DNA of 37,157 bases, from assembly GCA_903829945.1 (NCBI GenBank), contig CAIKRV010000036.1, forward strand, positions 1-37,157. Direction: 5' to 3'. The notes under the pieces are model-generated. The model saw only the letters and a list, made by a program, of their open reading frames with translations, was not told the origin of the DNA and ran no database searches. Numbering within the stretch: the first letter of the stretch is position 1; every line of letters begins with the position of its first letter. This DNA comes from an uncultured bacterium (GTDB taxonomy: Bacteria; Bacteroidota; Bacteroidia; CAILMK01). The position numbers were made by a program, and so were the translations under genes. Below are positions 1-37,157 of this stretch, in pieces.

Positions 1-76
1 CTCGTGAAATAATGGCAAGCACACAATACTCTAATACTCCTTTGCGCATCTGAGCTATGGCATTATCTAATTTCAT
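1..76 (-). CDS. PadR family transcriptional regulator, N-terminal fragment (runs off left edge)
   Basis: Reading the minus strand from the ATG at 76-74 gives 25 codons before the window ends: MKLDNAIAQMRKGVLEYCVL and then AIISR. This matches the start of PadR-family winged-helix repressors, whose first helix typically reads like AQMRKGVLEFCIL. Only the N-terminus is visible, so effector and targets cannot be judged. In Bacteroidota these small PadR genes are often autoregulated and lie upstream of membrane (PspC-type) proteins; that is family knowledge, not seen here. A consensus promoter and an 11-bp inverted repeat lie directly upstream, which supports both the start and autoregulation. The -7 box ends only 4 nt before the ATG, so the mRNA is probably leaderless. 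Confidence 0.8.
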   Translation of the reverse strand, partial: MKLDNAIAQMRKGVLEYCVLAIISR

Positions 77-80
77 GATA

Positions 81-110
81 CAAAGATATAACAATTATAG
101 TACCATGCAA
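81..110 (-). promoter_or_regulatory. Promoter of the PadR-family gene
   Basis: On the minus strand TTG (110-108), a 19-nt spacer and TATCTTTG (88-81) match the Bacteroidota sigma-ABfr consensus TTG-N19-TAnnTTTG exactly. Only four bases separate the -7 box from the ATG at 76. Confidence 0.75.
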
Positions 111-127
111 TACATAGTACTATAATT
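93..127. promoter_or_regulatory. Inverted repeat, probable PadR operator
   Basis: The arms AATTATAGTAC (93-103) and GTACTATAATT (117-127) are a perfect 11-bp inverted repeat with a 13-nt spacer. The right arm also contains the local palindrome ATAGTACTAT (114-123). The element covers the -33 TTG and spacer of the PadR promoter, which is where a repressor would block polymerase. Assignment to PadR itself is inferred from position. Confidence 0.6.
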
Positions 128-249
128 TTTATAAATATTTTTTAAATAATTGATATACAGTTAAATAATTTTTATAAAAATTTCTAGTAGGTGTTAATTT
201 ACACGAATTTTTGTCCAAAAGCAACTTTAAGATGGCAAGATCGGGCAAT

Positions 250-286
250 AAAAAAGGTGCTAATTTCTTGAATTAGCACCTTTTTT
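250..286 (-). terminator. Intrinsic (bidirectional) terminator
   Basis: The arms AAAAAAGGTGCTAATT (250-265) and AATTAGCACCTTTTTT (271-286) pair perfectly over 16 bp around a 5-nt loop, with a U-run in either direction. It lies 17 bp beyond the stop of the outer-membrane protein gene on the minus strand and separates it from the PadR gene. Confidence 0.9.
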
Positions 287-303
287 ATAAATTTTATACT
301 TGT

Positions 304-1797
304 TTAGAACTTCCAGCCCATGGTTAAAATTCCAATACTTCTGACATCCTTAATAGTAGCATTATTTTCACTGGCAGGCGCATAAGGTGCATATACATAT
401 GTACTATTATAAACCTGATAGGCAAAATCCATAAAGAAACTTCCAGGATGATAACCTATACCCAAGGAATACATAAATACGCTTTTATCATTGGCTCCGG
501 TGTTTGCGGAATCTTTATATTTAGCACTATAAGGAGAACTGTAAAAACCAAGTCCTGCACGCAAGGCCCATACATCAAAGCGATATTCTCCGCCTATACG
601 TATATTATTTCCACTGCTAAGAAAATTTTGTACGTCTTGTTTTACCAAGCTTGATCCCGGATAAGTAGTAGTAATCCTGGCACTGGTATAATCAACGTAT
701 TCATAATCTAAATTAATAAATCCATTTTTACCGGCAATAAATGCACCGCTAAGCGTATATCTGAAAGGAGTGACAATGGAATAATCAAAGGAGCCTTGAG
801 GGGAACTATAACTATAAGCACTTGGGGTGTATATTTTTATATCTGTTGATAAGGTATACGTATAATCATCACTCATGGAATAGAAACTTGGTAGTTGAAT
901 GGAAGCACCCACACGGAAATAATCATTTAAACGAATGATGGCACCAAAATTTGCAGTTATACCGATACCCGTTGTATTGACAACCTCATTTAATCCAATA
1001 CTTTGTACTGTATCGGCAGAACTTATATGTGTTTCTGTATAATTTCTAATGGAATGAAAACCAATAGTTGGGAATGCTAAGGTAGCGCCTACATATACTC
1101 GGTTGGAATAATTTCCGCCAAATGTTAAACAAATATCATTCATAGAACCTCTGGTGGAAATTTCATCTCTTTGAATGGTTCCTTTGGCACGTTCTACACT
1201 TCCATACGTAAGTGAATCATTACTCACCGGGCCAATTAAGCCATTGTGAATGGCTAAATATGGATAAGAAAATTGTTGACCTTCCCAACTTCCCGGGGTA
1301 TAACCATATGCCTGGTTAGCAAAATAATCGGCTATACTGCTTTTGGTGTTTTGCCCTTGCAAGGTTACATGGCTTTGGAATGAATTACTTCTATTGAAGC
1401 CAATGCCAAAATTAAAAGCAACCCATCCATCCTTAGGTACATTATTATTATCATCATATCTTAGGTTGGCAATAATTACAGATAAGTTACCCACGTTGAG
1501 GTTATACTTATCATCTTCGTTATCGTTGTTTAAATAATTAGCCGTTGCCGTAGGTTTTTCTAAACCAAAGCCAAAGCTAAATTCATTTTTTCGATATAAA
1601 CCAATACCTGCAGGATTGATACTCATGCTCATCGGGTCAGCACCAAAGGCACCGATCGAATTACCTACTCCAACTGAGCGAGCATCACCTTGGTAAAATT
1701 TTTGAGAATATCTTAATAAATCCTCAAAGGTTTGAGCGGACATACCTTGGGCACCGAGCATTGCTAAAATGCTCATAATTAATAACTTTCTACTCAT
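304..1797 (-). CDS. Outer-membrane beta-barrel protein, OMPP1/FadL/TodX-like
   Basis: A 497-residue protein with a signal peptide (MSRKLLIMSILAMLGAQGMSAQ, cut before TFED). The mature N-terminus has features of FadL/OMPP1-type barrels: a stretch on sequence order and non-uniform residues (SVGVGNSIGAFGADPMSMSINPAGIG) followed by alternating hydrophobic/aromatic strands. The last residues, ILTMGWKF, end in Phe like a BAM signal. Family members move hydrophobic substrates across the outer membrane, and some Bacteroidota relatives (PorV-like) serve type IX secretion; the substrate here is unknown. Database records often label such proteins 'hemin receptor', for which I see no support. The gene follows the Tyr-rich lipoprotein gene by 11 nt and ends at a strong terminator, so the two probably form a two-gene operon. 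Confidence 0.8.
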   Translation of the reverse strand: MSRKLLIMSILAMLGAQGMSAQTFEDLLRYSQKFYQGDARSVGVGNSIGAFGADPMSMSINPAGIGLYRKNEFSFGFGLEKPTATANYLNNDNEDDKYNLNVGNLSVIIANLRYDDNNNVPKDGWVAFNFGIGFNRSNSFQSHVTLQGQNTKSSIADYFANQAYGYTPGSWEGQQFSYPYLAIHNGLIGPVSNDSLTYGSVERAKGTIQRDEISTRGSMNDICLTFGGNYSNRVYVGATLAFPTIGFHSIRNYTETHISSADTVQSIGLNEVVNTTGIGITANFGAIIRLNDYFRVGASIQLPSFYSMSDDYTYTLSTDIKIYTPSAYSYSSPQGSFDYSIVTPFRYTLSGAFIAGKNGFINLDYEYVDYTSARITTTYPGSSLVKQDVQNFLSSGNNIRIGGEYRFDVWALRAGLGFYSSPYSAKYKDSANTGANDKSVFMYSLGIGYHPGSFFMDFAYQVYNSTYVYAPYAPASENNATIKDVRSIGILTMGWKF

Positions 1798-1808
1798 AAT
1801 TTTAATTT

Positions 1809-3020
1809 TTAGCGTCTGGAACCTCTGCTTCCTGAACTAGAACCTCCACCACCGCCGCCTGAGGGTCTGCTATAACCTCCTCCATTAAATCCACCATTAC
1901 TTCTTGGTTGAGAGTAAGTTGGAGTTTTTGGAGCAGTATATTGTGGTTGAGAATAACTAGGTGTGCTTGGTGCACTTGGTTGATAGGTTCTTGGATTATC
2001 GTAAGTTCTTTGTGTGTTAGAATTATTTTCTTTGTAATTGGCTCCACTACCATTGTTTGTTTCAGCAGGGCGACCATAATTGGTAGCCGGTTGATTATTA
2101 TTAGTAGCGGGGGTACCATTGGTAGTTCCGGAATAAGTCCTGCTTCCATTGTAATTCTGCTGATTTCCTACCGGAGTATTATTGGAATTACCATAAGTTG
2201 GAGTACTTCTTGGATCAGAAGGATTAGTATAAGTAGGAGCATTTTCCACAGCACGTTTTATTTGAATGGGTCTGCGACTAACGGGTGTATTGCTAAAATG
2301 GCTACCGGTTCCGCCGGTACTGCCACGGGCTCCATAATAGGTATTACTACTTCCGGTGGTACTGGTACCACTGCCATAAGAACCTCCACCGGTGCCATAA
2401 TATGGATTGCTATTGTATCCGCCATATGGCTCATATAGGGAGTAGTGATAATATGGTGACATATAATACGGTGAGTAATATGGGGAATAAAAGGACCCAT
2501 AACTTGGATAAAAGAACGGATCATACATATAAGGATTGTACATTCCGTAACCGTAGCCATAATTCATACCGAAACTGAAATTACTGCAGGAACCATACAT
2601 ACTCGGATTATACATTGGATTGGAATATCCATAACCCATGCCCGGCGTATTATACATATAGCTGTTTCTGTTATATCCATAGTTGTTGTACGGACTAGAG
2701 CCGCCACCACTGTAGGAATTATCGTAATAATAATTATTCGGGTCATTATTAGGATAGTTATTACCTTGATTTGGGATATTATTTGGAGCAGAATAACTAT
2801 TCTGAGCGTTTGGGTAATTGTTTTGTGCCGGAGCCGGGCTTACCGCAGCTTTGGACTTGCGAGATGCCGGTTTTTCATCCGCTGAGGAATAATATCCATC
2901 ATCAGTATTGGCAGTGGAAGACTGCATATTCTTGCTATTGGAACAAGAAACTAAGAGCACTGTAAGGAATATACTTCCTATGAGGTTCCTATATATTTTC
3001 ATTTTGCTTGAGTATTTCAT
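1809..3020 (-). CDS. Tyr/Asn/Gly/Ser-rich low-complexity lipoprotein
   Basis: A 403-residue protein with a lipoprotein signal, lipobox LVSC and Cys26. A second ATG at 3002 (residue 7) gives an equally good, shorter signal peptide. After Cys26 the chain is low complexity throughout: Asn/Pro/Ser-rich to about residue 95, a block (about 95-213) with 34 tyrosines in roughly 119 residues built from YSPYY/YGYGY/YNPYMY-like units, a Ser/Thr/Asn/Gln-rich stretch, and a Gly/Ser/Arg tail ending GSRGSRR. No enzymatic fold is visible. Related proteins in Chitinophagaceae are often annotated as 'vitellogenin II' from composition alone, which is not meaningful. It is probably a surface or periplasmic lipoprotein and is likely co-transcribed with the barrel gene downstream. 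The function is unknown. Confidence 0.8.
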   Translation of the reverse strand: MKYSSKMKIYRNLIGSIFLTVLLVSCSNSKNMQSSTANTDDGYYSSADEKPASRKSKAAVSPAPAQNNYPNAQNSYSAPNNIPNQGNNYPNNDPNNYYYDNSYSGGGSSPYNNYGYNRNSYMYNTPGMGYGYSNPMYNPSMYGSCSNFSFGMNYGYGYGMYNPYMYDPFFYPSYGSFYSPYYSPYYMSPYYHYSLYEPYGGYNSNPYYGTGGGSYGSGTSTTGSSNTYYGARGSTGGTGSHFSNTPVSRRPIQIKRAVENAPTYTNPSDPRSTPTYGNSNNTPVGNQQNYNGSRTYSGTTNGTPATNNNQPATNYGRPAETNNGSGANYKENNSNTQRTYDNPRTYQPSAPSTPSYSQPQYTAPKTPTYSQPRSNGGFNGGGYSRPSGGGGGGSSSGSRGSRR

Positions 3021-3042
3021 ATACCTGATAACAATTAATGTC

Positions 3043-3050
3043 TAATTTTG
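3043..3050 (+). promoter_or_regulatory. Possible -7 promoter box for proS
   Basis: TAATTTTG fits TAnnTTTG and lies 58 nt before the proS ATG in the 88-bp gap between divergent genes. I see no TTG at the right distance upstream, so this is only a half-supported promoter. Confidence 0.35.
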
Positions 3051-3108
3051 CTTCTCTAATTAATAACTTAGATACAAAAAGCATTCCAAAGTTAAATATA
3101 ATTTTTAA

Positions 3109-4584
3109 ATGGCCGACAAAATAACTTCAAGAGAAAAAGATTATTCAGAATGGTACAATGATATTGTAAAGCATGCGGGCTTGGCAGAACATTCAGCGGT
3201 AAAGGGTTGCATGGTAATTAAGCCCTATGGATATGCTATTTGGGAATTTATGCAAGCTGAGTTGGATCGTAAATTTAAGGAAACAGGTCACGTTAATGCT
3301 TACTTTCCATTATTTGTCCCTAAGAGTTTTTTAAGCAAAGAAGCAGCTCACGTAGAGGGCTTTGCGAAGGAATGTGCGGTTGTAACACATTATAGATTAA
3401 AGACTTCCGATGACGGAAAGGAAGTAATTGTAGATCCGGAAGCCAAGCTGGAAGAAGAACTTATTATCCGTCCAACCTCTGAAACCATCATTTGGAATAC
3501 TTATCGTAATTGGATTCAATCCTATCGGGATTTACCTTTGCTAATTAACCAATGGGCAAATGTAGTCCGTTGGGAAATGCGGACCCGACTTTTTCTTAGA
3601 ACCACTGAATTTTTATGGCAAGAAGGCCATACGGCTCATGCCAGCGAGGAAGAAGCCTTGGCAGAAACTCGTCAAATGTTGGAAGTTTATGCAGAATTTG
3701 CCGAAAAATATCTTGGTATTCCGGTCATTAAAGGCATAAAAACGGCAAATGAGCGTTTTGCCGGTGCAGTTGAAACCTTTTGCATTGAAGCCATGATGCA
3801 AGATGGAAAAGCATTGCAAGCAGGAACTTCTCACTTTTTAGGTCAAAACTTCGCTAAAGCATTTGATGTTACTTTTTTGGACAAATCGAATAAACCGGAA
3901 TATGTTTGGGCGACCTCTTGGGGTGTTTCTACTCGTTTAATCGGAGCGCTAATTATGGCTCATTCCGATGATGACGGATTGGTATTGCCTCCCAAACTTG
4001 CACCTGTTCAAGTGGTCATAGTTCCGATTTATAAACGACAAGAAGAATTGGAGGCCATTGGTGCCAAAGTGGCTCCATTAGTACAAGCCCTAAAATCCAA
4101 AGGAATTCGGGCTAAATTTGATAATGATGACGCTAAAAAACCGGGTTGGAAATTTGCAGAACATGAATTGAAAGGGGTGCCTTTACGTATTGCTATTGGC
4201 CCTCGCGATATGGAAAATGGTACCGCTGAAATTGCCTTCCGTGATACGAAAGCAAAACAATCCATTACCTTTGCTGAATTGGAAAATGAAATTCCTAAAA
4301 TTCTAGATCAAATTCAGGAAGGAATTTACCTAAAGGCATTACGCTTTCGAGAAGAAAATACACACTATGTAAATTCTTATGAAGAATTTAAAAAAGTGTT
4401 GGACGAAAAAAGCGGTTTCATTTTTGCGCATTGGGATGGAACTTCTGAAACGGAGGAGAAAATTAAGGAAGAAACCAAAGCAACCATACGTTGCATTCCA
4501 TTGGATAATCCGCAGGAAGACGGTATTTGTATTTACAGCGGAAAGCCAAGTAAACAACGCGTCATTTTTGCAAGAGCATATTAA
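3109..4584 (+). CDS. proS: Prolyl-tRNA synthetase, short archaeal/eukaryotic-type
   Basis: A 491-residue class II aminoacyl-tRNA synthetase that charges tRNA-Pro in the cytoplasm. Motif 2 is seen in the region [20 protein letters not shown] then [22 protein letters not shown]; the proline-pocket/motif 3 region is the [20 protein letters not shown] segment. An anticodon-binding domain follows ([13 protein letters not shown]), and the C-terminal zinc-binding-like domain ends in FARAY. The length and the lack of an internal editing (INS) insertion place it with the short ProRS form that is usual in Bacteroidota, not the long E. coli form. The ATG at 3109 begins [19 protein letters not shown], which is the expected N-terminus. 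The next gene starts within 40 nt, so co-transcription is likely. Confidence 0.97.
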
Positions 4585-4623
4585 TTTTTGAATGGTCATA
4601 AACTACTAAATACTTTAGATTGT

Positions 4624-5304
4624 ATGGACGAAAAAAATAATGAAATTGTAAATGCACTTGGGCTGAAGGCAGGCACCAAGCAATTTATTTTTCGTAAAAC
4701 ACAAAATGTGTTTGACGAATTTAAGAAGCAAATAAATGCAGTAATTTCTGATATTTCAGGTCCAATACGAAATATTGATAAAAACATCGAATTATCCTAC
4801 CGTGAAAAAGGAGATTTTGAAGCTGAACTAAAATTTTCAGGAGACACATTGGTGTTTATGATGCATACCAATATTTTTAATTTTCCTCCTGATCATGCCA
4901 TGTATAAAACGGATTATGTTCGTCAGGATATTATGCGTTCGTATTGCGGAATGATTTTAATTTATAATTTTCTATCTGATTCTATAAAGTATAACCGTTT
5001 AAATGATATGGGTTATCTTACTGCCCGAGTATTTATTAATAAAGACGGACATTTTTTTATACAAGGTAAAAGGCAATTTTCATTTTTATATAATGATTTC
5101 TCCGAGTTTGAAATTAATCCCGAAGCCATAAAATTAATTGTGCAAACTGCTATTTTGCATAGCATAGATTTTGATTTGTTTGTGCCTCCATTTGATAATG
5201 TAAAAGAGATTTCCTTAATAGAAAAAGTAGCATTGGAAGGAAATGCTTCCATAAAAACAGGAAAGAGATTAGGGTTTAATTATATTGATGATATTGCGCA
5301 ATAA
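4624..5304 (+). CDS. Unknown protein downstream of proS
   Basis: A 226-residue soluble protein counted from the ATG at 4624 (MDEKNNEIVNALGLKAG). The frame stays open upstream to a TTG at 4588, 3 nt after the proS stop, but the added residues look unlike a natural start, so ATG is preferred. There is no signal peptide and no membrane segment. The sequence mixes short helices with strands (for example DTLVFMMHTNIFNF and GYLTARVFINKDGHFFIQGKRQ). I recognise no catalytic motif or named family. The gene is probably co-transcribed with proS. Its stop lies 2 nt from the stop of convergent folA, leaving no room for a separate terminator. Confidence 0.75.
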   Translation: MDEKNNEIVNALGLKAGTKQFIFRKTQNVFDEFKKQINAVISDISGPIRNIDKNIELSYREKGDFEAELKFSGDTLVFMMHTNIFNFPPDHAMYKTDYVRQDIMRSYCGMILIYNFLSDSIKYNRLNDMGYLTARVFINKDGHFFIQGKRQFSFLYNDFSEFEINPEAIKLIVQTAILHSIDFDLFVPPFDNVKEISLIEKVALEGNASIKTGKRLGFNYIDDIAQ

Positions 5305-5306
5305 TT

Positions 5307-5798
5307 TTATTTCCTGAGGTATTGCAAAAAGCTGAAATCAAATTTATTTTTTTCATCGGCTGAATGGGATTCATTTTTAATACAATCCCACGCTGATAAA
5401 TCAAATTTCGGAAAAAAAGTATCAGCTTCAAAAATACCTTCTACTTTAGTGAGGTATAATTTTCCTGCAAGCGGAAAAGCCTGGGTAAATATTTCTGCAC
5501 CTCCAATAATAAACAATTCATTTTCTCCCAATTGTTCGGCGTATGAAATCCCCGAAGCAATGGAGTTTTTTACCACAATTCCTTCGGCATAAAAATTTTG
5601 TTGGCTGCTTAAAACAATATTTGTCCGGAAGGGCAATGGAGATTTTAAGGATTCAAAAGTTTTCCTGCCCATCAATATGCAATGTCCTTTGGTAGTTTCC
5701 TTAAACATTTTAAAATCTGCGGGTAAATGCCAGGGTAGTGCATTGTCCTTACCCATTCCCATATTTTGATCTACTGCTACAATAAATGAAATCAACAT
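5307..5798 (-). CDS. folA: Dihydrofolate reductase
   Basis: A 163-residue NADPH-dependent reductase of dihydrofolate to tetrahydrofolate. The N-terminus MLISFIVAVDQNMGMGKDNA and LPWHLPADFKMFKETT carry the WxLPxD substrate site with the acidic residue at about Asp28. MGRKTFES is the NADPH-binding segment, and IIGGAEIFTQ is the conserved GG motif near the C-terminus. The length is normal for the family. It starts 3 nt after the end of thyA on the same strand, forming a classical thyA-folA unit in which folA recycles the dihydrofolate that ThyA produces. Confidence 0.97.
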   Translation of the reverse strand: MLISFIVAVDQNMGMGKDNALPWHLPADFKMFKETTKGHCILMGRKTFESLKSPLPFRTNIVLSSQQNFYAEGIVVKNSIASGISYAEQLGENELFIIGGAEIFTQAFPLAGKLYLTKVEGIFEADTFFPKFDLSAWDCIKNESHSADEKNKFDFSFLQYLRK

Positions 5799-5801
5799 AT
5801 T

Positions 5802-6596
5802 TTAAATGGCAACAGGCGCTTTAATGGAAGGGTAGGGATCGTAATTTTCGAGTTTGAAATCTTCAAATTTAAAATCAAAAATACTTTTAACTTCAGGATT
5901 TATAATCATATTTGGTAAGGCCCTTGGCGTCCTTTCCAATTGTAAATTTACTTGCTCAATATGATTGCTATATATATGTGCATCACCAAAGGTATGTACA
6001 AACTCACCGGCTTTAAGTCCGCTTACTTGCGCAATCATCATCGTAAATAATGCATAAGATGCAATATTAAACGGCACTCCTAAAAACAAATCGGCACTAC
6101 GTTGATATAATTGACAGGATAATTTACCATCAGCAACATAAAACTGAAATAAACAATGGCAAGGCGCTAAAGCCATTTGATTTAAATCAGATACGTTCCA
6201 AGCAGAAATAATCATCCTTCTTGAATCCGGATTTTTTAATATGGTATCCATCAGGATTTGCAATTGGTCGTAAGTTTCACCGTTTGCACCAGCCCAGGAA
6301 CGCCATTGTTTTCCATAGACGGGTCCTAGGTCACCTTCTGCATTGGCCCATTCGTCCCAAATACTTACACCATTATCTTTTAGGTATTTAATATTAGTTT
6401 CACCTTTTATAAACCATAATAATTCATGAATTATTGATTTGAGATGCACTTTTTTGGTCGTCACCAAAGGGAAACCTTCTTCTAAATTGAAACGTAATTG
6501 CGGTCCAAAAATACTAATGGTACCGGTACCGGTTCTATCCGTTTTTGGGGTTCCTTCTTGCAGTACTTTTTTAAGTAGGGAAAGATAATTTTCCAT
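5802..6596 (-). CDS. thyA: Thymidylate synthase
   Basis: A 264-residue enzyme of E. coli ThyA size that converts dUMP and methylene-tetrahydrofolate to dTMP and dihydrofolate. The nucleophile is Cys146 in [12 protein letters not shown]. The phosphate-binding Arg is in [25 protein letters not shown] is the second conserved arginine region, and the C-terminus PSIKAPVAI carries the typical closing tail. It lies upstream of folA with a 3-nt gap. A consensus -7 box ends only 4 nt before its ATG, so the transcript is probably leaderless. Confidence 0.98.
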
Positions 6597-6600
6597 GTTA

Positions 6601-6608
6601 CAAAGTTA
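6601..6608 (-). promoter_or_regulatory. -7 promoter box of thyA-folA
   Basis: TAACTTTG on the minus strand matches TAnnTTTG and is separated from the thyA ATG by only 4 nt (TAAC). A clear TTG at -33 is not visible. Confidence 0.5.
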
Positions 6609-6698
6609 AGATAAATTCAGATGGTACTTAATCCTTCTTAGTATTTGAAATAAACATGCAAAATAATAAATAGGTAAAATTTAACGAAAAATTACTTT

Positions 6699-6732
6699 TT
6701 TGTTTATTTCTAATAAGGAATCATTATATTTG
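6699..6732 (+). promoter_or_regulatory. Promoter of the pyruvate dehydrogenase E2 gene
   Basis: TTTG (6699-6702), a 22-nt spacer and TATATTTG (6725-6732) match the Bacteroidota promoter, with a spacer at the long end. It places transcription start near 6737-6740. This rules out the upstream TTG at 6700 and fixes the ATG at 6775 as the start. Confidence 0.65.
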
Positions 6733-6774
6733 CACTTCCAACAAGTTTTCAATTCAAACGAAAATATTCCCTTA

Positions 6775-7989
6775 ATGGCTGAAGTAATTAAAATGCCACG
6801 TATGAGTGATACGATGACCGAAGGTGTTATCGTTTCGTGGCTTAAAAAAGAAGGTGACGCCGTAAAATCCGGTGATGTATTGGCAGAAGTGGAAACCGAT
6901 AAGGCAACCATGGAGTTAGAAAGTTATACCGATGGTGTATTGCTTCATATTGGTGTCAGTGCAGGTAGCTCTGTATCAGTTGATGGCGTAATTGCTGTCA
7001 TCGGAAAAGCAGGTGAGGATTGGAATGCAGCCCTTGCTGCCAGCAATACTGCCGCTCCAAAGGCAGCTTCCGCTGCGCCCGGTACTGCCAGTCCTACAGC
7101 ACAAACTACTGTGCCTCAGCCTAGCGCATATACAGAAGCAAGCGATTCACATATTAAAGCGTCTCCATTAGCTAAAAAAATTGCAGCTGATAAAGGCTTA
7201 GATATAAATACAATAACCGGTTCAGGTGATCAAGGGCGCATTGTTAAGCGCGATATTGAAAGTTATGTTCCGGCAAAAAATACTATTGCTGTTCCGGCAT
7301 CAATTCCGGGAACATATGAGGATGTTCCTGTAAATCAAATGCGTAAAACAATAGCACGTCGTTTGGCGGAAAGTAAATTTAGTGCCCCTCATTTTTACCT
7401 GACTATTTCCGTGAATATGGATACTTGTATAGCTTCCCGCAAAAAAATTATTGAATTTAGCGGAGAGAAGGTATCGTATAATGATATTATCATTAAAGCA
7501 GCTGCGGAAGCATTAAAAAGGCATCCTAAAGTAAATGCCTCTTGGTTAGGCGATAAGATTAGGTATTATAATTATGTAAATATTGGTGTTGCTATTGCCG
7601 TTGAAGACGGATTAGTAGTGCCGGTCATTAGAAATGCTGATCAAAAAAGAATTAGCAATATAAGTGCAGAGGTAAAACAAAGCGCTGAAAAAGCTAAAAC
7701 AAAAAAATTGCAAGCACAAGATTTTGAAGGTAACACATTTACTATTTCAAATTTGGGAATGTTTGGCATTGATGAATTTACCGCAATCATTAATCCTCCG
7801 GATGCTTGTATATTGGCCGTAGGAAAAATTAGTGAAACAGCGGTAGTAGAAAATGGACAAATAAAAATTAGTAATATAATGAAAATGACATTGTCTTGCG
7901 ACCATAGGGTAGTAGATGGTGCCATGGGAGCTCAGTTTTTGCAAACATTAAAGCAATTTTTGGAAGACCCTATCATTATTTTAGCGTAA
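6775..7989 (+). CDS. Dihydrolipoamide acetyltransferase (E2) of pyruvate dehydrogenase
   Basis: A 404-residue 2-oxoacid dehydrogenase E2 subunit. The N-terminal lipoyl domain (about 1-80) contains EVETDKATMELES, with the lipoylated Lys43. An Ala/Pro/Thr-rich swinging linker (about 85-125) follows, then a peripheral-subunit-binding domain (KASPLAKKIAADKGLD to GRIVKRDI), then the catalytic core ending SCDHRVVDGAMGAQFL with active-site His near 377. It has one lipoyl domain. The MPRMSDTMTEGVIVSWLKKE start is typical of pyruvate dehydrogenase E2 rather than oxoglutarate E2. The E1 and E3 genes are not adjacent. The ATG at 6775 is chosen because the promoter lies downstream of the alternative TTG at 6700. 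Confidence 0.95.
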   Translation: MAEVIKMPRMSDTMTEGVIVSWLKKEGDAVKSGDVLAEVETDKATMELESYTDGVLLHIGVSAGSSVSVDGVIAVIGKAGEDWNAALAASNTAAPKAASAAPGTASPTAQTTVPQPSAYTEASDSHIKASPLAKKIAADKGLDINTITGSGDQGRIVKRDIESYVPAKNTIAVPASIPGTYEDVPVNQMRKTIARRLAESKFSAPHFYLTISVNMDTCIASRKKIIEFSGEKVSYNDIIIKAAAEALKRHPKVNASWLGDKIRYYNYVNIGVAIAVEDGLVVPVIRNADQKRISNISAEVKQSAEKAKTKKLQAQDFEGNTFTISNLGMFGIDEFTAIINPPDACILAVGKISETAVVENGQIKISNIMKMTLSCDHRVVDGAMGAQFLQTLKQFLEDPIIILA

Positions 7990-8103
7990 ATTGCGATAGC
8001 ATACTATTTTGATTTTCGCGAATAGTTTTTTTAAGAATTTCATTTCGGCTTATTAAGTAAAAAAATGACCATATTTTTTTACAAACAACTAAGCATTTTA
8101 CCC

Positions 8104-8136
8104 TTGTAAATATTGGAATGATATAATTTATATTTT
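8104..8136 (+). promoter_or_regulatory. Possible rho promoter
   Basis: TTG (8104-8106), a 22-nt spacer and TATATTTT (8129-8136) resemble the consensus with a T for G at the last position. This would give a leader of about 70 nt before rho. The rest of the 223-bp gap 7990-8212 is AT-rich with no other recognised feature. Confidence 0.35.
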
Positions 8137-8212
8137 TACTTGAAAGTCCTTTCTAGCATTAGTCGGATTCAGTTTTTACAGCTATTAATCGTATTGAATA
8201 AATTTTAAACTT

Positions 8213-9949
8213 TTGAAGTACACTTACAACGAATTAGATAAAATGCTACTTCCTGAATTGCAGGAATTAGCTAAAGAATATAAAATTCCCTATTATAGAA
8301 GTTATAAAAGAAGGGAATTAGTAGATCTTGTCATGAAATCACTTTTAGATGCCGAATCAGGGATCGAATCCACTCCTAATAATGAACAGCAATCTCTAAC
8401 TAATACTCCAGAAACCGTGAGTGAAAACAATGATCAAAACCATGCTTCTTCTGAAGAAGGTGGTGAAGGAAAAAAAGTTCGCCAAAGAAAGCGTATTATT
8501 ACTCAAGTTAAACCCAATCATGGCCCAAAACCTGATAGTGTTGAAAAAGAAGAGGAGCCAAGCGGACAAGTAGCTGAGGATGCGCCACAAAACATTAACC
8601 AGGGTGATTTATCACTTTCCGGTGTAAGTGGTTCCTTCGAAGAAACAACGGAGCCTAAGTCGAATCCTGTGGCACCTGCCGAAAACTTCGATCGTAATGA
8701 ACGTAAGGAGCCTTTCAGAAATGAGAATAATAATCCCAATTATCGCGATCGCGGAAATTTTAACGGGAACAATAATGAACAAAGAAATCAGCCATATAAA
8801 AAACCTGAACCTCCGGCTTATTTAGCCTATGATTTTGAAGGTGCAGTATTTAGTGAAGGGGTGCTGGAAATGATTCAAGACGGATATGGTTTCCTACGTT
8901 CTTCGGATTATAATTATATGCCTTCGCCGGATGATGTATATGTATCTCCTTCTCAAATAAAATTATTTGGCCTAAAAACCGGTGATACCATTAAAGGAAC
9001 GGTTCGTCCGCCTAAAGAAGGTGAAAAATATTTTGCCTTGGTAAAAGTAGATACCATCAATGGAAGACCGCCTGCGGAAGTGCGTGATAGGATCGCTTTT
9101 GAGCATCTTACTCCGTTATTCCCTCAAGAAAAATTTAAATTATCTACTACACAGGATAATTATTCTACACGTATTATCGATTTGTTCAGTCCGATAGGTA
9201 AAGGACAAAGAGGATTAATTGTAGCCCAACCGAAGACCGGTAAAACAGTATTATTGCAACAAATTGCCAATGCAATTTCCGCCAATCACCCGGAAGCTTA
9301 TATGATTATATTATTAATTGATGAGCGCCCGGAAGAAGTAACCGATATGGCTCGTAATGTACGTGCTGAAGTTATTTCATCAACCTTTGATGAACCTGCC
9401 GAAAAGCATGTTAAGATTGCTAATATTATTCTAGAAAAAGCAAAACGCATGGTAGAATGCGGACATGATGTAGTAATATTGTTGGATTCCATCACTCGAT
9501 TAGCACGTGCTTATAATACTACCGCTCCGGCCAGTGGAAAAATCCTTACCGGTGGTGTGGATTCTAATGCACTGCATAAACCAAAGAGATTTTTCGGTGC
9601 AGCTCGTAATGTTGAAAATGGTGGTTCATTAACCATTATTGCTACGGCACTTACGGATACCGGTTCAAGAATGGATGAAGTTATTTTTGAAGAATTTAAA
9701 GGAACCGGTAATATGGAATTGCAATTGGATCGTAAGCTTGCCAATAAACGTATTTACCCTGCTATTGATGTACCGGCTTCCAGTACGCGTCGTGAAGATT
9801 TATTGACTGATAAAGCAAGCCTTCAAAGGACGTGGATATTAAGAAAACATTTGGCTGATATGAACCCTGAAGAAGCCATAAACTTCCTATTGGATCGTAT
9901 GCGTCATACCATTTCTAATGAGGAGTTTTTAATTTCAATGAACGGATAA
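8213..9949 (+). CDS. rho: Transcription termination factor Rho with long disordered insertion
   Basis: A 578-residue hexameric RNA helicase that ends transcription, against about 420 residues in E. coli. Residues 1-48 are the N-terminal helical domain ([20 protein letters not shown]). Residues about 50-203 form a polar Glu/Asn/Pro/Gln-rich insertion with the basic patch KKVRQRKRI and an Asn/Arg-rich end. The RNA-binding cold-shock-like domain is about 208-290 ([22 protein letters not shown]). The ATPase follows with Walker A PKTGKT at 340-345, [13 protein letters not shown], the Walker B region [16 protein letters not shown] and the R-loop region [16 protein letters not shown]. The TTG at 8213 is kept as start because the N-terminal domain would be cut by the next ATG (8243). 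lysC follows 14 nt downstream. Confidence 0.96.
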
Positions 9950-9963
9950 ATTTCCTTGAGCGC

Positions 9964-11235
9964 ATGAAGGTTTTTAAGTTTGGAGGAGCATCGGTTCAGG
10001 ATGCTGAAGCGATTCAAAATGTTGCTCAAATTCTTAAAAAATATGGAGAGGGTGAATTACTGATTGTCATCTCTGCCATGGGTAAAACCACCAATGCCTT
10101 AGAAAATATTCTTGAAAAATATTGGAACGGTGAAGAATACATTTCAGGTATTCATGCCCTCAAAAATTCTCATACCAATATAATCAATCATTTATTTGAT
10201 TCCGGAAGCAAAGAACAATTTGAAGTGAATGCTGATATAGAGAATGATTTTATCGCTATAGAGCATTATTTTGAAAAGGATTTGGAGCGAAACTATAATT
10301 ATATTTATGATCAAATAATTAGTTTTGGAGAATTAATCGCTACCAAAATTATTAGTTGGTATTTAAATCATGTGGGTTATAGAAATAAATGGGTTGATGC
10401 CCGTAATTTTATTATAACAGACCAAAGATATCGTGAGGCAAGAGTGGATTGGAAAACAACTTCCCTATTAGTAAAAAGACAAATTCCTGAATCTATTAAA
10501 ATTGCACCTATCCTTACCCAAGGATTTATCGGCGCTACCACTGAAAATCATACGACCACATTGGGTAGAGAAGGCTCGGACTACACTGCTTCTATATTTG
10601 CGAATATTTTGGATGCAGAAAAGGTAGTTATTTGGAAGGATGTTCCCGGTGTTATGAATGCAGATCCAAAGAAATTTCCTGATGCCATTAAGTTCAATAC
10701 CATTTCCTATCGAGAAGCTATTGAAATGACGTACTATGGGGCAACGGTAATCCATCCCAAAACCATTCAGCCATTACAACAAAAAAATATTCCGCTGCAA
10801 GTAAAATCATTTTTGGCGCCGGAATTGGAGGGTACTATTATAACCGCTGATGATACTAAAATTGAAGTCCCGATTACTATCGTAAAGAGTAATCAAAGTT
10901 TGTTGTCTATAGCGAGTAAAGAATTATCGTTTATTACTGAAAAAAGTTTAGAAGAAATTTTTAAATGTATCGCTGATTTAAACATCAAAGTAAATTTGAT
11001 GCAAAATTCCGCCATTAGTTTTTCAATTGTTATAGATAGTGATGCCGATAAAATAACTGATTTTAGCAATGCACTTGGAGGCAATTATAAAATACGTCAT
11101 AATAACGATTTGGAATTAATTACCATTCGTCATTATCAGACGGAAAAATTAGATGCCTTTTTGCAAGGGCGCAATCGACATGTTTTCTTAGAGCAAAAAA
11201 GTAGAACAACGATTCAGTTATTAATGGAACGCTAA
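9964..11235 (+). CDS. lysC: Aspartate kinase, monofunctional
   Basis: A 423-residue enzyme phosphorylating aspartate, the first step towards lysine/diaminopimelate, threonine and methionine. The N-terminus MKVFKFGGASVQDAEAIQNV holds the KFGGxS nucleotide motif. Aspartate-binding and catalytic parts are seen in the QGFIGATTENHTTTLGREGSDYTA region and KDVPGVMNADPKK. After about residue 290 come ACT-like regulatory repeats (VPITIVKSNQSLLSI; LNIKVNLMQNSAISFSIVID). There is no homoserine dehydrogenase domain. The gene starts 14 nt after rho, so read-through from the rho promoter is likely. It is convergent with dapA, which acts two steps later in the same pathway. Confidence 0.95.
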   Translation: MKVFKFGGASVQDAEAIQNVAQILKKYGEGELLIVISAMGKTTNALENILEKYWNGEEYISGIHALKNSHTNIINHLFDSGSKEQFEVNADIENDFIAIEHYFEKDLERNYNYIYDQIISFGELIATKIISWYLNHVGYRNKWVDARNFIITDQRYREARVDWKTTSLLVKRQIPESIKIAPILTQGFIGATTENHTTTLGREGSDYTASIFANILDAEKVVIWKDVPGVMNADPKKFPDAIKFNTISYREAIEMTYYGATVIHPKTIQPLQQKNIPLQVKSFLAPELEGTIITADDTKIEVPITIVKSNQSLLSIASKELSFITEKSLEEIFKCIADLNIKVNLMQNSAISFSIVIDSDADKITDFSNALGGNYKIRHNNDLELITIRHYQTEKLDAFLQGRNRHVFLEQKSRTTIQLLMER

Positions 11236-11270
11236 TCTTATTTAATAAGCAGGTTGTCGTCCATTATTTT

Positions 11271-12143
11271 TTAAATCATTTTTTTTAATTTTTCGTAGAG
11301 TGCGTCATTTACCTTGGCCAGTGGTAATCGAACTTCATTATCACATATTCCCATAGCGTGAAGCATAGCTTTTATTCCTCCGGGACTGCCATCTTCAAAT
11401 ATACCGGTCATGAGGTTTAACATTTCATAATGTAATTTTCTTGCGGTATCAAAATCATTTTTAAGTCCGGCATTTACCATGGCAGAAAATTTATCCGGAA
11501 ATACGTGGGCGGCCACAGAAATTACACCGTCCATTCCCATGCCAAGCAAGGGTAGGGTATAGGAATCATCCCCCGAAATCACTAAGAAATCCTTAGGTTT
11601 ATCTTTAATGATTTTCATACATTGAATAATATCACATGAGGCTTCCTTCATTCCTATAAATTTGTCGGAATGATGTGCAATGCGCAGTGTGGTTTCTGCA
11701 GTCATATTAGCCCCCGTTCTAGCCGGAACATTATAAAGGATAATTGGAAGCGGTGAGGCCTCTCCAATTGCTTTGTAATGCTGAAATATTCCTTCTTGGT
11801 TGGGTTTATTGTAATAGGGGCTCACAGAAAGAATAGCAGCTATCCCTTCAAAATTGGTATGCTCAATAGTGGATATGATTTCCGCGGTATGATTTCCACC
11901 GATGCCTAAGACCATAGGGACACGTCCTGCTATGGTTTTTACCGTAAAATCAATGACCTGTTTTTTTTCTTCTTTGCTGAGAGTAGCCGTTTCTCCGGTG
12001 GTACCCAGGCTTACTAAATAATTTACATGACCATTTATAAGATGGTTTATTACTTTTTCTAAAGCCGGGTAATCAATTTCCTTCTTTGCATTAAATGGAG
12101 TAATCATCGCTACTCCGGTTCCTCTAAAGCTATGCGCAGTCAT
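11271..12143 (-). CDS. dapA: 4-hydroxy-tetrahydrodipicolinate synthase
   Basis: A 290-residue TIM-barrel aldolase condensing pyruvate and aspartate semialdehyde, which commits carbon to diaminopimelate and lysine. The Schiff-base lysine is Lys166 in FIGMKEASCD. Tyr137 sits in IILYNVPARTGANM and the pyruvate-binding GTTGE at 47-51. Tyr111 in VSPYYNKP is the second catalytic-triad tyrosine. The length is normal. The ATG overlaps the stop of the DUF6913-like gene by 4 nt (ATGA), so translation is coupled. Confidence 0.97.
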   Translation of the reverse strand: MTAHSFRGTGVAMITPFNAKKEIDYPALEKVINHLINGHVNYLVSLGTTGETATLSKEEKKQVIDFTVKTIAGRVPMVLGIGGNHTAEIISTIEHTNFEGIAAILSVSPYYNKPNQEGIFQHYKAIGEASPLPIILYNVPARTGANMTAETTLRIAHHSDKFIGMKEASCDIIQCMKIIKDKPKDFLVISGDDSYTLPLLGMGMDGVISVAAHVFPDKFSAMVNAGLKNDFDTARKLHYEMLNLMTGIFEDGSPGGIKAMLHAMGICDNEVRLPLAKVNDALYEKLKKMI

Positions 12144-12679
12144 TTTATTTTGTTAAGGTATGCTATACTGTATTCTATAAATTCATTTATGTCGCCTTGG
12201 TAGGTAATACTAAGGTTATAACAACTAAGTTTACTTACTTCATTTCGTGTCAATCGAACCTTGGAAGGTATCACCGAAGCAACAAAATCTAATATCGGCA
12301 AATATCCGGAAAAGGTATTAACAATTGCTTTATAATGGTAGTTGCTTAGTTTTATTTCCAATTCCTTTTTAGGTAATTCCAGAAAATTTAAATCCTTGGC
12401 TAAAATCATATGATGGTTTACATGATGAACCGGTAATTTTCTAAGCATTTCATCATTGGCAAAAATCATTATATCAAATGCCGGATGATATTTTTCTATA
12501 TTCTTTAAAGTTTGCTGGTAAAAATTTAGTTCCAATGCATCGCGTACTGCAAATAAGAAAAGTAATTTATCCCCTGTCAGAGAAGTACTATCAATAAGTT
12601 GCTCCTTTGCTTTTTTTTGGATGAGATAATGTACAATTGCCTTTTTTACTGCTAGCAAAACGGTACTATTTTTCTCCAA
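12140..12679 (-). CDS. DUF6913-like conserved protein upstream of dapA
   Basis: A protein of up to 179 residues with no signal peptide or membrane segment. Its pattern (a basic N-terminal helix, LLFLFAVRDALELNFYQQ, a central DIMIFANDE, MILAKDLNFLELPKKELEIKLSNYHYKAIVNTFS, and a C-terminal YSIAYLNKIK) resembles the Bacteroidota family I know as DUF6913, often found next to dapA. The family name is from memory and should be checked. The TTG start at 12679 lies inside a perfect -7 motif (TAAATTTG, 12684-12677), so the true start is probably the TTG at 12658, giving 172 residues. It overlaps dapA by 4 nt. The function is unknown. Confidence 0.75.
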   Translation of the reverse strand: MEKNSTVLLAVKKAIVHYLIQKKAKEQLIDSTSLTGDKLLFLFAVRDALELNFYQQTLKNIEKYHPAFDIMIFANDEMLRKLPVHHVNHHMILAKDLNFLELPKKELEIKLSNYHYKAIVNTFSGYLPILDFVASVIPSKVRLTRNEVSKLSCYNLSITYQGDINEFIEYSIAYLNKIK

Positions 12680-12684
12680 ATTTA
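12677..12684 (-). promoter_or_regulatory. -7 box in front of the DUF6913-like gene and dapA
   Basis: TAAATTTG on the minus strand fits TAnnTTTG. It overlaps the first possible start codon, which argues for a downstream start at 12658. No clear -33 TTG is visible. Confidence 0.35.
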
Positions 12685-12713
12685 CACTTATCAGTCGAAA
12701 TTTGGTGAAAACT

Positions 12714-13049
12714 TTATAAGTCCTGTCGTAATTTCACTAAAAAGCCTCGGAGATTTTCAAGCATCTGTAGGGTATCAGGGAGCTTTTCATCGGAAGAATG
12801 ATTGATTTTTAAATATTTTTTAGCGCCATCTAAGGTCATCCCTTTGTTTTTTACCAAATGATGAATGTTTTGCAGGTAAACAATATCTTCTTTGGTAAAA
12901 TTGCGATTGCCCTTTTTGTTTTTCCTGGGTTTAATTCCTGGAAATTCTTTTTCCCAATAGCGAATTAATGAGGCATTTACCTGTAGGTATTCAGCAACTT
13001 CTCCAATGGAGTAGTACAGTTTTTCTGGTAATGCGCTTATTTCTGCCAC
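12714..13049 (-). CDS. MerR family transcriptional regulator
   Basis: A 111-residue DNA-binding protein consisting almost entirely of a MerR winged helix. The helix-turn-helix is YSIGEVAEYLQVNASLIRYWEKEFPGI, and the wing is PRKNKKGNRNFTKEDI. A short dimerisation helix follows (LQNIHHLVKNKGMTLDGAKKYLK). There is no metal- or ligand-binding C-terminal domain, as is usual for this Bacteroidota subgroup. It starts at GTG (13049), directly preceded by an in-frame stop. It sits between the M23 peptidase gene (58 nt upstream) and the DUF6913-like gene (34 nt downstream). Its targets are unknown. Confidence 0.9.
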   Translation of the reverse strand: MAEISALPEKLYYSIGEVAEYLQVNASLIRYWEKEFPGIKPRKNKKGNRNFTKEDIVYLQNIHHLVKNKGMTLDGAKKYLKINHSSDEKLPDTLQMLENLRGFLVKLRQDL

Positions 13050-13107
13050 TTACTTAGAATATAGAGTATTAAAAGCTTGAAATTTGGATTTTACGCAATG
13101 CTGATGA

Positions 13108-14082
13108 TTAGTCAAAGCTTTGGTTAGAATGTTTCGCAATTTCAAGGATTTTTGCATATTCAGCACTATTTAAGTCATTATGGAAGAAATTGATAGGGTC
13201 AATCTTCTTCCCATTTTTAATAACTTCATAATGTAAGTGTGGAGCCGTGGATAATCCGGTACTGCCTACCAAGCCAATCATCGAGCCACGCTTAACTTTT
13301 TGACCGGCATGTACCAAAATCTTACTCATATGTCCGTACAAGGTTTCATATCCAAATCCATGATTGATAATGACATGCTGCCCGTATCCTGCACCATTTG
13401 GGTCATATCCTTCTACAATACCGTCCCCGGTAGCATAGATAGGTGTGCCCTTAGCTGCAGTAAAATCCAAGCCGGTATGCATTTGCATTTGCTTATAAAT
13501 GGGATGCAATCTCCAACCGAAACCGGAGGACATTTGCTTCAGAGTTTTATTAGAAATAGGTTGGATAGCAGGTAAGGATGCCAACATTTTTTCTTTACCT
13601 TTCGCCATCTCCATCAATTTGCTATAGTCTTGTGTCATGATGGACAACTTGGCAGATAGGTCATCTAATTTCTTGGCAGAAGCAATAACTAATTCTGATC
13701 CGGGAATACCTTCATCAGCTTTATATTTATTATTACCACCGGTACCGGCATTTAACACCGTGGATGGCAATGGGTCAGCTTCAAAAATAACCCTATAGAG
13801 CTTATTGTCTTTTTCTTCTAACTCCACCAATGCGGCATTGGCCTTATCCATCTTTTTGTTCAGGTATTCAACCTGATGCTTATAATAACTGACCTGATTT
13901 TTGAGCTCTTTTTCATCAGGCGTGGTATTTCTAAATACATTGATGGCATATACAAGGACGGCCACTAAAACCATGGTAGCCAAAAAACCGGATACTTTAA
14001 GGACGCGTTCCCAGTCTTTCGGCTTGTGAATTACGTACTTAAGGTCGTGTGGGTTGAAGTAGTATTTGAATTTCTTTGACAT
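13108..14082 (-). CDS. M23 family membrane-anchored murein endopeptidase
   Basis: A 324-residue protein from the ATG at 14082 (MSKKFKYYFNPHDLKYVIHK); the frame also allows a GTG at 14091. One N-terminal membrane helix (VSGFLATMVLVAVLVYAINVF) is followed by a periplasmic coiled coil (about residues 55-95) and then the LytM/M23 domain. Zinc ligands are visible in MHTGLDF (H and D) and in HLHYEV. The YGQHVIINHGFGYETLYGHM segment supplies the catalytic histidines. The catalytic set looks complete, so it is probably an active peptidoglycan hydrolase rather than an EnvC-like activator. Its promoter lies at 14102-14133. Confidence 0.93.
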   Translation of the reverse strand: MSKKFKYYFNPHDLKYVIHKPKDWERVLKVSGFLATMVLVAVLVYAINVFRNTTPDEKELKNQVSYYKHQVEYLNKKMDKANAALVELEEKDNKLYRVIFEADPLPSTVLNAGTGGNNKYKADEGIPGSELVIASAKKLDDLSAKLSIMTQDYSKLMEMAKGKEKMLASLPAIQPISNKTLKQMSSGFGWRLHPIYKQMQMHTGLDFTAAKGTPIYATGDGIVEGYDPNGAGYGQHVIINHGFGYETLYGHMSKILVHAGQKVKRGSMIGLVGSTGLSTAPHLHYEVIKNGKKIDPINFFHNDLNSAEYAKILEIAKHSNQSFD

Positions 14083-14101
14083 ATACTTCACTTTTCAATT
14101 A

Positions 14102-14133
14102 CGAAGTTACCATTCAAGTTCCACCCCTCCAAA
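14102..14133 (-). promoter_or_regulatory. Promoter of the M23 peptidase gene
   Basis: On the minus strand TTTG (14133-14130), a 20-nt spacer and TAACTTCG (14109-14102) match the consensus with one mismatch in the -7 box. It gives a leader of roughly 15-20 nt to the ATG at 14082. Confidence 0.5.
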
Positions 14134-14173
14134 AACTATGCCGTTATACTTTTGTTAAGGTTGCTTACATAAT

Positions 14174-14235
14174 TGTGGATAAAACTTGTAATCTGCTAGA
14201 AGATAATAATATGGCATTTGTGAATATGTGGATAA
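14174..14235. other. Cluster of DnaA-box-like sites (candidate origin or DnaA-regulated site)
   Basis: Two perfect DnaA boxes (TGTGGATAA, the reverse complement of TTATCCACA) lie at 14174-14182 and 14227-14235 in the same orientation, 53 bp apart (about five helical turns). A third, 8/9 match TGTGAATAT (14219-14227) directly abuts the second. The sites lie in the largest gene-free gap of the window (14083-14384, 302 bp), which is AT-rich. A TAG-AAG-ATA-ATA triplet run follows the first box near 14196-14209. Whether this is an origin cannot be decided from the window alone. Confidence 0.4.
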
Positions 14236-14334
14236 AAAACTTATGTCCGTTCTTTGGTATATTTTATCGTTAAAAGCTTGATTTTGGTTAAAAACAATGC
14301 CTATCATCTTAACTTTAATATTATTAAGTCAAAA

Positions 14335-14362
14335 AAAAGCACCTTAACGATAAGGTGCTTTT
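14335..14362 (-). terminator. Intrinsic terminator of the 3-hydroxybutyryl-CoA dehydrogenase gene
   Basis: Perfect 12-bp arms AAAAGCACCTTA (14335-14346) and TAAGGTGCTTTT (14351-14362) enclose a 4-nt loop. On the minus strand the stem runs into eight U residues. It lies 22 nt beyond the stop of the gene at 14385. Confidence 0.9.
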
Positions 14363-14384
14363 ATATCCAATTATTTGGTTTCTT

Positions 14385-15275
14385 TTATTTTTTGAACATG
14401 GAGGATACTTGCAAATCCTTAGAACCCGCGATGTATTTATAGAATCCTTCCCCGCTTTTTGCTCCTAAATACCCGGCCGTAACCATGTTTTTAAGCAAAG
14501 GACAAGGGGCATATTTAGGATTTCCAAATCCCTCATACAATACATTGAGGATGGATAAACATACATCTAAGCCAATAAAATCAGCCAATTGCAATGGCCC
14601 CATGGGATGCGCCATCCCTAATTTCATTACGGTATCAATTTCTTCTACTCCTGCAACTCCTTCATAAAGTGAGTATATAGCCTCGTTGATCATGGGCATT
14701 AATATACGATTGGCTACAAATCCCGGATAATCATTGACTTCGGTCGGTGATTTGCCCAATGCCTTGGAAAGCGCTAAAATAGAAGTAGTGGTAGCATCAG
14801 AAGTGGCATAACCGCGAATCACTTCAACAAACTTCATCACCGGTACCGGGTTCATAAAATGCATCCCAATAACTTTGTCGGGACGCTTGGTCACCGAACC
14901 AATTTTAGTTATGGAAATGGAAGAGGTATTAGAGGCTAATATGGTATTAGGACCGCTGAATTCATCAATTTTCTTAAATAAATCCAGTTTAATATTCAAA
15001 TTTTCAGTGGCCGCTTCAATAACTAAATCGGCCGTTGAACAAGCTGCTTTTAAATCAGTACTCGGATGAAGATTTGAAAGTGTTTTTGCCTTTTCTTCCT
15101 CAGTGATTATTTGTTTAGAGACCTGCCGATCTAAATTCTTGGAAATGGTATTCATCCCTCTATTTAAGGCTTCATCATTTATATCAATTAAATGAACTGT
15201 ATAATGATACATTGCAAATACATGGGCAATGCCGTTTCCCATGGTACCGGAACCAATAACTACAATATTTTTCAT
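14385..15275 (-). CDS. 3-hydroxybutyryl-CoA dehydrogenase
   Basis: A 296-residue NAD-dependent 3-hydroxyacyl-CoA dehydrogenase (Hbd/PaaH type) that interconverts acetoacetyl-CoA and 3-hydroxybutyryl-CoA. The Rossmann motif GSGTMGNGIAHVFA is at residues 8-21. The catalytic His is in VIGMHFMNPVPVMKFVEVI, and the C-terminal domain motif NDYPGFVANRILMPMINEA is complete. It is a stand-alone enzyme with no fused enoyl-CoA hydratase. It could act in butyrate-type metabolism, fatty-acid or amino-acid breakdown; no other pathway gene is adjacent. It has a consensus promoter and its own terminator, so it is a single-gene unit. Confidence 0.94.
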   Translation of the reverse strand: MKNIVVIGSGTMGNGIAHVFAMYHYTVHLIDINDEALNRGMNTISKNLDRQVSKQIITEEEKAKTLSNLHPSTDLKAACSTADLVIEAATENLNIKLDLFKKIDEFSGPNTILASNTSSISITKIGSVTKRPDKVIGMHFMNPVPVMKFVEVIRGYATSDATTTSILALSKALGKSPTEVNDYPGFVANRILMPMINEAIYSLYEGVAGVEEIDTVMKLGMAHPMGPLQLADFIGLDVCLSILNVLYEGFGNPKYAPCPLLKNMVTAGYLGAKSGEGFYKYIAGSKDLQVSSMFKK

Positions 15276-15298
15276 GGAAGTTTATTTAAAATTTTCGG

Positions 15299-15328
15299 CA
15301 AAGATACACAGGATATTAATTTAATCAA
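15299..15328 (-). promoter_or_regulatory. Promoter of the 3-hydroxybutyryl-CoA dehydrogenase gene
   Basis: TTG (15328-15326), a 19-nt spacer and TATCTTTG (15306-15299) are an exact match to the Bacteroidota consensus. The -7 box ends 23 nt before the ATG. Confidence 0.75.
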
Positions 15329-15407
15329 TTTTTTGTACAATAAGATTTTATTCTCTTTTTTAACATTTCTCCTCATCCTCTTCTCGAGGTATTGCCCGAT
15401 TCCTGCC

Positions 15408-15415
15408 TATATTTG
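15408..15415 (+). promoter_or_regulatory. -7 box of mutS2
   Basis: TATATTTG fits the consensus exactly and is separated from the mutS2 ATG by only 8 nt, which predicts a leader of a few nucleotides or none. No TTG is seen at the ideal distance; the nearest is 13 nt upstream. Confidence 0.55.
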
Positions 15416-15423
15416 TAAGCTAA

Positions 15424-17799
15424 ATGAGACATACTCGATTATACCCTGATGATGCATTGAAGAAGCTGGAATTTGATAAAATTTTAGCTTTGATTCAGGA
15501 AAAATGTATCAGTCCGCTGGGAATTAAATTTCTCATGAAAATAAAGGTCAGTTCTGATGCCGGTTTTGTGAGTAGGTCATTAAATCAAGTCCATGAATTA
15601 AAATTTATTTTAGAAAATGAATCAGCCTTTCCTTCCTCTCATTACAATGACTTGGAGGAGCTATTAGGCTATTTAAATATTCCTAATGCCGTACTCAGCG
15701 AAGCACAATTTTTAGAGCTTTTATTATTTTTACTGACTATTGAGGAAATATTTGATTATTTTAAAAAACGTGAAGGTCGCTTTCCTACGCTTGAAGCATT
15801 ATTTAAAATGCAAAGCTTTGAAAAATCATTGCTGGGCAAAATTGCGGATATTATTTCCGAGGAAGGCGTGGTACGTTCCGGTGTTTCTTCCTTATTGGAT
15901 AAAGTTCGGAAGGATATTAAATCAAAGGAACGCGAGTTAGATAAAAGTTTTAATAGCATTTTACAAAAATGCAATACGGATGGTTATTTAGCCGCCGGTG
16001 GTGAAAGTATTAGAAATGGTAGGCGGGTGCTCAGTATTTTATCTGAGCATAAACGCCGCATCAAAGGCATCATACATGATGAATCGGCCACAGGAAAGGC
16101 GGTTTATATAGAGCCGGAAGCTACGATAGAACTCAGCAATGAATTGTTTGAATTAACCCAGGAGGAACGCCGAGAAATTTACAGAATTTTAAAGGAGTTG
16201 ACGGCCGAAGTACAACCATTTGTTTTAACCTTACATTTTTATCAGCAATTGGCCGGACTCTTTGATTTTATTCGGGCTAAAGCTCTTTTTGCTAAGGAAA
16301 TTAATGGTGCTTTGCCTGAATTAACCACGCAAACAGGAATTCGCTTAATGAAAGCCTATCATCCTTTGCTTTTATTGCATAATAATAAATTAAATAAAGA
16401 AACAATTCCGCTCGAAATCCATCTTGATGAACAAAATAGGATTTTATTGGTCAGCGGCCCGAATGCAGGAGGGAAATCAGTCAGCTTAAAAACGCTTGGT
16501 TTATTGCAAATCATGTTGCAAAGCGGCATTCTGGTTTCAGCCTATCCTGATTCTCAATTTGGAATATTTGATAAAATATTTGTAGAATTAGGCGATGAAC
16601 AAAGCATCGAAAATGAATTGAGTACGTATAGTTCTAAACTTACGCATACACGATTTTTTTTAGAAAATGCCGACAAAAAATCTTTAGTTTTAATAGATGA
16701 GTTCGGTTCCGGTACAGACCCAAAATTCGGCGGTGCCATGGCAGAAGCCATCTTAGAAGCATTAAATAAAAAACAGATTTTTGGAATGATCAATACGCAT
16801 TATTCCAATTTAAAAATATTTGCTTCCAATACCCAAGGAATAATAAACGGTGCCATGACTTTTGATCAACAAACTTTATCGGCATTATACACCTTGCGCA
16901 TCGGGCAGCCGGGATCTTCTTATGCATTTGAAATTGCAAAGAAAATAGGTTTACCCGAAAAGGTTATTCAGTCTGCAAAAAAGAAAATGGATCAACAATA
17001 TTTTAATTTTGACACCATTCTTTCCAATTTAGAAACTGATAAACATTTATCTGATTTAAAGAAAAAAAGATTAGATAAGCAGGAAAGTGAATTGGAATTA
17101 CTGATTGCATCGTATAAGCAACTGAAGGAAGAACTGGAAAAAAGTAAAAAGCAAATTTTATTAAATGCTAAACAAAAATCTTTAGAAGAAATAGATAAAA
17201 CCCGCCAACGATTTGATGAGCTTCTAAAAGCTATGCGCATAGAGGAAAAACAAAAGGCAAAAGAGGAACAAATCAGGAAAGAGCTTAAAGATAAAGCGCA
17301 AAATTTGAAGTCGGAAATAAAAGGAATTAAAGAAGAAAAACAACAAGAGCCTGCATCTGTTCCTGAACAAGGTTCTTATGTGCGATTGCATGAAGGCGGA
17401 CAAATTGGAATGATTGAAGAAATTAGAAATTCAAGGGCCTTGGTTTCCTTTGGAAATCTTAGGAGTTTAGTTCCTATCGAAGATTTGGAGGTGGTTAAAA
17501 AGGTGCCCGAAAAGATTAAGAAAGGATTTATAGATACCCAGCCCTTGGCAGATCAATTTACCAGTTCCATCGATTTGCGTGGCTACCGAGCCGAGGAAGC
17601 CATGAAGGAAGTAGAAATGCAATTAGATAAAGCTGTTTTATTAGGAATATATTCGCTTAGAATATTGCATGGAAAAGGAGATGGAATATTGCGTAAAATG
17701 ATCAGAGAAATGTTGAAAAAATATTCCTTTGTAAAATCATTTAAAAGTGAAGCTGAGGAATTTGGCGGCGATGGGATAACTATTGTTGAATTGGAATAA
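15424..17799 (+). CDS. mutS2: MutS2 family ATPase/endonuclease
   Basis: A 791-residue MutS homologue lacking the mismatch-recognition domains. The N-terminal core/lever region runs to about residue 320. The ATPase carries Walker A GPNAGGKS at 345-352 and Walker B/signature LVLIDEFGSGTDPKFGG, with NTHYSNLK beyond it. A long coiled coil (about 530-640) follows, then a KOW-like segment (QGSYVRLHEGGQIGMIEEI), and the C-terminal Smr domain begins at SIDLRGYRAEEA and holds LRILHGKGDGILRKMI. MutS2 proteins are linked to suppression of recombination (H. pylori) and to rescue of collided ribosomes (B. subtilis); which applies here is unknown. The ATG at 15424 gives the usual YPxDALxKLEFDKI start. Confidence 0.95.
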   Translation: MRHTRLYPDDALKKLEFDKILALIQEKCISPLGIKFLMKIKVSSDAGFVSRSLNQVHELKFILENESAFPSSHYNDLEELLGYLNIPNAVLSEAQFLELLLFLLTIEEIFDYFKKREGRFPTLEALFKMQSFEKSLLGKIADIISEEGVVRSGVSSLLDKVRKDIKSKERELDKSFNSILQKCNTDGYLAAGGESIRNGRRVLSILSEHKRRIKGIIHDESATGKAVYIEPEATIELSNELFELTQEERREIYRILKELTAEVQPFVLTLHFYQQLAGLFDFIRAKALFAKEINGALPELTTQTGIRLMKAYHPLLLLHNNKLNKETIPLEIHLDEQNRILLVSGPNAGGKSVSLKTLGLLQIMLQSGILVSAYPDSQFGIFDKIFVELGDEQSIENELSTYSSKLTHTRFFLENADKKSLVLIDEFGSGTDPKFGGAMAEAILEALNKKQIFGMINTHYSNLKIFASNTQGIINGAMTFDQQTLSALYTLRIGQPGSSYAFEIAKKIGLPEKVIQSAKKKMDQQYFNFDTILSNLETDKHLSDLKKKRLDKQESELELLIASYKQLKEELEKSKKQILLNAKQKSLEEIDKTRQRFDELLKAMRIEEKQKAKEEQIRKELKDKAQNLKSEIKGIKEEKQQEPASVPEQGSYVRLHEGGQIGMIEEIRNSRALVSFGNLRSLVPIEDLEVVKKVPEKIKKGFIDTQPLADQFTSSIDLRGYRAEEAMKEVEMQLDKAVLLGIYSLRILHGKGDGILRKMIREMLKKYSFVKSFKSEAEEFGGDGITIVELE

Positions 17800-17868
17800 A
17801 ATGTAATTTGCTTTAGTAATTTCAATTCACATGTATTTTTTTTGTAATATTGAATAAAATAAAAAGTG

Positions 17869-18357
17869 ATGAAAAAAGCCTTAGGTTTAATCTGTTTTTG
17901 TTTAGCTTGTTCATGCGTGCTATTCGGTCAAGCCAATAATGAAGATTTATATAATGCCGTATTAAAAAAAGATAAGGCAACAATTTATAAATTATTAACG
18001 GTTGATCATGCCAATGCTTCCTATGTCCGCTCAGTAAGTCGTTATCAAAAAACAAGTGTATTATTGGCTGCCGTCAAAACCGGTGATTCGGAAATTGTCC
18101 GGATGTTGGTAGATAGGAGTGCGGAAATAGAATGGAAGGACGCTTTAGGACGAACCGCCTTGATGTATGCCGTGGCTGCTAATAAAATGAATATAGTTTT
18201 ATTATTATTGGATATGGGTGCCAATGTTAATGCCAATGATGGCAAAGGCTATACCGTATTAACGGCAGCGAAAGAAAGCGGAGACGCTGATATGCTCACT
18301 TTGATAGAAGATAAAGTGGAGGAACTAAAGAAGAAAGCGGAAGACGAAAAAAAATAA
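17869..18357 (+). CDS. Secreted ankyrin-repeat protein
   Basis: A 162-residue protein starting at ATG 17869; a GTG lies directly before it at 17866. The signal peptide (KKALGLICFCLACSCVLFGQA) is probably cut before NNED, so the protein is periplasmic or exported. About four ankyrin-type repeats follow: NNEDLYNAVLKKDKATIYKLL, the segment around KTSVLLAAVKTGDSEIVRMLVD, GRTALMYAVAANKMNIVLLLLDMGANVN, and GYTVLTAAKESGDADMLTLI. The protein ends in a charged Lys/Glu tail. Ankyrin repeats bind proteins, and no partner is indicated. It starts 69 nt after mutS2. Its stop codon directly abuts the stop of the convergent EamA gene. Confidence 0.85.
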   Translation: MKKALGLICFCLACSCVLFGQANNEDLYNAVLKKDKATIYKLLTVDHANASYVRSVSRYQKTSVLLAAVKTGDSEIVRMLVDRSAEIEWKDALGRTALMYAVAANKMNIVLLLLDMGANVNANDGKGYTVLTAAKESGDADMLTLIEDKVEELKKKAEDEKK

Positions 18358-19274
18358 CTATTTTTTTATAGAAACAATATAAACGCCGGAAAGGATAACG
18401 GCTAAGCCTAATATTTGAATAAATTGTAAGGTTTCTCCGTCTATAATTCCCCATAGCATGGCCACTACAGGTATAAAGTAGGTTACAAATGAGGCCACCA
18501 AAGCACTTGAATTTTTAATTAATTTATTAAACAAGTACATGGCTAAGGCTGATCCTACCGCTGCCAAAATAAATATATATCCCAAGGCCCAATAGGCATC
18601 TTTGCCGATGGAAATTTTAACAGAAAAATCCGTTCCACTAAATAAATAAATGGCTGCCGGTATACTCATACAGGTATAGGCAAAGGAGGCTATGGCAAGC
18701 GCAGGAACCTCTTGTAAAAAGCGTTTAGTTACATTATTGCTCAATCCATACATAAAGGTAGCCATCACCAATAAAAAGCCTAATATGAGCTTCTCGGTAT
18801 CATGCAATGCAAATAATTGTGCACCCGGTTTAAATAAAATAATAAACATAGATCCGGTCAGTCCCAGAATAACGCCAATAAGTTTTCTAAGATTAAATCC
18901 CACACTGAAAACAGTGCACCGGTCAATAAAGTAAATACAGGCGTCAGTGCATTCAGGACACCGGCTACCGAGGAAGGCAATCCTTGTTGTGCTCTGGCAA
19001 ATAAGAAAGGGGGAATGCCGGCATTTAATATCCCGAATAATAGGATATAGGCTAAGCGGTGAATGCTGATATGCTTAAAATTAAAATACGCTGCAGGGAG
19101 CATTACCAATCCGGAAAATGATAACCTTAAGCAGGCTACTTGCGGGGCTGAAAATACTTTTAGCCCTTGTTTGATCAGAATAAATGAACTACCCCAAATT
19201 AAAGATAGCGCAATAATGATAATTATATTTATCCATTTTTGCCTGGGTAAAGTATGAGATGGGTCCGGGAGCAA
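18358..19274 (-). pseudogene. EamA/DMT-family transporter, interrupted by a frameshift
   Basis: Two overlapping minus-strand frames together make one 10-helix drug/metabolite transporter. The N-terminal half (from TTG 19274) reads ALSLIWGSSFILIKQGLKVF to LNALTPVFTLLTGALFSV and then leaves the family pattern as WDLILENLLALFWD and stops. The other frame continues as GFNLRKLIGVILGLTGSMFI to the end at 18358 and contains the second EamA repeat. The break is around 18899-18908, near a GTGTGGG run; removing 2 nt or adding 1 would restore one frame. It could be a real lesion or a sequencing error. The start lies 1 nt after the yebC stop, so the gene was co-transcribed with yebC. The substrate is unknown. 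Confidence 0.85.
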
Positions 19275-19275
19275 A

Positions 19276-19983
19276 TTATTTCATATTGTGATATACATTC
19301 TGCACGTCTTCATCCTCTTCCAATCTTTCAATCAAATCCATTACTTCGCTTTCTTGTTCCTCGGTAAGCTCTGTGGTGGTTTTTGGCAATCTTTGCGCTT
19401 CCGCATTGATGACATTCAGTTTCATTTCTTCCAATGCCTTTTGCATGGTGCCAAAATCGGTAAAATCAGTATAAATTATGATTTCGTTTTCATGTTCAAA
19501 AATTTCTTCAGCACCGTGATCAATGAGATCTAATTCCAATTCTTCCACATTTAATCCCTCTGAGGAAAGGCGAAAAACGCCTTTTCGGTCAAAAAGAAAA
19601 TCAAGGGATCCGGTTTTTCCTAATGTTCCACCGCCTTTATTAAAATGCAAGCGGACATTAGCCACGGTTCTATTTGGATTATCAGTGGCTGTTTCTACGA
19701 AAATAGCAATACCGTGAGGGCCGTACCCTTCATAATTAATTTCGGAATAATCTTTTTCATCCTTAGAAGAAGCACGCTTAATGGCAGATTCCACTCTATC
19801 CTTAGGCATATTGACACCTTTGGCATTCTGGATGGCTGTACGCAAACGAGGATTGGTTTCGGGGTCAGGTCCGCCTTGCTTAACTGAAATGGCAATTTCA
19901 CGACCTAGTTTTGTGAAGGCTTTAGACATGGCGTCCCACCTTTTAAATTTTCTTGCTTTACGGAATTCAAATGCTCTTCCCAT
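19276..19983 (-). CDS. YebC/PmpR family protein (TACO1-like)
   Basis: A 235-residue protein from ATG 19983 (MGRAFEFRKARKFKRWDAMS), the standard start of Bacteroidota members; the frame extends 4 codons further to a TTG. Typical segments are GGPDPETNPRLRTAIQNAKG, NMPKDRVESAIKRA, YEGYGPHGIAIFVETATDN and NKGGGTLGKTGSLDFLFDRKG. The family was long annotated as transcriptional regulators. Recent work places YebC and mitochondrial TACO1 at the ribosome, helping translation of proline-rich stretches, so a translation role is as likely as a DNA-binding one. It is followed directly by the EamA gene. Confidence 0.95.
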   Translation of the reverse strand: MGRAFEFRKARKFKRWDAMSKAFTKLGREIAISVKQGGPDPETNPRLRTAIQNAKGVNMPKDRVESAIKRASSKDEKDYSEINYEGYGPHGIAIFVETATDNPNRTVANVRLHFNKGGGTLGKTGSLDFLFDRKGVFRLSSEGLNVEELELDLIDHGAEEIFEHENEIIIYTDFTDFGTMQKALEEMKLNVINAEAQRLPKTTTELTEEQESEVMDLIERLEEDEDVQNVYHNMK

Positions 19984-20004
19984 GGTACATATCAATTTTC
20001 AAGG

Positions 20005-20031
20005 CAAATTTACTATTTTTTGATAACACAA
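20005..20031 (-). promoter_or_regulatory. Possible yebC promoter
   Basis: On the minus strand TTG (20031-20029), a short 16-nt spacer and TAAATTTG (20012-20005) resemble the consensus. The -7 box ends 21 nt before the ATG at 19983. Confidence 0.45.
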
Positions 20032-20112
20032 GGAATTATTCCTTTCCGGTCAGTTATAATACGACCGTCATTAGGGAATTAAATATGAAATTAAATGATA
20101 ATTAGTGAATTA

Positions 20113-20769
20113 CTACCAACCTTCTTCACCGATTAATGGCACAAAACGAAAAGTGTCGAATGTTTGAGTTTTGTAAGTAGATTCACTGGTTTTTATAATT
20201 CTACGCATTTCCTGAGTTTCTTTATCACCAACAGGAATAACCAAATAACCGCCAACTTGCAATTGTGCTAATAATGTTTCAGGAACAATTGGCGCAGCAG
20301 CCGTAACTATTATTTTATCAAATGGTGCATGTTTGGGTAAACCCAAAGTACCATCACCTACATATTGCTTCACCATTAATTTTAGATGTTGCAATACTTT
20401 TTTGGCCTCATCGCTTAGTTTTTGAACACGCTCCACAGAATAAACTTTGGCACCCAAGGAAGCTAGGATGGCTGCTTGGTATCCGGATCCGGTACCAATT
20501 TCTAAAATTTTATCGCCTGGTTTTACCTCCAATAACATGGTTTGATAAGCTACCGTATATGGCTGTGAAATAGTTTGTCCTTCTCCAATAGGAAAAGCTT
20601 GATCCTGGTAGGCCTTTTCAGCAAATGCAGAATCCAGGAAAAAATGACGGGGTAGGTTGGCAAATATATTAATTAAGGAATAATCAAAGTTTCCTTTTGC
20701 GGCTAATTCCTCTGATAATTTCTTACGGAGTCCTTTTAGTTTGTAGGTATCAACGAAATTTCTTGACAT
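20113..20769 (-). CDS. pcm: Protein-L-isoaspartate O-methyltransferase
   Basis: A 218-residue SAM-dependent methyltransferase that repairs isoaspartyl residues in aged proteins. The substrate loop GEGQTISQPYTVAYQT is present, as are motif I ILEIGTGSGYQAAILA and the following acidic residue in VYSVERVQKL. The C-terminal region RFVPLIGEEGW matches family ends. The length is normal. Its ATG directly follows the TAA of the RsmB-like gene (TAAATG, zero gap), and it is the last gene of the valS operon. I see no convincing terminator in 20032-20112. Confidence 0.96.
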   Translation of the reverse strand: MSRNFVDTYKLKGLRKKLSEELAAKGNFDYSLINIFANLPRHFFLDSAFAEKAYQDQAFPIGEGQTISQPYTVAYQTMLLEVKPGDKILEIGTGSGYQAAILASLGAKVYSVERVQKLSDEAKKVLQHLKLMVKQYVGDGTLGLPKHAPFDKIIVTAAAPIVPETLLAQLQVGGYLVIPVGDKETQEMRRIIKTSESTYKTQTFDTFRFVPLIGEEGW

Positions 20770-21927
20770 TTATTTGCCCGCCTCTTCTGATTTAATCATA
20801 CGGCAAAGAAAAATATTTTCTGCGCCATTTTTATATCCTTCAATATATTTTTGTTCTTCAATTTTTACGGAATGTTTTGCACAAAATCTTGAAACAACTT
20901 CTTCGTTTTCTCTTTTATAAATGGAACAAGTAATATAAATTAACGGCTTGCTCACTTTTAAAAGCGGAAAAACATGATCTAAAATACGCTCTTGTCTTTG
21001 CCCATATTCTTCAATGCTTTCTTCCTTAAAGTAATATAAATGTTCCGGATTACGCGACCAAGTCCCGGAACCACTACAAGGGGCATCAACGATTATTCCA
21101 TCCATCAAAGGTAAATTGGGGCTTTCTTTTTCCAGATTACATTCGAACACTTGTTGCGGGTGAACATGATGATTTCTAAATCTTTCTTTTAAATTATTAA
21201 GAATGCCGGGCCGTATATCCGATGCATATAGTGAAACTTTCGCCGTGCTTTCCATTAAAGATAAACTTTTACCTCCGGCGCCGGCGCAGCAATCCCACCA
21301 TTTTTCAAAATCTGCTGCTTGAAAATAATCAGCAGTTGTTTGCGTGGACAAGTCTTGTATTCGGAAATAAGATTTAGAATAGGTATTTAATTCGCTTAAT
21401 TTTTCATCAGGATTAAACTTCCAACTTAAGTTATTTATTTTTTCATAAGGAATTTGCTTCAATTCTAATTCCGTAGCCACAAAACGATCCTTTCCCGGAC
21501 TGACTTTTATCCATAGGGAGGCTTGATGTAAATAACTTTCAAATAATTTCTCCGATTTAATGACTTCACTTATTTGTTGTTCAAATGGAAATATCCCATC
21601 TAACTTAAAGTCGGGAAACAGCAGCTGAATATTTTTTATTTTTTGAACAAAATTTTGTGTAAAATCTAAGTTAAAATGATTTTCTAATATTGCTCGATCA
21701 TTAAATAAAAAATCAGCAAGGTATGCACGTTCTTCAAAACTGAGTTGAATTAAAACCTTGCCTAATCGGAAATAAGAATTACATAAATGACGCAATTCTT
21801 TTCGGTCTTTAGATCCCGCGTTTTTATTTTGCCTGAAAAAATCTTGCAAATGTTCTTTAAAGGGCATCGGGTACTGATAGGAATCAATAATCACCCTTAA
21901 TTGATTCATGCGAATGGTAGTTTTCAT
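20770..21927 (-). CDS. RsmB/NOP2-family RNA cytosine-C5 methyltransferase
   Basis: A 385-residue protein. The C-terminal Rossmann methyltransferase has a motif I region WWDCCAGAGGKSLSLME, DAPCSGSGTWSRNPEH with the PC cysteine (motif IV), and ITCSIYKRENEEVV with the TC cysteine (motif VI, the nucleophile). The N-terminal about 150 residues form the NusB-like/RNA-binding part. The likely target is 16S rRNA m5C967 or a related position, by family. It overlaps the upstream gene by 4 nt (ATGA) and abuts pcm, so it lies inside the five-gene operon. Other m5C methyltransferase specificities in the family cannot be excluded. Confidence 0.9.
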   Translation of the reverse strand: MKTTIRMNQLRVIIDSYQYPMPFKEHLQDFFRQNKNAGSKDRKELRHLCNSYFRLGKVLIQLSFEERAYLADFLFNDRAILENHFNLDFTQNFVQKIKNIQLLFPDFKLDGIFPFEQQISEVIKSEKLFESYLHQASLWIKVSPGKDRFVATELELKQIPYEKINNLSWKFNPDEKLSELNTYSKSYFRIQDLSTQTTADYFQAADFEKWWDCCAGAGGKSLSLMESTAKVSLYASDIRPGILNNLKERFRNHHVHPQQVFECNLEKESPNLPLMDGIIVDAPCSGSGTWSRNPEHLYYFKEESIEEYGQRQERILDHVFPLLKVSKPLIYITCSIYKRENEEVVSRFCAKHSVKIEEQKYIEGYKNGAENIFLCRMIKSEEAGK

Positions 21928-23147
21928 TCGCCTATTTTCTTGAATTCAAAATCATCAAACTTAATTATATGTACCCCAGTATTTCTATATCCGGAACAAT
22001 TATTGATTTGTTCAAAATGATAAATCCCATGCAGACTTTCAATACTTTCATTCGCAAATGCTTTTTGAAAATATACGCCATGATTCATTAATAATTTTGC
22101 ATAAACAATAAAATCATCAAAACCTCTGAAGTCATACTCATTGGGTTCTTCATTAAATTTATTTCTAAATTTATAGACAAATGACTTTACTTTTGGATTA
22201 TTATAATCAATATTAAAGGGAACCAGTAAGTGCAAATTGTAATGATCCCAAACATTTCCTTCCAAGGATTTAAAATACAACCAAGGATATAAACCGATCA
22301 CTGAAATTTCATAATCCATGGTATCCAATAGTTGTAGTTTGGACATTAAACTTGAAAGAAAAATTTCATTTTTGGATGGTAAAAATAATACAGTTTTTTC
22401 AGTGAAGCCTTTAAAGCCGGTAAAAGTATTAGGACCAACCCCCTTAAAATCTATAATATGCAAAGAGTCTTTAGGAATTTTATCCACAAAAACTTTTCCA
22501 ATCAGATTGTGCGCTAAGGTGCGCTCGTTAACCATTATTATTCGCTGATTTTTAAAATACTTTTGTACCAAAGCGGCAGCTTGCGCTCCATAAGAATCGG
22601 GCCCAGGGTTAGATTCTAAATAATACGTTTTATCCATACACGTATCCAGGGTAGCTACCGGTGAAACGATATTTATTTTATTCGCATTGCAATAGGGCAC
22701 AATTTTCTTGAGTTCTGATTCTAAAAGAGGACCTAATACCAAGTCAATTTTTAAGTTTTTAAGGGTATCTTTTAGTCTGGCTAAACCGGCGGCATCGCGG
22801 GCATTGTCTAAAATGTAAACATTGAAATTGCCACCTGTTTTCTTAATGGAATCTATACCAAGTAATACGCCTTTATAATAATCGCGGGAAATGGAGGATG
22901 TATTTCTTTCACTTTTATTGAGATCTTCTTTATCAATATAAAATGGTAGAAGTATCGCAATATTATAAATGTTTTTAAGAGTAGTAGGATAGTTTTTTTC
23001 TAAACTGTCCGAATCTTTTTTATTGCTTTTGGAACCAATAGCATTTTTTGAATCACGCGTATCCTTACCACCGGGATCAATTGCGGCAAATACATTATTA
23101 GAAATGTACAAAGTTGCAAACAGGAGTAAGGTATATAAATGCTTCAT
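21924..23147 (-). CDS. Periplasmic-binding-protein type 1-like exported protein
   Basis: A 407-residue protein with a signal peptide (MKHLYTLLLFATLYISNNVFA). A Ser/Asp/Lys-rich linker to about residue 55 is followed by a type 1 periplasmic binding fold: NIAILLPFYID, YYKGVLLGIDSIKK, DLVLGPLLESELKKIVPYCN and NKINIVSPVATLD, as in leucine/branched-chain amino-acid binding proteins and the LpoA-like family. No LysM domain and no permease or ATPase gene is nearby. In Bacteroidota, LysM/PBP1 proteins are often found next to guaA; this copy lacks LysM. It is probably a sensor or envelope factor rather than a transporter subunit, by inference. It ends overlapping the RsmB-like gene by 4 nt. Confidence 0.85.
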   Translation of the reverse strand: MKHLYTLLLFATLYISNNVFAAIDPGGKDTRDSKNAIGSKSNKKDSDSLEKNYPTTLKNIYNIAILLPFYIDKEDLNKSERNTSSISRDYYKGVLLGIDSIKKTGGNFNVYILDNARDAAGLARLKDTLKNLKIDLVLGPLLESELKKIVPYCNANKINIVSPVATLDTCMDKTYYLESNPGPDSYGAQAAALVQKYFKNQRIIMVNERTLAHNLIGKVFVDKIPKDSLHIIDFKGVGPNTFTGFKGFTEKTVLFLPSKNEIFLSSLMSKLQLLDTMDYEISVIGLYPWLYFKSLEGNVWDHYNLHLLVPFNIDYNNPKVKSFVYKFRNKFNEEPNEYDFRGFDDFIVYAKLLMNHGVYFQKAFANESIESLHGIYHFEQINNCSGYRNTGVHIIKFDDFEFKKIGE

Positions 23148-23153
23148 ATTAAT

Positions 23154-24680
23154 TTATTCCCATTCTATAGTTGCAGGTGGTTTTGAACTGATATCATACA
23201 CCACGCGATTGATGCCCTTTACAGAATTAATAATTTTATTGGAAGTGTTGGCTAAAAACTCATAAGGTAAATGTACCCAATCTGCAGTCATGCCGTCTGT
23301 ACTTTGAACGGCACGTAAACACACTGCATTTTCATAGGTTCTTTCATCACCCATTACGCCTACGCTTTGTACCGGTAATAATATGGCACCGGCTTGCCAA
23401 ACCGAATTATACAAATTGTTTCTTTTCAATTCTCCAATAAAGATGGCATCTACTTCTTGCAAGGTACGCACTTTTTCAGGAGTAATATCTCCTAAAATAC
23501 GAATCGCTAAACCGGGACCCGGGAAAGGGTGCCTGCCTAAAATGGCTTGAGGAATTTTTAATTCGGCACCAACGCTACGGACTTCATCTTTAAATAAAGT
23601 ATTTATAGGTTCCAAAATTTTCATTTTCATTTTTTCGGGAAGTCCGCCAACATTATGATGTGATTTGATGGTAGCAGATGGACCTTTAACGCTTACGGAT
23701 TCAATGACGTCCGGATAAATGGTGCCTTGGCCCAACCATGATACACCTTGTATTTTGTGCGCTTCTTCATCAAAAACTTCTATAAACACCCTTCCAATGG
23801 CCTTACGCTTTTGTTCCGGATCTGTTATATTGGCTAAGGCATCATAAAATTTCTGCTTAGCATCAACCCCGATGACATTTAATCCAAGTTCTTTATACGA
23901 ATCAAGCACTTCTTCGTACTCATTTTTTCTTAACAGGCCATTATCCACAAAAATGCAATAAAGTTTATCACCAATAGCACGGTCAATGATGGTTGCCGCT
24001 ACGGATGAATCTACGCCTCCGGAAAGGCCCATCACTACTTTGCCGTCTCCAACCTTATTTTTAATATCTGTGATGGCAGATTCTACAAAATGCGCAGGTG
24101 TCCAATTTTGTTCAATGCCACAAATATCAACCACGAAATTTCTCAATATGGTTTGTCCTTCCAGGGAATGTGCTACTTCCGGGTGGAATTGAATACCCCA
24201 GGCCGGTTTTTGTGCAAATTGGAAGGCGGCAAATTCTACTGTTTCAGTACTGGCTATTTTAACGGCACCCTCAGGTAATTTTAAAATAGTATCTGCATGG
24301 CTCATCCAAACTTGAGAATTTAGATGTACATCTTTTAATAAAATATTAGGTCTGATTTCAGTTAGCATGGCACGACCATACTCCCTGATTTCAGAGGCGG
24401 CTACTTCTCCGCCAAAGCTTTGTGCCATCAATTGTGCGCCGTAGCAAATACCTAAAACCGGTACCCTGTAGTCAATATATTCCAAGCCGGCGGATGGCGC
24501 ATCCTTGGCACGAACAGAATATGGGCTGCCGCTTAATATTATTCCTTTGATGGATGCATCAAAGGAAGGGGCATGGTGAAAAGGATGTATTTCGCAATAA
24601 ACATTTAATTCGCGAATCTTGCGTGCAATTAATTGTGTGTATTGCGATCCAAAGTCTAGGATAATTATTTTTTCTTCCAT
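23154..24680 (-). CDS. guaA: GMP synthase (glutamine-hydrolysing)
   Basis: A 508-residue enzyme converting XMP to GMP. The N-terminal class I glutamine amidotransferase has the nucleophile Cys79 in [11 protein letters not shown] and the His/Glu pair in [12 protein letters not shown]. The central ATP-pyrophosphatase has the PP-loop [14 protein letters not shown]. The C-terminal dimerisation domain ends [16 protein letters not shown], the standard terminus. The length is normal. Its ATG directly follows the valS stop (TAAATG, zero gap). Confidence 0.98.
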
Positions 24681-27305
24681 TTAATTTAATCTTGATAAGG
24701 CCTCTTCCAAAGCTTTTATTTTTGCTTCAGCATCTAAACGTTTTGCATTTTCTTTCTCTAAAATATCTGCTTTTGCATTTTGTACAAATCGTTCGTTACT
24801 TAGCTTCGCAACTACGGAATTGAGAAAGCCCTTGGTATATGCTAATTCTTTATTTATTTTTTCTTTTTCTTCTTCCACATTAATATCCGCTTGATGCGGA
24901 ATGTAATATTCATCCGTTTTTATCACCAATTGCTTGGCGCCTTCCATTGGCGATTTAATAAAATTAAAGGATGAAATATTGGCGAGCTTAATTATTTTAC
25001 TTTCCCATTGCAAATGCAAATTTTCATCTGTGGAAAGTATATTTAGTTCCAAAGCTTCTTTAGGAGATAAATTATTTTCGTTGCGGAAGCCTCTAATTTT
25101 ATTAATTAATTCAAATATTCTATCGGCATTGGCTAAGGTATTTTTATTTATTTCACCTGCTTTAGGATATTTTGAAATAATACAATATTCATTTTCTTTT
25201 CTATTGCGCAGTAAACTCCATATTTCTTCAGTTACGAATGGCATAAATGGATGTAAAACCTGCATTAATTTTTCAAAGAAAACAATGGTAGCATCATAGG
25301 TTTGGATGGAAATTCCGGCATCTCTTCCGGGTTTTACTAATTCCAGATACCAAGCGCAAAAATCATCCCAGATTAATTTATATATTGTACTTAGGATTTC
25401 TGAAATTTTAAAATCAGTATAATAGGTTTCAATTTCAGCGAGTACTTGATTTAATTTATTGTCAAACCACTGAATAGCTTGTGTATTATCTTCACCCTCC
25501 GCTGTAATTTTTCCTTGCTCTTGCCATCCTTTTACCAGGCGCATGGCATTCCAAATTTTATTGGAAAAATTTCGACCTTGTTCTACTAATTTTTCATCAT
25601 AAAGTAAGTCATTACCGGCAGGGGAACATATTAAGATTCCAAAGCGAACACTATCTGCACCATTCTTTTCAATCAGTTCGAGCATATCCGGTGAATTACC
25701 CAAAGATTTAGACATTTTTCTGCCTAATTTATCTCTTACTATTCCTGTAAAATATACATCATTAAACGGCTTTTGATTTTTATACTCGTATCCGGCAATA
25801 ATCATTCGTGCCACCCAAAAGAAAATAATTTCGGGGGCAGTTACCAATACATTGGTAGGATAATAGTAAGAAATATCTGCATTGCCCGGATGAGTTATGC
25901 CTTTAAATACTTCTTCCGGCCATAGCCATGATGAAAACCAAGTGTCTAATACATCTTCATCCTGGGTGATGTTTTTATTAGGAGCAGCAGGGAATTGTGT
26001 TTGAAATGCCTTCTGTGCTTCTTCTAAATTTTCTGCCACCACAATTTCTCCATTTTCATTGTACCATGCAGGGATTCTATGTCCCCACCATAATTGACGA
26101 GAAATACACCAGTCATGGATATCTTCCATCCAATGGCGATATAAATTTTTATATTTGGAAGGATGGAAAACAATATTATTTTTTTCAATAGCTTGCAAGG
26201 CGGGTTCCCCCAAATCCTTCATTTTTAAAAACCATTGATTGGATAATCTAGGTTCAATGACTACATCGGTACGTTCTGAATAACCAACATTATTTTTTAT
26301 ATCTTCAGTCTTAACTAAAAAACCTTTTTCCTCCAGTTCCGGAACAATTTTTTTGCGCACTGCAAATCGATCCAAACCGATAAATAATTGTGCGGCTTCA
26401 CTCATTGTCCCATCAGGGTTAAAAATATCAATGCTTTGCAATTGATGTTTTTTCCCTAATTCATAGTCATTTTTATCATGTGCCGGAGTAACTTTTAACG
26501 CTCCGGTTCCAAAATCTTTATCAACGTAGGTATCAGCAATAATTGTTACTTCTCTATTAATTAAAGGTACAATTGCTTTTTTACCGATTAATGAATAATA
26601 TCTTGGGTCATCAGGATGTACACATATAGCAGTATCTCCCAAAATAGTTTCAGGTCGGGTAGTAGCTATAGTGATATAATCCGAACTTCCTGCTATTGGA
26701 TATTGGATATAATACAGTTTGGAATTTACTTCTTTGAAATTTACTTCCTCATCCGATAAGGCTGTTTGGGCCTTGGGGTCCCAATTTACCATACGAGTGC
26801 CACGATAAATGAGCCCCTTTTTATGTAAATCAATAAATACTTTGATGACAGAATTATAATAATCTTCATCCATGGTAAAGGATACTCTGTCCCAATCGCA
26901 GGAAGCTCCAAGTTTTCTTAGTTGTTGAAGAATGATGCCACCATATTTTTCTTTCCATTCCCAAGCATATTCCAGAAATTGTTCTCTGCTCAAATCTCGT
27001 TTGGCAATGCCACGTTCACGGAGCATGGCTACAACTTTGGCTTCGGTGGCTATGGAGGCATGATCAGTACCGGGTACCCAACAAGCATTTTTGCCTTCCA
27101 TTCGAGCTTTTCGAATCAAAATATCCTGAATAGTATTATTTAATGCATGCCCCATATGCAGTACTCCGGTTACATTGGGTGGCGGAATAACTATGGTAAA
27201 TGGTTCACGATCATCTGGTTCAGAATGAAATATATTTTTATTTATCCATTCTGCATACCATTTATCTTCAATTTCGGATGGGGTATAAGTTTTAGCAATT
27301 TCCAT
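24681..27305 (-). CDS. valS: Valyl-tRNA synthetase
   Basis: An 874-residue class I aminoacyl-tRNA synthetase. The HIGH-type motif is in PPPNVTGVLHMGHALNNTIQ, and the KMSKS motif is in KLGRKMSKSLGNSPD. The editing domain lies between them (TTRPETILGDTAICVHPDD). The C-terminal tRNA-binding coiled coil is in the Lys/Glu-rich end. It is the first gene of a five-gene minus-strand operon with guaA, a binding-protein gene, an RsmB-like gene and pcm, and has a -7 box upstream. Confidence 0.98.
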   Translation of the reverse strand: MEIAKTYTPSEIEDKWYAEWINKNIFHSEPDDREPFTIVIPPPNVTGVLHMGHALNNTIQDILIRKARMEGKNACWVPGTDHASIATEAKVVAMLRERGIAKRDLSREQFLEYAWEWKEKYGGIILQQLRKLGASCDWDRVSFTMDEDYYNSVIKVFIDLHKKGLIYRGTRMVNWDPKAQTALSDEEVNFKEVNSKLYYIQYPIAGSSDYITIATTRPETILGDTAICVHPDDPRYYSLIGKKAIVPLINREVTIIADTYVDKDFGTGALKVTPAHDKNDYELGKKHQLQSIDIFNPDGTMSEAAQLFIGLDRFAVRKKIVPELEEKGFLVKTEDIKNNVGYSERTDVVIEPRLSNQWFLKMKDLGEPALQAIEKNNIVFHPSKYKNLYRHWMEDIHDWCISRQLWWGHRIPAWYNENGEIVVAENLEEAQKAFQTQFPAAPNKNITQDEDVLDTWFSSWLWPEEVFKGITHPGNADISYYYPTNVLVTAPEIIFFWVARMIIAGYEYKNQKPFNDVYFTGIVRDKLGRKMSKSLGNSPDMLELIEKNGADSVRFGILICSPAGNDLLYDEKLVEQGRNFSNKIWNAMRLVKGWQEQGKITAEGEDNTQAIQWFDNKLNQVLAEIETYYTDFKISEILSTIYKLIWDDFCAWYLELVKPGRDAGISIQTYDATIVFFEKLMQVLHPFMPFVTEEIWSLLRNRKENEYCIISKYPKAGEINKNTLANADRIFELINKIRGFRNENNLSPKEALELNILSTDENLHLQWESKIIKLANISSFNFIKSPMEGAKQLVIKTDEYYIPHQADINVEEEKEKINKELAYTKGFLNSVVAKLSNERFVQNAKADILEKENAKRLDAEAKIKALEEALSRLN

Positions 27306-27332
27306 TGCGAGTATTTGTCAGTATTTAAACTG

Positions 27333-27340
27333 CAAAGGTA
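27333..27340 (-). promoter_or_regulatory. -7 box of the valS operon
   Basis: TACCTTTG on the minus strand fits TAnnTTTG and ends 27 nt before the valS ATG. No clear TTG lies at the expected distance. Confidence 0.45.
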
Positions 27341-27358
27341 GGAAATTTAGGACATAGT

Positions 27359-27841
27359 CTATAAGGAATTTATATACTCCATATCATATCTATCCAAGCC
27401 TTCGCCATAGCCGTCAGGGTAGAAATTTGTTATTTGAAATCCTTTCTTCTCGAAAAATGGGTAGGTAAACTGACTAGTACCTAGGGTTATCTTTGCTTCG
27501 GGGTAGAGGGTTTTGATATTTTCCAATCTATAATTGGTTAATAAGGTACCTAAGCCTTTGTTATGAAATGAGTTGAGTATCATGCCCCAAGCAAATTGCA
27601 CCTGATTCGCATCTTTTATTTTATAAAATCCCCCGCAGCCAAAGATTTTGTTTTTTTCTTCAGCTACAAAATAATAATCCGCTTCAGATTGTATCGGATT
27701 GAATATGACATGTTGACTTCGAGCTTCCAAGTATTTATTAAAAAAGTTCAACTCTTTTTCATCAAAATATTTAGGGCAATTGCTTGAAAATATATCTATA
27801 CAGCCTTGAAAATCAGTTTTTTGGAAGTTGCGTATGCGCAT
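27359..27841 (-). CDS. GNAT family N-acetyltransferase
   Basis: A 160-residue protein from the ATG at 27841 (MRIRNFQKTDFQGCIDIFSSN). The open frame continues 54 codons further upstream, but that part would overlap the divergent lipoprotein gene and does not look like GNAT sequence. The acetyl-CoA region is around FAWGMILNSFHNKGLGTLLTNYRL (a Q/RxxGxG/A-like loop, here HNKGLGT). Then come ITLGTSQFTYPFFEKKGF and the C-terminal YDMEYINSL, as in family members. The substrate is unknown. Confidence 0.88.
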   Translation of the reverse strand: MRIRNFQKTDFQGCIDIFSSNCPKYFDEKELNFFNKYLEARSQHVIFNPIQSEADYYFVAEEKNKIFGCGGFYKIKDANQVQFAWGMILNSFHNKGLGTLLTNYRLENIKTLYPEAKITLGTSQFTYPFFEKKGFQITNFYPDGYGEGLDRYDMEYINSL

Positions 27842-27921
27842 GTTGTTAGTTTTGATTGAATGCAATATAAGGATTTTATGACAAATTGTACTAACATGGT
27901 CTTTTATTGTTGGTACTTTTA

Positions 27922-27929
27922 TATCTTTG
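27922..27929 (+). promoter_or_regulatory. -7 box of the small lipoprotein gene
   Basis: TATCTTTG fits TAnnTTTG and ends 28 nt before the ATG at 27958. This supports the ATG over the TTG at 27907, which lies upstream of the box. Confidence 0.5.
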
Positions 27930-27957
27930 CCAAAAAAGTCCTTTGTTGCCAATAAAG

Positions 27958-28338
27958 ATGAAGCGCATCTTCTTATTCTGCCATTTAGCCTTAATTGTTT
28001 CATCTTGTAATGGACCTCAGAAGGTTGAAATTGTTAATAAAACCAATCAAACCATTCGGGTGACTTTATTTAAGAAGGGCGTTTTTATTACCTCCATACC
28101 TTATGATTCTTCTTTTTTAGAAAATAATTTGGAATGTAGAATGACCAAAGTTGGTGCCGGTGAAAGTCTTAGTTTATACCGAGGTTTAGCAGGAGATTCT
28201 ACTTTTAATATAAATAAATTAAATTTTGAGAAAATTCAAATTGAAAGTTCTCAAGGGCATATAACAGCCACTCGAGTTATGATTCCTTCCTTGTTTTGTA
28301 AACACAAGCAGGAGTATATTCTGGAAATAAAACAATAA
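27958..28338 (+). CDS. Small lipoprotein of unknown function
   Basis: A 126-residue protein from the ATG at 27958 (MKRIFLFCHLALIVSSCNGP), with a lipobox IVSSC and lipidated Cys17. The mature part is short and strand-rich (KVEIVNKTNQTIRVTLFKKG; GAGESLSLYRGL; YILEIKQ), which suggests a small beta-sandwich. No known family is recognised. The TTG at 27907 is not used because the -7 box lies downstream of it. A weak hairpin (GGACT/AGTCC) followed by T residues lies after the stop near 28340-28365. Confidence 0.8.
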   Translation: MKRIFLFCHLALIVSSCNGPQKVEIVNKTNQTIRVTLFKKGVFITSIPYDSSFLENNLECRMTKVGAGESLSLYRGLAGDSTFNINKLNFEKIQIESSQGHITATRVMIPSLFCKHKQEYILEIKQ

Positions 28339-28386
28339 GGACTATTATTCTTAAGTCCGGTTTTTAATTTTTAATCATGGAAAGGA

Positions 28387-29226
28387 ATGGAAATACTTAG
28401 AAATATAATTATTGATGGTAGTGCAGATAAACCAATTTTACTGGATGCATTTTATCTTTCAAATGGTAAAGCGAAGGATATTATTATCTTTTCTCATGGA
28501 TTTAAAGGCTTCAAAGATTGGGGCGCCTTTAATCAGATGGCTGAATTTTTTGCCAAAGAAGGTTTTGTATTTATAAAATTTAATTATTCTTACAATGGAA
28601 CTACTCCGGAACACCCGGATCAGTTTGTAGATTTGGAAGCATTTGGGAATAATAATTATTCCATAGAACTAAATGATTTAGGCCTGGTCATAGACCATAT
28701 TATTAGTGGTTCAATTGTTCCTTCCGCAGAATTAAACATTAATCATATATATTTAATGGGCCACAGCAGGGGAGGTGGACTTTCAATTATTAAGGCTTAT
28801 GAGGATTCAAGAATCAGTAAACTGCTGACCTGGGCAGCAGTAAATGCCTTAGATTGGGGATGGAAACCGGAAATTTTAGCTTCATGGCGCGCGGATGGTG
28901 TTCGATTTACAGAAAACAAACGTACCCGTCAGAAAATGCCTTTATACTATCAATTGGCTGAAAATTTTCTTGCAAATAAAGACCGATTAAATATTGAAAA
29001 TGCCGTTAAACATATGAAAATTCCTTTTATGGTTATTCATGGAACTGATGATGAAATTCCGGTGAATATGGCCATTACTATGAAAGGCTGGAATACTAAT
29101 ATTAGCATGGAATTAATACCCGGAGCAGATCATGTTTTTGGCGCCAGACATCCATTTATGGATGCGGAGCTTCCCAAAGATTTGAACATTGCCCTTGCTT
29201 ATTCTTTAGCCTTTTTTAAAGCTTAA
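28387..29226 (+). CDS. Alpha/beta hydrolase
   Basis: A 279-residue cytoplasmic alpha/beta-hydrolase of the dienelactone-hydrolase/peptidase S9-like type. The oxyanion region is IIIFSHGFKGFKDWG. The nucleophile elbow is YLMGHSRGGG with Ser127. The acid is in VIHGTDDEIPVNMA, and the histidine is in IPGADHVFGARHPF. The catalytic triad is complete. There is no signal peptide. An AAAGGA sequence precedes the ATG. The substrate cannot be inferred. The gene stands alone between the small lipoprotein gene and the polyprenyl synthase gene. Confidence 0.9.
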   Translation: MEILRNIIIDGSADKPILLDAFYLSNGKAKDIIIFSHGFKGFKDWGAFNQMAEFFAKEGFVFIKFNYSYNGTTPEHPDQFVDLEAFGNNNYSIELNDLGLVIDHIISGSIVPSAELNINHIYLMGHSRGGGLSIIKAYEDSRISKLLTWAAVNALDWGWKPEILASWRADGVRFTENKRTRQKMPLYYQLAENFLANKDRLNIENAVKHMKIPFMVIHGTDDEIPVNMAITMKGWNTNISMELIPGADHVFGARHPFMDAELPKDLNIALAYSLAFFKA

Positions 29227-29354
29227 ATATAATAGCATATTGTTTTTAACAAGTAATATTCTTAGTTCTTTTCCTTCAAAATTTCATAAAATAAAGCTCT
29301 TTTGAAATGATAATTTAAATCATATCTATCAGATAGTAAGATTATTACAAATTA

Positions 29355-29375
29355 TTAGTTAAAATTTTTAACTAA
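29355..29375. repeat. Perfect AT-rich palindrome
   Basis: Arms TTAGTTAAAA (29355-29364) and TTTTAACTAA (29366-29375) are a perfect 10-bp inverted repeat around a single T. No U-run follows, so it does not look like a terminator. It lies about 48 bp upstream of the polyprenyl synthase promoter, in the 233-bp gap 29227-29459. Confidence 0.6.
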
Positions 29376-29402
29376 ACTTAATATTTATCTTTTTTCATAG
29401 AC

Positions 29403-29425
29403 CAAGGCAAATTAGGATTGCCTTG
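29403..29425. promoter_or_regulatory. Inverted repeat overlapping the -33 element
   Basis: Arms CAAGGCAA (29403-29410) and TTGCCTTG (29418-29425) pair perfectly around a 7-nt loop. The right arm ends in the TTG that serves as -33 of the next promoter, so this is a candidate operator. It lacks a U-run and so is a poor terminator. Confidence 0.5.
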
Positions 29426-29452
29426 ATTCAAATACCTTTTTATGTAACTTTG
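29423..29452 (+). promoter_or_regulatory. Promoter of the polyprenyl synthase gene, near-leaderless
   Basis: TTG (29423-29425), a 19-nt spacer and TAACTTTG (29445-29452) match the consensus exactly. The ATG is only 7 nt beyond the -7 box, so the transcript has essentially no leader. Confidence 0.75.
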
Positions 29453-29459
29453 CCGTCAA

Positions 29460-30434
29460 ATGTCCATAGGTCTCGAGCAAATTAAAGCTCCAATCAGCAA
29501 TGAAATGCGCGAATTTGAAACCAAGTTCCGTGATGCCATGCGCACCAAAGTTGGCTTGCTGGATAGGATAATGACCTATATCGTAAAACGCAAGGGCAAA
29601 CAAATTCGTCCTATGTTGGTTTTTTTATCTGCGGGGGTATGTGGTCCCATTTCTGATAAAACTTTTCGTGGTGCAACGCTGGTGGAATTATTACATACCG
29701 CAACTTTAATACATGATGATGTGGTAGATGAATCCTTACAACGGAGGTCATTATTTTCCATCAATGCTTTATGGAAAAATAAAATTGCAGTTTTGGTCGG
29801 AGATTATTTATTGGCCAGAGGTTTGTTACTTTCTGTGGATAATGAAGATTTTGACTTATTGAAAATTTCTTCCACCGCTGTAAGGTTGATGAGTGAGGGG
29901 GAGCTTTTGCAGCTTGAAAAAAGCAGAATGATGAATTTTAGAGAAGATGTTTATTTTGATATTATCAGAATGAAAACGGCTTCCCTAATTGCAAGTTGTT
30001 GTGCTATGGGTGCACAATCCATCCACGCAGGCATAGAGCAGGTAGAAAAATTGCGTCTTTTTGGTGAAAAGGTGGGCATTGCTTTTCAAATAAAAGATGA
30101 TTTATTTGATTATGAAGAATCCGGAACCGGTAAGCCGGGCGGCTTGGATATTAAGGAGAAAAAACTAACGCTTCCGATTATTTATGCATTAAATAATTGT
30201 TCGGATGCCAAGCGGAAAAGTATCCTTAAATTAATAAACAATTTCAAGAATGAAAAATCTCAATTACAGGAATTGTTTAAATTTATTGATGAGCATGGTG
30301 GCATAAAATATGCACAAAGTAAAATGGCAAGTTATCAACAAGAAGCTTTTGATTTGCTTGATACTTTCCCTGAATCTACCTATCGTAATTCATTGCGAGA
30401 TTTAGTACTTTATACCACCAGTCGAAATTATTAA
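29460..30434 (+). CDS. Polyprenyl diphosphate synthase (trans-isoprenyl, octaprenyl-type)
   Basis: A 324-residue all-helical prenyltransferase that extends an allylic diphosphate with isopentenyl diphosphate. The first Asp-rich motif is HDDVVD (Asp86-Asp90, followed by RR), and the second is QIKDDLFDYE. KRKGKQIRPMLVFLSAG is the conserved N-terminal substrate region. The size and motif spacing fit long-chain synthases (octaprenyl/solanesyl), which in Bacteroidota supply the menaquinone side chain. The start at 29460 agrees with the family N-terminus and with the promoter directly in front. Confidence 0.95.
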   Translation: MSIGLEQIKAPISNEMREFETKFRDAMRTKVGLLDRIMTYIVKRKGKQIRPMLVFLSAGVCGPISDKTFRGATLVELLHTATLIHDDVVDESLQRRSLFSINALWKNKIAVLVGDYLLARGLLLSVDNEDFDLLKISSTAVRLMSEGELLQLEKSRMMNFREDVYFDIIRMKTASLIASCCAMGAQSIHAGIEQVEKLRLFGEKVGIAFQIKDDLFDYEESGTGKPGGLDIKEKKLTLPIIYALNNCSDAKRKSILKLINNFKNEKSQLQELFKFIDEHGGIKYAQSKMASYQQEAFDLLDTFPESTYRNSLRDLVLYTTSRNY

Positions 30435-30443
30435 TATTTTTAG

Positions 30444-30451
30444 TATCTTTG
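30444..30451 (+). promoter_or_regulatory. -7 box of the radical SAM gene
   Basis: TATCTTTG fits TAnnTTTG. The ATG at 30459 is only 7 nt downstream, so this again predicts a leaderless or near-leaderless mRNA. No clear -33 TTG is seen. Confidence 0.5.
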
Positions 30452-30458
30452 GTTGGAT

Positions 30459-31538
30459 ATGGATTCAAAACATAATCCTGAAAAAACTTTTTTACAAGGT
30501 CGCGGCGCACAATTTCATGCGCCTAATCGTTTTGAAAAACAAATCAGCAGTTACGAAAACATAGATTTTTTGGATGAACCTTGGATGGATGATACCCGTA
30601 CTGAGTTTTTTATTGAACATTCAAAAAAAATAATTAATAAAGTTAGCAGTCCGGATATACCGGCAGCATATTCTATTAATCCTTATCAAGGTTGTGAGCA
30701 TGGCTGTATTTATTGCTATGCTAGAAATACACATGAATATTGGGGCTTTGATGCAGGTTTGGATTTTGAGCAAAAAATAATGATTAAGGAAAATGCTCCC
30801 GAATTATTTAAAAAAGCCTTGCAGCATCCAAATTATCGTCCTGACGGCATCATGTTTTCAGGGAATACTGATTGTTATCAACCCATAGAACGTAAAAAGA
30901 AAATTACCCGTCAATTATTAGAAATATTTTTCGATTACCGTCATCCTGTTGGCATCATTACTAAGAATGCTCTAATTTTAAGAGATAAGGAATTATTACA
31001 GGAAATGGCTCAATTAAATTTAGTGTCGGTTAATATTTCATTAACTACTTTAAATGAAAAAACTCGAAGGGCCATGGAGCCGCGTACTGCAACTTCAATG
31101 CAGCGGCTTAAAGTTATTGAAGCATTATCTAATTTGGGTATCCCTGTCAATATAATGGCTGCACCCATTATTCCTTCTATCAATGATCATGAAATCCCGG
31201 CCTTATTAAAATCTGCCGCCGATGCAGGTGCATTGTCTGCCGGATATACTATTGTAAGGCTCAATGGAGCGGTCTCAGCCATTTTTGAGGACTGGGTAAG
31301 CAAAGTATTCCCCAATAGTGCTACAAAGGTTTTAAACCAAATTTCTGAATGTCATGGCGGGCAATTAAATGATTCTCGTTTTAGGACGCGTATGCATGGT
31401 GAAGGGCCCATTGCCATTAGCATTTCGAATTTATTTAAAATGGCGAAACTTCGATATTTTAAAGGACGATCGATGCCAAAATTGGATTATTCATTATTTA
31501 GACGTCCGGGGCCGACTCAATTAAATTTGTTTAAATAA
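30459..31538 (+). CDS. PA0069 family (SplB-like) radical SAM protein
   Basis: A 359-residue protein from ATG 30459 (MDSKHNPEKTFLQGRGAQFH); a TTG two codons upstream is less likely. The radical SAM cluster motif is CEHGCIYCYAR (CxxxCxxC), and GIMFSGNTDCYQPIE and LNLVSVNISLTTLN carry SAM- and barrel-associated segments. This is the group annotated 'PA0069 family', related to spore photoproduct lyase-like and DNA-repair-type radical SAM enzymes; its reaction is not established. The C-terminus ends PTQLNLFK, which matches the bacterial sliding-clamp-binding motif QLxLF. It starts 24 nt after the polyprenyl synthase gene and converges with the secreted-protein gene. Confidence 0.92.
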   Translation: MDSKHNPEKTFLQGRGAQFHAPNRFEKQISSYENIDFLDEPWMDDTRTEFFIEHSKKIINKVSSPDIPAAYSINPYQGCEHGCIYCYARNTHEYWGFDAGLDFEQKIMIKENAPELFKKALQHPNYRPDGIMFSGNTDCYQPIERKKKITRQLLEIFFDYRHPVGIITKNALILRDKELLQEMAQLNLVSVNISLTTLNEKTRRAMEPRTATSMQRLKVIEALSNLGIPVNIMAAPIIPSINDHEIPALLKSAADAGALSAGYTIVRLNGAVSAIFEDWVSKVFPNSATKVLNQISECHGGQLNDSRFRTRMHGEGPIAISISNLFKMAKLRYFKGRSMPKLDYSLFRRPGPTQLNLFK

Positions 31539-31540
31539 AA

Positions 31541-31563
31541 AGTGCCGGAATATTCCCGGCACT
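31541..31563 (-). terminator. Intrinsic terminator of the secreted-protein gene
   Basis: Arms AGTGCCGG (31541-31548) and CCGGCACT (31556-31563) form an 8-bp stem with a 7-nt loop. On the minus strand the stem is followed by a U-rich run (TTTTTATTTAA). It lies in the 57-bp gap between convergent genes and may also stop plus-strand transcripts. Confidence 0.85.
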
Positions 31564-31595
31564 CTTCTGCGAATATATAATAAGTTAAATAATGG

Positions 31596-33230
31596 TTACG
31601 GAATAACAACCTTTGCCAGCCATAGTTTTTTAAACTTACTGTCATGACCTATATAGTTGAGGACTTTTTCTTTACTGTCATAAAAACCTACAAAATGCTT
31701 ATTTAGAAAATATTTTTGATCCCCTAATACTTTACATTCACTTACACTGGTATTTGAAAGATTTATTTTCCCTACGCGAGGAAAATACTTTGCATAAAAA
31801 GTTGGATTTCCATAATAGGCATCGAAAAAGCTTTCATATCCTTTGTCGCCTTTTACTTCCAAAATTTCCCAATACAAGCCTCCATCTGCCGCAGGATAAA
31901 AATTTTGTTTTAATGGGAATATTTCACTTTTCTTATCCGTATTGGTTCGCTCTACACCATACTGTGCTTTTAAACTTCCAGTCTTATCAAATTGAAAACA
32001 TACGATATCTTCATAGCTTTTAACAGGATTGCCAATGCCCATGGATACAGTGCTGCTAAGCTGTCCGGCAATAATAAAATCTTCATTCGGGCTGACATAA
32101 AAACGTTCAATATAAAATTTCTTCCCTTTATAAGGATCTGCTCCTTTATCTTTCGGCGAAGTTTTAAATTTACTTTTAAATTCGCTAATTGGAACATTAG
32201 AAGCAAAAACTAATTGATTTCCTGTAAATTTTAAAATATGAAAATTATCCATCTTTTGTTTGGATGATTTTTGCCAGCGCATATCTAATTTATTATTACC
32301 ATCCTTGAAACAAGGATTTTCAATAGGAGCATATTCGTCAAATTCAGAATCATAAGGCCCTTTTGATTTTACGGAACTGCCGCATAGGTAAACATTGCCA
32401 TCCTGATCAAAGGAAGAAGTAATAATCATGGCCGGTGCCGGACTGTTAAACTCAACTTTGTTTTTCAGTTCCCCGCTGATGCTGTACTGGAAATAAATAT
32501 ATTTACTATAATCAGAAGCTCCTTTTTTAGGTGCAAAAACTAAAACAACATCATCATTTTTTAGCTGGTCGGAATAAACTAGGGTATATGCACCATTTAA
32601 TTCCACCGGTTTTTCTTCGATCATTAAACGAACATCAAAAAATACCAAAACAAATTTATCCGCTTGACCTTTCTCTTTGGATTCAACCTTAGCTAAGGTA
32701 AATACTTTTGTATTTTTTTCATCAGACGGTAAATAACTGGCATAACCATAGTATACTTTTCCGTCGTCATTTCGTGCTTTTATGGTTTCTCTGGATATAG
32801 TTTTTTTAGTAATATATTTTTGTTTTTCATGGCTCCAGGTTCTCAAACGAACGGTTTTGTTTAGTTTGAGTTTCATACTTAATATATCAAAGGAAGTACA
32901 GCCTCCCACAGTAGTAAAATATACCGTTTGCTCATAATCTTCATGAGATTCTTTTGGCATACTTATATCTTTATCTTCTAATAATTTAAGGTTTTTATCA
33001 AAGCTATATTCTTCATATTGTACCTCATCACTTTTTTTGTCCAACTTCATTTTATAAAAGACATTTATATTGCCATTGGCTTCTTTATTTACATCATAAA
33101 GATAACCTTTAACCGCTTTTTTGGATAGCTCCTGCACTGCTTCTTGTACATCTTGGGCAATTATTAAATTACAACTGAAAATTGCTCCCACTAAGATGGA
33201 GCCTAATTTGAATTTCATCATGTTTTGCAT
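31596..33230 (-). CDS. Exported protein of unknown function, 544 residues
   Basis: A signal peptide (MMKFKLGSILVGAIFSCNLIIAQ) is followed by about 520 residues rich in Lys, Asp, Tyr and short strands. Patterns such as YKMKLDKKSDEVQYEEYSFD, TSSFDQDGNVYLCGSS and VSPNEDFIIAGQLS recall six- or seven-bladed propeller-like 'signal, then DGNVYLCG' repeats, but I cannot assign a fold. No enzyme motif and no type IX C-terminal domain are apparent. Start codons at 33230, 33221 and 33218 are all possible; the last gives the best signal peptide. The gene lies downstream of, and on the same strand as, the two-component system. It has its own candidate promoter and terminator, so it may be a target of that system. 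Confidence 0.8.
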   Translation of the reverse strand: MQNMMKFKLGSILVGAIFSCNLIIAQDVQEAVQELSKKAVKGYLYDVNKEANGNINVFYKMKLDKKSDEVQYEEYSFDKNLKLLEDKDISMPKESHEDYEQTVYFTTVGGCTSFDILSMKLKLNKTVRLRTWSHEKQKYITKKTISRETIKARNDDGKVYYGYASYLPSDEKNTKVFTLAKVESKEKGQADKFVLVFFDVRLMIEEKPVELNGAYTLVYSDQLKNDDVVLVFAPKKGASDYSKYIYFQYSISGELKNKVEFNSPAPAMIITSSFDQDGNVYLCGSSVKSKGPYDSEFDEYAPIENPCFKDGNNKLDMRWQKSSKQKMDNFHILKFTGNQLVFASNVPISEFKSKFKTSPKDKGADPYKGKKFYIERFYVSPNEDFIIAGQLSSTVSMGIGNPVKSYEDIVCFQFDKTGSLKAQYGVERTNTDKKSEIFPLKQNFYPAADGGLYWEILEVKGDKGYESFFDAYYGNPTFYAKYFPRVGKINLSNTSVSECKVLGDQKYFLNKHFVGFYDSKEKVLNYIGHDSKFKKLWLAKVVIP

Positions 33231-33300
33231 TGGTTTTAAAAATGTTTTTTACTCAGGCATAGTAAAATGCGCTTCGCATTATTTATTTAAATGATCCTTG

Positions 33301-33331
33301 CAAATCAATGAAATTTGGAAATTAAATACAA
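33301..33331 (-). promoter_or_regulatory. Candidate promoter of the exported-protein gene
   Basis: On the minus strand TTG (33331-33329), a 20-nt spacer and TTGATTTG (33308-33301) resemble the consensus with one mismatch (TT for TA). The -33 TTG overlaps the end of the inverted repeat at 33330-33349, a possible operator. Confidence 0.4.
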
Positions 33332-33393
33332 TACTATAAAAATAGTATTTTTGATATACCTTAAAATTATTTAAGGAAGTACTATAAAAATAG
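33330..33393. repeat. Inverted and direct repeats upstream of the exported-protein gene
   Basis: AATACTAT (33330-33337) and ATAGTATT (33342-33349) form an inverted repeat with a 4-nt loop. CCTTAAA (33359-33365) and TTTAAGG (33370-33376) form a second. The 14-mer TACTATAAAAATAG occurs twice (33332-33345 and 33380-33393) as a direct repeat. The elements sit in the 210-bp gap 33231-33440 that otherwise holds no gene. Confidence 0.6.
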
Positions 33394-33440
33394 GGGTGGG
33401 GAGAATGAATGGAATTCCCGAAGAGTATTAAATGCTTAAT

Positions 33441-34079
33441 TTATCTTTTTCCGTACACTTTATTTACAGCATCCATTCTTGAACTTACCTGCAGTTTTTC
33501 GTAAATATTTCTTATATGTGGCCTAACAGTTTTAATGCTTATAAAAAGTAAGTCTGCAATTTCTTTATAACGATACCCTTTCGAAAGCAAATCCAGAATT
33601 TCTTTTTCACGGGCGGTAAGCAAAGATAAATGACTGCTAGTAGGCGCAGGATTATTATCATTACGAAATGTTTTAATGACTTTACGGGCAATTTCTCCAC
33701 TCATAGGTGAACCACCTTGGTAAACCTCAATGATGCCTTCCAATAATTTTTCAGGACTACTATTTTTTAATATATAGCCAACGGCACCGGCACACAAGGC
33801 ATTAAAAATATTATCATCATCTTCGTAAACGGAACAAATTAAAAATTGAGGTTTGAGATTCTTGTCGTAAATGCTTTTGATACATTCTATGCCTGAAATC
33901 CCCGGTAATTGGATGTCCATTAAAACTACATCAAATTGTTCATTTATATAATTTTTCATAAAGTCTTCAGCATTATCGTACGTAATGATGGCACTAAAAT
34001 TCTCACTATTTGCCAATAGTTTTTGAAAACCGGATCTAATTTCCGCGTCATCCTCTACGATTCCTAGTTTTATTTGCAT
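33441..34079 (-). CDS. NarL/FixJ family response regulator
   Basis: A 212-residue two-domain response regulator. In the receiver, Asp10/Asp11 form the acidic pocket, Asp55 in VVLMDIQLPGISG is the phospho-acceptor, and the Lys is in VGYILKNSSPEKL. The C-terminal LuxR-type helix-turn-helix is LTAREKEILDLLSKGYRYKE then IADLLFISIKTVRPHIRNIYEKLQV. A Pro in TVRPH replaces the Thr more usual in this helix; its effect is unknown. The partner is the sensor kinase gene 69 nt upstream. A -7 box lies in that gap, so it may also be transcribed independently. The target may include the exported-protein gene downstream. Confidence 0.95.
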   Translation of the reverse strand: MQIKLGIVEDDAEIRSGFQKLLANSENFSAIITYDNAEDFMKNYINEQFDVVLMDIQLPGISGIECIKSIYDKNLKPQFLICSVYEDDDNIFNALCAGAVGYILKNSSPEKLLEGIIEVYQGGSPMSGEIARKVIKTFRNDNNPAPTSSHLSLLTAREKEILDLLSKGYRYKEIADLLFISIKTVRPHIRNIYEKLQVSSRMDAVNKVYGKR

Positions 34080-34095
34080 CTGTGTTTTTAAATTT

Positions 34096-34103
34096 CAAAT
34101 ATA
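34096..34103 (-). promoter_or_regulatory. -7 box of the response regulator gene
   Basis: TATATTTG on the minus strand fits TAnnTTTG and ends 16 nt before the ATG at 34079. A -33 TTG is not clear. It implies a second promoter inside the kinase-regulator pair. Confidence 0.4.
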
Positions 34104-34148
34104 AGTCTTAGTGCCTGGTTATAAATACTGATTTAATAGTATATGTAA

Positions 34149-37100
34149 TTAAGTTGAAATATGGATAGGGAACTGAATATGAATAGCTAAGCCATTCCCT
34201 TTTTCGTTAATATAATTTAAATTCCCTCCAATTTCCTCCAATCGTTTTTTCATATTGTTAAGACCATTTCCGTTTTTAAATGATTGGGAATTCAATTGAT
34301 TTATTTCTTCATTTATTCCTTTTCCATTATCAACGATCCATAAATGAAAAACATTTTGTAAAATTTCAATTTTGAGACAAACTTCAGTGGCCTCGGAATG
34401 TTTTAAAATATTATTTAAGGCTTCTTTAAAACATAAAAATAAATTTCTTCGTTCATCCGGATTCAACGGGTGGTCGGATATTTCATTAGGAAATTCTATG
34501 ATAATTCCTATAGATGAATTTTCAAAATATTCATAAGCATAGGCTCTTAAAAATGCAATTAAACTCTTTAAATCATCATTTCTGGGATTCATGGCCCATA
34601 TTATTTCTTGTAGTCGTTCCGTCAAATCTCTCGCGGATTTTGATAAATGTTGTAATTTATCATTAATATCTTTGTTATCTTTAATTTCCAAACTCGCCAA
34701 ATGACTGATCATTGAAATTTTAGTTAAACCTGATCCTATATCATCATGAATATCTCTTGAAATTCTATTTCTGATTTTTTCAATTTCATTTCTCCGCTCT
34801 AAAGCAATGAGCTTTTTTTCTAATTTTCTATTGATAAAAAAACGCAGAACTCCATAAATAAAAGCTAGAATTATAATTCCGATGAAGCTTAAAAACCACC
34901 ATGTTTTCCAATAGGGTGCTTTAATTTTTATTTTTATTATTTGTGTCGGAGCTGACCAAAGTTCATCATTATTACTTGCCTTTAAATATAAAGTATAAAT
35001 TCCGGGCTCTAAGGAACTGTAACGAACTTGCCTCCTCCCTGATGAATAATACCATTTATCTTCCAGTCCTTCTAGCTTTGAAGCATATTTATTTTGTTTC
35101 GGATTTGAAAATTCTAATGCTGAAAATTCAAAGGAAATTGTATTTTTATTATAGGGTAATTCTATATATTTTTTTAATAAAATGGAGGTGTCTAAATTTA
35201 TAACTTCATCAAAAATCTTAAATTCGGTCAATTGTATTTTGGGTGTATGGGGATTAATGGTAATATTACTCGGATAAAAATAATTAAATCCATTAACGCC
35301 ACCAAAAAATAGTTCTCCACTCTTCGATTGATAAAATGCCCCGGTATTGTATTCATTGGATTGAAGTCCATCCTCTGTAGTATAATTCTTGAAACTTTCC
35401 TTCTGCGGATTAAATTGAGACAAACCTTTATTGGTGCTGAGCCATAAATGTCCTTTCTCATCTTCTTCAATGCCGTAAATATAATTGTCCGGCAATCCCG
35501 ATTTGATATTATAGATTTTTAATAAATCATAATTCAAATTAAACTTCATTAACCCAATATCTGTAGCCGCCCAAATGATTTTGTCTTTTGATTTTAAAAA
35601 ACATTGAAAACTGGTATGAATAATATTTTTATTCTCATGACAATTTGGCTTTAATAAATTATTGGATCTTAGTATTCTGAAACCATTGCTTTCAGTGCCA
35701 AGTATTACATCTTCATGATTATCATAAATACATTTGGCGGCCAGTATTATTTTATTATTGATGCGGATGAGCTCCTTGTTTTTATTTAAAGTAAATAAAT
35801 ACCCTTGGGAAGAAACCAAAAGTTTCCCGTTTGATAAAGTTTTAGCACATATTATTCGTTGATCTGCTAATTGCGATTGAATTTTGATGCGGGTAAATTT
35901 CTTTGTTTGGAATGAAAAATAACACATTCCTTTTTCTGTGCCGATCCATAAGCCGCCGGGAGCACCATTAATATTGTTTATAATATTACTGGGTAATGAT
36001 TCATTCGTGTGTTCATTATTGGTATAGTATTGAATTTTGGTTCTGGTTTTATCTATACAAATAATTCCTTGGTCTAAAGTTCCAACATATAAATTTTGAT
36101 TAGAATCTTCATAAAAGCATTTAATAAAATTGGTGCTTAACTTTATATCACTGCTATTTGATTTGGATGCCAAATGAAACTTTATTTGATGTTTGCTAAT
36201 CATAAATGCACCATCGCCATCTGTTCCTAACCAGATATTATTGGAGCAATCCTGATAAAAACGAATAATATGTTTTAAAGAATATCCATTACTACTAATA
36301 AATCGATGTTCATTATTATAGCTTTCAATTAAATTCCAATTAGGATCATAAGTATTTATTCCTTCATTAAGAATGGCAACATAGGTTATCCCTTCACTGC
36401 TTTTTATAACATCTATTACAGATTTATTTTTTAATTTATCAATTAAACGGATTAATTTATTTTGTGCAATTGAATAATTCCAGATGCCGTTAGATGTGCA
36501 TATAATAAGACTATCTTTATTAAATTTTCTTAAGCCAAATATTTTGGTTTCCTTAGGTAATTTTAAATTTTGATAACTTATTTTTCCACTAATAAAATTG
36601 ATGTTACATAATTTATGTTCATGGGTAGCCAGCCATACATCCTTGGCATCCATGGCAGCTGTTGATTCAACGATTGATTTTTCAGCAGAAGAAAGTAGTT
36701 TTAACGTGTGTTTTTTGACATCATATATTACAATTCCTTCCGAACGTCTCCAAAGATATAATTGATCGCCATTTTGCCCTAATGGTAGTATGGCTTTGTT
36801 GTGTATTTCTGATAAATCAGGTAAAGTTATTTTCTTTATAGTATTGCTTAGGGGATCGTATAAATTTAGTCCGTCTTCAGTGCCGATCCATAATTGTCTT
36901 TTTTTATCAATATAAAACCCTCTGATGGTATTATTGGATAATCCCAAGGATTGGTTGGGATCTTTTTTATAGGTAGTGAATGAATATGCATCAAATTTGT
37001 TTAATCCGTCAGCGGTACCTAACCATAAAAAATGTGATGAATCTTGGATAATACAATATACGGAATTTTGAGATAAACCTTCATTTACGCTGTATTGTGT

Positions 37101-37157
37101 AAAAGAGGCTTCCTTGTTTTGACAAAAACAATGGTTAAATAATATTAATGATAATAA
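34149..37157 (-). CDS. Two-component sensor histidine kinase with reg_prop beta-propeller domain (5' end off window)
   Basis: The frame stays open to the right edge and yields 1002 residues, beginning in a signal-peptide-like segment (LLSLILFNHCFC then QNKEASFTQYSV), so only the first few codons are missing; the internal TTG at 36947 is not the real start. The long periplasmic sensor has many reg_prop repeats (WLGTADGLNKFD, WIGTEDGLNLYD, WLGTDGDGAFMI, WIGTEKGMCYF, WLSTNKGLSQFN), then a Y_Y_Y domain. One membrane helix (WFLSFIGIIILAFIYGVLRFF) follows. The cytoplasmic part is HisKA_3, with the phospho-accepting His in RDIHDDIGSGL (codon at 34746-34748), and a HATPase (EALNNILKHSEATEVCLKIE; VDNGKGI; GNGLNNMKKRLEE). 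It is a separate kinase, not a fused HTCS hybrid, and pairs with the NarL-type regulator downstream. The ligand is unknown. Confidence 0.95.
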   Translation of the reverse strand, partial: LLSLILFNHCFCQNKEASFTQYSVNEGLSQNSVYCIIQDSSHFLWLGTADGLNKFDAYSFTTYKKDPNQSLGLSNNTIRGFYIDKKRQLWIGTEDGLNLYDPLSNTIKKITLPDLSEIHNKAILPLGQNGDQLYLWRRSEGIVIYDVKKHTLKLLSSAEKSIVESTAAMDAKDVWLATHEHKLCNINFISGKISYQNLKLPKETKIFGLRKFNKDSLIICTSNGIWNYSIAQNKLIRLIDKLKNKSVIDVIKSSEGITYVAILNEGINTYDPNWNLIESYNNEHRFISSNGYSLKHIIRFYQDCSNNIWLGTDGDGAFMISKHQIKFHLASKSNSSDIKLSTNFIKCFYEDSNQNLYVGTLDQGIICIDKTRTKIQYYTNNEHTNESLPSNIINNINGAPGGLWIGTEKGMCYFSFQTKKFTRIKIQSQLADQRIICAKTLSNGKLLVSSQGYLFTLNKNKELIRINNKIILAAKCIYDNHEDVILGTESNGFRILRSNNLLKPNCHENKNIIHTSFQCFLKSKDKIIWAATDIGLMKFNLNYDLLKIYNIKSGLPDNYIYGIEEDEKGHLWLSTNKGLSQFNPQKESFKNYTTEDGLQSNEYNTGAFYQSKSGELFFGGVNGFNYFYPSNITINPHTPKIQLTEFKIFDEVINLDTSILLKKYIELPYNKNTISFEFSALEFSNPKQNKYASKLEGLEDKWYYSSGRRQVRYSSLEPGIYTLYLKASNNDELWSAPTQIIKIKIKAPYWKTWWFLSFIGIIILAFIYGVLRFFINRKLEKKLIALERRNEIEKIRNRISRDIHDDIGSGLTKISMISHLASLEIKDNKDINDKLQHLSKSARDLTERLQEIIWAMNPRNDDLKSLIAFLRAYAYEYFENSSIGIIIEFPNEISDHPLNPDERRNLFLCFKEALNNILKHSEATEVCLKIEILQNVFHLWIVDNGKGINEEINQLNSQSFKNGNGLNNMKKRLEEIGGNLNYINEKGNGLAIHIQFPIHIST

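Follow-up and report, generated by a model that had tools for sequence, protein, structure and literature searches.

Two perfect DnaA boxes standing in the same orientation in a noncoding gap at about 14.2 kb of the window (the whole stretch of 37,157 nucleotides analysed here) are real and non-random, and they probably form a DnaA-responsive promoter element, apparently genus-specific, of the neighbouring peptidoglycan endopeptidase-like M23 gene. The original prediction had put forward a replication origin or, alternatively, a DnaA-regulated or titration site. The origin reading is refuted to the extent that a fragmented genome allows; the alternative is supported by the conservation of the boxes, their spacing and their distance from the gene in a second species of the genus (G001), and by an enrichment of boxes in intergenic DNA.

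Table 1. Features in and around the gap that holds the DnaA boxes (positions are those of the window).
Feature	Position	Strand	Basis and remarks
M23 peptidase gene, presumed regulated gene	13108-14091	minus	Domain match; orthologues in relatives
TAGTTTTTG, possible Bacteroidota-type -7 promoter element for M23	14130-14138	minus	Inferred from sequence
Perfect DnaA box TTATCCACA, proximal to M23 start (~-92)	14174-14182	minus	Sequence match; G001 counterpart perfect, at -94
TAG/AAG/ATA run, proposed DnaA-trio	14196-14209	plus	No conservation; probably incidental
Degenerate box ATATTCACA, two mismatches	14219-14227	minus	Tandem with distal perfect box, 8 bp offset
Perfect DnaA box TTATCCACA, distal to M23 start (~-145)	14227-14235	minus	Sequence match; G001 counterpart perfect, at -147
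Intrinsic terminator of the 3-hydroxybutyryl-CoA dehydrogenase gene	14335-14362	minus	Sequence
3-hydroxybutyryl-CoA dehydrogenase gene, upstream neighbour	14385-15275	minus	Adjoins M23 in G001 and G002 too

The two perfect boxes were confirmed as predicted (Table 1), 53 bp apart from start to start, in an AT-rich noncoding gap bounded by the M23 gene and the 3-hydroxybutyryl-CoA dehydrogenase gene. The window holds five perfect 9-mers where 0.52 are expected, and none of 100 shuffles yielded five or more, or a same-strand perfect pair at comparable spacing. That total includes a copy at 29834-29842 that was overlooked when just two perfect copies were claimed outside the gap. The abutting third box had been credited with one mismatch and in fact carries two; the sequence TTATCCACANATNCACA occurs as a single copy in this genome. 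The gap itself is not clearly the largest of the window, as had been stated, the interval 28004-28386 between listed open reading frames being longer. The genome as a whole (97 contigs, 2.9 Mb) contains 45 perfect boxes. Only one equally close perfect pair occurs elsewhere, 63 bp apart at positions 35418 and 35481 of contig C2; it lies within a sodium:solute symporter-like (permease) gene and was for that reason rejected as a comparable site, which leaves the 14.2-kb pair as the only intergenic one.

Our comparison within the genus involves two species, this genome and G001, whose M23 protein is 86% identical and whose M23 gene is flanked by the same genes, with additional DNA between them. 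Both perfect boxes are present there exactly 53 bp apart, the degenerate third box is retained as AAATCCACA, and the distances from the M23 start (-94/-147, as against -92/-145 here) agree to within 2 bp, whereas most of the intervening and surrounding DNA has been replaced. As a background, 6.1% of 9-mers are conserved across aligned stretches of the two genomes; of the perfect boxes in this genome, nine recur at the aligned position in G001, some of them within genes. Both species thus have DnaA boxes upstream of M23 that are conserved with it, and the proposed check of related genomes came out positive in G001 for the boxes, their spacing and their gene distance. It came out negative outside the genus: G002, from the same family, has the same neighbour genes and no boxes upstream of M23, and none were seen there in the other relatives examined from the family and order. 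As far as can be seen from two species, the element therefore appears to be genus-specific.

The strong terminator noted at the right end of the gap was confirmed and just belongs to the 3-hydroxybutyryl-CoA dehydrogenase gene. A TAG/AAG/ATA run is also present as described, but its interpretation as a DnaA-trio fares poorly, there being no counterpart at the same place in G001. Between the boxes and the M23 gene lies the possible promoter element, and G001 reads CTTTTGG at the corresponding place. The catalytic domain of the M23 protein resembles those of the peptidoglycan DD-endopeptidases MepM and ShyA, with scores below their equivalog cut-offs, and its relatives among named genomes, at about 53% identity or less, are Bacteroidia.

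Perfect boxes favour intergenic DNA throughout this genome. Of those read in context, 16 of 44 were intergenic, compared with 7.8% for 9-mers permuted from the same letters (p 9e-8). No other of the 1680 permutations had as many intergenic copies as TTATCCACA in the stretches analysed, a ranking in which the count is inflated by the choice of some stretches for holding boxes, with the intergenic fraction unaffected. Genes preceded by an intergenic box include dnaB, gyrA, alaS, apaG, serC and carB as well as the M23 gene. Upstream of dnaB, a perfect and a weak box occur at -119, and G001 has a match, TTGTCCACA, with a weak AATCCACA, also at -119. With at most one mismatch allowed, 13 of 27 genomes have a box in the 260 bp upstream of dnaB, and 12 of 24 have one in the same interval before gyrA. 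The control promoters, those of M23 outside the genus and of mutS2, gave only 2 of 45; their partial overlap with coding DNA may lower the chance rate.

The same boxes (at most one mismatch) can be viewed locus by locus: at the dnaB loci L226-L252 and the gyrA loci L256-L279, they lie 80-260 bp upstream in roughly every second Bacteroidia genome examined. A DnaA box precedes alaS by about 130 bp in this genome and in G001, but on opposite strands (L072:4051; L220:1499), and alaS and M23, which are divergent neighbours in many relatives, are apart in this genome.

What the analysis establishes is the sequence, its conservation, the intergenic enrichment and the unchanged direction of replication described below; DnaA binding, regulation and its sign are inferences. 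The DnaA protein of this genome carries the box-reading motif GGRDHSTV in domain IV and, judged by sequence, should be able to read TTATCCACA. It would bind the tandem of perfect and degenerate box as well as the single perfect box 53 bp away; the boxes are in the sense orientation of M23, some 90-155 bp before its start codon, and bound DnaA would there set M23 transcription. Because the boxes are sense-oriented and upstream of the possible promoter element at 14130-14138, DnaA would more likely be an activator than a repressor, although this sign is a guess. The output of a cell-wall endopeptidase-like enzyme would in this way be tied to DnaA activity, and hence to the replication cycle. The M23 element may belong with other DnaA boxes placed close to promoters in this genome, among them those of dnaB, gyrA, alaS and apaG. 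A bolder extension, for which we hold out some hope while thinking it rather doubtful, is a Bacteroidia DnaA regulon centred on the dnaB and gyrA promoters, to which the peptidoglycan endopeptidase-like gene was added in this genus, and through which initiator activity would directly couple helicase supply, supercoiling and cell-wall growth.

The datA locus of E. coli is a DnaA reservoir that limits free initiator. A similar role, by titration or inactivation, is the main rival to promoter control and in our judgement an unlikely one: the boxes would limit free initiator, and their place before M23 would be incidental. Perfect boxes are clustered, and some of those in genes are kept in G001 (the permease pair with its 63 bp spacing, and three boxes on contig C85), a pattern that suits either titration or regulation; moreover, initiation in B. 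subtilis is held back by box clusters that lie away from oriC (PMC5295017). However, three boxes are few, an incidental position does not account for a distance from the M23 start held within 2 bp though the intervening DNA turned over, and the genome-wide preference of boxes for intergenic DNA extends to the promoter regions of replication genes. Regulation and titration could both hold.

The conserved boxes within genes deserve a description of their own. The symporter-gene pair is kept in both species (L061:10418, 10481; L223:6752, 6689) despite the rarer Ile (ATC) and His (CAC) codons that it entails. Elsewhere, three perfect boxes within 1.6 kb are likewise all kept in both species (L077:1064, 2302, 2647; L159:6660, 5349, 5004), in or beside mtnA-like and metallo-beta-lactamase-like genes, the latter of which has an in-frame stop in this genome.

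Conservation in itself only shows that something reads these bases, and the reader could be a different regulator with a DnaA-box-like recognition sequence. We regard this as improbable, given the exact match to the consensus, the three boxes in the same orientation and the recurrence of the same word at dnaB and gyrA. A chance cluster without function is more improbable still: boxes with at most one mismatch are indeed not enriched in the window (12 found against 12.6 expected), but the perfect box is enriched in intergenic DNA, and the exact spacing and the distance to the gene are conserved between the species.

The origin reading was examined through strand asymmetry. The proposed check by cumulative GC skew was replaced by strand-specific codon usage in sampled stretches, because a genome fragmented into 97 contigs does not permit a cumulative skew curve; how far plus- and minus-strand genes differ was measured in 20 of its stretches, the window included. 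GC skew at fourfold sites already splits these stretches into two classes. A model of leading versus lagging codon usage was trained on the 19 other stretches, with the window excluded, and the class with more G- and T-ending codons, as is expected of leading strands, was taken as leading. In controls, the halves of one stretch were concordant in 19/19 cases, and 228 of 279 genes (82%) were concordant with their own stretch. The score of the window, to which genes on both strands contribute, climbs steadily (+31.6 to the left and +55.2 to the right of the site), with the plus strand leading on both sides. A single direction throughout the window beats an origin at 14.2 kb by about 64 nats, a figure that assumes independent codons and is hence too large; the 19/19 agreement is independent of that assumption. 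Reversing the assumed polarity does not help, since the window lacks a switch under both polarities. Such a test could in principle miss an origin that had moved recently, but the boxes date back at least to the divergence of the two species.

We therefore rejected an origin at the 14.2-kb site, where strand asymmetry does not reverse and the trio beside the boxes is absent from G001. That the boxes are the chromosomal oriC retains only a minimal chance, even though they are the genome's sole close intergenic pair of perfect boxes in AT-rich noncoding DNA and no denser cluster was detected elsewhere with the patterns tried. The site has three boxes (two perfect and one weak), compared with about 13 beside nadA in the oriC-like clusters of another family of the class, and parS is on a different contig.

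Other candidates for the origin were also considered. Contig C85, with its three conserved perfect boxes, was rejected as the true origin: the boxes are in or near genes and there is no convincing switch. A pattern search for dense box clusters elsewhere in the order returned none that was convincing. A parS-like site is found at the ybeY-mnmG boundary on contig C75 of this genome, and the same boundary carries one in most genomes of the order read in context (L178:3573-3586; L179, L181-L186). It is expanded in G005 into an array of at least 7 copies with a 99-bp period (L185:9203-9809), with more copies on other contigs. We attempted to locate the origin near parS and mnmG in another relative from the order (G006), where the strand signal proved too weak. 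Two further families of the class, f42 and f5, have clusters of about a dozen DnaA boxes next to nadA (L037, L038, L052), which are likely their oriC and illustrate how a complete cluster looks; the G126 assembly breaks at such a cluster. In G104, DnaA boxes flank a very AT-rich stretch by an acyl-CoA-ligase-like gene (L049:1437-1820), an oriC-like layout.

With a false origin candidate removed by strand-specific codon usage, a test is at hand that is usable on fragmented genomes. Our results also draw attention to the DnaA boxes that lie near the dnaB and gyrA promoters in Bacteroidia at large, and the proposed DnaA-responsive element before M23 would connect a cell-wall enzyme with initiator activity in a concrete way that experiments can test.

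A promoter element made of DnaA boxes is a known kind of thing. DnaA is well established as a transcription regulator in other bacteria (PMC4447404), division genes included (PMC10532879). A limited literature search returned nothing on DnaA as a transcription regulator in Bacteroidia, and neither the M23 target nor the class-wide dnaB and gyrA pattern was found in the literature searched, which is no proof of novelty.

Three known systems invite comparison with the site. The basal unwinding system of oriC consists of DnaA boxes, a GC-rich spacer and a DnaA-trio (PMC7561715); the likeness lies in the tandem DnaA boxes and the nearby TAG/AAG/ATA run, whereas here the trio is missing in G001 and the direction of replication is unchanged at the site. 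DnaA-regulated promoters such as those of sda, ywlC, trmE-noc and ftsL in B. subtilis and ftsZ in C. crescentus likewise have boxes in front of a gene at a distance from oriC (PMC4447404, PMC10532879), but here the lineage is an uncultured one of the Bacteroidia and the target would be an M23 endopeptidase-like gene. The DnaA-box clusters outside oriC in B. subtilis and the datA locus are, similarly, small groups of boxes away from the origin (PMC5295017); in contrast to these, the site described here has three boxes only, and their fixed distance from the gene start argues for a promoter role.
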